Assembly: GCF_037996825.1 (NCBI RefSeq)
Contig: NZ_JBBNAC010000001.1
Coordinates: 1 to 64,000 of the forward strand
Origin: Bdellovibrio sp. BCCA
GTDB lineage: Bacteria; Bdellovibrionota; Bdellovibrionia; Bdellovibrionales; Bdellovibrionaceae
Length of the DNA stretch: 64,000 nt
Direction: 5' to 3'
Of this stretch, positions 1-64,000 are shown piece after piece. The position numbers and the translations under genes are program-made. The first letter of the stretch is position 1. The number at the start of each line of letters is the position of its first letter. The notes beneath the pieces were generated by a model. It was not told where the DNA came from, made no database searches, and saw only the letters and a program-made list of their open reading frames with translations.

Positions 1-1419
1 GTGGAATTAAACTCGTCTTTTTGGACACTTATCAAAACTAAGATGAAAAGCAGGAACGATAACAACAAGTTATTGGATACCTGGCTTGATCCGATTGAAT
101 ACGTAAGTACATCGGGTAGCATTGAACGCCCTCGTTTAATACTTGGGGTCCCAAATGCTTTACACCAGTATTTCGTGATCGAGAACCTTCAGGATAAAAT
201 TTATACTGAGATTTCAGATACTTATGGAAAACCATTTGAGGTTGAGTTTAGTATTACGGGGAACAAAGTAAACACCCATATCGAAAGCTCAACGGCTCAA
301 GATGAGACATTAGGTGGTACAGAGATCCTCCAAGCTCAATTAGCTCGTGCTCAGAGTATTCAGACTACTCAACCAAGATCTGGGGGTCCGGATACTCTTA
401 ATTCTGAACTTACTTTTTCGACCTTCGTCGTGGGTAAAAATTCTGAATTTGCTCATGCAGCTTGCTATAACGTAGCAAGAAACCCGGGCGCTGATGATTA
501 CAATCCCCTCTATATATATGGACCGGTTGGGATGGGTAAAACGCATCTTTTGCACGCCGCTGGTAACCATATTCGTGATCAATATCAGCAACTTAGAATT
601 ACATATATTTCAGCTGAACGCTTTATGAATGAATGTATCTCGGCGATTCGTCGTCATGAGATGGATAAGTTCCGCCAAAAATACCGCGAAAACTCCGACA
701 TTCTATTAGTGGATGACGTGCAGTTCATCGCGCGTGGTGAAGCTGTTCAAGAAGAGTTTTTCCACACGATCAATAGTTTCATTGATAGCCGTAAGCAGGT
801 TATCTTGGCGAGTGATCGTATGCCGAAGGATATTCACGGCCTTGAAGATCGCAGTCGTACGCGTTTGGAACGCGGGCTTATTGCAGATATCACAATGCCG
901 GATTTAGAAACGCGTATCGCGATTCTTCGTTATAAGGCCGAGAAATTTAATGTACGTCTTCCAGAAGACGTCGCAAATTACATCGCCAGAATATCCAAAA
1001 GATCGATCAGAGAACTTGAAGGCAACCTTAAGAAGGTGAAGATGTTCTCTGAACTTCAAGGTCTTCCGATTGATTATGAGCTTGTGAAACGCATTCTTTC
1101 GCACCATGAAACTCAATCCACGATTTCTGTGGAAGAGATCATGAAGATCGTTGCTGATCACTATAAAGTACGCGTTTTGGACCTTAAATCCTCTACTCGT
1201 GCGAAGCCGATTGTCGTTCCACGTCAAATTGCGATGTACTTAATTAAGAAGTTTCTCGACAAATCTTTGGTGGATATCGGGAAGGCTTTTGGCGGAAAAG
1301 ATCACACGACGGTGATGAATGCGCTTGAAAGGGTTAAGAATCTACAGGCGACGGATCAAGATATTTCTAAAGATATCGAAGATTTAGAAACAAGGATCCA
1401 CAATATCACAGGTGTGTGA
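1..1419 (+). CDS. dnaA: Chromosomal replication initiator protein DnaA
   Basis: ATP-dependent initiator that binds DnaA boxes at oriC, melts the origin and loads DnaB. The 472-residue product has the usual four-domain layout: an N-terminal interaction domain and linker, the AAA+ core with Walker A GPVGMGKT at residues 174-181 and Walker B ending in DD at 238-239, and a C-terminal helix-turn-helix DNA-binding domain with the signature GGKDHTTVMNA. The window starts on its GTG codon, so the promoter and any upstream boxes are out of view and a start further upstream cannot be excluded. The gene is followed by 242 bp rich in DnaA boxes and then dnaN, the classical bacterial origin order. Confidence 0.98.
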   Translation: MELNSSFWTLIKTKMKSRNDNNKLLDTWLDPIEYVSTSGSIERPRLILGVPNALHQYFVIENLQDKIYTEISDTYGKPFEVEFSITGNKVNTHIESSTAQDETLGGTEILQAQLARAQSIQTTQPRSGGPDTLNSELTFSTFVVGKNSEFAHAACYNVARNPGADDYNPLYIYGPVGMGKTHLLHAAGNHIRDQYQQLRITYISAERFMNECISAIRRHEMDKFRQKYRENSDILLVDDVQFIARGEAVQEEFFHTINSFIDSRKQVILASDRMPKDIHGLEDRSRTRLERGLIADITMPDLETRIAILRYKAEKFNVRLPEDVANYIARISKRSIRELEGNLKKVKMFSELQGLPIDYELVKRILSHHETQSTISVEEIMKIVADHYKVRVLDLKSSTRAKPIVVPRQIAMYLIKKFLDKSLVDIGKAFGGKDHTTVMNALERVKNLQATDQDISKDIEDLETRIHNITGV

Positions 1420-1661
1420 ATGTGGACTGTGGAAAGAGTTGTGGAAGAGTTTGGGGCTCGTAATGTGGATAGAAGTTACCCCCAATTTCGAGGCACTTTC
1501 TGCGAGTTTGTACAGAGTCCTTATCCACAACTGTTTTTTAGTGTTTACAGGTATTTAAGAGATTTGTTAGGTTTTCCACGCCCCTACTACTACTACTAGT
1601 ATTTATATATATAAGTAATAGTTAATAAGAGATGGGTAAGAATCCAAGTAAAGAGGTTTTC
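1420..1661. other. oriC: Chromosomal origin oriC between dnaA and dnaN
   Basis: The gap carries a perfect DnaA box TTATCCACA at 1521-1529, a near-consensus reverse box TGTGGATAG at 1464-1472, further TGTGGA cores at 1421, 1428 and 1440, and TTTTCCACG at 1572-1580. Straight after the last box comes a C run (1581-1584), four TAC triplets (1585-1596; TAG-type DnaA-trios when read on the other strand are GTA/TAG steps) and then an AT-rich tract, 1600-1620. Box, GC cluster, trios and AT-rich duplex is the basal unwinding arrangement known from Bacillus subtilis. In B. bacteriovorus the origin is also placed in the dnaA-dnaN gap. The dnaN promoter must also lie here. Confidence 0.9.
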
Positions 1662-2768
1662 ATGAAACTTGAAATTGATAAGAGAGATTTATTAAGCCTT
1701 ATCGGAAAAACTCAGAACATTGTTGAGAAGCGCAACACAATGCCCATCCTCATCAACGTTCTTTTAGAAGCGGATTCAAACTCTTTAAAAGTTTTTGCAA
1801 CAGATTTGGAAGTCAGTCTTACTGATCAAATCAAAGCACAAGTTCATCAAGCAGGAAAAGTTGCAGTCAGTGCAAAAAGTCTTTTTGATATCGCGAAAGA
1901 ACTTTCTGAAGGTCCAATCACTTTAATCAAAAAAGATAATAACTGGCTTGAGATCAAACAAGGGAAATACACATCAAAGATTGTGGGTATCTCTGCTGAA
2001 GAATATCCAATCTTCCCGACGTACAATTCTCAAGCCTTCATCACGATTTCAGCACAAGTGTTGAAAGAGATGATTGATAAAACAATTTATTCTGTATCGA
2101 ACGATGAAACTCGTTACCACTTAAATGGGGTCTTCTTTGAGTTGAATTCTCAAGGTGGATTTAAAATGGTGGCAACAGACGGTCACCGTATGAGTCTTGT
2201 GAATAAACCTTCTAGCGAAGTGAAAGTGAATGCCACTCAAGGCGTGATCATTCCTCGTAAAGGTCTTCACGAAATTAAGAAAATTCTTGAGAGCATCGAC
2301 GGTTCTGTGGAAATCGCCATTGAAGGTTCTCAATTCGTACTTAAACATTCATCAACAATTTTGATGATTCGTTTGATCGAAGGAAAGTACCCGAATTATC
2401 AACAGTTTATTCCACAGAAGCTGAATCAAAAAGTGATGATCTCTAGAGAAGCGTTTTTGACTTCACTAAAACGTGTATCCCTTTTGGCGAATGCAAAATC
2501 AAAAGCGGTTCTTTTGAATCTTTCAAACGGCCGTATGGAAATTTCTTCGAACAATCCTGAGTTGGGTGATGCGAAAGAAGAAATCGAAGTTGAGTATTCA
2601 GGTAACGAAATCAAAATTGGTTTCAATGCAAAATACATCACTGATATTTTGACGAGCATGAATCAAGAAAAAATTGATTTTGAATTGAACGACCATCTTT
2701 CTCCAGGACTTATGAGACCGCACAACGATGCAAGTTACACTTGCGTTGTGATGCCAATGAGAATCTGA
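1662..2768 (+). CDS. dnaN: DNA polymerase III sliding clamp, beta subunit
   Basis: Ring-shaped processivity factor that tethers the replicative polymerase and repair proteins to DNA. The product of 368 residues matches the usual length and fold, starting MKLEIDKRDLL and ending in the typical VVMPMRI C-terminus. An in-frame ATG at 1632 exists, but its purine stretch touches the codon; the ATG at 1662 has AAAGAGG at proper distance and gives the family's usual N-terminus, so I chose it. It follows oriC and its stop codon overlaps the recF start by one base, so dnaN and recF are translationally coupled. Confidence 0.97.
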   Translation: MKLEIDKRDLLSLIGKTQNIVEKRNTMPILINVLLEADSNSLKVFATDLEVSLTDQIKAQVHQAGKVAVSAKSLFDIAKELSEGPITLIKKDNNWLEIKQGKYTSKIVGISAEEYPIFPTYNSQAFITISAQVLKEMIDKTIYSVSNDETRYHLNGVFFELNSQGGFKMVATDGHRMSLVNKPSSEVKVNATQGVIIPRKGLHEIKKILESIDGSVEIAIEGSQFVLKHSSTILMIRLIEGKYPNYQQFIPQKLNQKVMISREAFLTSLKRVSLLANAKSKAVLLNLSNGRMEISSNNPELGDAKEEIEVEYSGNEIKIGFNAKYITDILTSMNQEKIDFELNDHLSPGLMRPHNDASYTCVVMPMRI

Positions 2769-3892
2769 TGATCTTTGAAAGACTTCGTCTTGTTAATTTT
2801 CGAAATTATCGGGACGTCGTCATTCCCTTCTCTCCGCGAGTGAATGTTTTCGTCGGAGAGAACGGCCAAGGTAAAACAAATCTCCTTGAAGCCATGTATC
2901 TGATCTCTCAAGGAGATTCTTTTCGCTACTCTGACAATCGCACTCTGATCAATTCCAATAATCAAGAAGCGCTTATCCAAGCTTTGATTAGTCAAAATGA
3001 TCTTCACTACAAATTAAAACTAGGTCTTTCAAAAAGTCGCAAAGTTCTTACGCTTAATGAAAAACGTGTGAGCTCTACAGACATTCGAAAAATATTTGCG
3101 AGTGTAGTATTCAGTCCCGAAAGTCTTTCTTCGATCAAAGAAGGCGCGGATCATCGCCGTGAACTTGTGGATGAATTGCTGATTACTTTTGATCGGAAAA
3201 ATGCGGATTTGATCGCGGATTATAGGAAATCTCTAAAAACGCGTAACAAGATCCTTAAAAACTATTTGGAAGGTCTGAACGACAAAGTAGTCACGGAAAA
3301 CCTTTTGGAGGCTCTAAACCCCCAATTCTTGCGTTTAGGAGCCGATTTAGCGTACGCCCGCATCACCGCTTTGGCTGGGCTTTCCAAAGAGTTTAATAAT
3401 GCCATGCAATACATTTCTGGCAATTCGTCTGTGGATATCTCCGTGGAATATGTGATTTCTGATCAGAATGCGGTGAAATTTTCGCGAGAAGAAGTCTATT
3501 TTGCACTTCAAAAACGTGTTCAAGAACTGCATGATGCGGAGCTCTCTTCAGGTTCCAGTCTAGTGGGTCCTCATAAGCACGATATTGTGTTTCTATATGG
3601 GCAAAAAGACTCAAGATTTTATTGTAGCCAAGGGCAGCAAAGAGCCATCATATTGTCTTTCAAAATGGCCCAAATAATGTATCATAGGAAGGCTCACGGA
3701 ACCTATCCCGTGCTGATGCTAGATGATGTTTTATCTGAGCTTGATAAAGCCAAAAGAGATGCCTTGATTACGTTCTTACACGAGATCAATACGCAGATTT
3801 TTGTGACAACCACAGATTTTACATTGCCTGAGTCTTTCAGCCTCGATCAGCTTTCCGTGTTGCGCATTAAGGATGGTCACATCCTTGATTAA
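2768..3892 (+). CDS. recF: DNA replication and repair protein RecF
   Basis: SMC-like ATPase that helps load RecA at gapped DNA in the RecFOR pathway. The 374-residue product begins MIFERLRLVNFRNYRD and carries Walker A GENGQGKTN near residue 33, an ABC-type signature around SSGSSLVGPHKHD, and Walker B LMLDDVLSELD near the C-terminus, all in the right order. The ATG at 2768 shares its first base with the dnaN TGA. An in-frame start 27 bases upstream exists, but it would lie inside dnaN and add residues unlike the family. A 48-bp gap separates it from gyrB. Confidence 0.96.
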   Translation: MIFERLRLVNFRNYRDVVIPFSPRVNVFVGENGQGKTNLLEAMYLISQGDSFRYSDNRTLINSNNQEALIQALISQNDLHYKLKLGLSKSRKVLTLNEKRVSSTDIRKIFASVVFSPESLSSIKEGADHRRELVDELLITFDRKNADLIADYRKSLKTRNKILKNYLEGLNDKVVTENLLEALNPQFLRLGADLAYARITALAGLSKEFNNAMQYISGNSSVDISVEYVISDQNAVKFSREEVYFALQKRVQELHDAELSSGSSLVGPHKHDIVFLYGQKDSRFYCSQGQQRAIILSFKMAQIMYHRKAHGTYPVLMLDDVLSELDKAKRDALITFLHEINTQIFVTTTDFTLPESFSLDQLSVLRIKDGHILD

Positions 3893-3913
3893 CGCAGTTT
3901 TAGTTTTCGCTAA

Positions 3914-6358
<2,445 letters not shown>

Positions 6359-6385
6359 TTTTTAGTTTTAAGTTGGTGAGTTATT

Positions 6386-8878
6386 ATGGAAAATAATCAA
6401 GATGAAAAGGGTGTAACCCGCGTCGATATTAGCAAGGAAATGCGTGGAGCCTACCTTCAATATTCGATGTCCGTGATCGTAGGCCGTGCTCTTCCAGACG
6501 TGCGTGATGGTTTAAAACCCGTGCACCGTCGTGTTCTTTTCGCACAAAATGAAATGAACAACCGCCATAACAGACCGTACTTGAAGTCGGCTCGTGTGGT
6601 CGGGGACGTAATCGGTAAATACCATCCTCACGGTGACGCTTCTGTATACGATACGATGGTTCGTATGGCGCAAGATTTCTCTTTGCGCTACCCGCTTGAG
6701 GATGGCCAAGGAAACTTCGGTTCTATCGACGGTGATAATCCGGCAGCCATGCGTTACACGGAAATCCGTTTAACAAATTTGGCTGAAGAACTTCTGAACG
6801 ATCTTGAAAAAGAAACCGTTTCATTTGGTCCGAACTACGATGACTCTCTTCAAATTCCAACAGTTCTTCCTGCGAAATTCCCGAATCTTTTGGTGAATGG
6901 TTCTGCGGGTATCGCCGTTGGTATGGCGACAAATATTCCGCCGCACAACTTGGGCGAAGTGATCGATGGCTGCGTGCACTTGATCAACAACCCTGACTGT
7001 CAGCTTGAAGATCTCATGCAACATATCAAGGGCCCTGACTTCCCGTCTTACGGTGTGATCGCAGGTCGCGAAGGTATCTTGCAAGCTTACAAAAAAGGCC
7101 GCGGTATTATTTCTTTGAAAGCCGTTGCTGAAATTGTTCAAGTGAAAGACCGTGAAGAAATCATCGTTACGGAAATTCCGTATCAGGTGAATAAAGCGAA
7201 ATTGATCGAATCGATTGCGGACCTTGTTCGTGATAAACAAATCGAAGGTATCTCTGATATCCGCGATGAGTCTTCACGTGAAGGTATGCGTATCGTGATC
7301 CAACTAAAACGCGGTGAAAATGCCAGCGTGATTTTGAATCGCCTTTACAAGTTCACTCAAATGCAAACGTCTCTTGGTATCATCATGCTTGCGCTTGATG
7401 CGAAAAATCAACCGGTGACATTTGATTTGAAAGGCATGCTTGAAGCTTTCGTGGATCACCGTCGTGACGTTGTTACGAAACGTTGTATCTTCGAACTTAA
7501 GAAAGCCCAAGAGCGCGCACACATCTTGGAAGGTTTAAAAAAAGCTCTCGATCATATCGAAGAAGTTATTAAAACAATCCGCGCTTCTAAAGAGGCTAAT
7601 GCCGCTCGCGAAGCCTTGATGTCGAAATTTGAATTCTCTGAAAAACAAGCGATTGCGATCCTCGAAATGCGTTTGCAACGTTTGACAGGTTTAGAACGTG
7701 ATAAAATCATCGCTGAACTTGAAGAACTGATGAAACAAATCGACTGGTTGAAATTCGTTCTTTCGGACGTTCGTGAAATCTACAAAATTATCGTAACTGA
7801 ACTTGAAGATATTAAAAAACGTTACGCAGATCCTCGTCGTACGCAAATCCAAGGCAGCCTTGATGATATCGAAGACGAAGATTTGATTGCTGATGAAGAC
7901 ATGGTTGTGACTGTCACAAACACAGGTCTTATCAAGCGTATGCCAACAGCCGAATACCGCGTGCAAAAACGTGGCGGTAAAGGTCTGAAGGGTATGGAAA
8001 CGAAAGAAGAAGACTATGTAACGGATCTCTTCTCTGCTAGCACGAAAACGATGCTTCTTGTCTTCACGGATAAGGGTAAAGTTTACTGGTGTAAAGTTCA
8101 TAAACTTCCTCTAGGAAGCAGAACTTCGAAAGGGAAATCACTTGCAAACGTGGTTCAACTTTCTAGTGGTGAAAGCGTTCGTGCGATTCTTCCGGTGGAT
8201 GAGTTTAGCGAAAACAAATACGTTGTGATGCTCACTGAAAAAGGGATCATCAAGAAAACGTCTTTGGATTCTTTCGCAAATCCAAGAACCGCAGGTATCA
8301 TCGCATTGACGACAGATCTTGAAGACGGCGTTATCGACGTAAAGATCTCTGACGGCCAAAGCGATATCTTCATAGCAACCAAAGAAGGTATGTCGATTCG
8401 TTTCAACGAAGAAGACGTGCGTGGAATGGGTCGTACGGCTCGCGGCGTGAAAGCTATCACACTTGCGAAAGACGACGTTGTTGTGGCGATGGAAGTTCTT
8501 GAGAAAAACACAAAAGATACTATCTTGATGGTGACTTCAAAAGGTTACGGAAAACGCTCTGAAGTTGAAGAATACCGCATCCAATCTCGTGGTGGTGTGG
8601 GTATCATCACTCAGAAAACGACAGACAAAGTCGGCGTTGTTATCGGAACGAAAAAAGTTTCAGAAAAAATGGAACTGATTCTTTCGACTGATAAAGGACA
8701 AGTGATCCGCATGAAAGTGACGGACATCTCTGTTCTAGGACGTAACACTCAAGGTGTTCGTTTGATCAACATCGATGAAAAAGAAGAAACTGTCACAGGT
8801 GTTGCGGTTGTTGAAGAGGATGAAACTCCTGAAGAGACACCGGCAGCAGCGGCTCCTCCAGCAGGAGTCACTCACTAA
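6386..8878 (+). CDS. gyrA: DNA gyrase subunit A
   Basis: DNA-breaking and rejoining subunit of gyrase. The 830-residue product contains the catalytic tyrosine in AAMRYTE (Y124), the coiled-coil/tower region, and C-terminal beta-pinwheel blades marked by the GyrA box-like QKRGGKGLKGM near residue 530 and repeated blade motifs. The quinolone region reads GKYHPHGDASVYDT: alanine (A85) stands where Escherichia coli has Ser83, while the following acidic position (D89) is kept. The C-terminus ends in an Ala/Pro/Glu-rich tail. The next gene starts one base after the stop codon. Confidence 0.98.
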   Translation: MENNQDEKGVTRVDISKEMRGAYLQYSMSVIVGRALPDVRDGLKPVHRRVLFAQNEMNNRHNRPYLKSARVVGDVIGKYHPHGDASVYDTMVRMAQDFSLRYPLEDGQGNFGSIDGDNPAAMRYTEIRLTNLAEELLNDLEKETVSFGPNYDDSLQIPTVLPAKFPNLLVNGSAGIAVGMATNIPPHNLGEVIDGCVHLINNPDCQLEDLMQHIKGPDFPSYGVIAGREGILQAYKKGRGIISLKAVAEIVQVKDREEIIVTEIPYQVNKAKLIESIADLVRDKQIEGISDIRDESSREGMRIVIQLKRGENASVILNRLYKFTQMQTSLGIIMLALDAKNQPVTFDLKGMLEAFVDHRRDVVTKRCIFELKKAQERAHILEGLKKALDHIEEVIKTIRASKEANAAREALMSKFEFSEKQAIAILEMRLQRLTGLERDKIIAELEELMKQIDWLKFVLSDVREIYKIIVTELEDIKKRYADPRRTQIQGSLDDIEDEDLIADEDMVVTVTNTGLIKRMPTAEYRVQKRGGKGLKGMETKEEDYVTDLFSASTKTMLLVFTDKGKVYWCKVHKLPLGSRTSKGKSLANVVQLSSGESVRAILPVDEFSENKYVVMLTEKGIIKKTSLDSFANPRTAGIIALTTDLEDGVIDVKISDGQSDIFIATKEGMSIRFNEEDVRGMGRTARGVKAITLAKDDVVVAMEVLEKNTKDTILMVTSKGYGKRSEVEEYRIQSRGGVGIITQKTTDKVGVVIGTKKVSEKMELILSTDKGQVIRMKVTDISVLGRNTQGVRLINIDEKEETVTGVAVVEEDETPEETPAAAAPPAGVTH

Positions 8879-8879
8879 G

Positions 8880-9677
8880 ATGATCAGAGTTTTTCTGATT
8901 GCCTTAGTGCTGGCACTCACCGCCTGCTCTTCCCAAGAGGAGGCGGATTATAAGCAAGCACAAAAAGAGATAGCTCAGGAGCACTACCGAATTGCCCTGA
9001 GCTATCTCGATAAAGTCATTAAAAGAAATAATCCCACAAAATATCCTCTGGAAGCGGCTCGCGAAGCTGCAAGGATTTCTTTTTTCGAAATTAAGGATTT
9101 CAATAAGGCGATCGAATATCATCACTTTATTGTTTTGCACTCACTTGATGAAAAAGAGCGTTTAGAATCGCAGAAACAAATCGCAGCGATTTACTTTAAC
9201 AATCTTCAAAACTATCAAGAGTCGATTGTTGAATACAGCAAACTTCAGCAGATGCCTCATACGGATCTTGAAGCCGCTCAATATAAAATGAACGTGGCGC
9301 GTGCTCAGTATTATCAAAATAACTTTTTCCAGGCAGAGTCTGAAATTGATTCACTCTTAAAACTTAAAGGCGATGACAACACTCGTTTTAGTGCGTTGAT
9401 GCTTAAAGGAAATATTCTAGTTGCGCGCAAAGATTTTGCGAAGGCTGCGGATATTTTTAAAGACCTCATTAAAAACTTCCCGGAAAAAGCGATTCAGGAA
9501 AACGTCGCTTTGATTCTGGCTGTTTGTTATGAAGAAAATTTGGATTTCAAAAGTGCGATCGCTGTTTTGGAAGAATACAAAAACAAATACAGCCCGCCCG
9601 AATATATAGAACTTCGTATTAAGCGACTTCAAGAACGTATGAAAAATGCTCCCGGAGCGAAAGGCTTTAGGAAGTAA
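8880..9677 (+). CDS. TPR-like lipoprotein
   Basis: The 265-residue product starts MIRVFLIALVLALTAC, a signal peptide with lipobox LTAC (Cys16), so it is probably a lipidated envelope protein. The mature part is helical with repeated Tyr/Ala/Leu-rich pairs (AIEYHHFIVLHS, YQESIVEYSKL, FAKAADIFKDLIKNFP) typical of tetratricopeptide repeats, as in BamD or CpoB-like proteins; the exact family is not clear to me. A longer reading beginning inside gyrA is open but lacks the signal peptide. Its stop codon overlaps the start of the AtpZ-like gene, so it seems to be part of the gyrA-to-atp transcript. Confidence 0.85.
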   Translation: MIRVFLIALVLALTACSSQEEADYKQAQKEIAQEHYRIALSYLDKVIKRNNPTKYPLEAAREAARISFFEIKDFNKAIEYHHFIVLHSLDEKERLESQKQIAAIYFNNLQNYQESIVEYSKLQQMPHTDLEAAQYKMNVARAQYYQNNFFQAESEIDSLLKLKGDDNTRFSALMLKGNILVARKDFAKAADIFKDLIKNFPEKAIQENVALILAVCYEENLDFKSAIAVLEEYKNKYSPPEYIELRIKRLQERMKNAPGAKGFRK

Positions 9678-9910
9678 TGAAAAAGTATATAATTTTTGCA
9701 TCCATCGGCTTTGAACTTGTCGGTTTGATCTTAGGGTGTTTTTACCTAGGGCAATTCCTTGATCAAAAATATCAAACGAAAGGTCTCATCTTTGTGGGGC
9801 TGACGTTTGCGGCTTTGATCGGATGGCTGTGGAGAGTGATTTGGCTTCTTCGCAGAATGCAAAAAGAAGACGAAAAAGAAGAAGCGGGCTCTAAAAAATC
9901 CGATCGGTAA
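9677..9910 (+). CDS. AtpZ-like ATP synthase accessory membrane protein
   Basis: Small membrane protein of 77 residues with two hydrophobic helices (about 4-26 and 37-58), a short basic loop (DQKYQTKG), and a charged C-terminal tail. This two-helix layout with GxxxG-like small residues and position directly before atpI and atpB is typical of the AtpZ/AtpI accessory proteins, thought to help assemble the c-ring or act with AtpI in ion uptake. The start codon overlaps the stop of the lipoprotein gene by one base. Function is inferred from shape and neighbours; the sequence itself is short. Confidence 0.72.
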   Translation: MKKYIIFASIGFELVGLILGCFYLGQFLDQKYQTKGLIFVGLTFAALIGWLWRVIWLLRRMQKEDEKEEAGSKKSDR

Positions 9911-9911
9911 A

Positions 9912-10271
9912 ATGAAAATAGTTCTTACAGTTCAAGCTCTCACTACACTCCTGGGTGGCCTCCTTTTGGCTTATTTTTATGCGCCACAGCAGGCTTTTTC
10001 GTTCGTGGCTGGGGCTTTGACGATTCTTTCCAGCTTTTTTCTTCTTGGAATTGGCTTTGGGTGGATCTTTCAGAAGAAACTGATTGCCCTCTCTATCGGA
10101 ATCATTGTATTTAAGTACGCGATTTTAGGGATTATTATCTTTACGCTGGTCAAGCTTTCTTGGTTTAACCCTTTGTGGTTTGCCTTGGGCGTGGCGAGCT
10201 TTATTCTTTCAGCGATTGTGTATGCGCTGAAAGAAGCCTTGAAAAGAGAAGGAAAAGACAATGTCATTTAA
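9912..10271 (+). CDS. atpI: ATP synthase I chain-like protein (AtpI)
   Basis: A 119-residue membrane protein with four hydrophobic segments, matching the AtpI/UncI family that assists assembly of the ATP synthase c-ring. There is little sequence conservation in this family, so the call rests on length, four-helix pattern (residues about 7-25, 31-51, 57-80, 86-108) and the place one base after the AtpZ-like gene and overlapping atpB by 11 bp. The overlap suggests tight translational coupling with atpB. Confidence 0.78.
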   Translation: MKIVLTVQALTTLLGGLLLAYFYAPQQAFSFVAGALTILSSFFLLGIGFGWIFQKKLIALSIGIIVFKYAILGIIIFTLVKLSWFNPLWFALGVASFILSAIVYALKEALKREGKDNVI

Positions 10272-10950
10272 CTGGACACAACTTATTCCAGGAGTAGGTC
10301 ATCACTACGATCACGTTGCAACTTTGGGTATTGCAACTGTTGGTGTATTTGCAATCGGAGCTGCTGCTCGTGCATCTCTTGGTAAAGGTGAAACTGCGGT
10401 TCTTCCTGCTAGCAAATTCTCTCTTCGTGGCATCATGGAAATGCTAACTGAAATGATGGACGGACTTGCAGAGATGGTTATCGGTGAACACGGTAAACAC
10501 TACGTTCCTTTCTTCACTTCTGTTTTCTTCTTTATTCTTTTGAACAACCTAATCGGTATGATTCCAGGAATGACTCCTGCGACTGAAAACATCAACACGA
10601 CATTTGGTTTCGGTTGCTTGATGTTCTTGTTCTACAACTTCCAAGGTATCAAAGAAAACGGGATCGTGGCATACCTTAAGCACTTCATGGGTCCGGTTAT
10701 TTTCCTAGCTCCATTGATGTTCGTGATCGAACTTGTTTCACACTTTGTTCGTCCGTTCTCTTTAGGTCTTCGTCTTGCGAACGTTATGATGGGTGACCAC
10801 ACAGTATTGTCTGTGTTCCTTGATCTCGTTCCAATCGGTGTACCAATTCCATTCTACATGATGGGATTGTTCGTATGCTTTGTTCAGGCTTTTGTATTTA
10901 CATTGCTTTCAATGGTTTATGTGGCATTCGCGATTGCACACGACCACTAA
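10261..10950 (+). CDS. atpB: ATP synthase Fo subunit a
   Basis: Stator subunit that forms the two ion half-channels next to the c-ring. The 229-residue product has five or six hydrophobic helices; the essential arginine lies in RPFSLGLRLANVMMGDH and the last helix carries FVQAFVFTLLSMVYV, both hallmarks. The N-terminal extension MSFNWTQLIPGVGHHYDH fits the periplasmic/N-terminal helix region. It overlaps the AtpI-like gene and precedes atpE by 38 bp. The rest of the ATP synthase (b, delta, F1) is not in the window, so the operon is split. Confidence 0.96.
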   Translation: MSFNWTQLIPGVGHHYDHVATLGIATVGVFAIGAAARASLGKGETAVLPASKFSLRGIMEMLTEMMDGLAEMVIGEHGKHYVPFFTSVFFFILLNNLIGMIPGMTPATENINTTFGFGCLMFLFYNFQGIKENGIVAYLKHFMGPVIFLAPLMFVIELVSHFVRPFSLGLRLANVMMGDHTVLSVFLDLVPIGVPIPFYMMGLFVCFVQAFVFTLLSMVYVAFAIAHDH

Positions 10951-10988
10951 GAAGCAAAATTAACCACTCATATTGAGGAGAAACACAC

Positions 10989-11306
10989 ATGAAAAAAATG
11001 ATCGTTGCAATGGTTGCTTTGTTGGCTTCTGCATCTGCATTCGCACAAGACGCTGCTGCTCCAGCTGTTGAAGCTGCTGCTGCTCACTCTGATAAAGGTT
11101 TGGTAGCTATCGCTGCTGCTATCGCTATCGCTTTGTCTGTATTCGGTGGCGCTATGGCTCAAGGTAAAACTGCTGCTACAGCTCTTGATGGTATCGCTCG
11201 TAACCCAGCAGCTTCTGGTAAGCTTTTGATCCCAATGATCTTGGGTCTTGCACTTATCGAGTCATTGGTTATCTACGCGTTGATCATCGCTCTTCGTTTG
11301 GCTTAG
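10989..11306 (+). CDS. atpE: ATP synthase Fo subunit c with N-terminal signal-like extension
   Basis: Proteolipid that forms the rotating ring of Fo. The 105-residue product is longer than the usual 70-90 because it starts with what looks like a cleavable signal peptide (MKKMIVAMVALLASASAFA, then QDAAAP). Two hairpin helices follow, joined by the polar loop ARNPAASGK. The ion-binding carboxylate is E91 in ALIESLVIY. Q58 in helix 1, S92 and Y96 occupy places that line the sodium site in Ilyobacter tartaricus, though the following threonine is replaced by Leu. Start chosen behind TGAGGAG at 10974-10980. A palindromic element and a terminator follow. Confidence 0.95.
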   Translation: MKKMIVAMVALLASASAFAQDAAAPAVEAAAAHSDKGLVAIAAAIAIALSVFGGAMAQGKTAATALDGIARNPAASGKLLIPMILGLALIESLVIYALIIALRLA

Positions 11307-11314
11307 TCGGTCGT

Positions 11315-11424
11315 CGCTAAGGGCCCGATCGACTGCGTTGTGCGGTCTCAACTTGCTCTCCGGCGTACAGAAGTACGCCTACGTGGCAGCTGAGATCCTC
11401 CGCCTTGCGCTCAGACCCTTATCG
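11315..11424. repeat. 110-bp imperfect palindromic element
   Basis: The outer arms CGCTAAGGG (11315-11323) and CCCTTATCG (11416-11424) pair with one mismatch; the centre is the perfect hairpin GGCGTAC (11362-11368) / GTACGCC (11373-11379) with loop AGAA; both are centred on about 11370. The stretches between (for example GCGGTCTCAACTTGC and GCAGCTGAGATCCTCCGC) are also partly complementary. The whole block can fold into one long hairpin and looks like a REP/MITE-type intergenic element between atpE and its terminator. An open frame across it is a by-product of the palindrome. Confidence 0.75.
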
Positions 11425-11457
11425 CCAACCTTAGTTGGTTTGGTAGAACGATTGAAT

Positions 11458-11488
11458 GAAAGGCTGGGATTTTTTCCTGGCCTTTTTT
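11458..11488 (+). terminator. Intrinsic terminator of the atp operon
   Basis: Stem AGGCTGGGA (11461-11469) pairs with TCCTGGCCT (11475-11483), with two G-U pairs, loop TTTTT, followed by a T run. It ends the gyrA-atp transcript region before the MerR-type gene. Confidence 0.8.
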
Positions 11489-11543
11489 ATTTTCCCTGCT
11501 CCACTCTGTTTTCCATTTTCGATTCTCCATTTTCCATATTGAC

Positions 11544-11560
11544 CTTGACCCAAGGGTAAG
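11544..11560 (+). promoter_or_regulatory. Possible MerR-type operator upstream of the regulator gene
   Basis: CTTGACCCAAGGGTAAG is an imperfect dyad (CTTgACCC / GGGTAAG) that begins inside a TTGACC-TTGACC run resembling -35 boxes. MerR-family regulators bind dyads placed in the promoter spacer, often of their own gene, and this site lies 25 bp before the MerR-type start codon. I see no convincing -10 element, so this is a candidate only. Confidence 0.4.
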
Positions 11561-11584
11561 CCCGAGATTCATCTAGAGGTTAGG

Positions 11585-12571
11585 ATGAAGAACTGGCTGA
11601 CGATCGGACAATTTTCAAAAGCAATCGGTGTTTCGGCAAAAGCTTTGCGTCTTTATGAGAAGATGGGACTTCTTAGGTCTCACACTCGTGGAGAAAACGG
11701 CTATCGCTATTACGATGATTCACAACTGGCTTTGGCAAAACGTCTTAAAGAGTTTAAGGACTTGGGATTTAGCCTTGCTGAAATCAAAAGTCTTTTGCAG
11801 TCTGATCACGCACTTGATTCTAAAAAATTAAAAATCACGATGCGCACGCGACTTGATTTGATTAATCAAGAAGCTGAGCTTCTCAAAGAACAAAAGAAAC
11901 AAATCGAAACCATCCTTTCCTCCATCGAAAAAAAATCAGAGCCACTTAAGGCTGATGAGAGGAGAGTTATCATGAGTTTGTATGGCAAGGTTTCCATTGT
12001 TGTTACTGGCGTCGACGGTTTAGAAAAAACGGCGGAATATATTCAGAAACATTTTAGGAATGCACATCAAGACGTCCCGATTCTTCAATGGAAGGAGAAC
12101 ATGGATCTTCCTGTGGAGAAACCTTATGTCTTGGTTGTTTCTGAAAAAGAGCTTCATTCTGACAACGTATTAAAAATTCATCCTGACGTGGTTGTGATCA
12201 AAAGTCTAAGTACATACTCTGAAGAAATAGAAAAATTATACTTAAAACTTTTCTCTGGAGTTGGTCCGCATGTTAATACTGTGATCAATGCAGACGATCG
12301 CGCAGCAGTCGCTTTAGTGGCTCATCCCACAATTAAAAAAAGTCGATATTTTTATTTTTCAAAAAATCGAGCTCTTGAAAAACAAATAAAAAATATTGGT
12401 GGCATCGTTAGTGATGGCGAAGAGTTTGAAATCTACAGCTTTAATATGAAAAGCCGTGTTCATCTCAAGTTCGGCAGAATTCTTTCATTTGATGAGGAAG
12501 TTGCGCTGATTTCGTCTCTTGGAGCTGTGATGACTGTAGGCCTTGAACAGGAACAACTTCAAATAAGTTAA
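11585..12571 (+). CDS. MerR-family regulator fused to a degenerate Mur-ligase/cyanophycin-synthetase-like domain
   Basis: The 328-residue product starts with a clear MerR winged helix-turn-helix (TIGQFSKAIGVSAKALRLYEKMGLL, then GYRYYDDSQLALAKRLKEFKDLGFSLAEIKSLL) and a coiled-coil dimerisation helix to about residue 120. Residues 131-328 have no metal-binding cysteines of the CueR type. Instead, in order, I see VVTGVDGLEKTAEYI (139-153), which copies the outline of the Mur-ligase P-loop VTGTNGKTTTAEL; VLVVSEKELHSDNVL...PDVVVIKSLS, like the segment after the P-loop in cyanophycin synthetase; VINADDRAAVALVAHP (233-248), like VLNADDP; and EEVALISSLGAVMTVGLE near the end, like NALAAAAAALALG. The P-loop lysine spacing is broken, so ATP-dependent ligation is unlikely; sensing a ligand is my inference. 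Usual MerR proteins are 110-280 residues. Confidence 0.85.
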   Translation: MKNWLTIGQFSKAIGVSAKALRLYEKMGLLRSHTRGENGYRYYDDSQLALAKRLKEFKDLGFSLAEIKSLLQSDHALDSKKLKITMRTRLDLINQEAELLKEQKKQIETILSSIEKKSEPLKADERRVIMSLYGKVSIVVTGVDGLEKTAEYIQKHFRNAHQDVPILQWKENMDLPVEKPYVLVVSEKELHSDNVLKIHPDVVVIKSLSTYSEEIEKLYLKLFSGVGPHVNTVINADDRAAVALVAHPTIKKSRYFYFSKNRALEKQIKNIGGIVSDGEEFEIYSFNMKSRVHLKFGRILSFDEEVALISSLGAVMTVGLEQEQLQIS

Positions 12572-12595
12572 AAAATAAACAGGCTCAAAAAATGC

Positions 12596-12629
12596 AAAAG
12601 CGAGAATGGCCTTAGCCAGACTCGCTTTT
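12596..12629 (+). terminator. Terminator-like hairpin after the MerR-type gene
   Basis: AAAAGCGAG (12596-12604) pairs with CTCGCTTTT (12621-12629), and the inner TGGC/GCCA with loop CTTA continues the stem after a 2x2 bulge. Only four T residues lie in the arm itself and GGTGG follows, so termination may be partial and leave read-through into the next small gene. Confidence 0.55.
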
Positions 12630-12634
12630 GGTGG

Positions 12635-12660
12635 ATCTCCTGTCCGAAAAAACAGGAGGT
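12635..12660 (+). promoter_or_regulatory. Hairpin enclosing the ribosome binding site of the 32-residue gene
   Basis: ATCTCCTGT (12635-12643) pairs with ACAGGAGGT (12652-12660), one G-U pair, around the loop CCGAAAAA. The 3' arm contains the complete AGGAGGT Shine-Dalgarno sequence of the ATG at 12666, so the folded RNA would hide the ribosome binding site. It could be a translational switch; the trigger is unknown. Confidence 0.6.
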
Positions 12661-12665
12661 GTCCG

Positions 12666-12764
12666 ATGCGCAAACAAACCTATTTGCGTCTTCGGCGTGT
12701 TCTTGAGATTACTAAAGTGATCCTTGTGATCATTTTGCTAATCTTGACTATTGTTAAGTATTAA
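12666..12764 (+). CDS. Small single-helix membrane protein (32 residues)
   Basis: ATG at 12666 lies five bases after a full AGGAGGT. The peptide has a strongly basic N-terminus (MRKQTYLRLRRVLEITK) followed by an uninterrupted hydrophobic stretch (VILVIILLILTIV) and ends KY before TAA. Charge and length predict one membrane helix with the N-terminus in the cytoplasm. I recognise no family. The start region lies in a hairpin, and the gene sits between the MerR-type regulator and an uncharacterised structured RNA stretch, so it may be a target of that regulator. Short peptides can be open by chance; the perfect ribosome binding site is the main support. Confidence 0.6.
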   Translation: MRKQTYLRLRRVLEITKVILVIILLILTIVKY

Positions 12765-12770
12765 GAGTCT

Positions 12771-12908
12771 TAAGCAACAGCTTCCAACTAGTAACACAGT
12801 CCAAGGACCAGTGACTGGGATACGGACTGAATAACCTGACGGGAGTGAAACACGGACGGTCTGGCGAGGGCGCTAAAATAAAAGCCCACTCATTTAAGTG
12901 GGCTTTTG
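12771..12908 (+). ncRNA. Possible structured small RNA with repeated GGA motifs
   Basis: This non-coding stretch contains nested helices CAGTCC (12797-12802)/GGACTG (12824-12829) around CCAG-TGA-CTGG (12808-12818), and five GGA cores, several as ACGGA or ACGGGA (12804-12808, 12818-12820, 12822-12827, 12839-12845, 12851-12859). It ends in a strong terminator hairpin at 12881-12906. Repeated GGA in or near loops is a feature of CsrA/RsmA-sequestering RNAs. It could also be an orphan riboswitch or the 3' end of the small-protein transcript. No known RNA family is recognised. Confidence 0.4.
12881..12908. terminator. Bidirectional terminator between the small-RNA region and the phosphomannomutase gene
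   Basis: AAAGCCCACT (12881-12890) and AGTGGGCTTT (12897-12906) form a perfect 10-bp stem with loop CATTTA. Read on the minus strand the T tract is CTTTTATTTT, so it best serves the minus-strand gene ending at 12933; on the plus strand CTTTTGTG follows. Confidence 0.85.
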
Positions 12909-12932
12909 TGAACTCAGAAAAAGAAAATCTCA

Positions 12933-14303
12933 TTAAAGATATTTATTTACGACCGCTTCAACGCGGCTGCGGATCTTATCAAGGCCAGCTTGCGATGAAG
13001 ATTCGTAACGAACCACCACAACAGGTTGAGTGTTTGAAGAGCGGCAAAGGGCCCACCCGTCTGCGAAACTCAAACGGATACCGTCTGTGAAATCCACTTT
13101 GTAATCAGCACCCGGGCCACCTGGGAAAGCCTCGATCATCTTTTCTACGATCAAAACTTTTTTCTCCTCTGTCGTGTCGATGCGAATTTCAGGAGTATTG
13201 AATGCTGGAGGAAGACCTTCCAATAATTGTGGAATCGTCTTTCCTGTTTTAGCCAAAATCTCTACCAAACGAAGAGCTGCGTAAGGAGCATCGTCGTAAC
13301 CGTAGTTGCGATCCGCGAAGAAAACGTGACCAGACATTTCTCCACCGAAGGGAGCCTTTTCTACTTTGATTTTTTCTTTCACCAAAGAGTGACCTGTTTT
13401 CCACATGATCGGTTGGCCACCGTGTTTTGCAACGTCCTGATACAAACGATCTGAACACTTCACGTCTCCAATGATCTTAGCACCTTTTTGGGTTTCAAGA
13501 ATCGCGCGGGAAATCACAACCATCAATTCATCACCGTAAATCATGCGACCTGTGTGATCGACAACACCGATACGATCTGCATCACCGTCAAAGCCGATGC
13601 CACAAACAGCACCCTCTTTAAGAACTTGTGCTTTGAGGTCCACCAAGTTTTCTTCAACAGTTGGATCTGGATGGTGATTTGGGAATCTGCCATCTGGTTC
13701 TTCAAAAAGAATTGTTGGATTTAATCCCACAGCATTGAAAAGACCGCGCACGACAGAACCACCGGCACCATTACCGCAATCCAAAACAACTTTTGTGTCT
13801 TTGATTGTGCCGAATTCTTTTTTGTAGCGCTCGTAGTACATAGGCTTGATATCGAAGCTCTCTTCAGAGCCTTTGCCATCAATGAATTGATTTTTTTGAA
13901 TGATCTCGCGAAGTTTTTGGATCTCTGCACCAAAGATAGTGCCTTTGCCCACAGAAATTTTAAATCCATTGTACTCTGGTGGATTGTGCGAGCCTGTTAC
14001 TTGAATGGCTCCGTTGACACCTTTCAACTCAAATGTTGAGAAGTAGCAAACAGGAGTTGTCACAAGTCCTAAGTGAATTACTTTGGCTCCGGATTCCATC
14101 ATCCCTTTTGCAAGATTTCTGATGATAGCTGGAGAGCTTTCGCGTGCGTCGTGACCCAAAGCGATTGTCGGATTTGTCACGCCCGCATTGTCTTTCATGT
14201 AAACGATAAACGCGCGACCCAGGAGATAAGCAAAGTGGTCGTCGAATTGGCCGTTGTAAACGCCGCGGATGTCGTATTCTCTAAAAATGACGGGTTGAAA
14301 CAT
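12933..14303 (-). CDS. Phosphomannomutase/phosphoglucomutase
   Basis: Interconverts hexose 1- and 6-phosphates (mannose or glucose) for nucleotide-sugar, lipopolysaccharide and glycan synthesis. The 456-residue product has the four family signatures: the active phosphoserine S105 in TGSHNPPEYNG, the Mg-binding GFDGDADR near residue 243, the sugar-binding GEMSGHVFF, and the phosphate-binding region in the C-terminal domain (CRSSNTQPVVVVRYES). Start FREYDIRG is typical of the AlgC/ManB type. Substrate preference cannot be told from sequence. It is separated by 45 bp from pdxA upstream on the same strand. Confidence 0.93.
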   Translation of the reverse strand: MFQPVIFREYDIRGVYNGQFDDHFAYLLGRAFIVYMKDNAGVTNPTIALGHDARESSPAIIRNLAKGMMESGAKVIHLGLVTTPVCYFSTFELKGVNGAIQVTGSHNPPEYNGFKISVGKGTIFGAEIQKLREIIQKNQFIDGKGSEESFDIKPMYYERYKKEFGTIKDTKVVLDCGNGAGGSVVRGLFNAVGLNPTILFEEPDGRFPNHHPDPTVEENLVDLKAQVLKEGAVCGIGFDGDADRIGVVDHTGRMIYGDELMVVISRAILETQKGAKIIGDVKCSDRLYQDVAKHGGQPIMWKTGHSLVKEKIKVEKAPFGGEMSGHVFFADRNYGYDDAPYAALRLVEILAKTGKTIPQLLEGLPPAFNTPEIRIDTTEEKKVLIVEKMIEAFPGGPGADYKVDFTDGIRLSFADGWALCRSSNTQPVVVVRYESSSQAGLDKIRSRVEAVVNKYL

Positions 14304-14348
14304 AAATCACCTCAATTATTTCAAATATTTAGATATAATTTTAGCGCT

Positions 14349-15299
14349 CTAGAGTCGAGCTAATTTTATCGCCCAGCGAATGGAATCAATCATCGAATGC
14401 GGATTTGCGATATTTTTACCAAAAATATCCTTTGCAGTCCCATGGTCCACACTTGTGCGGATGAAAGGAATTCCAAGGCTGATATGAACCCCACTATCCT
14501 GCCCGTGAATCATCTTAAATGGAATAAGTCCCTGGTCATGATAAAGAGTCAAATAAACCGAATAGCGCTTCCAATTGGATTCAAAGAAAGCAGCATCAGG
14601 CACCAACGGCCCTTCCATCGGGATTCTATTTTCTTTCGCAAAATTAATGAGCTGAGGAAACAGAAGAAGCTCTTCATTTCCGATCAGACCTTTTTCGCCG
14701 GCGTGAGGATTTAATCCTAAAACACCGATGGGTCTTTTGCTTTGTGCCGCCGGAAGTTTTTTACGAAGTTCGTTAGCATTTTTTAAAGCCTCTGCAAGAA
14801 CCGTAAAATTTAAACTCTTTGAAACTTTGGAAACGGGTACGTGAGCTGTCGCAAGAACAACGTTAAATTTTTCTCCAACAAAACCCATGTTCACGTGTTT
14901 GGCTTTTGAAAGGCGCTTTAAAATATCGGTGTGACCAAGATCTTTAAAGCCGGAATCTTTGATACTTGTTTTTGAAAGAGGAGCTGTCGCGATGCCATCG
15001 ATCTTTTTTTGCAAACAAGCCTTGGCACTGATTTCAACCCACTCTGCAGGTGAAAGATCAGAAGCAATATCGATCAAATAAGGGCCGTCAACTTTAAGAG
15101 CCTCTTCAAGAGAATCAACAGTGATGCGTGTCCATTTTTTATCGATAAGTTTAAGGTATCGAGGATCACCGCCATCAGTACGCCACAAAATAAACTGAAC
15201 ATTTTTTTGCGGACCGAGGTGATGCAGAGCTTTGGCAGTGACTTCAAAGCCAATGCCGTCAACATCACCTGTAGTAAGAGCAATTCGCAGTTTACTCAT
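14349..15299 (-). CDS. pdxA: 4-hydroxythreonine-4-phosphate dehydrogenase PdxA
   Basis: NAD-dependent enzyme of the DXP-dependent pyridoxal 5'-phosphate pathway. The 316-residue product carries the family landmarks ATAPLSKTS, LGHTDILKRLS (metal-binding His), LNPHAGEKGLIGNEE and LYHDQGLIPFKM, and ends with the SVDHGTAKDIFGK segment. The N-terminal motif reads GDVDGIGFE instead of the usual GDPAGIGPE. The start overlaps the end of the SurA-like gene by 8 bp. surA-pdxA linkage is also seen in Escherichia coli, so the pair is an old neighbourhood. Confidence 0.95.
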   Translation of the reverse strand: MSKLRIALTTGDVDGIGFEVTAKALHHLGPQKNVQFILWRTDGGDPRYLKLIDKKWTRITVDSLEEALKVDGPYLIDIASDLSPAEWVEISAKACLQKKIDGIATAPLSKTSIKDSGFKDLGHTDILKRLSKAKHVNMGFVGEKFNVVLATAHVPVSKVSKSLNFTVLAEALKNANELRKKLPAAQSKRPIGVLGLNPHAGEKGLIGNEELLLFPQLINFAKENRIPMEGPLVPDAAFFESNWKRYSVYLTLYHDQGLIPFKMIHGQDSGVHISLGIPFIRTSVDHGTAKDIFGKNIANPHSMIDSIRWAIKLARL

Positions 15300-16236
15300 T
15301 GATACGAACGAAAGATTCGTCGCGTTTGTTTTGCAACCAAGTTTTCAGTTGGCGTTTGAAGCTGGCCTCAAGAAGTCTTGCTTTGATGGCTTCTTTTGCG
15401 CGTTCAAACTTTGGATCTGTCGTCAGTTTTTTTCCAGTGAGCTTTACGATGTGATAACCCATACGAGATTTCACGATCGGAGTTGTTTCGCCCACTTTCA
15501 AATTGGAAATAGCTTCTTCAATCTCTGGTAAGAACTCGCCGGATTTAAATGTTCCAAGGCTTCCCCCAGATGAAAAATTTGGGTCTTCACTGAACTGCTG
15601 AGCCAAAGTTTCAAAGCTTTCGCCACTGCGAAGTTTGCCCATCACAGTTTCCGCGCGCTTGAGGGCTGCCTCTGCTCCGCCTTTTTTAGGGCTAAAGAAG
15701 ATGTGTGACACGCTAAACTCGTCAATCGAAGGACGGTTGTTCGGATTTGTTTTTAGATATTCGTTCAAAGCGTCTTCGTCAGAGATACGAAGTTTTGAAA
15801 TGATTTCTGAGTCCATCAAAGAACGCTTTTCAATGCTGCTTTTTAAGAAGACTTTGTATTCTTCAAAAGAAACACCTTGGCCTTTGATGATGTTGGCAAG
15901 CTCAGCTTCACTGACGTTGTTTCTTTTTGCCATGTCTTTAAGTTCAGATTCAACGCGGTCATTTGTAACAGTGAGGTTGAGTCTTTTGACTTCAGCTTCA
16001 ATCAACTTTTCATTAATCAAATAATCAAGCTGTGCTTTGCGATTTCCTTTAAGGCTTGTCACCGGCTTATCGAAAAGAAGTGAATCATCGATAAGACCTT
16101 GCTTGCCGATACGTTTTTCAAGTTCTTTAAAATCAGATTCAAGAACCAATTCGGTATTTACGATAGCCACAGTTTTTTCCACAACTTCAGCGTGGCTGGG
16201 AACAGCGACTAGCAAAGAAAAGAGAATATTAATCAT
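15292..16236 (-). CDS. surA: SurA-like periplasmic peptidyl-prolyl isomerase/chaperone
   Basis: Periplasmic foldase helping outer-membrane protein biogenesis. The 314-residue product has a signal peptide (MINILFSLLVAVPSHA), an N-terminal SurA domain (VEKTVAIVNTELVLESDFKEL...) and one parvulin domain at about residues 165-270 (EFSVSHIFF, FETLAQQFSEDPNFSSGGSLGTF, VGETTPIVKSRMGYHIVKL). Escherichia coli SurA has two parvulin domains; this one has one. It lies upstream of pdxA with an 8-bp overlap and overlaps the next foldase gene by 8 bp, so the three are probably co-translated. Confidence 0.9.
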   Translation of the reverse strand: MINILFSLLVAVPSHAEVVEKTVAIVNTELVLESDFKELEKRIGKQGLIDDSLLFDKPVTSLKGNRKAQLDYLINEKLIEAEVKRLNLTVTNDRVESELKDMAKRNNVSEAELANIIKGQGVSFEEYKVFLKSSIEKRSLMDSEIISKLRISDEDALNEYLKTNPNNRPSIDEFSVSHIFFSPKKGGAEAALKRAETVMGKLRSGESFETLAQQFSEDPNFSSGGSLGTFKSGEFLPEIEEAISNLKVGETTPIVKSRMGYHIVKLTGKKLTTDPKFERAKEAIKARLLEASFKRQLKTWLQNKRDESFVRINE

Positions 16237-17197
16237 TGGGCCCTCGCGTATCTACTTTAATCGTATTCAGTAATTCGTAGTCCTTTAGGACTTTACTACT
16301 TCTAAGCTGGGCATCAAGCCAAGCTACGTATTCTGCCTGCTCGCGTTGCGCTTTTAGGGCCCGGACAATTTGTGATTTAACTTCTTCAAGAGGCAAGGTT
16401 GTAGCCGGTGCTTTTTTCTCAACACGGATTAAATGCACACCAAAGGGACTTTTAACAGTCTGAAGGCCCGCTCCTGCGCTAAATAAAGGATCAAAGTAAT
16501 CGACAGAACCTTTTTCAATCCATCCAACCACGCCGCCTGTTTTGGCTTCCGGTGTGATAGAAAATTTTCTGGCAAGCTCCGCAAAATCACCCGTTTTTAA
16601 ATCGGTTTTGATGGCGTCTGCTTTTGCGTCTTCATCCACCACGATCTGGCGAATATAAATACGCTCTTTGCGTTTATAACGGTCTTTGTGATCTTCGTAA
16701 TAGCGTTTGATTTCTTCATCACTAGGCGCTTTGACTTTTTCATTGAGCTTTTTAAAGACCTCTTTTTCCACAAGTGAATAACGAAGCTCTTCACGCCACT
16801 CTGAAAATGACAGGTTTTCTAAAGCCAAGGCACGACGGAAAGAAAGATCGTCAGGATAGTTTGCACGCAATTTGTCGACTTCTTTATCCAGCATGGTTTC
16901 AGAGATCACAATACTCTGAGCACGAGCCCAATCTAGAGTTAAACTCTTCACCAGAAAATCACGCAGAATTTCTTCTTTAATACGATGAATATTGTTGGGA
17001 TCTTTCGCGGCCAGAGCATCGAAGTTACGAAGTCTTCGTGCAAGCTGATTGGCGAATTGTTTTGAAGTCAAAACGTGATCGTTCACCTTTTCAACGGGTT
17101 TCGTTGAAAGCTTTTGGTAACTGGATGGACAACCCGCCAAAGCGAGACTCATAAAAGCAAAAAGCCCCGCAGTAACGGGGCTCTTTAGAAATTTCAT
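16229..17197 (-). CDS. PpiC-type parvulin lipoprotein
   Basis: The 322-residue product begins with a lipoprotein signal (MKFLKSPVTAGLFAFMSLALAGC; lipobox LAGC, Cys23), followed by a SurA_N-like helical domain and one parvulin domain at about residues 165-275 (ERIYIRQIVVDEDAKADAI, FAELARKFSITPEAKTGGVVGW, KSPFGVHLIRVEKK). It resembles PrsA-type membrane-anchored foldases. It is the second of three adjacent foldase genes. Unusually, codons 6-15 form a GC-rich hairpin with a T tract, shaped like an intrinsic terminator. A downstream ATG (codon 16) would leave too short a signal peptide, so I keep the first ATG, which has AAGGAA upstream. Confidence 0.88.
   Translation of the reverse strand: MKFLKSPVTAGLFAFMSLALAGCPSSYQKLSTKPVEKVNDHVLTSKQFANQLARRLRNFDALAAKDPNNIHRIKEEILRDFLVKSLTLDWARAQSIVISETMLDKEVDKLRANYPDDLSFRRALALENLSFSEWREELRYSLVEKEVFKKLNEKVKAPSDEEIKRYYEDHKDRYKRKERIYIRQIVVDEDAKADAIKTDLKTGDFAELARKFSITPEAKTGGVVGWIEKGSVDYFDPLFSAGAGLQTVKSPFGVHLIRVEKKAPATTLPLEEVKSQIVRALKAQREQAEYVAWLDAQLRSSKVLKDYELLNTIKVDTRGPND
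17152..17182 (-). terminator. Terminator-shaped hairpin inside the start of the foldase gene
   Basis: On the minus strand AGCCCCG (17182-17176), loop TTACTG, CGGGGCT (17169-17163) is followed by TTTTGCTTTT. It satisfies the criteria of an intrinsic terminator but lies within codons 6-15 of the lipoprotein gene, downstream of the first foldase gene. Either it ends the upstream transcript, or it is a translation-coupled attenuator opened by ribosomes starting at the ATG. Confidence 0.65.
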
Positions 17198-17213
17198 AAA
17201 ACAAGTTCCTTAA

Positions 17214-18020
17214 TTAAAGGGCGCTCTTATTTTCTTTAATTGGGTAAGACTTCTTCAACTTATCGAAGTACTCGTTGAAGATCTGTTTTCTTTTTTCATC
17301 GAAAACAGCGGCTCTGATTTGACGCTTGTTTGCGTTCTCAAAGCTTCTACGACCTGTCAGCTTGATGATGTGGAAGCCGAACTGAGATTCGATGAGCCCC
17401 TTGATTTCACCGACTTTCATGTTCACGATCGCATCATAGTATCCAGGTACAAGTGTTACACGTGATTGCCAGCCGATGTCGCCACCAGCTTGTTTTGAAA
17501 GAGCGTCATCAGAATACAATTTAACAAGCTCTTCAAATGGTCTTTTACTTTTCTTAACTTCTTCGAAGATTTCAGTCGCGCGTTTTTTTGCTTCAGCAAT
17601 TTGTGTCTGCGTTGCGCCTGGTTTGAACTCAATCAAGATATGGCTTGTGCGAAGTTCCGGATTCTTAGCGTACCACTCTTGCATTTCTTTATCAGAAACT
17701 TGGATTTTTTGGATGCGTGGGCCGATGTCTTTTTCAAGAAGAGCTTTGTACATCTCTTGGTTAAAACGATCTAAAACGACAGGATCTTTTTGAAGACCGC
17801 GTTTTTCAGCTTCTTGCAAACCGACTTCGTAACGAACCAAATCTTCCAAGAATTGTTCTTTTGTTGGAGGATTGATCGTTTGAGATTTCACTTCGTTGTA
17901 TTTCTTATTGAATTCTTCAACGGTGATTGTTTTTTTGCCTACCTGAGCGACCACATCTGTGGCTTTTTGAGCGTATGAGTTTGCAGAGATGAGCAACAAG
18001 ATGCTGATAATAAGTTTCAT
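17214..18020 (-). CDS. PpiC-type secreted peptidyl-prolyl isomerase
   Basis: The 268-residue product has a signal peptide (MKLIISILLLISANSYA), an N-terminal helical chaperone region, and one parvulin domain at about residues 120-235 (LRTSHILIEFKPGATQTQI, FEELVKLYSDDALSKQAGGDIGW, GEIKGLIESQFGFHIIKLTGRR). It has no lipobox cysteine, so it is probably soluble in the periplasm. It is the first of three adjacent parvulin genes on this strand, 16 bp before the lipoprotein paralogue. The three likely act together in folding exported or outer-membrane proteins. Confidence 0.9.
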   Translation of the reverse strand: MKLIISILLLISANSYAQKATDVVAQVGKKTITVEEFNKKYNEVKSQTINPPTKEQFLEDLVRYEVGLQEAEKRGLQKDPVVLDRFNQEMYKALLEKDIGPRIQKIQVSDKEMQEWYAKNPELRTSHILIEFKPGATQTQIAEAKKRATEIFEEVKKSKRPFEELVKLYSDDALSKQAGGDIGWQSRVTLVPGYYDAIVNMKVGEIKGLIESQFGFHIIKLTGRRSFENANKRQIRAAVFDEKRKQIFNEYFDKLKKSYPIKENKSAL

Positions 18021-18073
18021 ACTTTAAAAGTCCCTTTAAAAAGTTGAATACACGTCACCTAAAAACGCTAGCA

Positions 18074-18727
18074 CTAGGCATCATTATCCGCAATGAATTT
18101 AAGAGCTTGCTGTCTTGCGTGGTGTAAAAGAGCTTCTAACTCTAGAGCAAGGTCTGGGTTTCTAGGATCTGCATCTCGAGACACGGGAGCAAGAGGTCCC
18201 ACCCAATAAATGATCACCTTCGCAAAAGGTTTTGGGAGAAAAGTTTTGTTCCACGATTTTGGAAAATGAATCGCGCGATCGCAGGCAACTCCGGCGGCAT
18301 AAATCGGACCGGAAATCATACGAGAAAGTTCGAAAACTCCGGGCTTTACTTTGTGTAACGGACCTTTAGGGCCATCAACTGCAAAGCTGCAATTTCCCCC
18401 GTCTTTTACTAAACGCAAAAGACCTTTGAGCGCTTGAACTCCACCGCGAGTTGAAGAGCCGCGACTGGTTTTTGCACCCAACCATTTCAAAACTTTTGCC
18501 ATCAACTCACCGTCTTTGGATTGCGATGCAATCGTGGCGATTCGATAGCGTTTTACGATGGAAAGAAGTGCGAGCTCGTCACCGTGCCAGTGAGCGAGAA
18601 CAACTGCTTTTTTATGTTCTAAAGAATTATGAAGAGAATCAGGTTCGATGACCCGAACCCTCCATGTCCATGAAAGGGTTCGGTAAAAAACGAAAACAAT
18701 AATCGGAAGAATATACTTTCTAAACAC
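18074..18727 (-). CDS. DUF374-family lysophospholipid acyltransferase-like protein
   Basis: The 217-residue product has an N-terminal hydrophobic segment (YILPIIVFVFYRTLSW), then a stretch VVLAHWHGDELALLSI and the block ASQSKDGELMAKVLKWLGAKTSRGSSTRGGVQAL and VDGPKGPLHKVKPG, all characteristic of the DUF374 family within the lysophospholipid/lipid A acyltransferase superfamily (HxxxD-type catalysis by H and D). It probably transfers an acyl chain to a lipid at the inner membrane; the substrate is unknown. It lies 2 bp after etfA on the same strand, so it shares the etfBA transcript. Confidence 0.82.
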   Translation of the reverse strand: MFRKYILPIIVFVFYRTLSWTWRVRVIEPDSLHNSLEHKKAVVLAHWHGDELALLSIVKRYRIATIASQSKDGELMAKVLKWLGAKTSRGSSTRGGVQALKGLLRLVKDGGNCSFAVDGPKGPLHKVKPGVFELSRMISGPIYAAGVACDRAIHFPKSWNKTFLPKPFAKVIIYWVGPLAPVSRDADPRNPDLALELEALLHHARQQALKFIADNDA

Positions 18728-18729
18728 GA

Positions 18730-19698
18730 TTAGTGGTGAAGAGCTTTTTTGAACTCTTCCGTCAATTTTGGAACGATTTCAAAAGCGTCACCAACAATTC
18801 CGTATGTCGCTTTTTGGAAGATCGGAGCGTTTGGATCATTGTTGATTGCAACGATAACTTTAGAGCCACTCATACCTGCCAAGTGTTGAATCGCGCCAGA
18901 AATACCAACAGCAATGTACAAAGAAGGAGCCACTGTTTTACCAGTTTGTCCAACTTGCATACCGTGACCAACCCAGCCGGCATCAACAACCGCACGTGAA
19001 GCACCCACAGTCGCGCCAAGAACGTCAGCCAAGTCGTTCAACATTTTGAAGTTCGCAGCCTCTTTCAAACCACGACCGCCAGAAACGATGATGTTTGCTT
19101 CCGTCAAATCAAGCTTCTCGCTTGTGCCTTTAACGATTTCTTTGATCAAAGTTTTAAGATCTGGTTTTACAACCGCTTGTTCAACAACGTTTGCAGACTT
19201 AGAAGTGTCCGCTGCTGCCACTGGAAGTTGATTTGCGCGCATCAAAACGATTTTCAAATTCGTGTTTTCGAAATTCGCTTTAGCGAAGCATTTTCCAGAG
19301 TACATTGGTTTTGTTGCTGTCACTGAATCGCCAGAGATATTCAACTCTGTGCAATCAGAAGCCACACCCGCGCCCAAACGAGCTGCTACGCGAGGAAACA
19401 AGTCTTTACCTGTCGAAGACGCAGAAGCAAGAATGATGGAAGGTTGAACTTTTTCGATGATCGCTGCGATGTTTGCAGTGAAAAGCTCTGGATTGTAAGA
19501 ATCCAAAGAAGCGTCTTTCACAACATGAACTTCATTTGCTCCATTGTGACCCGCTGCAGCCGTCACATCACCTGCGTGAGAACCGAAAACCACAGCCGCA
19601 ACTGTGTTTCCAGATTTCGCCGCCGCCTGAAGTAGTTCGATCGAGCTGCGTTTAAGTTTTCCGTTTGTTTGTTCAGCAAAAACTAAGACTTTACCCAT
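18730..19698 (-). CDS. etfA: Electron transfer flavoprotein, alpha subunit
   Basis: FAD-binding subunit of ETF, which takes electrons from acyl-CoA and related dehydrogenases and passes them to the quinone pool. The 322-residue product starts MGKVLVFAEQ and ends with the conserved FAD domain (VSGGRGLKEAANF, VGASRAVVDAGWVGHGMQVGQTG, LYIAVGISGAIQHLAGM, INNDPNAPIF). The frame is open 24 codons further upstream, but the ATG at 19698 has AAGGAG at the right distance and matches the family. It follows etfB after 10 bp. Confidence 0.96.
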   Translation of the reverse strand: MGKVLVFAEQTNGKLKRSSIELLQAAAKSGNTVAAVVFGSHAGDVTAAAGHNGANEVHVVKDASLDSYNPELFTANIAAIIEKVQPSIILASASSTGKDLFPRVAARLGAGVASDCTELNISGDSVTATKPMYSGKCFAKANFENTNLKIVLMRANQLPVAAADTSKSANVVEQAVVKPDLKTLIKEIVKGTSEKLDLTEANIIVSGGRGLKEAANFKMLNDLADVLGATVGASRAVVDAGWVGHGMQVGQTGKTVAPSLYIAVGISGAIQHLAGMSGSKVIVAINNDPNAPIFQKATYGIVGDAFEIVPKLTEEFKKALHH

Positions 19699-19708
19699 TT
19701 CGTACTCC

Positions 19709-20482
19709 TTACAAAACTTTCGCTTCGTCGCGAAGAAGTTTAACCAACTCAGCCGCTTGTGCAGAAGCATCGCCAGCGATGATTTTTACCGCAGGTTTTT
19801 CAGCAGGAAGAGCGAAATTTGTGTATTTAACTTTGATGTCTGATGCAGGAATGTTCAAAGAAGAGAATTCAATTTCTTTGATCACTTTCTTTTTTGCTTT
19901 CATGATGCCAGGAAGACTTGCGTAACGAGGCATGTTCAAGCCTTTGTTTGCAGCGACAACTGCTGGAGTCATCATTTGCACGACTTCTTTAGCTCCGCCT
20001 TCAACATCGCGCTCAACAACAACGTTTTCGCCATTGAATGCAAATTTAGAAACCACAGTCGTGTGAGGAACATTTAGGAACTCAGCAAGCATTTGGCTTA
20101 CTGAAGACGCATTATCGTCGATCGCCAATTTTCCAGAGAAGATAACTTTTGCGCCACCCTCAGCCTTAATAACTTCAGCCAGAGCTTTTGCTGTGGAGTA
20201 GTTGTCCAGATTTTCAGCATTTACTACGATCGCCTCATCAGATCCCATCGCCAAAGCCGTGCGGAGAGATTCAACAACACGCGCCTTTGGTCCAACGCTC
20301 AAAACCCACACTTGAGAACCTGGGTTGGCGTCGCGAAGTTTCACAGCTTCTTCAACTGCGTATTCGTCATAAGGGTTCAAAACCCATTTAATTCCCGCCG
20401 TGTCGATTCCGTTTTGGTCGGGAGTGATTTTAATCTTTGTTTCGGTGTCGGGCACCTGCTTGATACACACAAAAATCTTCAT
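19709..20482 (-). CDS. etfB: Electron transfer flavoprotein, beta subunit
   Basis: AMP-binding partner of EtfA. The 257-residue product starts MKIFVCIKQVPDTE, has VLNPYDEYAVEEAVKL and the signature around TPAVVAANKGLNMPRYASLPGIMKAKKK, which includes the recognition loop for dehydrogenases. It is the first gene of the minus-strand etfB-etfA-acyltransferase unit and diverges from sdhC across a 183-bp regulatory gap. Confidence 0.96.
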   Translation of the reverse strand: MKIFVCIKQVPDTETKIKITPDQNGIDTAGIKWVLNPYDEYAVEEAVKLRDANPGSQVWVLSVGPKARVVESLRTALAMGSDEAIVVNAENLDNYSTAKALAEVIKAEGGAKVIFSGKLAIDDNASSVSQMLAEFLNVPHTTVVSKFAFNGENVVVERDVEGGAKEVVQMMTPAVVAANKGLNMPRYASLPGIMKAKKKVIKEIEFSSLNIPASDIKVKYTNFALPAEKPAVKIIAGDASAQAAELVKLLRDEAKVL

Positions 20483-20569
20483 GTTTTTACCCCGTTTTTT
20501 TAGAGGTTTTGTTCTATCGCAAGTCCAGGAAAGGCAAAACTAAATTCCATATTTAACGTGTTGCGAAAC

Positions 20570-20583
20570 ATGACGGGTGTCAT
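20570..20583. promoter_or_regulatory. Short dyad in the etfB/sdhC divergent promoter region
   Basis: ATGAC-GGGT-GTCAT forms a 5-bp inverted repeat in the middle of the 183-bp gap between the divergent etfBA and sdhCAB operons. Its central place would let one regulator govern both fatty-acid electron transfer and succinate oxidation. Such short dyads also occur by chance, and I cannot identify the promoters with confidence. Confidence 0.35.
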
Positions 20584-20665
20584 AGACAATCCGAAGGCCT
20601 CGGAGTTAAGTTAATTGTAAACTTATTGAGAAAATACATAGCAACAAAACAAGGGGTTCAACACC

Positions 20666-21325
20666 ATGTCTGGATTTCTCGGTTCCACCGTCGGGAAAAA
20701 ATACTTAATGGGAATCACTGGTTTAATTTGGGCGGGATTTGTTCTCGCACATATGGCCGGTAATCTATTAATTTTCGTCAGCCACGATGCTTACAATGCT
20801 TACGGGCACGCGATTACAAGCGGTAACATCATTTACGTCGCAGAAACTGTTTTAGTTCTGGCGTTGATTGTTCACGTGTACACGGCGTTTTCTTTGACAG
20901 CGGCCAATAGAGCTTCAAAAGGTTCTAAGTACGCAGTCGCTGCGAGCGGAAAAAAGAAAGCGACTCTCGCTTCTCGCACAATGGCGATTCAAGGTTCTTT
21001 GATTCTTGTCTTTGTGATTCTTCACTTGATCACTTTCAAATACGGCGCTCACTACGAAACAACTGTAAACGGAGTGGTGATGCGTGACCTGGCTCGCTTG
21101 ATGGAAGAAGTTTTCCAAAGCCCTGGTTACGTTGCGTGGTATGTGGTTGCTTTGATTATTCTGGGCTATCACTTAAGTCACGGTGTGGGTTCCACTTTCC
21201 AATCTCTCGGTTTGATGGAAGGCACTTACCGCAATACGTGGAAAAAACTAAGCTACGCTTATGCATTTGTTGTGGCGCTTGGTTTTATCGCTCAACCTCT
21301 TTACCTTTTTCTTATTGCACACTAA
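20666..21325 (+). CDS. sdhC: Succinate dehydrogenase/fumarate reductase cytochrome b subunit
   Basis: Membrane anchor that passes electrons between the Fe-S subunit and quinone. The 219-residue protein has five predicted membrane helices and well-placed histidines H29, H70, H120 and H169, as in the di-haem, single-anchor enzymes of Bacillus subtilis (Sdh) and Wolinella (Frd). There is no sdhD, which fits this type. It starts the sdhC-A-B operon, spaced 12 and 10 bp, with a GGGG-containing ribosome site before the ATG. Confidence 0.93.
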   Translation: MSGFLGSTVGKKYLMGITGLIWAGFVLAHMAGNLLIFVSHDAYNAYGHAITSGNIIYVAETVLVLALIVHVYTAFSLTAANRASKGSKYAVAASGKKKATLASRTMAIQGSLILVFVILHLITFKYGAHYETTVNGVVMRDLARLMEEVFQSPGYVAWYVVALIILGYHLSHGVGSTFQSLGLMEGTYRNTWKKLSYAYAFVVALGFIAQPLYLFLIAH

Positions 21326-21337
21326 GGAGCACTGAAA

Positions 21338-23254
21338 ATGGCTAATAAATTAGATAGCAAAATTCCTAGTGGCCCGATTGAATCTAAATGGACCAAATCC
21401 AAATTCGACTACAAACTTGTCAACCCTGCGAATAAGAGAAAACACTCTATCATCGTTGTGGGAACGGGTCTCGCGGGAGCCTCTGCGGCGGCTTCTTTGG
21501 GTGAGCTTGGTTACAAAGTAAAAGCTTTCTGCATTCATGAATCTCCTCGTCGCGCGCACTCTGTGGCGGCACAAGGTGGTATCAATGCAGCGAAGAACTA
21601 CCAAAACGACGGCGACTCTACTTACCGTCTTTTCTATGACACTGTAAAAGGCGGCGACTTCCGTGCGCGTGAAGCTAACGTTTATCGTCTAGCGGAAGTA
21701 TCAGCGAACATCATCGATCAAATGGTCGCTCAAGGTGTTCCATTCGCTCGCGAATACGGCGGAACTTTGGCGAATCGCTCCTTCGGTGGTGCGCAAGTTT
21801 CTCGTACATTCTATGCTCGCGGTCAGACAGGTCAGCAGCTTCTTTTGGGTGCATACTCAGAGATGATGAGACAAGTCGATGCCGGAAACGTGGAGCTTCG
21901 CTACCGTCGCGAAATGTTGGATCTTGTGATCGTCGACGGAAAAGCTCGCGGCATCATCGTTCGTAACTTGATCACGGGTGAAATTGAATCTCACGAAGCA
22001 GACGCAGTTGTGATCGCTTCCGGCGGTTACTCCAACGTGTTCTTCCTTTCTACAAATGCGATGAACTGTGCTGTAACAGCGGCATGGAAAGCTCACAAAC
22101 GTGGCGCTTACTTCGCAAATCCTTGCTACACACAAATCCATCCAACGTGCATCCCTGTTCACGGAGAAAATCAGTCAAAATTGACTTTGATGTCTGAGTC
22201 TCTTCGTAACGACGGTCGCGTGTGGGTTCCTAAAGCTGTGGGTGACAAACGTCATCCAAATGAAATCCCAGAAAACGAACGCGATTACTATTTGGAGCGC
22301 GTGTATCCTTCATTCGGCAACTTGGCTCCTCGTGACGTGGCTTCTCGTCAGGCGAAATATCGCTGCGATGAAGGCCGTGGCGTGAATGAAACTGGTAAAG
22401 CGGTTTACTTGGATTTTGCAGACGCGATCAAACGTTTAGGCGAAGACAAGATTTCTGAGAGATACGGAAACTTGTTTGAAATGTACGACAAGATCACAGG
22501 TCAAAATCCATACAAACAACCGATGATGATCTACCCTGCTCCTCACTATACAATGGGTGGCTTGTGGGTGGACTACAACTTGGAATCAACAATTCCAGGA
22601 TTGTTCGTTGCCGGCGAGGCCAACTTCTCTGACCACGGTGCGAATCGTTTGGGTGCCTCGGCATTGATGCAAGGTTTGGCAGACGGTTACTTTGTTCTTC
22701 CTTACACATTGGGTAACTACCTTGGTGGAACGAAGCTTGAAAAAGTTTCGACTTCAAACGACGCATTCAAAGCGGCAGAAGACGGAGTGAAAAAAGAAAT
22801 CTCTAAGCTTATGGGCATTAAAGGTAATCGCACAGTGGACAGCTTCCATAAAGAGCTTGGTCACATCATGTGGGAATACTGTGGAATGGGCCGTAACGAA
22901 GCAGGTCTTAAAAAAGCTCTGCAAGAGATTCCAAAACTTCGTGAAGAATTCTGGCAAAACCTTCGTATCCCTGGTGATGCGAATTACCTTAACGTCGAGC
23001 TTGAAAAAGCCGGACGTGTTGCTGATTTCTTGGAGCTTGGTGAGTTGATGTGCCGTGATGCTTTGGAACGTCAAGAGTCTTGCGGTGGTCACTACCGTGA
23101 AGAATTCCAAGTGGATGGTGAAGCAAAACGTGACGATGCGAACTTCTGTCACGTCGCTGCCTGGGAATACACTGGTGAAAACAAACCAGAAGTCCGCCAC
23201 AAAGAAGAACTTGTTTTCGAAAACGTACACCTAGCAACTCGTAGTTACAAATAA
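21338..23254 (+). CDS. sdhA: Succinate dehydrogenase/fumarate reductase flavoprotein subunit
   Basis: Catalytic subunit interconverting succinate and fumarate in the TCA cycle and respiratory chain. The 638-residue product has the dinucleotide fold [20 protein letters not shown], the histidine for covalent FAD in [12 protein letters not shown] (H74), the active-site HPTCIPV and the C-terminal [21 protein letters not shown] and [12 protein letters not shown] motifs. Length and sequence fit the type with a di-haem anchor rather than the Escherichia coli-type enzyme. Confidence 0.97.
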
Positions 23255-23264
23255 GAGGCGTAAA

Positions 23265-24053
23265 ATGGCTGGTAAACATATCAATTTGACTTTGAAAGTG
23301 TGGAGACAAAAAGGCCCAAAAGATCAGGGCGGATTTGTTGAGTTGCAAGCAAAGAACGTCTCTGAAGACGCGTCTTTCTTGGAAATGCTCGATGCTGTGA
23401 ACGAAGAACTTGTCGGTAAAGGTGATGAGCCCATCGCCTTTGATCATGACTGCCGCGAAGGTATTTGTGGCGCTTGTGGTTTTGTGATCGACGGTGAAGC
23501 TCACGGTCCAATGAAATCAACAACAGTGTGCCAATTGCACATGAGAAATTTCACAGACGGTGCGGTTTTAACAATCGAACCTTTCCGCGCGACTTCTTTC
23601 CCTGTGATTAAAGATTTGATGGTGGATAGATCTGCTTTCGACCGTATCATTTCTGCAGGTGGATATATTTCTGCTAACACAGGAAACGCTGTTGATGCGA
23701 ACTCTGTGCTTGTTCCGAAAGCGGATGCCGATGAAGCAATGTCTTCAGCGACGTGCATCGGTTGCGGTGCTTGCGTAGCAGCTTGTAAAAATGCTTCTGC
23801 GGCATTGTTCACATCAGCAAAAATCTCTCACATGGCTTTGCTTCCGCAAGGTCAGGTGGAAAGAAAAGACCGTGCTCTTCGCATGGTGGCAGCAATGGAT
23901 GCGGAAGGTTTCGGATCATGCACAACAACGGGTGCTTGTGAGGCGGCTTGTCCTAAGGAAATCCAACTTACAAACATCTCTCGTATGAACCGCGAATTCT
24001 TCGTTGCGAATGCGACAAAACGTCCGAAGCACAAAGACGGCGGCGCGGGATAG
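23265..24053 (+). CDS. sdhB: Succinate dehydrogenase/fumarate reductase iron-sulfur subunit
   Basis: Electron-transfer subunit with three clusters. The 262-residue product carries the [2Fe-2S] cysteines in [12 protein letters not shown] and a later Cys in TTVCQLH, the [4Fe-4S] motif [12 protein letters not shown] and the [3Fe-4S]/second set [15 protein letters not shown]. It is the last gene of sdhCAB; a strong terminator follows at 24097. Confidence 0.96.
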
Positions 24054-24096
24054 AAAGCGGGATAGAAAATAGAGAATCGAAAATCGATAAATGGAA

Positions 24097-24130
24097 AGAG
24101 GAGTCCTTAATGGGGACTCCTCTTTTTTTG
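24097..24130 (+). terminator. Terminator of sdhCAB
   Basis: AGAGGAGTCC (24097-24106) pairs perfectly with GGACTCCTCT (24114-24123), loop TTAATGG, followed by seven T residues. The rest of the 24054-24326 gap shows no gene; it must hold the promoter of the next small gene. Confidence 0.93.
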
Positions 24131-24326
24131 TCTCTAAGCTTTCTTGTTATTTCATATAGATACGTCGCTGCAGCGAAAAATTATCTAAATAATTCGACCG
24201 ACAATTAACCTTTAAACTTTGCACCATGGGTCTGTCTCAATGAGAGACATCTTTAGTTCATCCCACCTTTGATTTTCTTCTAAAGCTCACACAACAAACT
24301 TCCGAAACTAGACCAAGGATTGGCTT

Positions 24327-24575
24327 ATGAAGAAGATTGGCAACTTAATGGAAGAATTGGGCTTCAACAAAAACGCACCTGACAGTGTGAAAGAAGCCTT
24401 TATCAAACATCTCATCAAAGCTTCGACAGGAGTGAACGTGACAACTCCGTCAGAGAAGAAAGAAATCGCTGAGAACCCACAACGAGTTGTTAAACTCACG
24501 TCTCCGCAGCAGCTTAGTTTTGATTTTTCTGAAGAGAATCCTCAACCTTCGTCTGGGAAAAAAGCCGTTTCTTAG
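24327..24575 (+). CDS. Small hypothetical protein (82 residues)
   Basis: Charged soluble protein of 82 residues, MKKIGNLMEELGF then a helical stretch with KEAFIKHLIKAS and a Ser/Pro/Lys-rich C-terminal tail. There is no signal peptide, membrane helix or motif I recognise. AAGGA lies a proper distance before the ATG. It stands alone between sdhCAB and the protease gene; a weak hairpin with a T run (24589-24609) follows. Possibly a regulator or adaptor, but nothing in the sequence proves it. Confidence 0.6.
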   Translation: MKKIGNLMEELGFNKNAPDSVKEAFIKHLIKASTGVNVTTPSEKKEIAENPQRVVKLTSPQQLSFDFSEENPQPSSGKKAVS

Positions 24576-24701
24576 TCCTGCGAACTAGGAGAAAGCCCTG
24601 CTTTTTCCTCGACAAACGCATTGAAATGCCCAGACCTTAAGCTAAAAATCGAAGCTTTCTATTTTAATTTCTGAATATTGATAACCAGCTCACCTTCACA
24701 T

Positions 24702-24715
24702 TGGTACCATTTTGG
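24702..24715 (+). promoter_or_regulatory. Motif shared by the two secreted-protease genes (copy 1)
   Basis: TGGTACCATTTTGG, 40 bp before the start codon of the S8 protease gene, matches 13 of 14 bases of TGGTTCCATTTTGG upstream of the S1 protease gene at 31355. A shared operator or promoter part is plausible. The element includes the palindrome TGGTACCA. Confidence 0.45.
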
Positions 24716-24754
24716 AACTGGCACGTTTGAAATCACCCAGTGAAGGAGTTTTTT

Positions 24755-26398
24755 ATGAAAAGGCTTATCGGAAGAGCCTCCAAGGCAACCATGGTCGGTT
24801 TGCTACTAGCAGGAGTCAGTGCATTCGCAGCAGCACCTGAATCAGTTCCAGGCGAATACATTGTTAAACTCAAAGATTCTGTTTCTGCAAAATCAAACAT
24901 CAACATTTTGAGCCAACAACTGGGTTCATACATCAAGGACACTATTCCTGGTCAAAACATCGTTGTGATCAAGAGACCCGTGTTTGAGATTCAATCCAAC
25001 GTTGTAAAATCTCTTTCTGAAAACCCACTTGTTGATATCGTAGAACCAAACTTCATCTACAGAATCAACAAAACTCCAAACGATCCAATGTTGGGTCAAT
25101 TGTGGGGCATGATCAACACAGGACAAGCCGACTCTCAACGCCGTCAAGGTATTGCGGGTGTGGATATCGGTGCGGAAAAAGCATGGGATATCACAACGGG
25201 TTCTAAAGACGTGATCGTTGCTGTTATCGATACAGGTGTTGACTACAATCATCCAGATTTGAAAGACAATCTTTGGGTGAACGAAGCTGAGCTTAACGGC
25301 AAGCCAGGCGTTGACGACGACGGTAACGGTATCGTTGATGATATTCACGGTGCTAACTTTGTAGACGCTAACAAACCAACTGGAAATCCATTGGATGACC
25401 ACGGTCACGGTTCACACTGCTCTGGTACTATCGGTGCTTCTGGTAACGATGGCAAAGGTATCGTGGGTGTGGCTTGGAATGTTCGTATCATGGGAGTTAA
25501 ATTCCTTTCTGCGAGCGGTTCAGGTTCTCTTGACGGCGCTTTGAAAGGTATCGACTACGCAACTAAAATGGGTGCGAAAATCATGTCGAACTCTTGGGGT
25601 GGCGGTGGTTACTCTGAAACTTTGAAGCAAGCGATCGAAAGATCTAATGCAGCAGGCGCTTTGTTCGTAGCAGCAGCGGGTAACGAGTCAAACAACAACG
25701 ACGCGAATCCGACTTACCCTGCAACTTACGATGTACCAAACGTATTGTCTGTCGCAGCTATCGACAACAGAGGCCAAATCGCTTCTTTCTCGAATTACGG
25801 TAAAACAAAAGTTCACGTAGGTGCTCCGGGTGTGAATATCTATTCATCAATCACTGGTGGCGGTTACGATTCTTGGTCAGGAACTTCTATGGCGACACCT
25901 CACGTGTCTGGTATGGCGGTTCTTTTGGCTTCGAATGAACCAAATTTGACGAACGTAGAAATGAAAGAAAGAATCATCGCAACTTCAAGACCGATCGCAG
26001 GTCTTCGTGGTAAATCCCGCGGTGGTTTGGTTGATGCTTATGCGATGTTGACGAACACTTTGCCGGCTCCAGATCCAAATGATCCAATCAACTGGCAAAC
26101 AGTGAACGTAAACGTTTCTTCAGCTCATCCATACAAAGAGAAATCAAACGAAACGTACGAAGTACGTGTTCCAGGTGCGAAACAAATCGCCTTGTATTTC
26201 TCTAAATTCGATACTGAAAGAGATTACGATAAAGTAGACCTTTACGATGCGAACGGTAAAAAAGTAGCAACTATCAGCGGTAAAAACGATGATTCTTTCT
26301 CTACTCCAGTTGACGGCGAGTATGTGAAAATCGTGTTCACTTCTGATGACTCTGTAAACCGCTACGGTTTCGACATCACAAAAGCCGCTTGGAGATAA
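24755..26398 (+). CDS. Secreted subtilisin-like serine protease (S8) with C-terminal beta domain
   Basis: Exported protease, likely for digesting prey or host proteins. The 547-residue preproprotein has a signal peptide (GLLLAGVSAFA), an inhibitor-type propeptide (GEYIVKLKDSV... to about residue 105), the S8 catalytic domain with D159 (IDTGVD), H218 (DHGHGSHCSGT) and S378 (SGTSMATPHVSG), and a C-terminal domain of about 100 residues resembling CUB/P-type beta-sandwich domains (YEVRVPGAKQIALYFSKF). ATG at 24755 sits behind GAAGGAG; a GTG five codons earlier is open but overlaps that site. A bidirectional terminator follows. Confidence 0.95.
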   Translation: MKRLIGRASKATMVGLLLAGVSAFAAAPESVPGEYIVKLKDSVSAKSNINILSQQLGSYIKDTIPGQNIVVIKRPVFEIQSNVVKSLSENPLVDIVEPNFIYRINKTPNDPMLGQLWGMINTGQADSQRRQGIAGVDIGAEKAWDITTGSKDVIVAVIDTGVDYNHPDLKDNLWVNEAELNGKPGVDDDGNGIVDDIHGANFVDANKPTGNPLDDHGHGSHCSGTIGASGNDGKGIVGVAWNVRIMGVKFLSASGSGSLDGALKGIDYATKMGAKIMSNSWGGGGYSETLKQAIERSNAAGALFVAAAGNESNNNDANPTYPATYDVPNVLSVAAIDNRGQIASFSNYGKTKVHVGAPGVNIYSSITGGGYDSWSGTSMATPHVSGMAVLLASNEPNLTNVEMKERIIATSRPIAGLRGKSRGGLVDAYAMLTNTLPAPDPNDPINWQTVNVNVSSAHPYKEKSNETYEVRVPGAKQIALYFSKFDTERDYDKVDLYDANGKKVATISGKNDDSFSTPVDGEYVKIVFTSDDSVNRYGFDITKAAWR

Positions 26399-26423
26399 TT
26401 TAAAAATTAACTAAGTGCTTTAA

Positions 26424-26457
26424 AAAGGCCACCCTGGAAACTAGGTGGTCTTTTTCT
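26424..26457. terminator. Bidirectional terminator between protease and DUF3095 genes
   Basis: GGCCACC (26427-26433) and GGTGGTC (26444-26450) form the stem, flanked by an A run before and a T run after. It serves the S8 protease gene on the plus strand and overlaps the last codons of the minus-strand DUF3095 gene. Confidence 0.82.
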
Positions 26458-27607
26458 TTTTCAGATCCACGGCTGCAAGTGTATATCCGCCTTGTGCGCC
26501 ATCGATGAAATGCAAATGCTGATTCTGTGTCGCTGAAAACACGAGACACGTCATGAGAGCTTGTGGCGAGCGATGAGTGCCAAAGACAATCTCTCCCCGC
26601 TCTTCAAAAGATTTTAAAAGACTTTCGATTTCTTGGGCCTGCTTGGAGGAGCAATCTAAAACCATGCGCAAAAGATCGTCGTACTTTTGAAAGTCCGAGT
26701 TTGAAATGATTTCTGATTTGTATTTGCGGGGATCAAATCCTCCCGCTGAGATATTAAAACGAATCATGATAAAGGCGATTAAAGAATCTATGGCAGCTCC
26801 AAAAAATTCCGGAATGAATTTACCAGGACGAGATTTCGCCTCTATCGCCAAAGTTTTTGGTGGCCATTTTATTTTCATGCTGCCTGGATTTGTGGGACAC
26901 GCGATTTTAAAATTGCCACCTAAAATTTCGCGAAGACCCGCAAGCACACGGTGATAAATATCAAACGACCTTTCTTCGTCGCCAGCGGCACTCACAAGAA
27001 TCGTCAGAATTGTTCCTTTTTGTGTCGAGAGCGGCTCCCAACGGCATGTCAGGCCCTGTAGTTTCGGTGCGATCTCATCATCAGAAGCTTGAATAGCAAG
27101 GCCACCGAGCCCCTTTTTCATTTTCTCTTCGGCTCGTCTTAAAGCGCCTCCGCGAAATTGATAAATAACGTTGCCTTGAGAAAGCTGATATTTTCCCAAA
27201 AGCAATTTGCATCCCTCGTTGCAAACTTCTTTAAGATCAAAAATAAAACTACGCAGTTCAAGATCAAATTCTTTTTTCGACCACGCCTGAACACTCTTGA
27301 GCGCCACAGACGCTTGAATTTTAAATTCAGGAGGAACTAAAAGTGTCGCGCCATCACCGCCAAAAACAAACGGCAACTCGCGCACGTTAAATTCATTTAG
27401 AAGAGCTGTGATGCAAGCTGCCCCTACCATATTTACTTCGCGGTAGCGGCCGGATTGCACGGCTTTCGTGGAACCTTTGATGTCTGTAAGAATCAATCCC
27501 CAGTCTTCGGGAACAGTAAGAAAATTTTTGTCGTCAGAGATATGCAGAAAGTCGTCAAAGCTAGGAACTTGTTTTAAGAAGTCCTTAAACTTTTCCATTT
27601 CTGACAT
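26441..27607 (-). CDS. DUF3095-family protein with class III cyclase-like fold
   Basis: The 388-residue product matches the DUF3095 family. Its N-terminal half has LTDIKGSTKAVQSGRY (D42) and FVFGGDGATLLVP (D85), which follow the pattern of the two metal-binding aspartates of class III adenylate/guanylate cyclases and GGDEF enzymes. Whether the residues for base recognition and transition-state support are present I cannot say. No signal peptide is seen. It is the last gene of a minus-strand unit with an FHA protein and an alpha/beta hydrolase, overlapping the hydrolase gene by 23 bp. A nucleotide-signalling function is an inference from the fold. Confidence 0.72.
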   Translation of the reverse strand: MSEMEKFKDFLKQVPSFDDFLHISDDKNFLTVPEDWGLILTDIKGSTKAVQSGRYREVNMVGAACITALLNEFNVRELPFVFGGDGATLLVPPEFKIQASVALKSVQAWSKKEFDLELRSFIFDLKEVCNEGCKLLLGKYQLSQGNVIYQFRGGALRRAEEKMKKGLGGLAIQASDDEIAPKLQGLTCRWEPLSTQKGTILTILVSAAGDEERSFDIYHRVLAGLREILGGNFKIACPTNPGSMKIKWPPKTLAIEAKSRPGKFIPEFFGAAIDSLIAFIMIRFNISAGGFDPRKYKSEIISNSDFQKYDDLLRMVLDCSSKQAQEIESLLKSFEERGEIVFGTHRSPQALMTCLVFSATQNQHLHFIDGAQGGYTLAAVDLKKKKTT

Positions 27608-28469
27608 CCTCTAAGAATTTTTCAATTTTTAAATTCGTGTAGTCAGGAAAATCAAGTTGCGTGCAATGAGAACCATACGGCACAAGTACAAATTCAGAAT
27701 GTTTGATGGCCTCTTTAAAGTGATATTGAAAGCGAATCGGTGTGACCATGTCTTTTTCGCCAGAAATAATCAGCGCAGGCACACGGATTTTTTCAAGCAC
27801 GGACTCACCGTTATATTCCATCAAAACTTCAAACAACGTTAAAAACACCTGCAAGTTCAATCGCGCCACACCTCGCATGTAGACTTCGATGTCTTTGATG
27901 TGTGTCACACGAAGGTTAAATCCTCCGGCAAGAGCAGCGAGGTACACGGCCATCGGATTATCAACAGCCATTTTCCACAGAGTGTTCCACATATTGGGTT
28001 GGCTTTGATATTGGCCTTTAACGAAATAGAAAAACGGCTCAACAACATCAAGACCGAACATGCCTTTGATCGGATTGCGAGCAAAGCCATTGATGAAAAT
28101 CATCGAGTGGAAAAGTTCGGGATGATTGTCATAGATTTTTAAAATGATCGGCGCGCCAAAACTGTGGCCGGCAAAATGTGCTTTTTTAATTTTCAAATGT
28201 TTCGCAAGCAGCACCACATCTTTTGCGAGAGCCTCCATCGTCAACTGACTCATGTCCACAACAGGATTGCTGCGTTGATGTCCACGCAAATCAAACGTGA
28301 TGACTTTGTAGTGTTTGGAAAAATATTCGACCTGATGGTGCCAGTGATTCATGATGCAGGCGATACCGTAGACCAAAATCAAAGGCTCACCTTCGCCGCG
28401 CACTTCGTAGTAAATCGGAGTGCCGTCGAAGCTTTCAAAGGTGCCCGTCTCTTTTGGTGTGATTTCCAT
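27585..28469 (-). CDS. Alpha/beta-hydrolase
   Basis: The 294-residue protein shows a full catalytic triad of the fold: nucleophile S103 in AGHSFGAP, an acid in SGEKDMVTP, and a histidine in YGSHCTQLDFPDY, with an oxyanion region LILVYGIACIMNHW where HG is replaced by YG. The substrate, an ester or lipid-type compound, is unknown. It lies between the FHA-domain gene (10 bp) and the DUF3095 gene (overlap 23 bp), so the three are almost certainly co-transcribed. Confidence 0.88.
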   Translation of the reverse strand: MEITPKETGTFESFDGTPIYYEVRGEGEPLILVYGIACIMNHWHHQVEYFSKHYKVITFDLRGHQRSNPVVDMSQLTMEALAKDVVLLAKHLKIKKAHFAGHSFGAPIILKIYDNHPELFHSMIFINGFARNPIKGMFGLDVVEPFFYFVKGQYQSQPNMWNTLWKMAVDNPMAVYLAALAGGFNLRVTHIKDIEVYMRGVARLNLQVFLTLFEVLMEYNGESVLEKIRVPALIISGEKDMVTPIRFQYHFKEAIKHSEFVLVPYGSHCTQLDFPDYTNLKIEKFLEDVRNGKV

Positions 28470-28479
28470 GCTGTCCTTC

Positions 28480-29169
28480 TTACAAGTAGGTGACTTTAAT
28501 CAGGGTATTTCCCAAAGAAATCAAGTCGCCATCTTTAAGCATTTCGGCATCTATGGACTTATTGTTAAGAGTCACTCGTCCAGGAGCTTTAATTTTAATT
28601 TGCACCATGCCTGGACCTGGGTGAAGTTCGAAGGCCTCTTTTGGCGCTTCTTCGTCTAAAAGCTCGATATCTAACGAGTCAGCACCGGCTCTGCGGGGGC
28701 CATAACCTAAAATAATTTCCTCATCCGTCTGAATGCCTTGGATGAATGAGAGTTTTAAGGAGGGGCTAAAGCTTTGCAAAACAGCGGGCTTTTTGATCTT
28801 CGGATTTTCCAAAGCCTGCAGCCTGTCTTTGAGAATGCTGCGCCAAGTTATGAGGCGGCTAAAGTCGATTGCGAGTTCTTCTTCAACGGTCACGACTTTA
28901 AACTGAGTGCGTCCGACCTCAAAGATAACCCCTGATAATAACGCGACTTTCTTTACACGGCGGCCTGAGATGTGGATCCCGTTGGAGGAGTCCAAATCCT
29001 GCAAAACAAACTGCCCTTTGCCATCTAATGCGAATTGGGCATGGGTGCTTGAAACCTTGGGGTCTTTAATAATGATGTCAGCCTTGCTGCGGCCAATGGT
29101 AAGCCCCTCTTCAACTTTGAAGCGAGAACCTTCGTTGGGACCGTCCACTATCTCAATAAATGTGACCAT
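28480..29169 (-). CDS. FHA-domain protein with a second, FHA-like C-terminal domain
   Basis: The 229-residue product starts with a forkhead-associated phosphothreonine-binding domain: GRSKADIIIKD, VSSTHAQF, LQDLDSSNGIHISG give the conserved G-R, S-x-x-H and N-G positions. A linker with QALENPKIKKP leads to a C-terminal domain (residues about 145-229) with IKAPGRVTLNNKSID and LKDGDLISLGNTLIKV, which looks like a second FHA fold without the phosphobinding residues. It begins the three-gene unit with the hydrolase and DUF3095 genes. No kinase gene lies nearby. Confidence 0.9.
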   Translation of the reverse strand: MVTFIEIVDGPNEGSRFKVEEGLTIGRSKADIIIKDPKVSSTHAQFALDGKGQFVLQDLDSSNGIHISGRRVKKVALLSGVIFEVGRTQFKVVTVEEELAIDFSRLITWRSILKDRLQALENPKIKKPAVLQSFSPSLKLSFIQGIQTDEEIILGYGPRRAGADSLDIELLDEEAPKEAFELHPGPGMVQIKIKAPGRVTLNNKSIDAEMLKDGDLISLGNTLIKVTYL

Positions 29170-29316
29170 TTACACATTCTAGGACTGGTTTCTTAGGGAT
29201 TCAAATGCCTAATCCTTGTGCTTGGGCCTAAGGCGTGCTAAACCCGTTAAACATTTTAAAAGTCATCCTTGCTCCCGCTCACTATGGTGGGGGCTTTAAC
29301 CGAAAGGATATAGTCA

Positions 29317-29781
29317 ATGGAACTATCTAAAACAAATGCAAAGAAGCCATACGAAGTTGTGGTTCTTATGCACCCAGATGCAACTCTTGAAGATCAAAAA
29401 GAGTTGTTCAAAAAGAACAAAGCGACAATTGAATCTTACAAAGGTTCTATCAACTCTTTGGAAACTTGGGGCAAAAGAACTCTTGCAACTCCAATTGGTA
29501 AATTGAAAAAAGCGTTCTACTTCCACTCTACGTTTGAAGCAGACACGCAAGCGATTGCTGAGCTTGAGCGTACTATGCGCATCAACGACAAAGTTCTTCG
29601 CTTCATGCACACTCGTCTTGACGAGCGTGTTTCTTTGGCAAAATTCATGGAAGGCTTCAAAAAAGGTCTTTCTGAATCTGCTGCTCGTGAAAAAGAACGT
29701 GAAGCAAAAATGGCTGCTCGTAAAGCCGCTTTTGCAGCTGCGAAAGCAGAGCGTTCTGAGCGTTTTGATAAAGGCGAATAA
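29317..29781 (+). CDS. rpsF: 30S ribosomal protein S6
   Basis: Ribosomal protein S6, which binds S18 in the small-subunit platform. The 154-residue product has the ferredoxin-like core (YEVVVLMHPDATLEDQ, SLETWGKRTLATPIGKLKKAFYFH, IAELERTMRINDKVLRFMHTRLDE) and an extended Lys/Arg/Ala/Glu-rich helical C-terminus (residues 115-154) beyond the usual 95-130. AAGGATAT lies before the ATG. It heads rpsF-DUF2232-rplI; the usual rpsR is missing here. Confidence 0.96.
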   Translation: MELSKTNAKKPYEVVVLMHPDATLEDQKELFKKNKATIESYKGSINSLETWGKRTLATPIGKLKKAFYFHSTFEADTQAIAELERTMRINDKVLRFMHTRLDERVSLAKFMEGFKKGLSESAAREKEREAKMAARKAAFAAAKAERSERFDKGE

Positions 29782-29796
29782 TTAAGAGCGTAAGCC

Positions 29797-30687
29797 ATGA
29801 AGAAGACCGCGACCACGCAGAAATTCATCACAATTTCATCTCTCTCGATTTTGTTGTCGATGATGACTGTAGTTCTGGGAGCGCCTCTTCTTCGTGTATT
29901 ACGTAAAGCCTACGGTCCCCTCGCCTTTTGGATTTTGGGACTGTTGGTAACAGGAGCAGCGTGGCTCCTGAACGCACAACCTCTCGCACTTTTCTTAGGC
30001 TCTGTTTGGATGACTTTAGGGGCTTACATGGAGATGGAGCAAAGAGGACTTGGGTGGTGGATTTCGGGACTTTTGAGCGTCGCCGCAGGTTCTTTGGCTA
30101 CAGGCCTTGGACTCTTTGGAGCGTTTAAGAAAAACGGAATCAACACGTACGCTGAAGTCCAAAGCTTGGCGGAGAAATTTGCACAGCAAGTTCAGACAAT
30201 GAATCCGACTGTGAAACTGGATCCGGCGATTTTGGTGCAGCAAGTTCCATCAGCCGTCGTCATAGTTCTCATTGTGACGTTAGGTGTGGGATTGATTTTT
30301 GAGAGAAGGGTTTTTTCATGGCTCAATTTGCCCCGTGAGAAAATTGCCTCTCAGCTCAAGTTGTTAGAATATCGTGTTCCAGATTACGTGATTTGGGTTG
30401 CGATGACTGCCTTCCTTCTAACAATGGTGAGTTTTGGCGGTAAGGCCACGGCCATCCTGGCAGTAAATATTGTAAACGTTTGTATCGTTCTTTATTTCTT
30501 TCAAGGGCTGGCAGTGTTGGAGGTATTTCTGAATTCGATAAGAGCCGGTGTGTTCACTCGAGTTCTGACGTACATAATCTTGGTCGGCCAAATGCTGCTT
30601 ATTTTAAGTGTCGTTGGTTTGATCGATTACTGGGTTGATTTCAGAGGGCGCATCCGCAGGATGAATAAGCCGGCTGAGAACAACTGA
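29797..30687 (+). CDS. DUF2232 (YybS-like) polytopic membrane protein
   Basis: The 296-residue product has about eight hydrophobic segments and the overall layout of the DUF2232/YybS family, which in many bacteria sits next to rplI as it does here. Its function is unknown. It lies 15 bp after rpsF and 12 bp before rplI. The C-terminal charged end RGRIRRMNKPAENN is cytoplasmic by the positive-inside rule. Confidence 0.75.
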   Translation: MKKTATTQKFITISSLSILLSMMTVVLGAPLLRVLRKAYGPLAFWILGLLVTGAAWLLNAQPLALFLGSVWMTLGAYMEMEQRGLGWWISGLLSVAAGSLATGLGLFGAFKKNGINTYAEVQSLAEKFAQQVQTMNPTVKLDPAILVQQVPSAVVIVLIVTLGVGLIFERRVFSWLNLPREKIASQLKLLEYRVPDYVIWVAMTAFLLTMVSFGGKATAILAVNIVNVCIVLYFFQGLAVLEVFLNSIRAGVFTRVLTYIILVGQMLLILSVVGLIDYWVDFRGRIRRMNKPAENN

Positions 30688-30699
30688 AATGGAGATCAC

Positions 30700-31143
30700 A
30701 TGAAAGTTATTCTTCAAAAAGATGTTAAAGATGTAGGTCGTGTTGGTGAATTGGTGAACGTTTCTGAAGGTTTCGCAAGAAACTTCTTGTTCCCACGCAA
30801 ACTAGCGGCTGAGGCTACTGAAAAACGCGTAAAAGAATATGAACACTTGAAGCGCGTTGCTGAAACTAAAAAGAAAAAAGCATTGGCAGAGCGCCAAGAG
30901 CTTTTGAACAAAATCAATGGCACAACTGTGACATTCAAGTTGGCTGCTGGTGACACTGACAAACTTTTCGGTACTGTTACAACAACAGATATCTCTAAAG
31001 AATTGCAAAAAATGGGTCACTCTGTAGACCGTCGTGATATTCACCTTGAAGAGCCAATCAAGGTTTTGGGTCAGCACAAAGCTGTAGTTCGTTACGCAGA
31101 AGGTATGGAAGCAAAAATCCAAATCTCTGTTGAGCGCGCTTAA
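30700..31143 (+). CDS. rplI: 50S ribosomal protein L9
   Basis: L9 binds 23S rRNA and supports ribosome fidelity. The 147-residue product starts MKVILQKDVKDVGRVGELVNVSEGFARNFLFP, the family signature, with the long connecting helix (residues about 40-75) and a C-terminal domain ending in VERA. GGAGAT lies before the ATG. A hairpin-rich tail and terminator follow. Confidence 0.97.
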   Translation: MKVILQKDVKDVGRVGELVNVSEGFARNFLFPRKLAAEATEKRVKEYEHLKRVAETKKKKALAERQELLNKINGTTVTFKLAAGDTDKLFGTVTTTDISKELQKMGHSVDRRDIHLEEPIKVLGQHKAVVRYAEGMEAKIQISVERA

Positions 31144-31226
31144 GGCGACGGGAGTCGCAGGAGGCTGAAGCGCCGCTGGCGCGGAAGCTGGACTGAGCTC
31201 TAACATTATTAAGAGAAAAATTCTCG

Positions 31227-31259
31227 AAAGGGATCCTGCAAAGGGTCCCTTTTCTTTTT
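31227..31259 (+). terminator. Terminator of rpsF-rplI
   Basis: AAAGGGATCC (31227-31236) pairs with GGGTCCCTTT (31243-31252), one G-U pair, then TTCTTTTTG. It is preceded by GCGAC/GTCGC (about 31145-31158) and GCGCC/GGCGC (about 31170-31182) hairpins in the 3' tail. Confidence 0.88.
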
Positions 31260-31354
31260 GGTGTCCTTCGTACTCCGCTATAAAATCTTAAATGAAATTA
31301 AATCTGCCTCCATAAGCATTTGTTATATTAAATATTTGAAAATTTGTATTGCCC

Positions 31355-31368
31355 TGGTTCCATTTTGG
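31355..31368 (+). promoter_or_regulatory. Motif shared by the two secreted-protease genes (copy 2)
   Basis: TGGTTCCATTTTGG, 32 bp before the start codon of the S1 protease gene. It differs at one base from the motif upstream of the S8 protease gene (24702-24715), at a similar distance to the start codon. Confidence 0.45.
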
Positions 31369-31399
31369 GTGTTTAAGAACTGCACCTTGGAGGGGCGCT

Positions 31400-32251
31400 A
31401 TGAAATTTAATAATCTTTTTAAAGCAGTGATGGCAGCAGGTCTTTTCGGATCTCTTGTTGCTTGTTCTCCTGCTAAGCAAAATGCTGTAAATCTTGGTGC
31501 TGACAGCTCATCTATTATTGGTGGCGTGACTGTTGATGCAAAAGATCCAATCGCAAAATCAACTGTGGCGATCGTAGCGTCTGTAAAGACAGCGGATGGT
31601 CAAGAAGGACAATTCATCTGCACAGGTTCTCTTTTGACTGAGAACGTAGTTTTGACGGCAGGTCACTGTGTTCCTGAAGTGGGCGCTGAATACAAAGAGG
31701 TCACTCTTTATGTTATCTTCAACACAGACCTAAGAAAAATGGGTCGTGCTGACATCCGTCTTGTTGTTGATTCTGTGATCCACACTGATTACGGCAAAAC
31801 AGGCTCTGAAGGCGAAGACGCTCATGACCTTGCGTTGATCAAATTCGCAGGTGCAATGGCTCCTGGCTACACTGTAGCTAAATTCCTTGATGACGAAACT
31901 TTGTTGAAGCCAGGTACAAAAGTAACTTTGGCTGGTTACGGTTTGATCGAAACAGATGGCGTGAATACAAAATCTGACGACCGTCTTCGTAAAGTAGACG
32001 TTGAAGTTGTTGAAGAGTTCGGTAAACACGAAATCCTTCTTGATCAAACTAAAGGTAAAGGTGCTTGCCACGGTGACTCTGGTGGACCTGCATTCCTTGA
32101 AGTGAATGGCACTCAATATGTTTGGGGTGTTACTAGCCGCGGTGCTGGTAAAGACGGAAAAGACGATTGCTCTCTAGTGAGCGTTTACACAAAAGTAAAA
32201 TCTGAATCTCAATTCGTTCAAGACGGTTTGAAAAAGCTTTCTGCAAAATAG
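31400..32251 (+). CDS. Trypsin-like serine protease (S1) lipoprotein
   Basis: The 283-residue product has a signal with lipobox LVAC (Cys19), a short linker and a chymotrypsin-fold domain beginning with IIGG, the place where zymogens are cut. The triad is H89 (TAGHC), D143 (DAHDLALIKF) and S227 (GACHGDSGGPAF). Both Cys pairs around the active site are present. It is probably a surface-attached digestive protease. The ATG at 31400 has GGAGGGG at the right distance; an in-frame ATG 17 codons upstream has none. A terminator follows at 32275. Confidence 0.94.
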   Translation: MKFNNLFKAVMAAGLFGSLVACSPAKQNAVNLGADSSSIIGGVTVDAKDPIAKSTVAIVASVKTADGQEGQFICTGSLLTENVVLTAGHCVPEVGAEYKEVTLYVIFNTDLRKMGRADIRLVVDSVIHTDYGKTGSEGEDAHDLALIKFAGAMAPGYTVAKFLDDETLLKPGTKVTLAGYGLIETDGVNTKSDDRLRKVDVEVVEEFGKHEILLDQTKGKGACHGDSGGPAFLEVNGTQYVWGVTSRGAGKDGKDDCSLVSVYTKVKSESQFVQDGLKKLSAK

Positions 32252-32274
32252 TAGAAACTAAAAATTCAAAACGA

Positions 32275-32305
32275 AAAAAGGGTCCTCATACAGGGCCCTT
32301 TTTCT
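32275..32305. terminator. Terminator between S1 protease and small minus-strand gene
   Basis: AAAAAGGGTCC and GGGCCCTTTTT form a stem with G-U pairing around TCATACA, flanked by A and T runs, so it can work in both directions for the convergent genes. Confidence 0.85.
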
Positions 32306-32320
32306 ATTTTAGGCATGCGC

Positions 32321-32515
32321 TTAAGCGCTCTTTTCGGTCTGCATTTCAAGAAAGACGATCTGAAGGTATTCAGCCATCACTTCACGAAGCTCATCAATGG
32401 TGAGCGTCTCAGGGCTTTTCCCGTACTTCTCTAGTAGGGCGTTAAATTCTCTTTCAACAGGATCCTGTGGCAGTCCGGTTGCCGCGATCACTGTCTTTGC
32501 TAAAGTCTCTCCCAT
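32321..32515 (-). CDS. Small hypothetical protein (64 residues)
   Basis: An acidic, helical, soluble 64-residue protein (LPQDPVEREFNALLEKYGKSPETLTIDELREVMAEYLQIVFLEMQ). GGAGG lies six bases before the ATG, which is strong support for translation. There is no signal or membrane segment and I recognise no family. It lies 113 bp after the minus-strand dehydrogenase gene and meets the S1 protease gene at a shared terminator. Confidence 0.7.
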   Translation of the reverse strand: MGETLAKTVIAATGLPQDPVEREFNALLEKYGKSPETLTIDELREVMAEYLQIVFLEMQTEKSA

Positions 32516-32628
32516 GATCAGCCTCCATGCTTAACAAGGGTCTCGCTTTTAAGACATCCCCAGTCCATCAAGAGGTTAAAAGGAACTCAACCCTAAACCC
32601 GCAATCAAGTCCAAGGTCTAGGTTCGCT

Positions 32629-33555
32629 TTAGCGACGGCGGTGAGAGTAATCTTTCGACCAACTTTTAGCGTTGGGAAGAAGCCAGTAAAGAATTGGCAA
32701 AAGAACCCGGCGCGGAAGCAGGCGGCGGAAATAATAGAACAACACTGCATCTAAAGTTGCCGGGTGCCATAGAGGCGGATTTTCCTTCTTCATCACCTTC
32801 ACAACTTGTTTGGCGATCTTTTCTGGCGTTGTGAGCGAGAGATTCATCATGCGCTCCACAAATGGAGTCATGTTCTTATAAAAATCGCTGTAAGGTCCGC
32901 TCCAGTTGCGAGTCGGATCAGAAAGTTCTGTGTGATACACATTTCTAAAAGAATTGCTGTGAATAAACCCTGGTTGCACTAACGTGATCGTCACACCAAA
33001 GGGGCGCGTCTCATACCATAATGCTTCACTAGCCCCTTCCAGCGCGTATTTTGAAGCGGAATAGGAGGCCATAGTGGGCATCGCAAGCATTCCGCTCACT
33101 GAAGAAATATTGATGATCTTTCCACGGCCCGTGTCGCGCATGTGTGGTAGAGCTAGACGAATCATTCCCATGGGGCCGAAATAATTTGTCGCCATTTGCA
33201 GCTCTTCATCCTTTTCAGTCATATGTTCAACGACCGAGCGATAAGAAACGCCGGCATTGTTGATAAGGATATCAACACCACCCCAAAGCTTTTTGATTTC
33301 ATTGAAAATACGAATGCGATCCGCTTCGGATGTCACATCTAAAGCGCGAACTACGAAGCGTTCATTGTCCAAAAAATAATTGCGAACTTTTTCAAGGCTC
33401 TTTTCACGAGCGGTCACGACAACACGATACTCTGTGTGTTCATACAAAAGTTTTGCGAGAGCTAAACCAATACCCGAAGAACAACCTGTGACTAAAACCA
33501 CAGGCTGAAAATTTTGAGCTTTCTTACGTTTGAACAAATAAAGTAAGGGCTTCAT
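32629..33555 (-). CDS. Short-chain dehydrogenase/reductase
   Basis: NAD(P)-dependent oxidoreductase of the SDR family. The 308-residue product has the Rossmann motif VTGCSSGIGLALA, NNAGVSYRS, the catalytic serine in INISSVSG, YSASK (catalytic Tyr and Lys), and the PGFIHSN segment. The N-terminus MKPLLYLFKRKKAQNF is basic. The 50-residue C-terminal extension carries hydrophobic patches (LDAVLFYYFRRLLPRRVLLPILYWLL), which may anchor it at the membrane. Substrate unknown. It follows dnaB after 14 bp. Confidence 0.92.
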   Translation of the reverse strand: MKPLLYLFKRKKAQNFQPVVLVTGCSSGIGLALAKLLYEHTEYRVVVTAREKSLEKVRNYFLDNERFVVRALDVTSEADRIRIFNEIKKLWGGVDILINNAGVSYRSVVEHMTEKDEELQMATNYFGPMGMIRLALPHMRDTGRGKIINISSVSGMLAMPTMASYSASKYALEGASEALWYETRPFGVTITLVQPGFIHSNSFRNVYHTELSDPTRNWSGPYSDFYKNMTPFVERMMNLSLTTPEKIAKQVVKVMKKENPPLWHPATLDAVLFYYFRRLLPRRVLLPILYWLLPNAKSWSKDYSHRRR

Positions 33556-33569
33556 AGAAGCCCATTATC

Positions 33570-34988
33570 TTAAACTGGAGCGCCAGGTGCAAAGTTTTTA
33601 GGTCTGCCGCCAGGCATTGGAGGTGGGGCCTGAGGAGGAGGCATAATTTGACTCGGTCCTGATGGCTCCGGATCGGCATCACGGAATCTATTGTATTGAG
33701 CATCGAAGCGCATTTTAACTGGTCCCGTAGCACCGTTACGCTGTTTACCCACGATCACTTCCGCGTGACCTTGTTTGTCTGGATTTTCTTTATCGTAGTA
33801 GTCATCACGATAAAGCATCATGATAACGTCGGCATCTTGTTCGATCGAACCTGACTCACGCAGATCTGAAAGCATCGGTTTCTTTTCTGTACGACCCTCA
33901 ACGCCACGGTTGAGCTGCGCCAGAGCAATGACTGGGATTTGCAATTCCTTGGCAATGGCTTTCAAAGATTTAGAAATTTCAGCAACCTCTTGCTCACGTG
34001 AACTCATTTTCTGTTTCATACTCATGAGCTGCAAGTAGTCGATCATAATAAGATCAAGACCGTGTTCGGCTTTCAAACGACGCGCTCGAGAGCGAATCTC
34101 AAACGGTGAAACGCCTGGAGTGTCATCGATGAAGATAGACGCCTCACTGAGTGCACTCGCCGCATTGATCAACTTCGGCCACGCCGAATCTTGGATGCGA
34201 CCATTACGGATTTCGCTCATGCTCACTTTGGATTCCGCAGAAAGCATACGCATCATCATCGACTCTTTACCCATTTCTAGAGAGAAGTAAGCCACCGTCT
34301 TTTTCAGACGAAGAGCGACGTGTTGGCAGATATTCAGAGAGAACGCTGTTTTACCCATCGACGGACGAGCGGCGATGATCGTCATCTCACCTGGGTGAAG
34401 ACCGGCTGTCATTTCATCAAGCTTTTTAAAACCTGTCGCAAGACCTGTGATCTCAGCTTTGTTTTTGTAAAGTTCTTCGATTTTTTGGATGGAAGCCTTG
34501 ACGATTTCCATAGAGCCCACAAGACCTGTGGCTGTTTTATTCTCACCGATTTTAAAGATGGCACTTTCCGCTTGGTCTACGAAAGACTCAACATCGACGA
34601 AATCTTGATCGTAGGCCTTTTCAATCAGCTGACTGTTGATCGCAATCAAACGACGCAAAGTCGCTTTGTCTTTCACGATTTTTGCGTGTGTCGTGATGTT
34701 CGCAGCAGAAATTGTCTTATCAAGAAGGCTGATAAGATATTCAGGTCCGCCGACAACGTCCATCGAGCCTTCGCCCTGAAGAACGTTGGTCACCGTGATG
34801 ATATCAATCGGCTGGCTTTTGCTGTGAAGCTCTTTAATAGCGTTATAAATCTTTTGATGAGCTGGCTTATAGAAGTCATCGGCCATGAGCATATCGCCCA
34901 CTTGGTCGAGTGCTTCTCTATCCAACATTAGACCGCCCAGAATAGACTGTTCGGCCTCAAGATTTTGAGGTGGAATTCGCGTACTCAT
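33570..34988 (-). CDS. dnaB: Replicative DNA helicase DnaB
   Basis: Hexameric helicase that unwinds the fork and recruits primase. The 472-residue product has the N-terminal domain (PPQNLEAEQSILGGLMLD), the RecA-type motor with Walker A ARPSMGKTAF (about 207-215), Walker B in LDLIMIDYLQLM, the arginine-finger region and a C-terminal KQRNGATGPVKM segment. A Pro-rich tail (PPPQAPPPMPGG) is added at the end. A terminator-like hairpin with T tract stands only 35 bases before its start codon, after fis. Confidence 0.96.
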   Translation of the reverse strand: MSTRIPPQNLEAEQSILGGLMLDREALDQVGDMLMADDFYKPAHQKIYNAIKELHSKSQPIDIITVTNVLQGEGSMDVVGGPEYLISLLDKTISAANITTHAKIVKDKATLRRLIAINSQLIEKAYDQDFVDVESFVDQAESAIFKIGENKTATGLVGSMEIVKASIQKIEELYKNKAEITGLATGFKKLDEMTAGLHPGEMTIIAARPSMGKTAFSLNICQHVALRLKKTVAYFSLEMGKESMMMRMLSAESKVSMSEIRNGRIQDSAWPKLINAASALSEASIFIDDTPGVSPFEIRSRARRLKAEHGLDLIMIDYLQLMSMKQKMSSREQEVAEISKSLKAIAKELQIPVIALAQLNRGVEGRTEKKPMLSDLRESGSIEQDADVIMMLYRDDYYDKENPDKQGHAEVIVGKQRNGATGPVKMRFDAQYNRFRDADPEPSGPSQIMPPPQAPPPMPGGRPKNFAPGAPV

Positions 34989-35023
34989 TGAACCCCTCTA
35001 GAGTAACGAAATTAATCAAATAT

Positions 35024-35073
35024 CAAAAAAAATTGCGGGCCTATGACAGAGATGGTGGTTCGAGGTGGCCCGC
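35024..35073 (-). terminator. Terminator-like hairpin between the Fis-like gene and dnaB
   Basis: On the minus strand GCGGGCC (35073-35067) and GGCCCGC (35041-35035) pair perfectly across a 25-base loop and are followed by AATTTTTTTTGATA. It could end the fis transcript or attenuate entry into dnaB, whose start codon is 36 bases on. Confidence 0.65.
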
Positions 35074-35096
35074 TGAAGTAACTTCTAAATGAAGTC

Positions 35097-35396
35097 TTAG
35101 TTCAATTTCTTTACGCGAATCTTGTAGTTGTCAATTTTCTTCTTAAGAGTGTTGCGATTGATGCCAAGCATTTGCGCAGTTTTCACTTGGTTGCCGTTAT
35201 AGGCGCGCAAAGCTAGCTCTAAAAGAGGTTTTTCTACTTGTTCAATAACGACGTTATATAGACCATTCAACTCAACTTGCGCTTCTTTTTGTTGTGCAAA
35301 GAGAACTTCTAGTTTGCTCTTTACAAGCTTCTCCAAGCTTACAGACTGAAGGTTGGCGACAAAAAGATTATCAGAACTGTTTAGGTTCGGCGTCAT
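35097..35396 (-). CDS. fis: Fis-family DNA-binding protein
   Basis: The 99-residue product resembles the nucleoid protein Fis and the C-terminal domain of NtrC-type regulators: a helical core (LELALRAYNGNQVKTAQ) and the helix-turn-helix GNQVKTAQMLGINRNTLKKKI near residues 68-88. It is the right length for Fis itself (98), which bends DNA and affects initiation and supercoiling. There is no ATPase domain. It lies next to dnaB and downstream of an unusual inverted repeat. A role as global regulator is inferred from the family. Confidence 0.82.
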   Translation of the reverse strand: MTPNLNSSDNLFVANLQSVSLEKLVKSKLEVLFAQQKEAQVELNGLYNVVIEQVEKPLLELALRAYNGNQVKTAQMLGINRNTLKKKIDNYKIRVKKLN

Positions 35397-35443
35397 GGAA
35401 CTCCCTAAATTGTCAGCTTAATTGTTTTGGAGGCTCTACTAAC

Positions 35444-35503
35444 AAAGCGGTTTCATAAATACCAATGATTTAATTTTTCACATGGTACTTATCAAACCGC
35501 TTT
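35444..35503. repeat. 60-bp inverted-repeat element between fis and queE
   Basis: AAAGCGGTTT (35444-35453) and AAACCGCTTT (35494-35503) are perfect 10-bp arms; within them, ATACCAATG and CATGGTACT continue the dyad approximately. The element lies 47 bp before the fis start and 11 bp after the queE stop, so it could be a queE terminator, an operator for the Fis-like protein or both. Confidence 0.7.
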
Positions 35504-35514
35504 TTGAAGTAGAC

Positions 35515-36153
35515 CTATACTCCGCGTGTTTCGGAAGACCAAATATACTTATGCAGTTGCAATTGCAACCTTGCAGATGAATTTTTTTGCAAAATTTTTT
35601 CTGCCAACCAGCGTTCAGACACTTGGCCGTATGATGGGCTGTATAAAACCACAAATTTTTCAAATAAATTATGTTGACGACAGAATTCTTCGGACCATTC
35701 AAAGTCTTTTTCAGAACAGATCACAAACTTGTACTCCGTACTGGGAGTGGAAAAGCCGATGTTCTCCATGAGAAAAGAATCTGCTGCACCACTGTCAGGA
35801 GTTTTCACATCCAAAATAATTTTTACGCGCGAATCAACATGCTCAATACTTTTTGATCCACTTGTTTCTAAAGAAACCTTGTAACCTTGATCACACAAAG
35901 TGTTCATCAATGTGTGAACTTCTTTTTGTAAAAGTGGTTCGCCACCTGTGACGCAAACATAAGGAGCTTTGTGCTTTGCAACTTCTTGCAGAATATTTTC
36001 AAGGGCCTGCATTTCCCCTTCATAGTAAGAATATTTTGTGTCGCAGTAAGTGCAGCGCAGATTGCAGGCCGTAAGACGCACGAAAACCGTGGGATTCCCC
36101 ACATAAGTCGTTTCGCCTTGGATACTATAGAAAATCTCATTTATTTTAAGCAT
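35515..36153 (-). CDS. queE: 7-carboxy-7-deazaguanine synthase (QueE)
   Basis: Radical-SAM enzyme that converts 6-carboxy-tetrahydropterin to 7-carboxy-7-deazaguanine in queuosine synthesis. The 212-residue product starts MLKINEIFYSIQGETTYVGNP and has the cluster motif C30-x3-C34-x2-C37 (CNLRCTYC), the GGEP motif (CVTGGEPLLQ) and SLETSGS. The open frame extends 23 codons upstream through a repeat region with no family similarity; the ATG at 36153 is chosen for its match to the usual N-terminus, although the ribosome site is weak. Confidence 0.93.
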   Translation of the reverse strand: MLKINEIFYSIQGETTYVGNPTVFVRLTACNLRCTYCDTKYSYYEGEMQALENILQEVAKHKAPYVCVTGGEPLLQKEVHTLMNTLCDQGYKVSLETSGSKSIEHVDSRVKIILDVKTPDSGAADSFLMENIGFSTPSTEYKFVICSEKDFEWSEEFCRQHNLFEKFVVLYSPSYGQVSERWLAEKILQKNSSARLQLQLHKYIWSSETRGV

Positions 36154-36169
36154 ATTTGGTTGCTTTTGT

Positions 36170-36231
36170 GTCGAGGGCTCCTGCCCTCGACCCTTTCGGG
36201 CTCCGCGCAAAAAGCGCATCATGCGCTTTTT
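36170..36231. terminator. Two adjacent hairpins in the queE/ftsK divergent gap
   Basis: GTCGAGGGC-TCCT-GCCCTCGAC (36170-36191) is a perfect 9-bp hairpin. AAAAAGCGCA-TCA-TGCGCTTTTT (36209-36231) is a perfect 10-bp hairpin with A and T runs, shaped as a bidirectional terminator. Its place between divergent start codons, where promoters should be, is odd. The module resembles one at 63164-63228. Confidence 0.7.
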
Positions 36232-36308
36232 GTCCTATCCCACAGGTCCTAAGTCAAGGAACGCTTCATAAGCATGACTAACTCAGCGGAATTTCGTAAA
36301 TTTTTTAA

Positions 36309-38696
36309 ATGAACCAATTCCTCAAAAAGTTTCGTCAGGACGTTATTGCTATTAGCTTTTTAGGCATAGGGCTTTTCCTCGCCCTCGCTCTGGTAAGCTA
36401 CAATCCCTATGACCCTTCCATGAATTCTATCGGACAAGGCCTTAAAGCTTCAAATTATTGTGGCATTGTGGGGAGTTTTCTAGCCGATATGCTTTACCAA
36501 TTCTTTGGCTTGGCAGCCTGGGTTGTCGTCGGAAGCTGTCTGAAAATGGCTTACGCGAGCTTTAAAGGGGACTCTTTAAATTTAAAAAATATTCGTTTTG
36601 TGTGGGCGCTATTATTGATCGTAAATATCGCGGCCCTTCTGTCCCTGTATTTGCCGAATACGAAGATTTTCCACGAGCAAATTTATTTGGGCGGCCTTTT
36701 GGGATTGGGAGTTTCTCAAGCGTTGATCCGCGCGTTCAACTCTATCGGTGTGCAAGTGATCTTGTTGTCACTGATGGCTGTGTTGATCGTATTTTATTTT
36801 GAAAAATCTTTGCAGGAGCTTTCAGAAACTCCGCGTGGGTTTTTGGCGATGCTTAAAAAGAAAAAAGTCGGTGATAAAATTGCCGCGTTCTTTGCCGGCA
36901 TGTTTGTGAAGGACAATGCGAAAAAACCAAAAGCTCTGAAAGTAAAAGAAGAAAAACCTAAAACGGTCTTTCCTCTTTCTGACAAAAAATTTGTAGGCAA
37001 AGACGAAGAGGAAGAAAAAGACGAGGAAGACGACTTAGACGCGGCGTTGGCTGCGGATGGGGCTGATGACGAATCTGAAGAGGTTGAAGAAGAGGACGAA
37101 GAAGAAGTTCCTGCCGTAAGACTCGCGCAAAAACGTAAAGTCGTGATGAGGGCAAAACCTCCACGTCGTATTGAAAACTGGGATATGCCGAAATTGGCAT
37201 TGTTAGAAGATCCTCCAGCGTCGCGTATTAAAATTGATAAGGCAGAGATTCAAAGAAAAGCAGACTCCTTGGTTGAGAAACTTAAAAACTTCTCTATCGA
37301 AGGACAAATTCAAGATGCGAAACCGGGTCCACTGGTGACGATGTATGAGTTTAAACCAAATGCTGACGTTAAAATCAGTAAGATCTCAGAACTAGAAGAC
37401 GATCTTTCCCTTGCGCTTTCTTCTGAATCCGTGCGCGTGGTTGGCCACATTCCTGGAACAGATGTTGTTGGTATTGAGACTGCGAACTTAAAGCGTGAAA
37501 CAGTTTATTATAAAGATTTGATCGCCGAAGACACTTTCTGGAGCGAAGACCTTGCCCTTCCAATGGCGGTAGGTCGCGCGGTGGACGGCGAACCTAAAGT
37601 CGTTGATCTTCGTAAGATGCCGCATTTGTTGATTGCCGGTACGACGGGTTCAGGTAAGTCCGTGTTCGTGGGATCTATCATCACGGGTCTTCTTTTCCGC
37701 CACTCTCCAAAAACATTACGTCTTGTTTTGATCGATCCAAAAATGGTCGACTTAGCGCCGTTCTCAACAGTGCCTCATCTGGTTCTTCCACACGTGACGG
37801 AACCTAAGAAAGCGGCAACGGCTTTGAAGTGGGCTGTGCGTGAAATGGAAAAACGTTATAAATCGTTATCCAAATTCGGCGTCGGTAAAATTGAAGCGTT
37901 CAATGAAAAGACTGGCGCTCTTTCGAAAACGGAAATTGAAGAACACGAAAAAGTGAATCAAGAATTGGAAGAAGGAAAAGCGAAGTTAGAACAATACTAC
38001 TTCCAGCCGCTTCCATTTATTGTGATCGTTGTCGATGAGTTGGCCGATTTGATGATCGTTGAAAAACAAAACATCGAAGAACCAATTCAGCGTCTTACAC
38101 AAAAAGCGCGCGCCTGCGGTATTCACTTGATTGTAGCAACGCAGTCTCCGCGTAAAGACGTTGTGACGGGTTTGATTAAAACGAATATTCCAGGTCGTGT
38201 GGCCTTAAAGGTCGCTTCGAAAATGGATTCGCGTATTATCATTGATGATTCAGGCGCGGAACGTCTTCTTCCGAATGGAGACATGCTCTTCCAGGCTCCG
38301 GGTGTGGGAAAACCAACTCGTCATCACGGACCTTATTTGTCAGATAAAGAAATCGGAAACGTTGTGAAACATTGGGCAGCTCAAGCAGAGCCTGAGTATG
38401 ATCCACTCGCGATGCGTGCTCTGGATGGATTTGCAGGTGGCGATGGTGCTGAAGCTGGTGATTCTGGTGGTGGTTCTGGATTTGGTGATGAAGAGTATGA
38501 CGAGCGCTATGATGAAATTTTATCGTGGGCTTCGGAACAAAAAGAAATCTCTGCGTCTTTGATTCAAAGAAAATTTAGACTCGGTTATCCGCGCGCCGCG
38601 CGTTTGATAGAAATCTTTGAAAAAGAAGGAGTTGTCGGCCCAGCCAATGGCAGCAAGCCGCGTCAAGTTTTAGTGAGTAGTTTTAGAGAACAATGA
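36309..38696 (+). CDS. ftsK: DNA translocase FtsK
   Basis: Septal DNA pump that clears the chromosome from the division plane and aids dimer resolution. The 795-residue product has four or five N-terminal membrane helices (to about residue 170), a Glu/Asp-rich linker (EEEEKDEEDD... near 240-270), a RecA-like motor with Walker A AGTTGSGKSV (about 444-452) and Walker B IVVDELADLMI, and the DNA-reading winged-helix gamma domain at the end (SASLIQRKFRLGYPRAARLIEIFE). The linker is short compared with Escherichia coli FtsK. No clear Shine-Dalgarno sequence precedes the ATG. Confidence 0.96.
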   Translation: MNQFLKKFRQDVIAISFLGIGLFLALALVSYNPYDPSMNSIGQGLKASNYCGIVGSFLADMLYQFFGLAAWVVVGSCLKMAYASFKGDSLNLKNIRFVWALLLIVNIAALLSLYLPNTKIFHEQIYLGGLLGLGVSQALIRAFNSIGVQVILLSLMAVLIVFYFEKSLQELSETPRGFLAMLKKKKVGDKIAAFFAGMFVKDNAKKPKALKVKEEKPKTVFPLSDKKFVGKDEEEEKDEEDDLDAALAADGADDESEEVEEEDEEEVPAVRLAQKRKVVMRAKPPRRIENWDMPKLALLEDPPASRIKIDKAEIQRKADSLVEKLKNFSIEGQIQDAKPGPLVTMYEFKPNADVKISKISELEDDLSLALSSESVRVVGHIPGTDVVGIETANLKRETVYYKDLIAEDTFWSEDLALPMAVGRAVDGEPKVVDLRKMPHLLIAGTTGSGKSVFVGSIITGLLFRHSPKTLRLVLIDPKMVDLAPFSTVPHLVLPHVTEPKKAATALKWAVREMEKRYKSLSKFGVGKIEAFNEKTGALSKTEIEEHEKVNQELEEGKAKLEQYYFQPLPFIVIVVDELADLMIVEKQNIEEPIQRLTQKARACGIHLIVATQSPRKDVVTGLIKTNIPGRVALKVASKMDSRIIIDDSGAERLLPNGDMLFQAPGVGKPTRHHGPYLSDKEIGNVVKHWAAQAEPEYDPLAMRALDGFAGGDGAEAGDSGGGSGFGDEEYDERYDEILSWASEQKEISASLIQRKFRLGYPRAARLIEIFEKEGVVGPANGSKPRQVLVSSFREQ

Positions 38697-38777
38697 TTTG
38701 AACCTTGACTGTACCTCCCTTGGTCGTGGTGTGATTAATACACAACGAAAAAAGAAAAACCATTCAAGGAGGAATTT

Positions 38778-39350
38778 ATGGTTAAGGCTCTTATTGCCGT
38801 TCTAGGTCTTGCATTCTCTATCAATGCAGTTGCAGCTCCGTCTGCAGTTGAAGTTGTTGCGAACATCCAAAACGCAGCGATCATGGATCAAGCTCAAACA
38901 ATGGGTTTGGACTGGAAAGTTGGCGACCAGGCTAACTACAACATCGACATGGGATTCATCAAAGGATCTATGACGATGGCAGTTCGTTCAGTTGCTGCTG
39001 ATGGCATCTGGATGGATCAAAACATGGATCTTGGTTTCGCTGGAAAACAAAAGGTTGAAACTTTGATCGATCCAAACACTGGTGAAATCAAAAAAATGAT
39101 CGTTAACGGTAAAGAACAACAACCACCAAAACAAGATGTTGAAGTAATCGACGTTAAAGAAGACAGAATCACTGTTCCTGCTGGAACTTTCGATTGCATC
39201 CACGCTCGTCTAAAAGACAAAGAGCAAAATGCTGAAATCAACGCATGGATCAACCCAGAGCAAGTTCCACTTTCTGGTATGTTGAAACAAGTTGCTCCAA
39301 GCCAATTCGGTGAAGTGACTGTTGTTTTGAAATCTTTCAAAAAGAACTAA
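38778..39350 (+). CDS. Secreted protein of unknown function (190 residues)
   Basis: A signal peptide (MVKALIAVLGLAFSINAVA, cut before APSAVE) precedes a predicted beta-rich domain with WKVGDQANYNIDM, GIWMDQNMDLG and ITVPAGTFDCIHARLKDKEQNAEINAWINPEQVPLSGMLK. The VPAGTFDCxxxR...W.....VPLSG pattern occurs in bacterial exported proteins of the DUF3108 kind and related lipid-binding beta folds, but I cannot assign a family. The strong ribosome site AAGGAGG and its own upstream region suggest high expression, separate from ftsK. The TPR-like gene follows after 3 bp. Confidence 0.8.
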   Translation: MVKALIAVLGLAFSINAVAAPSAVEVVANIQNAAIMDQAQTMGLDWKVGDQANYNIDMGFIKGSMTMAVRSVAADGIWMDQNMDLGFAGKQKVETLIDPNTGEIKKMIVNGKEQQPPKQDVEVIDVKEDRITVPAGTFDCIHARLKDKEQNAEINAWINPEQVPLSGMLKQVAPSQFGEVTVVLKSFKKN

Positions 39351-39353
39351 TTA

Positions 39354-40220
39354 ATGAAATTGGTTTTGCTAAGAGCCACCCTTGGGGTGGCTCTTCTCTT
39401 TTCTGGCCCCTCTCTTTTTGCTCAGACAAAAAACGGTAAGTCTGAGACCTACAAAGATATTATCGAAAAAGCGTACAACTTAAGTTTGCAGCGCGACCGC
39501 CAGCAGGCTTTAAATATTCTCTCAAGCGCTATTCAAAAAGAAACTCGTCCTCAAGCCATTGCCGAACTTAAAAAAACCGTTTCTGAAGTTTCGACGATTT
39601 TCTTTAGCGACAAAGCCCAACAGCTTTTTGAAACCGGGGTTTCTTTGCGAAAAACCGATGTGAACCAAGCTTTTGATAAAGTCAGCGAAGCTTCGCGTAT
39701 TGAGCCTGATAATTTCTCGATCGTGAATGAACTTGCGCGCTTGATGATTGCTAAAGGCGATTGCAAAAATGCGCAGGAGACTGTGCAAAAACAACTCACT
39801 TTGGTGAGCTTTGATGAAGATTTAAAGCTGAGTATGGCTCAAGCCCTCGCCTGCCAGGGAAAATGGATGGAGTACCAAAAAGTCGCGGATACTGTGGCGA
39901 TGAAGAAGTCTCCGCAGCAAAAGTTCTGGTTGGCTCTTGAAATGGATAAGTTTTTATCTGCTAAAAACCTTACAAAGGCGCAAGAGGCCCTCGGAACTCT
40001 GAAAAAAGCCGATGAAAAGTACCCAGAATCTTTCTATTGGATCTGGAAGTTCGATCAAGCGCAGAAAAAGTCGAATCTAGACATTGCTCAGAAATACGTG
40101 ATGACCTGCAAAAACATTTCAGCGAACCAGTATAGACAGTATATGATAGACCCCATGCTTTGCCGCCGCCTAATTGAGGTGGAAAGCGAGCTTAAGGGGA
40201 TGAATGGAACGTCTGAATAA
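39354..40220 (+). CDS. Exported TPR-like repeat protein
   Basis: The 288-residue product has a signal peptide (VALLFSGPSLFAQ) and then helix pairs such as YNLSLQRDRQQALNILSSAIQKE, NQAFDKVSEASRIEPDNFSIVNELARLMIAKGDCKNAQETV and LTKAQEALGTLKKADEKYPESFYWIWKF, typical of tetratricopeptide repeats. It has Cys pairs in the helices. It is probably a periplasmic scaffold protein. It overlaps the next lipoprotein gene by 17 bp and lies 3 bp after the secreted protein gene, so it links these to the dap operon. Confidence 0.82.
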   Translation: MKLVLLRATLGVALLFSGPSLFAQTKNGKSETYKDIIEKAYNLSLQRDRQQALNILSSAIQKETRPQAIAELKKTVSEVSTIFFSDKAQQLFETGVSLRKTDVNQAFDKVSEASRIEPDNFSIVNELARLMIAKGDCKNAQETVQKQLTLVSFDEDLKLSMAQALACQGKWMEYQKVADTVAMKKSPQQKFWLALEMDKFLSAKNLTKAQEALGTLKKADEKYPESFYWIWKFDQAQKKSNLDIAQKYVMTCKNISANQYRQYMIDPMLCRRLIEVESELKGMNGTSE

Positions 40221-40410
40221 AATAGCCCTCATTTTGGTTTTCTTATTGCCACTGGGTTGTGGAGTGAAAGGTCGTCCTTTACCGCCGCTCAACCCAGCAC
40301 CGCTAGGCCGCGGTGAACCTACTTTTAAAGACGCTCAAAAGAAACCCACAAAAAAATCCACAACTCGAGATCAAGAGGACAGTTCTTCTGCTGAGACGGA
40401 GGAGCGATGA
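40204..40410 (+). CDS. lptM: LptM-like small lipoprotein
   Basis: A 68-residue lipoprotein with signal LVFLLPLGC (Cys19) followed by GVKGRPLPPLNP. This matches LptM (YifL) of Escherichia coli, whose mature N-terminus reads CGLKGPLYFPP and which helps LptDE mature in the outer membrane. As in Escherichia coli, the gene lies directly upstream of dapF, here overlapping by four bases. The C-terminal half is Lys/Ser/Glu-rich and disordered. The similarity is short, so the call rests on motif, length and position together. Confidence 0.78.
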   Translation: MERLNKIALILVFLLPLGCGVKGRPLPPLNPAPLGRGEPTFKDAQKKPTKKSTTRDQEDSSSAETEER

Positions 40411-41270
40411 AAAACTTCCTGCCTGTGACCATCACAAAAATGTCGGGAGCAGGAAACACGTTTGCTTTGATTGACGCGCGCAAGGGATCAGCGTGGGAAG
40501 ACATCGAGAAACATCTTGGAATGACTCGCGCGAATTTTGCAAAGCTTGTCTGTGATCGTGTTTTAGGAGTCAGCACTGACGGATTTCTTTTGATACAATC
40601 GGGTGCCGAAGGTTTTGATTTTATTTGGGACTTCTATAACAACGACGGCTCAACAGCGGAAATGTGTGGCAATGCCGCTCGTTGTGCGGCCCGTTTTTGT
40701 TATGAAAATCTAGAGAGTTCAAATCCGGAAAAAAGCACGCTGAAATTTAAAACAGGTGCAGGTCTTGTCACAGCACAAATCTTAGGTGATGGAAAAATCC
40801 GCGTGCGCATGCCGGAAGCTCGTTTTATTCAAGAGCGCATTGAATTAAAAACGAAATCAAGCTCTACAGAAGAGTTTGCGTTGGTGAATACAGGTGTGCC
40901 GCATTTGGTTCAAAAAATTCATAATATCGCCGATGCAGCTTCCCTCAAAGAAATGGCCAGAGAGGCGCGCTCTCACCATGACTTGCGTCCTTCGGGAGCC
41001 AATGTCACTTTCTATGCTGAAGACAGCAGTGGAAAAATCAAAGCTGTTACTTTTGAGCGTGGTGTGGAAGATTACACATTGGCTTGCGGAACAGGTGCTG
41101 TTGCCGCGGCTTTGGTGTATGCAAAAGAGACTTCTGAAAAACAAGTGGAAGTGCAAATGCCTGGCGGTCTTATGCAGGTGGTTTTCTTAGAAGGCGACTC
41201 TCATCCATTGATGATTGGTGACGCCGTTTTTGTTGGAGAATTTAAATACAATCTTGAGGTGGTCGGATGA
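40407..41270 (+). CDS. dapF: Diaminopimelate epimerase
   Basis: Converts LL- to meso-diaminopimelate for lysine and peptidoglycan. The 287-residue product has the two catalytic cysteines in MCGNAARCAARF (C87) and LACGTGAVAAA (C227), with the N-terminal MSGAGNTFALIDAR typical of the family. It overlaps lptM and dapA by four bases each, an ATGA-type coupling. Confidence 0.97.
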   Translation: MKNFLPVTITKMSGAGNTFALIDARKGSAWEDIEKHLGMTRANFAKLVCDRVLGVSTDGFLLIQSGAEGFDFIWDFYNNDGSTAEMCGNAARCAARFCYENLESSNPEKSTLKFKTGAGLVTAQILGDGKIRVRMPEARFIQERIELKTKSSSTEEFALVNTGVPHLVQKIHNIADAASLKEMAREARSHHDLRPSGANVTFYAEDSSGKIKAVTFERGVEDYTLACGTGAVAAALVYAKETSEKQVEVQMPGGLMQVVFLEGDSHPLMIGDAVFVGEFKYNLEVVG

Positions 41271-42148
41271 AAAATTTTAAAGGCACGTTTACAGCTTTAA
41301 TAACGCCGTTTAAAAATGACAAAATTGATTATGCATCTTTGGATCGTTTGTTAAAACAACAACTTGATGGCGGTGTTGATGGTTTTGTTGTCAACGGAAC
41401 AACAGCGGAAAGCCCGACATTGTCTTCAGAAGAAGTGGCTGAATTATTTAAGCACATTCGCTCTTTCTGCGGCGATAAAGTTCCATTGATTATCGGTACA
41501 GGGTCTAACAGCACGGCGAAAACTATTGAAGACTCTAAAAAAGCGGAATCTATGGGTGGTGATGCTCTTCTAGTTGTTGTGCCTTATTACAACAAGCCTC
41601 CGCAACGTGGGTTGTATGAACACTTTAAGGCCGTGGCAACGTCTGTGAAAATTCCAACATTGCTTTACAATGTTCCCGGTCGCACGATCACGTCTCTTGA
41701 AGCAAAGACCATTGGTGATCTTTCTAAAGTTCCAGGCGTGATCGGCATTAAAGAAGCGTCAGGAAAAATCGATCTTGAAAAAGAAATCATCAAAGCTTGC
41801 GGAAAAGATTTTGTGATGCTTTCTGGAGATGACGGTACTTACGTGGATTTCCTTCAGGCCGGCGGTCATGGAGTGATCTCTGTCGCGACTCATGTGATTC
41901 CAAAACAAATGGTTCAGTGGAGAAAATGGGCGCTTGAAGACCAATTTGATAAAGCGCAAGCAGATATTAAAAAATACATGGATCTTATCAATTTACTTTT
42001 TGTGGAAGCCAATCCAATTCCTGTGAAAAAAGCTTTGGCTTTAATGGGAATCATTGATTCGGCTTCATTGCGTTTACCGATGATGGAACTCACTCCTGAG
42101 CACACAGAAAAATTGAAAGCCGAAATGCAACGCGTGGGTGTTCTGTGA
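41267..42148 (+). CDS. dapA: 4-hydroxy-tetrahydrodipicolinate synthase
   Basis: Condenses pyruvate with aspartate semialdehyde, the first committed step of lysine/DAP synthesis. The 293-residue product has the Schiff-base lysine K162 (GVIGIKEASG), the tyrosine Y134 in LLYNVPGRT, and T45-T46 in VNGTTAESP. It starts four bases before the dapF stop and ends four bases into dapB, so expression should be equimolar. Confidence 0.97.
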   Translation: MKNFKGTFTALITPFKNDKIDYASLDRLLKQQLDGGVDGFVVNGTTAESPTLSSEEVAELFKHIRSFCGDKVPLIIGTGSNSTAKTIEDSKKAESMGGDALLVVVPYYNKPPQRGLYEHFKAVATSVKIPTLLYNVPGRTITSLEAKTIGDLSKVPGVIGIKEASGKIDLEKEIIKACGKDFVMLSGDDGTYVDFLQAGGHGVISVATHVIPKQMVQWRKWALEDQFDKAQADIKKYMDLINLLFVEANPIPVKKALALMGIIDSASLRLPMMELTPEHTEKLKAEMQRVGVL

Positions 42149-42831
42149 AGAAAATCAAAGTAGGTCTTGTCGGTTCTTCGGGCCGCATGGGTAAAGAAAT
42201 CATTCAGGTGATTGAAAACAACTCGCGCTGTGAAGTTTTTTATCCCTTTGGTCGCAATGACAAGTGGGATGCAAAAAAAGCGAAGTCCGTAGATGTATGG
42301 ATTGATTTTTCTTCTCCGGACGCTTTGAAAGATGTTTTAAAAAGAGCGGCCGAAACTAAAACACCTGTTGTGTGTGGCACAACGGGTTTTTCAAAAAAAG
42401 AAAAAGATCTTCTTGAGCAATATGCAAAGAAAATCCCTGTCTTGTGGTCTTCGAACATGAGTCTGGGTGTTGCGGTTTTAAATGAAGCCCTTAAATCTTT
42501 GGCGGCGATTTCCCATTTCGATTTTCAAATTGAAGAAATTCATCACAATCGCAAGAAAGATAAACCATCGGGAACCGCCATTACCCTTCAGGAAAATCTG
42601 GAAAAAGCTGTTGATAAAAAATTGCCGGCGCCTTTGGCAATTCGTGGTGGCGGCGTTTTCGGTGTTCACAAGATTTATTCCATGAGTGATGAAGAAGTTC
42701 TGACGTTTGAGCACAGCGCTTTAAATCGCACCGTCTTTGCGAAAGGTGCCGTTCAAGCTGCTGAATGGCTTGTTAAACAAAAACCAGGTCTTTATCAGAT
42801 CCGTGACGTTCTATTTGGGAAACAGAAATGA
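42145..42831 (+). CDS. dapB: 4-hydroxy-tetrahydrodipicolinate reductase
   Basis: Reduces the DapA product with NAD(P)H. The 228-residue product is shorter than the usual 240-270 but has the nucleotide-binding GLVGSSGRMGKEI, the TTGFS (CGTTGFSKKE) and the catalytic motif EIHHNRKKDKPSGTAI. The GTG start overlaps the dapA stop by four bases. The shortening lies in the N-terminal Rossmann part, where the usual insert after the first strands is missing. Confidence 0.95.
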   Translation: MKKIKVGLVGSSGRMGKEIIQVIENNSRCEVFYPFGRNDKWDAKKAKSVDVWIDFSSPDALKDVLKRAAETKTPVVCGTTGFSKKEKDLLEQYAKKIPVLWSSNMSLGVAVLNEALKSLAAISHFDFQIEEIHHNRKKDKPSGTAITLQENLEKAVDKKLPAPLAIRGGGVFGVHKIYSMSDEEVLTFEHSALNRTVFAKGAVQAAEWLVKQKPGLYQIRDVLFGKQK

Positions 42832-43337
42832 GTTCAACCCGCCATTCAGCGTTGATTCATGTCGCCCTTGATTTAGTGGGCGGTGTGGAAAAAGCAAAAA
42901 ATCTTTTAAGAAAGTTCGCTGAGTGCGGGGAAATCGCCACGATCTCTTCAGCCTACAAACGCTATCTGACGACGGAGCGTTTGGACTTGAGTGCTCGTCT
43001 GGAGTTTGTGATTCGTTTTGAAACTCAGCTCGGGGTAGATCAGGTTTTACATCTGGTCCTTTCTTTATGCGAAACGGGCTCCCAGGGTCTCACAAAAAAA
43101 AGTCATTCGGAACTCACCCTTCTTACGTTTGACGATATGATCCTGATGTCGCCTCGGTTGACTCTTCCATACCCGCAGCTTCATCAAGATCCTCTTATCA
43201 TTCGCTGTGCGGCTGAAGCATGGGGTCAGTACGAACATCCTATTTATCAAAAAAATCTGAGTGAGATTTCTAAATCAGCCCCGCCTGCGAATCAGGCAGA
43301 GTTTTTTATGCAAGGTAAAAGCCTGGTTGATTTTTAA
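42828..43337 (+). CDS. HPPK (FolK)-like protein lacking the catalytic motif
   Basis: The 169-residue product follows the outline of 6-hydroxymethyl-7,8-dihydropterin pyrophosphokinase: ALIHVALDLVGGVEKAKNLLRKF, FVIRFETQLGVDQVLHLVLSL, MSPRLTLPYPQLHQDPLIIRCAAE. The key residues are gone: the opening GSN is ALD (13-15), the GR-R motif is GSQG, and the metal-binding DLD at the position of Escherichia coli D95/D97 is E95-L-T97; the conserved PH is PY. It therefore probably has no kinase activity and may be a regulator or a pterin-binding relic. It ends the dap operon, overlapping dapB by four bases. Assignment by fold pattern, not by identity. Confidence 0.7.
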   Translation: MSSTRHSALIHVALDLVGGVEKAKNLLRKFAECGEIATISSAYKRYLTTERLDLSARLEFVIRFETQLGVDQVLHLVLSLCETGSQGLTKKSHSELTLLTFDDMILMSPRLTLPYPQLHQDPLIIRCAAEAWGQYEHPIYQKNLSEISKSAPPANQAEFFMQGKSLVDF

Positions 43338-43399
43338 TCTCTCCCGGAATACAAATTTATTGTTATATTTAAAGACATTCTTACCTTACGGGAGCTTCC

Positions 43400-44044
43400 A
43401 TGAAGTTTTTCATCGACACGGCAGAAATCGAAGAGATCAGACAAGCCAACATGCGTGGTTGGGTTGATGGTGTAACTACAAACCCTTCTTTGATTGCAAA
43501 ATCAGGAAAACCATTTCACGACGTGATCAAAGAAATCTGCAAAGAAGTTTCTGGACCCGTTTCTGCAGAAGTTATCAGCCTTCAAGCTGAAGAAATGTTC
43601 CGCGAAGGAAAAGAGCTTGCGAAGCTGGCTTCTAACGTGGTCGTGAAAGTGCCAATGTGTGAAGACGGTATGATTGCTGTGAAAAAATTCAAAGCAGAAG
43701 GCATCAAGACAAACGTCACGTTGGTTTTCTCGCCAATGCAAGCATTGCTAGCTGCTAAAGCTGGAGCGACAATGGTTTCTCCATTCGTAGGTCGCCTTGA
43801 TGATATTGGCCAAGAAGGCATGGTCATGGTTGATCAGATTATTCAAATGTATCAAAACTATGATTTCGATACTGAAGTCTTGGTTGCTAGCGTAAGAAGC
43901 CCAATGCATATCCAAATCGCTGCTGAAATGGGTGCTGATATCGCCACTATTCCATTTAAGGTTATGCAGCAGATGACTCACCATCCACTTACTGACAAAG
44001 GCATCAAACAGTTTATGGATGATTGGAATAAGGCTAAGAAGTAA
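43400..44044 (+). CDS. tal: Transaldolase (TalC/FSA-type)
   Basis: Class I aldolase of the non-oxidative pentose phosphate pathway. The 214-residue product belongs to the short transaldolase/fructose-6-phosphate aldolase type: [29 protein letters not shown], the Schiff-base lysine K83 in VVVKVPM, and [16 protein letters not shown] lies before the ATG and also forms an inverted repeat with CTCCCG at 43341. Its stop overlaps the start of the next lipoprotein gene by one base. Confidence 0.93.
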
Positions 44045-44484
44045 TGAAGAAGGTTCTTGGTTTTTTTCTTTTAGCATCAACCCTCCTTTTGTCCAGTTGC
44101 CGAACTGGCGGGGTGATCATTCGAGAAACTCCATTGAATGTCAGTGAAACCCGTCGCGCCGTGATGGCCGTGATTGGGGAACCGCGCTCGGTCAGTCAAA
44201 ACGGGCGCGAGATTCTTTCTCAGTTCTACGATAAGAAAAACAAAGTTATCGAGAAGATGGACATGGCCCGCGAACGTTATTACACCCATGTCACCGTTCT
44301 TGGCGACCGCCGCCCTTATGACGTTCAGGTCGAGGTCCTAGTCGAAGGTCGTAATGAAGAAGGCGGTTTTGACCTTCTAGATCGCGATGATGACCGAGCT
44401 GGCGTGATCGCGGAAAAGATCCGCCAGTCGCTTAACCAAAGTCGCGACACCCGCAACGTAATTGACGACTTCCGCTCTTTCTAA
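44044..44484 (+). CDS. Small lipoprotein of unknown function
   Basis: A 146-residue lipoprotein with a typical signal (FFLLASTLLLSSC, Cys19) and a mature part rich in charged residues (RRAVMAVIGEPRSVSQNGREILSQFYDKKNKVIEKMD; GRNEEGGFDLLDRDDDRAGVIAEKIRQSLNQ). I recognise no family; the length and periplasmic lipid anchoring suggest an outer-membrane or cell-wall part. It is co-translated with transaldolase. A perfect GNRA-type hairpin follows before the next gene. Confidence 0.8.
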   Translation: MKKVLGFFLLASTLLLSSCRTGGVIIRETPLNVSETRRAVMAVIGEPRSVSQNGREILSQFYDKKNKVIEKMDMARERYYTHVTVLGDRRPYDVQVEVLVEGRNEEGGFDLLDRDDDRAGVIAEKIRQSLNQSRDTRNVIDDFRSF

Positions 44485-44491
44485 ATAACAT

Positions 44492-44517
44492 GAGAATAGT
44501 CAGGAATGACTATTCTC
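44492..44517 (+). promoter_or_regulatory. Perfect 11-bp hairpin with GGAA loop upstream of the large exported protein gene
   Basis: GAGAATAGTCA (44492-44502) and TGACTATTCTC (44507-44517) enclose GGAA, a GNRA-type tetraloop. There is no T tract, so it is not a normal terminator. It may stabilise RNA ends or modulate translation from the TTG at 44534. Confidence 0.55.
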
Positions 44518-44533
44518 TTAGATGAGGTGACTG

Positions 44534-46720
44534 TTGCAAGGAATGCGACTTCGACGGCTTCTGCCGTTGGCAGTAATAGCGGGATGCTTTTGCTGGTCAA
44601 GCCAATTAGGTGGCTTGAAGTTCATTCCTATTTATGAAGCCCTCACAATTAAAGCTCAAAAAAATTCTCCACCTCACATCGCTTTCGAAGAAGTTTTAGA
44701 ATCAGAACGTGTTGCTAACGAGTGGGCGCGTATTGAAAAAATCACGCCAAGAAATCTAGCGGCAGAAAAATCCACGGCTCCTCTTTATTCACAAAAAGTG
44801 GAACTGCCGGAAATGGTTCTAAAAAAGAATGTTGAAAAAGTCGTGGCTGAGGCCACCTATGCTTCCAACCCTCAGCCTTCTGGCGAACAAAGCGAAGTAG
44901 CAGTTCAAGATAATTCTTGGATGGAGCAGCTTCCGCGTGCTCAAGCGATTCGTTTGCAAGAAGCTCAAAGACGCAGCGAAGTTCTGGCAGAAAACTGGCA
45001 AGGTCAAACTTGGTCGGAGATGGCCAAAGACGTTCTTGAAAAATCAGGTGCTCTTACTTCACCTTCGGCAGCATCTCCGAATGGAGTTTATGTTGCTGGA
45101 ACTTCAGCTTCGGGACAAAAGAATACCGATCTTCCGCGCACGCAAGTCTATTATAACCATGAAAATAAAAGCAGCCCTTCATCAGCTCCATCTGGTGGAA
45201 ATCCCAATGCTCCCGCTGATCAAGGACAAGGGTTTCTTCCTTCCAATGCTTTAGTGGAAGAAAGAGGAACTGGTTCATGTTCTATCGTAGGCCCTCTTGA
45301 AATCACAGGCGGTTTGGCTGTTACAAACGAACATCATATTGAAGTTCGTCGCAGTGATGAGGGCATCCTTAAAGAATTGGGCCGCGTGGACCTGCAACAA
45401 GGTCTTTATAATATTGATGTCGAAGACACTTCAGGAACGATTGTGGCCCGTCTTGTTGATAAAGATGGAAAAACTTTAGGTGAAGGATCTTTTAGACTGA
45501 ATCGTTTGGTGGCTTCACAAACTAAATCCTTGCAAGGCCCTAAACTTCGTATCGAACCACATCCTGATTTTGCAGGAATCGTCACAAGTGCTTACAATCC
45601 GAAAGCCAATGATGCGGCTCCCGCACAAACGCGTGTGACCTTTGTAAAAGGTGCTAGCGAAGTGGCTGTAAAAAAAGACGGCTATGTGGCGATGGATAAC
45701 GTAACAAAAGGCTCTAGCACCGTCATGCGTGCGGCGGCTCCTAAGCATTTGCAAACAGCTTCAATTGTGATTTCAGGGGCTGAGTTTAAATCACAACTTT
45801 ATCCAGAATCGATGATTCAAGCTCTTCAAGACATCGTTGCTCAACAAAGAACTCAATCCTTTGATGGTGCGCCGACAGTGATTTGGGGACGCGTTAGTCA
45901 GGATGGAAAAAATCTTTCTGGAATTGAAGTCGCCGTTGAGTCTGACGAAAGCTTGCTGCCGATTTATTTTAATCAATTCATGCTTCCTGATCCGAACCTG
46001 AAAGCCACAAGTGACAACGGACTTTACGCATTTGTTGATGTGAGCCCAGGCTTTCACTCATTGTTAGCAACAAGAGCGAATTCTATTTTGGGCTATCAAA
46101 ACGTCATCGTTGAAGATGGCTCCGTTGCTCAAGGCGATATTGAATCGACAATTAAAACGGAAGCAGTTCCGTTGCGTGTGTACGATGCCTTTACTGGCGA
46201 GGCGCGTTCGGCTCTTGTGACGATGCAAAGTTTAAATGAAGACTTGCAAGTGCAAGACGGTGTTGCGACGGTGAATCTTCCGCACATCAGTCGTTTAGGG
46301 ATGATGCGCATTCAGCCTGAAGGTGCCGACTATGTAGCCGCTCGTTACTTGTATAACGACAGTGATGCCTTTATTCATGCGCCTCTAGTTCATTGGTCAT
46401 GGCTTAACACGATTAAGACATATTTGCGCATTGACGATCCGGCAAGTGCGGGTGTGATCGTGGGATTTGTTCCTGATGAAGATTTTGAAGTTTATCTGGC
46501 TGCTTATGATAACTTTGAACCTCGTCATATCGTTTACTTTGATATGCAAGGCCGCATCCTGCAAAACCGCAAAGGAATCGCAGGTGGTGGATTTATTCTC
46601 TACAATGTTCCTGAAGACACTCATGAAGTTGTCGTTGTCGGAAGTCGCACGCAAAAGATTTATTCGCGCGTGCTTCCTGTTGATGCCAATTCGCTCTCTG
46701 TCTTAACTTTCCGCGAATAG
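44534..46720 (+). CDS. Large exported (probable lipo-) protein with carboxypeptidase-regulatory-like repeats
   Basis: The 728-residue product has an N-terminal hydrophobic signal (LRRLLPLAVIAGC, lipobox IAGC) and a long Ala/Ser/Pro/Gln-rich segment (residues about 130-240), then beta-rich domains: GQVSQ/IWGRVSQDGKNLSGIEVAVESDE...DNGLYAFVDVSPGFHSLLA resembles carboxypeptidase D regulatory (TTR-like) domains. The start is TTG behind GAGGTGACTG; an ATG three codons later is possible. I infer a surface or periplasmic adhesion/structural protein. It ends 4 bp from the murD stop, which faces it. Confidence 0.75.
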   Translation: MQGMRLRRLLPLAVIAGCFCWSSQLGGLKFIPIYEALTIKAQKNSPPHIAFEEVLESERVANEWARIEKITPRNLAAEKSTAPLYSQKVELPEMVLKKNVEKVVAEATYASNPQPSGEQSEVAVQDNSWMEQLPRAQAIRLQEAQRRSEVLAENWQGQTWSEMAKDVLEKSGALTSPSAASPNGVYVAGTSASGQKNTDLPRTQVYYNHENKSSPSSAPSGGNPNAPADQGQGFLPSNALVEERGTGSCSIVGPLEITGGLAVTNEHHIEVRRSDEGILKELGRVDLQQGLYNIDVEDTSGTIVARLVDKDGKTLGEGSFRLNRLVASQTKSLQGPKLRIEPHPDFAGIVTSAYNPKANDAAPAQTRVTFVKGASEVAVKKDGYVAMDNVTKGSSTVMRAAAPKHLQTASIVISGAEFKSQLYPESMIQALQDIVAQQRTQSFDGAPTVIWGRVSQDGKNLSGIEVAVESDESLLPIYFNQFMLPDPNLKATSDNGLYAFVDVSPGFHSLLATRANSILGYQNVIVEDGSVAQGDIESTIKTEAVPLRVYDAFTGEARSALVTMQSLNEDLQVQDGVATVNLPHISRLGMMRIQPEGADYVAARYLYNDSDAFIHAPLVHWSWLNTIKTYLRIDDPASAGVIVGFVPDEDFEVYLAAYDNFEPRHIVYFDMQGRILQNRKGIAGGGFILYNVPEDTHEVVVVGSRTQKIYSRVLPVDANSLSVLTFRE

Positions 46721-46724
46721 ATTT

Positions 46725-48035
46725 TTATTTCGCGAAGTCTTCGACTTTTTTCTTAAAGAAATTTCCGCGATCTTCAAATGATTTAAATTCGTCAAGGCTT
46801 GTTCCGCCGGGACTGAGTAAAACGGTGTCGTGAGTTTTTACATTTCCAAAAACGAAATCCAAGGCTTCACCCAGCTTCGCAAAGGACTCTCCGGGTAAAA
46901 GAGATTTCTTTTGCGCGATCTCACGGCACTCACCAAAGAAAACAAACTCCACACCTTTGAAGTTTTTCAGCGGAATTAAATCTTGCCACGGAAGATTTTT
47001 ATCTCGGCCGCCTAAAAGCAAAAATAATTTTCCTGAGTTCGTAAGTGTATCGTAAGCCGCGGTAGCCGCAATAAGCACGCTGTCCATTGCGGTGGCTTTG
47101 CTGTCGTTAATAAAACGAACGCCCTTAAATGTACCGACATTTTCAAGACGATGTACAAGTCCCTTAAAAGACTTCATGCCTTCAATTGCTGAAGAAGGCC
47201 AGCCTGCTGCCAGCGCCAGCGACGACGCCAGAGCAAGGTTGTCTTGATTATGTTGACCAATAAGCTGTGCTTTCTCCAAATGAAGATTTGCAAGAGAAGG
47301 ATCTTTTTTTGAAACCACCTTCACTTGCTCATGATGATTCATTTTAAAGTACTCAACCAAATCACCACCTTCACTGTTTAAAAGCATCGCATTTTTAGTG
47401 AGAGAAAGAATATTCCATTTCGTGCGATAGTAGTGCTCTAGATTGTCGTAGCGCTCAAGATGATTGGAGGTAAAATAAGTGATCGCAGAATAATCAAGTT
47501 TTAGGTTCTCGCAGTTTTCTAACTGGTAACTGGAAAGTTCCAATACGATCCAGTCCGCGCGAGGACGTTTTCCCTCAACAACGTCGGCAGCGTACGCCGA
47601 AAAAGGAATGCCTAGGTTCCCACCGACAAAACCCGTTTTAGAAAAAGCCTCAAGGCCCGCACCCAAAAGTGAGACTGTTGTACTTTTTCCGACGGAGCCT
47701 GTGACGCCCATAAGCTTTTCTGTCGTCAAACATGAGCAAGCTAAAGAAATCTCGCTCGTGATCTTAGCTCCTTTGTTTTTTGCTCCCTGAATCCATGCTG
47801 ACGTCAGTGGAACACCCGGAGAAACCACCAATGTTTGCGGTTTCGCCTGAGTCATAAGAGCTTCGGGGTCATTAAAGTCCGCTGTCTCCAGTTTGCCATC
47901 AAATGTGAGTACCGATTGAGGGGCGACGCCTAAGTTTAAAAGAAGGCGTTTCGCAGCTTCACCGCTTTTTCCCATACCGACAATTGCAATTGGAGTCTTC
48001 AGGTTCTTGATAAATTCGTTCATCTGCACGATCAT
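46725..48035 (-). CDS. murD: UDP-N-acetylmuramoylalanine--D-glutamate ligase
   Basis: Adds D-glutamate to the peptidoglycan precursor. The 436-residue product has the Rossmann-like N-terminus IAIVGMGKSGEAAKRLLL, the P-loop GVTGSVGKSTTVSLLG, LELSSYQLENC, TSNHLERYDNLEHYYRTKW and NDSKATAMDS. The P-loop has SV where TN is usual, still with GKST. The open frame extends to 48071, but there it would overlap the opposite gene; ATGs at 48035 and 48023 fit the family length. The gene diverges from the metallophosphoesterase with only 17 bp between starts. Confidence 0.93.
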   Translation of the reverse strand: MIVQMNEFIKNLKTPIAIVGMGKSGEAAKRLLLNLGVAPQSVLTFDGKLETADFNDPEALMTQAKPQTLVVSPGVPLTSAWIQGAKNKGAKITSEISLACSCLTTEKLMGVTGSVGKSTTVSLLGAGLEAFSKTGFVGGNLGIPFSAYAADVVEGKRPRADWIVLELSSYQLENCENLKLDYSAITYFTSNHLERYDNLEHYYRTKWNILSLTKNAMLLNSEGGDLVEYFKMNHHEQVKVVSKKDPSLANLHLEKAQLIGQHNQDNLALASSLALAAGWPSSAIEGMKSFKGLVHRLENVGTFKGVRFINDSKATAMDSVLIAATAAYDTLTNSGKLFLLLGGRDKNLPWQDLIPLKNFKGVEFVFFGECREIAQKKSLLPGESFAKLGEALDFVFGNVKTHDTVLLSPGGTSLDEFKSFEDRGNFFKKKVEDFAK

Positions 48036-48052
48036 ATTCTTGGGAGGCAGAT

Positions 48053-49513
48053 TTGCCCACTTCTTTTTCACAACCGATTCCTGATTTTAAAAAGGCGCCG
48101 TACACGGCGATCATTAGTGATTTGCATTTAACAGAGGCAGAACCAGTACGCGTTCGCTTTCCGTTGTGGAAAAAATTTAAAACCCGTCAGTTCTTTTTTG
48201 ATGATGTTTTTGAAAGCTTTCTTAAACATATCGAAGAAAAAGCTCAAGGCGCTCCGATTGAACTGGTTTTAAACGGCGACATCTTTGATTTTGATAGCGT
48301 GTTGCGTTTGCCTGATGAGCCGGTTTTTCATGTCGGTTGGCTTGAAAAACATCGTGGACTTTATCCTCGCGAAGAACGCTCCCGCTTTAAAATTGAGGTC
48401 ATACTCAAAGACCACGCAGAGTTTGTGCGCGCGTTGAGAGAATTTATTCTGCGCGGCCATCGTGCGATTTTTGTTATGGGAAATCACGACCTGGAGCTTC
48501 ACTTTCCCGAAGTGCAGGAAGAGATCTATCGTCATCTGAATTTGCCAGAACACAAACGTCAGGAAGTTCGTTTTGTTGAATGGTTTTATATCAGCAATCA
48601 GGACACTTTGATTGAGCACGGGAATCAATACGATCCGTATTGCATGTGTGAAGACCCGGTGAATCCTTTTGTGCGCGGATACAATTTCGTTTCTTTAAAA
48701 CTTCCGTTTGGAAATCTCGCCTGTCGTTACATTATGAACGGCATGGGATTTTTTAATCCGCATGTAGACACAAACTACATCATGACTTTGCCGGAATACA
48801 TCCGCTTTTTCTTTAAGTATGTTGCGAAAGCACAACCAGGGTTGGTGTTAACTTGGTTCTGGGGTGCTGTAGTGACTCTTCTTCACTCGTTCTTCGACCG
48901 TTTGGCGGCGCCGATTCGCAACCCACTGAAAATTGAAGATCGTGTTTCTTATATTGCCGAAAAAGCCAACGCGGAACCGCGTATGGTGCGCGAGTTGAAA
49001 GAACTTTTTGTGGATCCCGCGGCAAGCAACCCGTTTTTGCTGGCTCGTGAGTTGTGGTTAGATCGCGCCTTTATTATCTTCATCGCCTTCTTTTTAATCT
49101 TTCAATTGATGGTTTTTGTTCGCTCCGTTTATGAGATTTCATTTTTCTGGGCGTTCATTCCGTTGTTTTTGCTTCTTCCATTTTTCCTTTTCTACAGTAA
49201 ATCAGTAACCTCTTTGGTTTCTGGATACAAAGAACCGGATGACCGCGTGCTGGCCATGGCGAGTGCGATCACGAAAGCGCAGCGCATTGTCTTTGGGCAC
49301 ACCCACCATACGCGCCATGAGATTATTGGTTCTGTAGAACACCTCAACAGTGGGTGCTGGTCACCCGCGTTTTTGGATGTGGAGTGTACGAAACCCTTGG
49401 ATCAGAAAACTTTCGTGTGGATTTCTCCGGGGGAAAGCGGCTCAAGGCAGGCAGAACTTTTCCGGTTCGAGGATGGGAAGTCAGAACTTTTGATCAACCC
49501 GGGACGCGCATAG
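48053..49513 (+). CDS. Membrane metallophosphoesterase
   Basis: The 486-residue product has the calcineurin-type phosphoesterase motifs SDLHL, NGDIFDFD, GNHDLE, HGNQYDPY and GHTHHTRHE, in order, and two adjacent membrane helices (FIIFIAFFLIFQLMVFV and FFWAFIPLFLLLPFFLFY) inserted before the last motif. The fold resembles UDP-2,3-diacylglucosamine hydrolase (LpxH) but is much longer; the substrate is probably a lipid- or membrane-linked phosphoester. Start is TTG behind GGGAGG. Diverges from murD. Confidence 0.88.
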   Translation: MPTSFSQPIPDFKKAPYTAIISDLHLTEAEPVRVRFPLWKKFKTRQFFFDDVFESFLKHIEEKAQGAPIELVLNGDIFDFDSVLRLPDEPVFHVGWLEKHRGLYPREERSRFKIEVILKDHAEFVRALREFILRGHRAIFVMGNHDLELHFPEVQEEIYRHLNLPEHKRQEVRFVEWFYISNQDTLIEHGNQYDPYCMCEDPVNPFVRGYNFVSLKLPFGNLACRYIMNGMGFFNPHVDTNYIMTLPEYIRFFFKYVAKAQPGLVLTWFWGAVVTLLHSFFDRLAAPIRNPLKIEDRVSYIAEKANAEPRMVRELKELFVDPAASNPFLLARELWLDRAFIIFIAFFLIFQLMVFVRSVYEISFFWAFIPLFLLLPFFLFYSKSVTSLVSGYKEPDDRVLAMASAITKAQRIVFGHTHHTRHEIIGSVEHLNSGCWSPAFLDVECTKPLDQKTFVWISPGESGSRQAELFRFEDGKSELLINPGRA

Positions 49514-49605
49514 AATTAGTGCGCCGCAAGAAGATTTCATATTGTCAATTTCTAGACCCTATGCAAACCTTTTAGAGGTAAACACACGGATGGAGAGGTT
49601 TAATC

Positions 49606-49800
49606 ATGGCAGACGTACTTGTAGTGACAAGCAAAGTGAAAAAACTCATCAAGGAAAAAGGTCAAATGAACACTTCTGCTGAGACAATTGATGTTCTTAG
49701 CAAAGCTATCGAGCAACTTTGCTTGAAAGGTGTCGAGAGTGCTAAAGCTGACGGTCGTAAGACTGTTATGGCTCGCGACATTGTGATCGACCACATTTAA
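49606..49800 (+). CDS. Bacterial histone (Bd0055-type, single histone fold)
   Basis: A 64-residue histone-fold protein: helix 1 at about 8-18, loop, long helix 2 (TSAETIDVLSKAIEQLCLK) at 23-47, and helix 3 at 53-63. The histone pair motif R-x-T-x4-D is present as R51, T53 and D58 (GRKTVMARDI). There are no tails. It matches the B. bacteriovorus histone Bd0055 (HBb), which is known to be an abundant nucleoid protein that forms dimers and coats DNA in an unusual, edge-on way rather than wrapping it. It has a strong ribosome site (GGAGAGG) and a perfect terminator, so it is monocistronic and probably highly expressed. Confidence 0.95.
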   Translation: MADVLVVTSKVKKLIKEKGQMNTSAETIDVLSKAIEQLCLKGVESAKADGRKTVMARDIVIDHI

Positions 49801-49830
49801 TTCTTGGCGGATCACCTTAAATAAAAATCT

Positions 49831-49866
49831 AAACCCACAGTTTGCAAAGACTGTGGGTTTTTTTAT
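49831..49866 (+). terminator. Terminator of the histone gene
   Basis: AAACCCACAG (49831-49840) and CTGTGGGTTT (49851-49860) form a perfect 10-bp stem with loop TTTGCAAAGA, followed by TTTTT. The loop itself is partly complementary (TTTGCAAA). Confidence 0.95.
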
Positions 49867-49957
49867 GTTTGCAAACCTAGACCTTCATCCAGTGCCTCAA
49901 GTTAAGGCGTTTCTTTTCCGATATTTAGAAACGGATTCATAAAAAAGGAAATCGCAG

Positions 49958-53328
<3,371 letters not shown>

Positions 53329-53459
53329 CTATCATTGCTTGGCGTTGATACAAAATAGAAAAGGTCTAGGTCCCACGAAAAATGCACCACCTAAGAGTGA
53401 CGAGGGCCCTCTTTTCTGGGTAATTTTAAATATTCATTCTCGAAAAAGGAGAATTCCCC

Positions 53460-53741
53460 GTGATTGATAAAAAGACCATCGAGCATATTGCGAAGCTCGC
53501 CCGCCTCCATATCACTGACGAAGAAGCTCAAGAGTACAGCACTCAGCTCGCAAAAGCTCTCAATCATTTCGAGACTATTTCAAAAATCAATACAGCCGGA
53601 GTCGAACCTCTGATCACTCCTACAGAAATTGAATCTTTCTGGCGTGAAGATGTCGTTAAACAAGAATTTTCTGCGGAAGAAATGACGGCGAACGCACCTG
53701 CGAAAGCTGGAAACCTTTTTAAAGTTCCACCTGTTGTTTAG
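53460..53741 (+). CDS. gatC: Asp-tRNA(Asn)/Glu-tRNA(Gln) amidotransferase subunit C
   Basis: Small clamp of GatCAB, which turns mischarged Glu-tRNA(Gln) and/or Asp-tRNA(Asn) into the correct form. The 93-residue product starts from GTG behind AAAGGAGAATT (MIDKKTIEHIAKLARLHITDEEA) and ends with the conserved GNLFKVPPVV. It heads gatC-gatA-gatB. Confidence 0.95.
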   Translation: MIDKKTIEHIAKLARLHITDEEAQEYSTQLAKALNHFETISKINTAGVEPLITPTEIESFWREDVVKQEFSAEEMTANAPAKAGNLFKVPPVV

Positions 53742-53753
53742 AGGTCTAAGAAA

Positions 53754-55226
53754 ATGGATTTAACATTTGCTTCCATGAGCGAAATTGTCGACGCCGTAAA
53801 AACAAAAAAAGTGAGTGTGAAAGAAATCACTCACCACTTTAAAACACGCATTGAAAATATTGATGGGAAATTAAATTCTTTTACATCAATCAATCCTAAT
53901 GCTGCCAACGAAGCAGAAGCTTTGGATGAACGCCTAGCTAAAGGCGAAGACCTGGGCGTCTTAGCGGGAGTTCCTTTTGGTATTAAAGAAATGTTTTGCA
54001 CAAAAGGTCTTAAAACAACAGCAGGATCAAAAATCCTAGAAAACTTTGTTCCCCCTTATGACTCCACTGTTGTGGCGCGCCTTAAAAAAGCCGGCGTCGT
54101 GATCTTAGGAAAACTCAATCAAGATGAATTTGCCATGGGTTCTTCCAATGAAACGTCCTTTCATGGTGTCGTAAAAAATCCGTGGAACTTAGAATGCGTT
54201 CCTGGAGGATCTTCAGGAGGCTCTGCCGCCGCTCAAGCTTCACGTTTGGTTGCAGGAACTTTGGGAACTGATACCGGCGGATCCATTCGCCAACCGGCAA
54301 GTTTTTGTGGAATCGTGGGGGTAAAGCCGACTTACGGCCGCGTGAGCCGCTACGGAATCATCGCTTATGCTTCTTCTTTGGATCAGGCGGGCCCCATGGT
54401 GAGTTCCGTAAAAGATGCGGCTCTCACTTTGGAAGTCATTTCTGGTTTTGACGAATACGATTCTACAACAACGCAAAGATCTGTTCCTGCTTGGAGTAAA
54501 AACCTAAAAGCCGATGTGAAAGGTATGAAGATCGGTCTCATGAAAGAATACATGAGTGGCAGTCTTCATCCTGACGTGCAGAAGACTGTGGAAAACTCTG
54601 TTGATACTCTAAAAAAAATGGGAGCTGAGATTGTTGAAGTTTCCGTTCCTATGACAGAGTTCGCAGTTCCTGTTTATTATCTCGTGGCTGCAAGTGAAGC
54701 GTCTTCAAATCTTGCGCGTTATGACGGCGTGAAATATGGATTCAGAGCGGATTTTAAAAATCTCTCGGCGATTGATCTTGAAGAGTTTTACGGAAAAACA
54801 CGCGGACTTGGTTTTGGAAAAGAAGTCAAACGCCGTATCATGCTTGGAACTTACTGCCTATCGAGTGGTTATTATGATGCCTACTATAATAAAGCAGGCC
54901 AAGTTCGTCGCTTGATCATGAACCAATATCTTGAAGCCTTTAAAAATTGCGATGTAATTTTAAGTCCTGTGACTACAGCTCCGGCATTTAAAATAGGCGA
55001 GCGCATTTCAGATCCTCTGGCGATGTATTTAAACGACATCTTCACAACGTCCACGAATCTTGCGGGCCTTCCAGGCATGAGTGTGCCTTTTGGAATGTCA
55101 CAAGACGGTCTTCCTATTGGCATTCAGCTGACAGCGAGCCACTTCGAAGAACAGAAGATGCTCGATGTTGGATTCGCACTGGAAAGCGCTTCGCCGGTGA
55201 AAGGAAAAAATCCCCATGTCATATAG
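53754..55226 (+). CDS. gatA: Asp-tRNA(Asn)/Glu-tRNA(Gln) amidotransferase subunit A
   Basis: Glutaminase subunit of GatCAB supplying ammonia. The 490-residue product has the amidase signature with the triad K78 (GVPFGIKEMF), cis-Ser S153 (GGSSGGSAAA) and nucleophile S177 (DTGGSIRQPASFCG). The reading frame overlaps gatB by 11 bp. Confidence 0.98.
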   Translation: MDLTFASMSEIVDAVKTKKVSVKEITHHFKTRIENIDGKLNSFTSINPNAANEAEALDERLAKGEDLGVLAGVPFGIKEMFCTKGLKTTAGSKILENFVPPYDSTVVARLKKAGVVILGKLNQDEFAMGSSNETSFHGVVKNPWNLECVPGGSSGGSAAAQASRLVAGTLGTDTGGSIRQPASFCGIVGVKPTYGRVSRYGIIAYASSLDQAGPMVSSVKDAALTLEVISGFDEYDSTTTQRSVPAWSKNLKADVKGMKIGLMKEYMSGSLHPDVQKTVENSVDTLKKMGAEIVEVSVPMTEFAVPVYYLVAASEASSNLARYDGVKYGFRADFKNLSAIDLEEFYGKTRGLGFGKEVKRRIMLGTYCLSSGYYDAYYNKAGQVRRLIMNQYLEAFKNCDVILSPVTTAPAFKIGERISDPLAMYLNDIFTTSTNLAGLPGMSVPFGMSQDGLPIGIQLTASHFEEQKMLDVGFALESASPVKGKNPHVI

Positions 55227-56649
55227 AGGTTTTGAAGCCGTCATCGGTATTGAGATTCACGTGCAGTTAAGTACTGCGACAAAAATCTTTTGCGCGGATT
55301 CGACGGAATTTAATGCGGGCGATAATGAAAATACATCTCCTGTAAGTGTTGGAATGCCGGGCACTTTGCCTGTCGTAAACAAAAAAGCGATTGAGTATTC
55401 AGTTAAAACGGGTCTTGCTCTTGGCTGTGATATTCGTCGCAAATCTATTTTCGCGAGAAAAAATTATTTCTATCCGGATCTTCCTAAGGGTTATCAAATT
55501 TCCCAATATGACAAGCCGATCTGTGAAAACGGCAAGGTGACTTTCAAGGTCGATGGTGTTGAAAAAACCGTGTCCATCACGCGAGCTCACATGGAAGAAG
55601 ACGCAGGAAAATCCATTCACCATGGCGATCACACTTTGATCAACTACAACCGCTCAGGAATTCCCCTTCTTGAAGTCGTTTCTGGTCCCGATATTCGCAG
55701 TCCTGCGGAAGCCGCTGAATACGGAAGAACGATTCGCCAGATCGTGCGCTATCTTGACGTCTGCGATGGAAATCTTGAAGAAGGCTCTATGCGCTGTGAC
55801 TGTAACGTGTCGGTCCGTAAAGTTGGTGCGCCGCAATTTGGAACGAAAGTTGAAATTAAGAATATCAACTCCTTCCGCTTCGTGGAAAAAGCGATTGAGT
55901 TTGAGATTGAAAGACAAATCGACGCTGTTGAGCGTGGAGAAAAAATTATTCAGGAAACTCGCCTGTGGGACCCTGATAAGAACCGCACTTTCTCAATGCG
56001 CACCAAGGAAGACGCTCAAGATTATCGTTACTTCCAAGATCCCGATCTTTTACCTGTATTTGTCACAGAAGAAATGATTGAGAAATATAGAAAGGAATTG
56101 CCAGAACTTCCTATTGCACGTGCTCGGCGTTTTCAAGAGGAGCACGCACTTCCTGAATTGGATGCCCAGGTTCTTACGACTGAAAAATCCTTGGCGGATT
56201 TCTATGAAGAGACAGCCAAAGAGGCTAAAAACTTTAAAGCCTCTTCAAACTGGATTATGACTGAATTGATTCGTGAACTTAATTCAGCGAACAAAGACAT
56301 CAAGGACTCACCGATCAAACCAAAACAGCTGGGTCGTATGATCGCCCTTATTGATAACGGCACAATCTCCGGAAAAATGGCGAAAGCGGTTTTTCAGGAA
56401 ATGTGGGATTCAGGAAAAGACCCTGAAACTGTCGTTAAAGAAAAAGGTCTTGTGCAAATTTCTGATCCAGCTGCCATCGAAAAACTTATTGATGAGGTTC
56501 TTGCCAACAATGCGCAAGCGGTGGACGATCACAAAACGGGTAAAAAGAAAAATCTTTTTGGCTTCTTTGTGGGTGCCGTGATGAAAGCGTCGAAAGGTCA
56601 GGCGAATCCGGAACTTGTGAATAAAATTCTGCAGGAGAAATTAAAGTAA
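55216..56649 (+). CDS. gatB: Asp-tRNA(Asn)/Glu-tRNA(Gln) amidotransferase subunit B
   Basis: Kinase and tRNA-binding subunit of GatCAB. The 477-residue product starts YRGFEAVIGIEIHVQLSTATKIFC, has FYPDLPKGYQISQYDKPI, HMEEDAGKSIHH, NRSGIPLLEVVSGPD and GSMRCDCNVSVR, and the C-terminal YqeY/tail domain. A complete GatCAB implies that Gln-tRNA and/or Asn-tRNA are made by the transamidation route. Confidence 0.98.
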   Translation: MSYRGFEAVIGIEIHVQLSTATKIFCADSTEFNAGDNENTSPVSVGMPGTLPVVNKKAIEYSVKTGLALGCDIRRKSIFARKNYFYPDLPKGYQISQYDKPICENGKVTFKVDGVEKTVSITRAHMEEDAGKSIHHGDHTLINYNRSGIPLLEVVSGPDIRSPAEAAEYGRTIRQIVRYLDVCDGNLEEGSMRCDCNVSVRKVGAPQFGTKVEIKNINSFRFVEKAIEFEIERQIDAVERGEKIIQETRLWDPDKNRTFSMRTKEDAQDYRYFQDPDLLPVFVTEEMIEKYRKELPELPIARARRFQEEHALPELDAQVLTTEKSLADFYEETAKEAKNFKASSNWIMTELIRELNSANKDIKDSPIKPKQLGRMIALIDNGTISGKMAKAVFQEMWDSGKDPETVVKEKGLVQISDPAAIEKLIDEVLANNAQAVDDHKTGKKKNLFGFFVGAVMKASKGQANPELVNKILQEKLK

Positions 56650-56650
56650 T

Positions 56651-57559
56651 ATGAAAGTGGCGGCTCTTGATCTAGGCACAAATACATTTTTGTGCCTTAT
56701 CGCTGAAGGAACAGAAAAAGGAATCACGAAGGTTCATAAAGATTTAGTGCAAGTAGTGCGTTTAGGTCAGGGAGTTGATAAAACGGGAGAGTTCCATCCC
56801 GATGCTTTAACCCGAGCACGCCAATGCCTTACGGAATTTAAAAAAGAAATTGATGTGCAAAAAGTCGATCGCATTCTGGCGATGGCCACGTCGGCGGCGC
56901 GAGATGCAAAAAATGGAAAAGAACTCTTTAAAATGGGCGAAGATTTAGGGATTCCCATTGAAATCATTCCCGGTGAAGACGAAGCCCGTATCACTTATCA
57001 AGGGGCCACAGCGGGTTCTAGCGACGATCAAAAAACTTCTCTCGTGGTTGATGTTGGCGGTGGTTCCACGGAACTTATTTCTGGCCGTGGCACGAAAATT
57101 CTTTTTGGAGAAAGTCTTAATATCGGCGGTGTTCGTTTGACGGAAAAATTTATCAGCACGCAACCTGTTCCGCAAAACGAAAGAGAAAATTTAAAACAGT
57201 ATATTCAAACGCAGTTGCAAACTGTTTTACCGGAACTAAAAAAAGAAAAAATCGATCAAATCATTGCCGTTGCTGGCACGCCCACATCTTTGGTGGCCAT
57301 TGAAGTCGGCGGTTTTGATGAAAAGAAAGTTGATGGTTTCTTTTTGAAGAAGGAACGACTGGCTTATTGGGTGGATGAATTTGCCAACACCACCGTTGAA
57401 GAAAAGAAAACGAAATACGGCCTGGGCGGAAGAGCGGATATTATTTATGCCGGAGCTTCTATTTTACTCGCCGTGATTGAAGCGCTAAACTTACCAGGAA
57501 TGGTTGTATCAACAAAGGGAGTTCGTTATGGCGTTGCTCTGGAGATGCTTCGCAAATAA
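56651..57559 (+). CDS. Ppx/GppA phosphatase
   Basis: Hydrolyses inorganic polyphosphate and/or the pppGpp gamma-phosphate. The 302-residue product has the ASKHA motifs ALDLGTNTFLCLIAEG, VVDVGGGSTEL and VAGTPTSLVAIEVGG, and the length (about 300) fits the catalytic part only, as in the short class, without the C-terminal HD domain. It lies one base after gatB and overlaps the DUF192 gene by 32 bp. Confidence 0.92.
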   Translation: MKVAALDLGTNTFLCLIAEGTEKGITKVHKDLVQVVRLGQGVDKTGEFHPDALTRARQCLTEFKKEIDVQKVDRILAMATSAARDAKNGKELFKMGEDLGIPIEIIPGEDEARITYQGATAGSSDDQKTSLVVDVGGGSTELISGRGTKILFGESLNIGGVRLTEKFISTQPVPQNERENLKQYIQTQLQTVLPELKKEKIDQIIAVAGTPTSLVAIEVGGFDEKKVDGFFLKKERLAYWVDEFANTTVEEKKTKYGLGGRADIIYAGASILLAVIEALNLPGMVVSTKGVRYGVALEMLRK

Positions 57560-57992
57560 AAATTTCTTCGCAGTGGGAATGCTCTCACTGTTTTTATCTT
57601 TTTCGGCTCACGCAAAAGACTTTGATAAAAAGAAGATCACATTAGGAGGCAAGACCTTGGTCGTAGAAGTAGCATCGACTCCTGATCAGCATGAACGTGG
57701 ACTTATGTTCAGAGACAAAATGGGACCAGATGAAGGAATGCTCTTTATATTTAAAAATGAAGAGACCAGATTTTTCTGGATGAAGAATACGTTAATAGAT
57801 CTCGCTATCGGCTACTTCGATAAAAACGGGACGTTGATCGATGTTCAGGAAATGGTCTCTGGTAAAGGAATTCCGGATGCGGAACTTCCGTCGTATCCAA
57901 GTGCAAAACCCGCAAAGTATGCACTAGAGATGAATAAGGGTTGGTTCGACAAAAACAAAGTGAAACTTGGTAGCAAGCTCAAGATCCAGTAA
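57528..57992 (+). CDS. Exported DUF192 protein
   Basis: The 154-residue product has a signal peptide (ending SFSAHA) and the DUF192 fold: VEVASTPDQHERGLMFRDKMGPDEGMLFIFKNEETRFFWMKNTLIDLAIGYFDKNGTLIDVQEM...YALEMNKGWFDKNKVKLGSKL. The function of this family is unknown. I chose the ATG at 57528, behind AAAGGGAG, over a start eight codons upstream. The gene starts inside the Ppx/GppA gene, so it is probably co-translated with it. Confidence 0.85.
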   Translation: MALLWRCFANKNFFAVGMLSLFLSFSAHAKDFDKKKITLGGKTLVVEVASTPDQHERGLMFRDKMGPDEGMLFIFKNEETRFFWMKNTLIDLAIGYFDKNGTLIDVQEMVSGKGIPDAELPSYPSAKPAKYALEMNKGWFDKNKVKLGSKLKIQ

Positions 57993-58107
57993 CCCCAAAA
58001 GTCCAGTGATTTGATTAATATTTGCAAGCCTTCTATCTTGTGCTTTAAATTGTTAATAACGCTTAACTGAAACAGTATGTTTCATAGCATCACTCAAGGA
58101 TGAACAC

Positions 58108-59481
58108 ATGATGAAAAAACTCGTAGTCTTACTAGCGTGCTTAGGTCTGGCCTTCCAGCTAACAAGCTGTACGTCTAAAAATAGTCAAGCGGACTCAGAA
58201 GTAGCAGCTGATTATGATTCTGCCGATCTAGAGAAACTTGAAGGCGACGAAGCGCTTGAAATCGCTGGAGACAACTCTTTAGCAAGCGATCAACTTCCTG
58301 AAGATGCGTTGGGTGAAACGACAACAACGACTGAAACAACTACAACTACAGCTGAATCCACTCCTGGCGAAAGCCAAGCAACAACCGAAAAAACAGATGT
58401 AGCGACAACAACAGAAACAATGCCAGCGGACCCATTTGCCGAATCGACGATGGCAGATGTTCCACCGCCAGCAGAAACTTCGACAACAGTTGTTGACTCG
58501 ACTCCTGCGACAACAGACACAACATCCATGGTTGAAAGCTCTACTAAAACAGAAACTTCAACAACGGTCGTAGACAGTTCTTCAGAAGCTCCCAAGAAAG
58601 CAAGCGCTCCTCTTCAAAAAGTGGCAACGGCTCCTTGGAAAGTTGGCAAAACTTGGTACAACACAGTTTACTTCGCACGCCCTGGCGATTCTCTTGCAAG
58701 CATCAGCCAAATGATTTACGGCGCGGATAAAACGAAAGAGTTGAAAAAAGGAAATCCAACATTCGCTTCTCGCGATGTGCGTCCTGGCGATAAGGTTTAT
58801 TACAACTCTCCACACCGTTCTGATGATTCTTCAAGAATGATTACTTACTACGAAGACAATGGAATGGCTCCAGAAGTTTACGTGGCGAAATCCGGCGATA
58901 ACATCAGAAAAATTTCTAAGGATCTTTTGGGTTATGACAATGCTTGGAAAGAAGTGTGGTCAAGCAACTCTGTAGATTCAAAAGGCAATATTGCTGAAGG
59001 TACGGAACTTCGTTACTGGAGAGGTGGCGCAATTGCAGCTGCTCCGGTTCAGCATCATGAAGAGGCGATCAATTCAATGCCTCCTCCACAAGAACCACAA
59101 GCTCCAGCAATGCCGCCGCCAGAGGCAATGCCTCCTCAACAAGCTCAAGGCGAAATTCCTCCACCCCCAATGCCTGAGCAGCAACCTCCTGGAATGGAAA
59201 TGGCTCCGCCACCACCACCTCCACAAGAAGTTGCTCAAGAGCAAATGGCACCTCCGCCTCCTCCACCAGTTGAGGCTGTGAATCCGCCGGCTCCTCCGCA
59301 ACAACATCATGCGGCAGCTGAAGAAGCTCCAGCGGGCGGCATGGACAACGACACAACAATGGCTTTGGCGGTTGTTGGTCTAGCGGCAGCAGGTTTGGCA
59401 GTTCTTATTGTGATGAGAAAGAAAAGAAGACAAAAAGAGCTTGAACAACAAGCGATGGACAACACTCACGTAGGAACATAA
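58108..59481 (+). CDS. LysM-domain lipoprotein with C-terminal transmembrane anchor
   Basis: The 457-residue product has a lipobox LTSC (Cys21), a Thr/Ser/Glu-rich repeat region (about 70-170), two LysM-type domains (about 183-237: VYFARPGDSLASISQMIYG...VRPGDKVYYNSP; about 252-305: VYVAKSGDNIRKISKDLLGY), a Pro-rich stretch (about 315-410) and a C-terminal membrane helix (about 418-436) ending in KKRRQKE. The lipid at one end and the helix plus basic tail at the other would tie the protein to two membrane faces or twice to one, with peptidoglycan-binding modules in between. It has its own 115-bp upstream gap and a terminator after it. Confidence 0.85.
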   Translation: MMKKLVVLLACLGLAFQLTSCTSKNSQADSEVAADYDSADLEKLEGDEALEIAGDNSLASDQLPEDALGETTTTTETTTTTAESTPGESQATTEKTDVATTTETMPADPFAESTMADVPPPAETSTTVVDSTPATTDTTSMVESSTKTETSTTVVDSSSEAPKKASAPLQKVATAPWKVGKTWYNTVYFARPGDSLASISQMIYGADKTKELKKGNPTFASRDVRPGDKVYYNSPHRSDDSSRMITYYEDNGMAPEVYVAKSGDNIRKISKDLLGYDNAWKEVWSSNSVDSKGNIAEGTELRYWRGGAIAAAPVQHHEEAINSMPPPQEPQAPAMPPPEAMPPQQAQGEIPPPPMPEQQPPGMEMAPPPPPPQEVAQEQMAPPPPPPVEAVNPPAPPQQHHAAAEEAPAGGMDNDTTMALAVVGLAAAGLAVLIVMRKKRRQKELEQQAMDNTHVGT

Positions 59482-59507
59482 TAAAATCCACGGTGAGTAA
59501 AAAAAGA

Positions 59508-59535
59508 AAAGAGCGAGTTTGCACTCGCTCTTTTT
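59508..59535 (+). terminator. Terminator of the LysM protein gene
   Basis: GAGCGAG (59511-59517) and CTCGCTC (59524-59530) form the stem with loop TTTGCA, followed by TTTTTATTTTT; A residues precede it. It can also serve the minus-strand PilZ gene. Confidence 0.92.
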
Positions 59536-59558
59536 ATTTTTGGTGTTTTGGTTTTTTA

Positions 59559-59927
59559 CTATCCGACCTTTTTAAAGATCGTATCCATCACAGATCTTCG
59601 ATCTTCCCGACTATTCTCGACGAAGTAGATCAAGTCATCGACGATCTGAACGTCTCTGTTATTCACAGGCATGAATTTCACTCCACAGCCTACTGAATTA
59701 GTCCAGATCACATGAGCAGCCACTTTGCGCTCACGACCTGCAACTATAAATACTAAGTTTAACTTTTCGTTGGCTCGCACGTCCCCACCGACAAATTCTA
59801 GAAAGGCTCCTGAGATGCTGATATTTTTAAGCGTGCCTTTAGTTTGTTCGCGCGCATAGTTGCGCTTAAACGAAACCTCTAGGTTCAGAGGGGTTCTTGG
59901 TGCCGGAACATTAACTGTGTCCTCCAC
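59559..59927 (-). CDS. PilZ-domain protein
   Basis: Likely cyclic di-GMP receptor. The 122-residue product is a single PilZ domain with RNYAR (R22-x3-R26) and NISISG (N35-x-S-x-x-G40), the two ligand-binding motifs, then AFLEF and HVIWTNSVGCGVKF. The GTG start lies behind AAGGAG. No effector domain is attached. It is separated by 280 bp from the L,D-transpeptidase gene. Confidence 0.9.
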   Translation of the reverse strand: MEDTVNVPAPRTPLNLEVSFKRNYAREQTKGTLKNISISGAFLEFVGGDVRANEKLNLVFIVAGRERKVAAHVIWTNSVGCGVKFMPVNNRDVQIVDDLIYFVENSREDRRSVMDTIFKKVG

Positions 59928-60104
59928 GTTAGACTCCTTATGCTTAATATGCGGATACTATCCTTTCGGTATTACTTACGAAAAATTAATAGGTAGTCGG
60001 GGTCATTTTTATTAAAACAGAGCAAAATCTCGGAAAACTAGACCAAGCTTGACTCACATTTAAACACTTGAAAGGGCTTCAATATTTTAAAACTGATTTG
60101 AAAT

Positions 60105-60209
60105 TTAAGAAGAGGGACTGCGTCCACATCCGGAACAACATCCAGAACAAGTTTTGCAGTTTGGGCTCTCTAGGAGAGCCCGGAGATGTTTCAAATTGAG
60201 ACGAAGTGA
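60105..60209 (-). other. In-frame Cys-rich 34-codon frame directly after the L,D-transpeptidase stop
   Basis: Read on from the TAA at 60210, the same frame stays open for 34 codons and ends NCKTCSGCCSGCGRSPSS before TAA (60105-60107). A TTG at 60194-60192 could start a 29-residue peptide with five cysteines, but no ribosome site is visible. It contains the near-repeat TGTTCTGGATGT/TGTTCCGGATGT and a perfect GGGCTCTC/GAGAGCCC hairpin (60162-60180). It could be stop-codon read-through, a tiny gene or a chance frame. Confidence 0.3.
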
Positions 60210-60989
60210 TTATTTCTGACTGACGCGAACTTCTTTTCCTGAAAGAGCTTCATCCATCAACGTCGGATGATAGTGCATAATCAAGCTTCCACCCTTAAGT
60301 AGAGGAATAATTTTATCAGCAATCGCACGAGAAACTGCAGGACATCCCCAGCTCACACCCAAGCGTCCGTATTTCTGCCCCGTTCTTTCATTGGTAGAGT
60401 TGATGAAGTCTTCACCCACATACCAGGCGCCGTGCAAAACGATATCGCGATTGTACGCTTCATCATTAGAACGTTCCAAACCATACATGCGCAGAGTGTT
60501 TCCGTAATGACCTTGGTAAACTTCTCCAGTGAGATACATTCCTAAGGAAGTTTGTTTTGAATCTTTGATGTTGCTAAATTTCGTCGGAATATCCGTGCTG
60601 CCGCTGCCAAGTCCGTGAGAAACATAGTACTTGTTCACATCACCTGTTTTTAGATTGATTAGATAAAAGCGACGCTGTGAAGAAGGTGAACCGAAGTCAA
60701 CGATAGCCACATATGTTGGTGAGTTCAGTGTGACAGTTTTGTTGGAACGAGTGCGTTTTTCTTCTTCGCAAGGCTTCACGCTGGAAGCATCACGTCCTTC
60801 ACAAGTGTAAGTGTCTTGGTTGAAAGAGCGACCCTGAAACTCATCCATAAACTTCACAAGTTTTTCGTACGCTTGAACGGGAACACCTTGGCTTAAAATC
60901 TTTTTTGTAATCGCTGTTGCCGGAGCTGCTTGCGCTGCTAACGAACTAAAGAGAATCAAGGCACTTGTCACAGTGTGAACGAGCTTCAT
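60210..60989 (-). CDS. Exported L,D-transpeptidase-like (murein, YkuD_2-type) protein
   Basis: The 259-residue product has a signal peptide (MKLVHTVTSALILFSSLAAQA) and a catalytic domain of the murein L,D-transpeptidase type: VAIVDFGSPSSQRRFYLINL, VSHGLGSGS, DIVLHGAWYVG (His), GRLGVSWGCPAVS with the active-site cysteine. Such enzymes crosslink or modify peptidoglycan with D-amino acids or attach proteins. GGAGAC precedes the ATG. In Bdellovibrio several such enzymes act on the prey wall; a predation role for this one is not shown by sequence. Confidence 0.88.
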   Translation of the reverse strand: MKLVHTVTSALILFSSLAAQAAPATAITKKILSQGVPVQAYEKLVKFMDEFQGRSFNQDTYTCEGRDASSVKPCEEEKRTRSNKTVTLNSPTYVAIVDFGSPSSQRRFYLINLKTGDVNKYYVSHGLGSGSTDIPTKFSNIKDSKQTSLGMYLTGEVYQGHYGNTLRMYGLERSNDEAYNRDIVLHGAWYVGEDFINSTNERTGQKYGRLGVSWGCPAVSRAIADKIIPLLKGGSLIMHYHPTLMDEALSGKEVRVSQK

Positions 60990-61354
60990 AATAAAGTCTC
61001 CATTGCTAGATTGAAACTTTATAAGGGATTTTATTTAGACAGAAAACTGTCAGGAATTAGATAGGGAAAAAACACAGGACTGTCAGAATTTTAGATAGTT
61101 TTGAATTTAGAAGGAGATATTTTGAGAACTTTTTAAGAGTTTAATGATGGTTAAGACCTTAATGATTTCTATATCTTACACAGGCCCCCTAAGAAAACTC
61201 GAGATCCTTATATTCCCGGAAAAGATTTTCGGTTGACAAGAACTAGCCCCATCGCGGAAAGTTAGGGCAAGCAAAACAGTTTAGTTCCAATCGGATCAAA
61301 CTTCTTAATCTAAGATCCTCTTTTTCTTTATTTAATCCTACAAGGAGAATTTGT
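60990..61354 (+). promoter_or_regulatory. 365-bp leader/promoter region of rho
   Basis: Long gene-free gap between the minus-strand L,D-transpeptidase start and rho. TTGACA at 61233-61238 is a -35 candidate without a convincing -10. An open frame of 30 codons starts at 61144 (MMVKTLMISISYTGP...), with only AAGAG before it. A long leader would suit the autoregulation known for rho. No other feature is clear. Confidence 0.4.
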
Positions 61355-63097
61355 TTGTCTGAGCCCAAAGATTCACAAGGCGTTGAAGTCGTGAAGAAGC
61401 GCACTCGCACAAAAGTCGCTGAAGAAACACCCGCTGAGTCTGCACCACAAGCCGCTGCACCAGCCCCAGAGCCGGTAGCCGCTGAAACTTCCACTACTGC
61501 AGCTCCAACTTCCGAAGCTTCCGCTTCCACCCCAGCTCCACAACAAGAACCACAACAGCAACAACAAAGACAAGATCGTCCCCAACACCAACAACGTCGC
61601 GAATTCCGTCCAAACAATCGTGATAACCGTGACAACCGCGATAATCGCGGCGGTGGACATCGTCATGATAGAAACAACGGACAACAACGCCGTGATTTCC
61701 GTAATGATCGCGGTGACCGTGGTGACAGACACCGTGATGAAGGTCAACCTGTAGGAGACGATACACAGCACTCAACTCCACCAGCGCAAACGCAAGAAGT
61801 GGATTTGGCTGATATTCAATTAACCGATGAAGAGAAAACTTGGTTATCTTCAAAGGACTTGAAATCAAAAAACATCACGCAGCTGACTGAGCTTGCGACA
61901 AAACTAAAAATCGAAAACGCCGCAGGTCTTCGTCGTCAAGACATGATCTTTGAAATCTTGAAGCGTGCCGCGAAACTAGGACAAGATATTTACGGTTCTG
62001 GTGTTCTTGAAATCCTGCCTGATGGTTACGGTTTCTTGCGTTCTCCAGATTACAACTATCTTCCGGGTCCGGATGATATCTACGTTTCTCCATCACAAAT
62101 TCGTCGTTTTGGTTTGAGAACAGGTGACACGGTCACAGGAACTGTTCGTCCTCCAAAAGATGGTGAGCGTTACTTTGCACTTTTGAAAGTAGATTCATTG
62201 AATTTTGAAACTACTGAAAAAGGTAAAGACAAAATCCTTTTCGACAACTTAACGCCGCTTTATCCAAATGAAAGACTTAAACTTGAGCACAGCCCTGGAG
62301 AGTACACAACACGTGTCGTGGATTTGATGGCTCCTCTTGGAAAAGGTCAACGTGCCTTGATCGTCGCACCTCCAAGAACTGGTAAAACAGTTTTGATGCA
62401 ACAAATTGCGAACGCGATCACTCACAATCATCCGGAAGTAAAATTGATCGTTCTATTGATCGATGAACGTCCGGAAGAGGTGACTGACATGCAACGTACT
62501 GTAAAAGGTGAAGTTGTATCGTCAACATTCGATGAGCCACCAACTCGCCACGTTCAAGTTGCAGAGATGGTTATCGAAAAAGCAAAACGCTTGGTTGAGC
62601 ACAAACACGACGTGGTGATCCTGCTTGATTCCATCACTCGTTTGGCCCGCGCTTACAACACGGTTGTTCCTCCTTCTGGAAAAATCTTGTCAGGTGGTGT
62701 GGATTCCAACGCCCTTCACAAACCAAAACGTTTCTTCGGTGCTGCTCGTAACATCGAAGAAGGTGGATCTTTGACGATCATCGCAACAGCGTTGATCGAC
62801 ACAGGTTCTCGTATGGATGAGGTTATCTTCGAGGAATTTAAAGGTACAGGTAATGCCGAGATCCACTTGGATCGTAAGCTTATGGAAAAACGTATCTTCC
62901 CTTGCATGGACATCAACAAGTCCGGCACTCGTAAAGAAGATTTGCTTGTAGAAAAAGCGGACTTGAACCGTTTGTGGATCTTGAGAAAAGTTCTTGCTCC
63001 AATGAATCCCGTCGACGCCATGGAATTCCTGCTCGACAAAGTTGGAAACACAAAAACAAATCTCGACTTCCTAAAAGCCATGTCCGGCCCCGGCTAA
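61355..63097 (+). CDS. rho: Transcription termination factor Rho with a long low-complexity N-terminal region
   Basis: RNA-dependent hexameric ATPase that releases RNA polymerase. The 580-residue product starts at TTG behind AAGGAGA and carries an insert-like N-terminal part (about 20-150) made of Ala/Pro/Glu, then Gln/Arg/Asn/Asp repeats ([35 protein letters not shown]). After it come the N-terminal helical domain, the RNA-binding cold-shock-like domain ([31 protein letters not shown]), the Walker A APPRTGKT at about 338-346, [13 protein letters not shown] and [12 protein letters not shown], ending LKAMSGPG. The core is complete. Confidence 0.97.
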
Positions 63098-63133
63098 AAG
63101 GTGCCTGCTTCTTTTTTCTGGCTACAACGCACA

Positions 63134-63161
63134 AAAGGGAGTCGTAAGACTCCCTTTGTTT
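63134..63161 (+). terminator. Terminator after rho
   Basis: AAAGGGAGTC (63134-63143), loop GTAA, GACTCCCTTT (63148-63157), followed by GTTT: a perfect 10-bp stem, with a short T tract. Confidence 0.8.
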
Positions 63162-63200
63162 CAGGCTCCTGCCCTTATTAACCCCTTTGGGGCTGGCGCG

Positions 63201-63228
63201 AAAAAATCCCTCCTGGGATTTTTTTTCG
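63201..63228. terminator. Second hairpin, facing the minus-strand secreted protein gene
   Basis: AAAAAATCCC (63201-63210), loop TCCT, GGGATTTTTTTT (63215-63226) is a perfect stem with A and T runs on both sides, so it can act for both rho and the minus-strand gene ending at 63232. It is part of a GGCTCCTGCCCT... module also present at 36174-36231. Confidence 0.85.
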
Positions 63229-63231
63229 TTT

Positions 63232-63594
63232 TTAAGGCTTCGGTTGTTGTTTCTTTAAGGTGTCCGTTTCGCAGCCACCATACAGTTGATTGCTGATAGA
63301 ACCTTCAAACGGATAAACGAAATCAGACATTCCGTCGGAACCTTCTTTCGTCAAATTCACTTCAAGATATTGCGTAATTCCATCGGCGGTGATTTTTAAA
63401 ATCCCACCTTTTTGATAAGTCACGTGTCCCGTGGTTTCAGCGGACCCTTCATCGGGAGACGTCACCGTAATTTTATTTGTTTCAGAATTATATGTGACGG
63501 TTAAAAATGGTTCGGTGAATGAACAGTAAATACTTTCAGCGTGAACCGCGCCAGTAAAGGCAAGCAGTGTTGCTGTGAAAAGCAGGAACTTCAT
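63232..63594 (-). CDS. Small secreted protein of unknown function
   Basis: The 120-residue product has a signal peptide (MKFLLFTATLLAFTGAVHA) and a predicted beta-rich mature part (SIYCSFTEPFLTVTYNSETNKITVTSPDEG, ILKITADGITQYLEVNLTKEGSD) with two cysteines (YC near the start, GGC near the end) that may form a disulfide. AAGGAGG is a strong ribosome site. No family recognised. Confidence 0.82.
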   Translation of the reverse strand: MKFLLFTATLLAFTGAVHAESIYCSFTEPFLTVTYNSETNKITVTSPDEGSAETTGHVTYQKGGILKITADGITQYLEVNLTKEGSDGMSDFVYPFEGSISNQLYGGCETDTLKKQQPKP

Positions 63595-63699
63595 AAAACC
63601 TCCTTGAGCATCGCGACTAGATTCAAGGAGGTTTCAGAAACCAGCAAGAGCCGCTTTTGCTTTAAGATAAAAAGCAAAACAGAAATTGCTGGAAAACAA

Positions 63700-64000
63700 T
63701 CACCACATGCTTTGCGCTTTATTAAGCCAACGTAAAAGCGGCATCATCGCTTTAAACTCTTTAGCAACTTTTTTCGGGAAATCCTTTTTGTAAGCCGCAC
63801 TTTCTTCAAAAGTGTTTGAGACAAAAAATTGCTTGTGGCGAAGATATTCAATCATCGGATGCTCAGCAGAAATTCCGCGCGGAGTTGTTTTAAGCTTTTC
63901 ACCCTCAAGACCGTTGAAATGTTTTTTAAACTCTTTGCTTTCAACGATGTCTAAAAATGCGTCGGGATTTTTCAAAATAGCTTCGCGAATTTTTCTGAGC
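63700..64000 (-). CDS. DUF2461-family protein, C-terminal part (cut by window edge)
   Basis: The frame runs off the right edge on the minus strand, so the start is missing; about 100 residues are visible: LRKIREAILKNPDAFLDIVES, FKKHFNGLEGEKLKTTPRGISAEHPMIEYLRHKQFFVSNTF. The LRKIR...ILKNP, the LK-TPRG and HPMIEYLRHKQF blocks are typical of the DUF2461 family, whose function is unknown. It ends with LLRWLNKAQSMW. No in-frame methionine near 63975 should be taken as the start. Confidence 0.75.
   Translation of the reverse strand, partial: LRKIREAILKNPDAFLDIVESKEFKKHFNGLEGEKLKTTPRGISAEHPMIEYLRHKQFFVSNTFEESAAYKKDFPKKVAKEFKAMMPLLRWLNKAQSMW

Follow-up and report, generated by a model that had tools for sequence, protein, structure and literature searches.

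The window (the whole 64,000-nucleotide stretch of DNA that was analyzed) carries a gene that, judged by its sequence, is an ortholog of Bd0055/HBb and belongs to the bacterial dimer histone group of alpha3 histones. The protein is already known through this ortholog, which has been characterized structurally and functionally in the same genus, and it shows no informative differences. It very probably serves the nucleoid as an abundant protein that binds without regard to sequence and is probably essential, acting as a dimer that bends DNA like Bd0055/HBb. Taken alone, the window gene matters little, being another near-identical copy of a published histone. Among its orthologs, the contacts of the bending model are frozen across the order and the N-terminal arm and tetramer sites are drifting, a pattern that bears on the sheath-versus-bend argument, and descendants that have lost the RD clamp could reveal what a minimal histone can do without.

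The original prediction placed a histone gene in this reading frame, and its coordinates proved exact: the frame opens with ATG, runs for 64 codons and ends with TAA (Table 1), and the encoded protein is MADVLVVTSKVKKLIKEKGQMNTSAETIDVLSKAIEQLCLKGVESAKADGRKTVMARDIVIDHI. The proposed motif residues R51, T53 and D58 were all confirmed at their positions in the translation, and the window protein contains the complete RD clamp or RKT...D motif (R51, K52, T53 and D58) together with the helix-1 lysines K10, K12 and K16. A sequence search of the PDB matched the protein over its full length to the Bd0055/HBb entries 8FVX, 8FW7, 8CMP, 9EZZ and 9F0E (E ~7e-35, 97% identity), and its Pfam PF00808 score was 23.7 bits, over the cut-off of 21.4. 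The claimed histone fold, lack of tails and match to Bd0055 are borne out. The NCBIfam archaeal histone model NF043032 gave 32 bits, under its cut-off of 50. No ZZ zinc finger was found at the N-terminus, and no additional domain was detected by Pfam. The protein shares 62 of 64 residues with Bd0055; the two differences are D3, which is E in Bd0055, and I64, which is L there, and both sites are reported to lie within the disordered termini of the 1.06 Å HBb structure 8CMP (PMC11317129). The alignment thus lacks the hoped-for substitutions: dimer interface and DNA contacts are the same as in Bd0055. The AlphaFold model, based on 26 homologs, was predicted to contain a helix at residues 7-18, a long helix at residues 24-48 and a short final turn, with moderate confidence (mean pLDDT 78, pTM 0.53), and a structure search with it returned the Bd0055 entries 8FVX, 9EZZ and 8CMP as top PDB matches. 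This model adds little, because near-identical crystal structures exist and carry most of the weight.

One copy of the 64-residue histone was found in each of the 24 genomes of the genus. Relative to the window gene, the genus orthologs show dN of 0.007-0.055 and dS from 0.26 to saturation; low dN against dS, combined with presence in 24/24 genomes, indicates a real, constrained gene under strong purifying selection. The protein is short (64 residues), which could raise the question of a chance ORF or a misread homology, but the probability of either is negligible in view of the E-value to solved structures and the very low dN/dS across all congeners. Within the phylum, a search with the aligned genus orthologs gave matches in 318 of 369 genomes. 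In the order Bdellovibrionales, a profile of the diverged form described below matched 134 of 140 genomes, and 101 of the 102 good-quality ones, with matches taken to E 0.01 and the counts including a few genomes (e.g., G172 and G206) in which the match is only the longer zinc-finger (ZZ) histone. The view that bacterial histones are rare therefore holds overall, with the histone fold reported to be encoded by 1.86% of bacterial genomes (PMC10627809), but not within Bdellovibrionales. Among the good-quality genomes of the order, only G176 (2.8 Mb, 90% complete; locus L092) has no profile match; it yielded just a ZZ-type histone, and the missing match may reflect a gap in the assembly or genuine loss.

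The window opens with dnaA, dnaN, recF, gyrB and gyrA, and the histone gene lies ~49.6 kb from the contig start, so that its predicted location near the origin holds. In six complete congeneric genomes, the histone gene was found ~46-54 kb from the chromosome start; in one complete congener (G001), the copy at 49.4 kb has the Bd0055 sequence itself. A calcineurin-like metallophosphoesterase gene lies upstream on the same strand in 24/24 congeners, and ligA lies downstream on the opposite strand, directly or past one intervening gene, in most congener stretches that are long enough. The order metallophosphoesterase-histone-ligA recurs across much of Bdellovibrionales. Between the histone gene and ligA, positions 49958-51322 encode a secreted-looking protein of 454 residues that has no Pfam match and is present only in some congeners. 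No second histone was found in this genome with either the PF00808 profile or a ZZ-type search. The sole other PF00808 match in the genome (C1:2227739-2227885, 12.1 bits) is under the cut-off and was considered spurious, since it lies within a signal-peptide-like ORF. Five HU/IHF-family genes are present in the genome; a 209-kb second contig, possibly a plasmid, carries the fifth of them (G000:C2:60133-60399, locus L037), which is of the HU family.

Table 1. Positions of the histone gene, its surrounding features in the window, and the loci of clamp-less orthologs in other genomes.
Feature	Position	Strand	Remark
Histone CDS	49606..49800	+	64 aa; ortholog of Bd0055/HBb
Shine-Dalgarno region GGATGGAGAGG	49588..49598	+	strong conservation in genus
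Conserved block GACCCTATGCAAACCTTTTA	49555..49574	+	candidate promoter or leader element; TATGC core in 24/24 species
TTGTCA	49542..49547	+	-35-like; invariant in 24/24 species; 12-13 nt 5' of TATGC
Short palindrome-like block TGCGCCGCA	49520..49528	+	kept in most of genus
Intrinsic terminator	49831..49860	+	stem kept in genus; paired changes in its two arms
Calcineurin-like metallophosphoesterase gene (upstream neighbor)	48053..49513	+	conserved synteny
ligA, NAD-dependent DNA ligase (downstream)	51319..53319	-	conserved synteny
Clamp-less ortholog, L095	1429-1650	-	
Clamp-less ortholog, L096	1495-1701		
Clamp-less ortholog, L097	1495-1695		
Clamp-less ortholog, L098	1495-1704		
Clamp-less ortholog, L099	1447-1656	-	
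Clamp-less ortholog, L100	1495-1701		
Clamp-less ortholog, L101	1495-1704		
Clamp-less ortholog, L151			

The signals around the gene only partly agree with its description as monocistronic with strong signals. The terminator and ribosome-binding site are conserved, but the upstream block does not fit a sigma-70 promoter: a consensus scan found none on the + strand, and there is no -10 element at the usual spacing from TTGTCA. The TTGTCA/TATGC block may be recognized as a promoter by an unusual holoenzyme, or it may serve as an operator or leader element, and TTGTCA-N12-TATG-related blocks were also observed in several other family members. No terminator was found between the end of the metallophosphoesterase gene and the histone gene; a monocistronic transcript is thus plausible but unproven. 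A search of the genome for GACCCTATGCAAACCTTTTA with zero mismatches returned this one copy. A shared promoter or regulon was rejected, as one-mismatch matches to CCTATGCAAACC numbered 7 against 8 for the reversed control, and the spaced pattern gave 9 matches against 6 in the reversed control, near the control level. A structured RNA leader was also rejected (fold z-score -0.16, no Rfam family), as was an antisense ORF at 49600-49815 (-), which is not conserved because in-frame stops occur in 14 of 24 orthologs.

How would this histone act on DNA? Identity, conservation, synteny and the lack of a second histone in the genome are results of this analysis; fold, dimer state, DNA bending, abundance and likely essentiality come from published work on Bd0055, and we infer that the window-species protein behaves in the same way. 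The DNA-contact residues are identical to those of Bd0055. Two 64-residue chains would form one histone-fold dimer, gripping the DNA backbone across minor grooves with the L1-L2 loops (K12, N22, T23, S24, K52, T53 and R57) and also with the helix 1 residues T8, S9, K10 and K16. The DNA would be locally bent by roughly 80-90 degrees per ~36 bp, and the dimers would not stack to tetramers or nucleosomes. HBb was reported to be only a dimer in solution by SEC-MALS, and co-crystals with two DNA interfaces were described, with single dimers compacting and bending DNA (Hu et al., PMC11317129). Bending was assayed by tethered particle motion, circularization and topology; binding was genome-wide and non-specific, and a deletion was not obtained (PMC11317129). 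Bd0055 was reported to rank 12th in abundance among 2,125 proteins and to be the top protein of the nucleoid fraction (Hocher et al., PMC10627809), and the abundance expected in the original prediction fits these published values. A CBF/NF-Y-like role for this histone-fold protein, in sequence-specific transcription control rather than global packing, would fit Pfam's placement of the fold with CBF/NF-Y factors. We regard this as very improbable, given that DAP-seq of Bd0055 was reported without sequence specificity (PMC11317129), that the reported DNA contacts are to the backbone only, and that Bd0055 heads the nucleoid fraction (PMC10627809).

Two published models compete, and the shape that DNA takes at high protein density is debated. 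Hocher et al. described dimers arranged edge-on around straight 35-bp DNA in a co-crystal, with FRET showing no wrapping (PMC10627809). The edge-on DNA coating assumed in the original prediction corresponds to this model, but the later study favors single-dimer bending (PMC11317129). In the cell, the protein could mainly form a dense edge-on sheath on straight DNA, with the basic ridge stacked on the acidic underside and the N-terminal arms swapped. This arrangement, in agreement with the Bd0055-DNA co-crystal, with an ultracentrifugation result of more than 60 dimers on 147 bp and with the lack of FRET between DNA ends (PMC10627809), is considered unlikely against the second set of co-crystals and the particle-motion, circularization and topology results, all of which point to bending by single dimers (PMC11317129).

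Conservation was assessed as per-position entropy, in bits, over 70 distinct ortholog sequences from the class Bdellovibrionia. At the ten contacts of the bending model, entropy averages 0.064 bits, compared with 0.645 at random positions; only ~1 in 5000 random sets gives an equally low value. S9, K10, K12, N22, K52, T53 and R57 are invariant, as are R51 and D58. Rough stand-ins for sheath-specific contacts were the N-terminal arm, residues 2 to 5 (mean 0.884), and the acidic residues outside the clamp (0.811). Neither set is better conserved than positions drawn at random (0.64), which also argues against the sheath. The pattern favors the bending dimer; it is also compatible with a dense sheath at high density, as most contacts are common to both models, and the conservation of T8, S9 and K10 could be partly structural, e.g., helix capping, rather than due to DNA contact. 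S45, A48 and I61, the three positions whose change turns Bd0055 into a wrapping tetramer, are variable, with an entropy of 1.242. The interface of archaeal nucleosomal tetramers is reported to require a histidine at the A48 position (PMC10627809); this histidine is absent from the window protein, and position 48 is A, S or N among the orthologs.

What distinguishes the window protein from other known histones? Bd0055/HBb agrees with it in every DNA contact, in the RD clamp and in the dimer core, and its gene likewise has a metallophosphoesterase gene upstream and ligA nearby. The ZZ histone (Bd3044 type), in contrast, is an additional, longer histone whose N-terminus carries a zinc finger that the window protein lacks; the histone domain of the ZZ type is ~40-47% identical to the window protein, and 7 of the 24 congeners have a match of this type, whereas this genome has none. 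HLp of Leptospira perolatii (9QT0, face-to-face) and archaeal HTkC (9F2C) were second-tier sequence and fold matches and share the short alpha3-type fold and RD clamp. Both tetramerize, and HLp is reported to wrap ~60 bp (PMC12701072), whereas HBb remains a dimer. The archaeal nucleosomal histones HMfA, HMfB and HTkA have the histone fold, KT loop and RD clamp in common with the window protein, but differ in their longer helices 2 and 3, tetramerization histidine and DNA wrapping.

In eight Bdellovibrionales genomes of 1.4-2.0 Mb (G231-G234 and G252-G255), which represent three genera of one related family, the canonical copy is absent and a diverged histone was found. The diverged gene is very likely the ortholog, because ligA adjoins it in 5 of 7 loci. 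In the diverged orthologs, the segment DGRKTVMARD is replaced by (D/N)KLK(T/V)(V/A)(K/R)x(N/H/A/S)H; R51 has become L and D58 has become H, so that both partners of the RD clamp were lost together. S9 and N22 have also changed, mostly to K, and K10, K12, K16 and K52 are retained. The diverged histone matches 8FVX at E 1.2e-7, and all three sequences tested scored under the Pfam cut-off, so that domain-based surveys may miss such histones. Within one genus, the diverged orthologs show dN of 0-0.007 against dS of 0.8-1.1, so that the protein is under constraint rather than a relic. With K10, K12, K16 and the KT loop kept under purifying selection, the balance leans slightly toward the clamp-less form being a working DNA-binding histone, with the loop presumably stabilized in another way. 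A partial check of the literature on the RD clamp in bacterial histones found no report of clamp-less forms; if true, these would be a natural test of the need for the clamp. Two genomes of 1.2-1.3 Mb (G224 and G225) retain the clamp, and thus genome size alone does not explain its loss. HU-family genes were also found in the clamp-less genomes.
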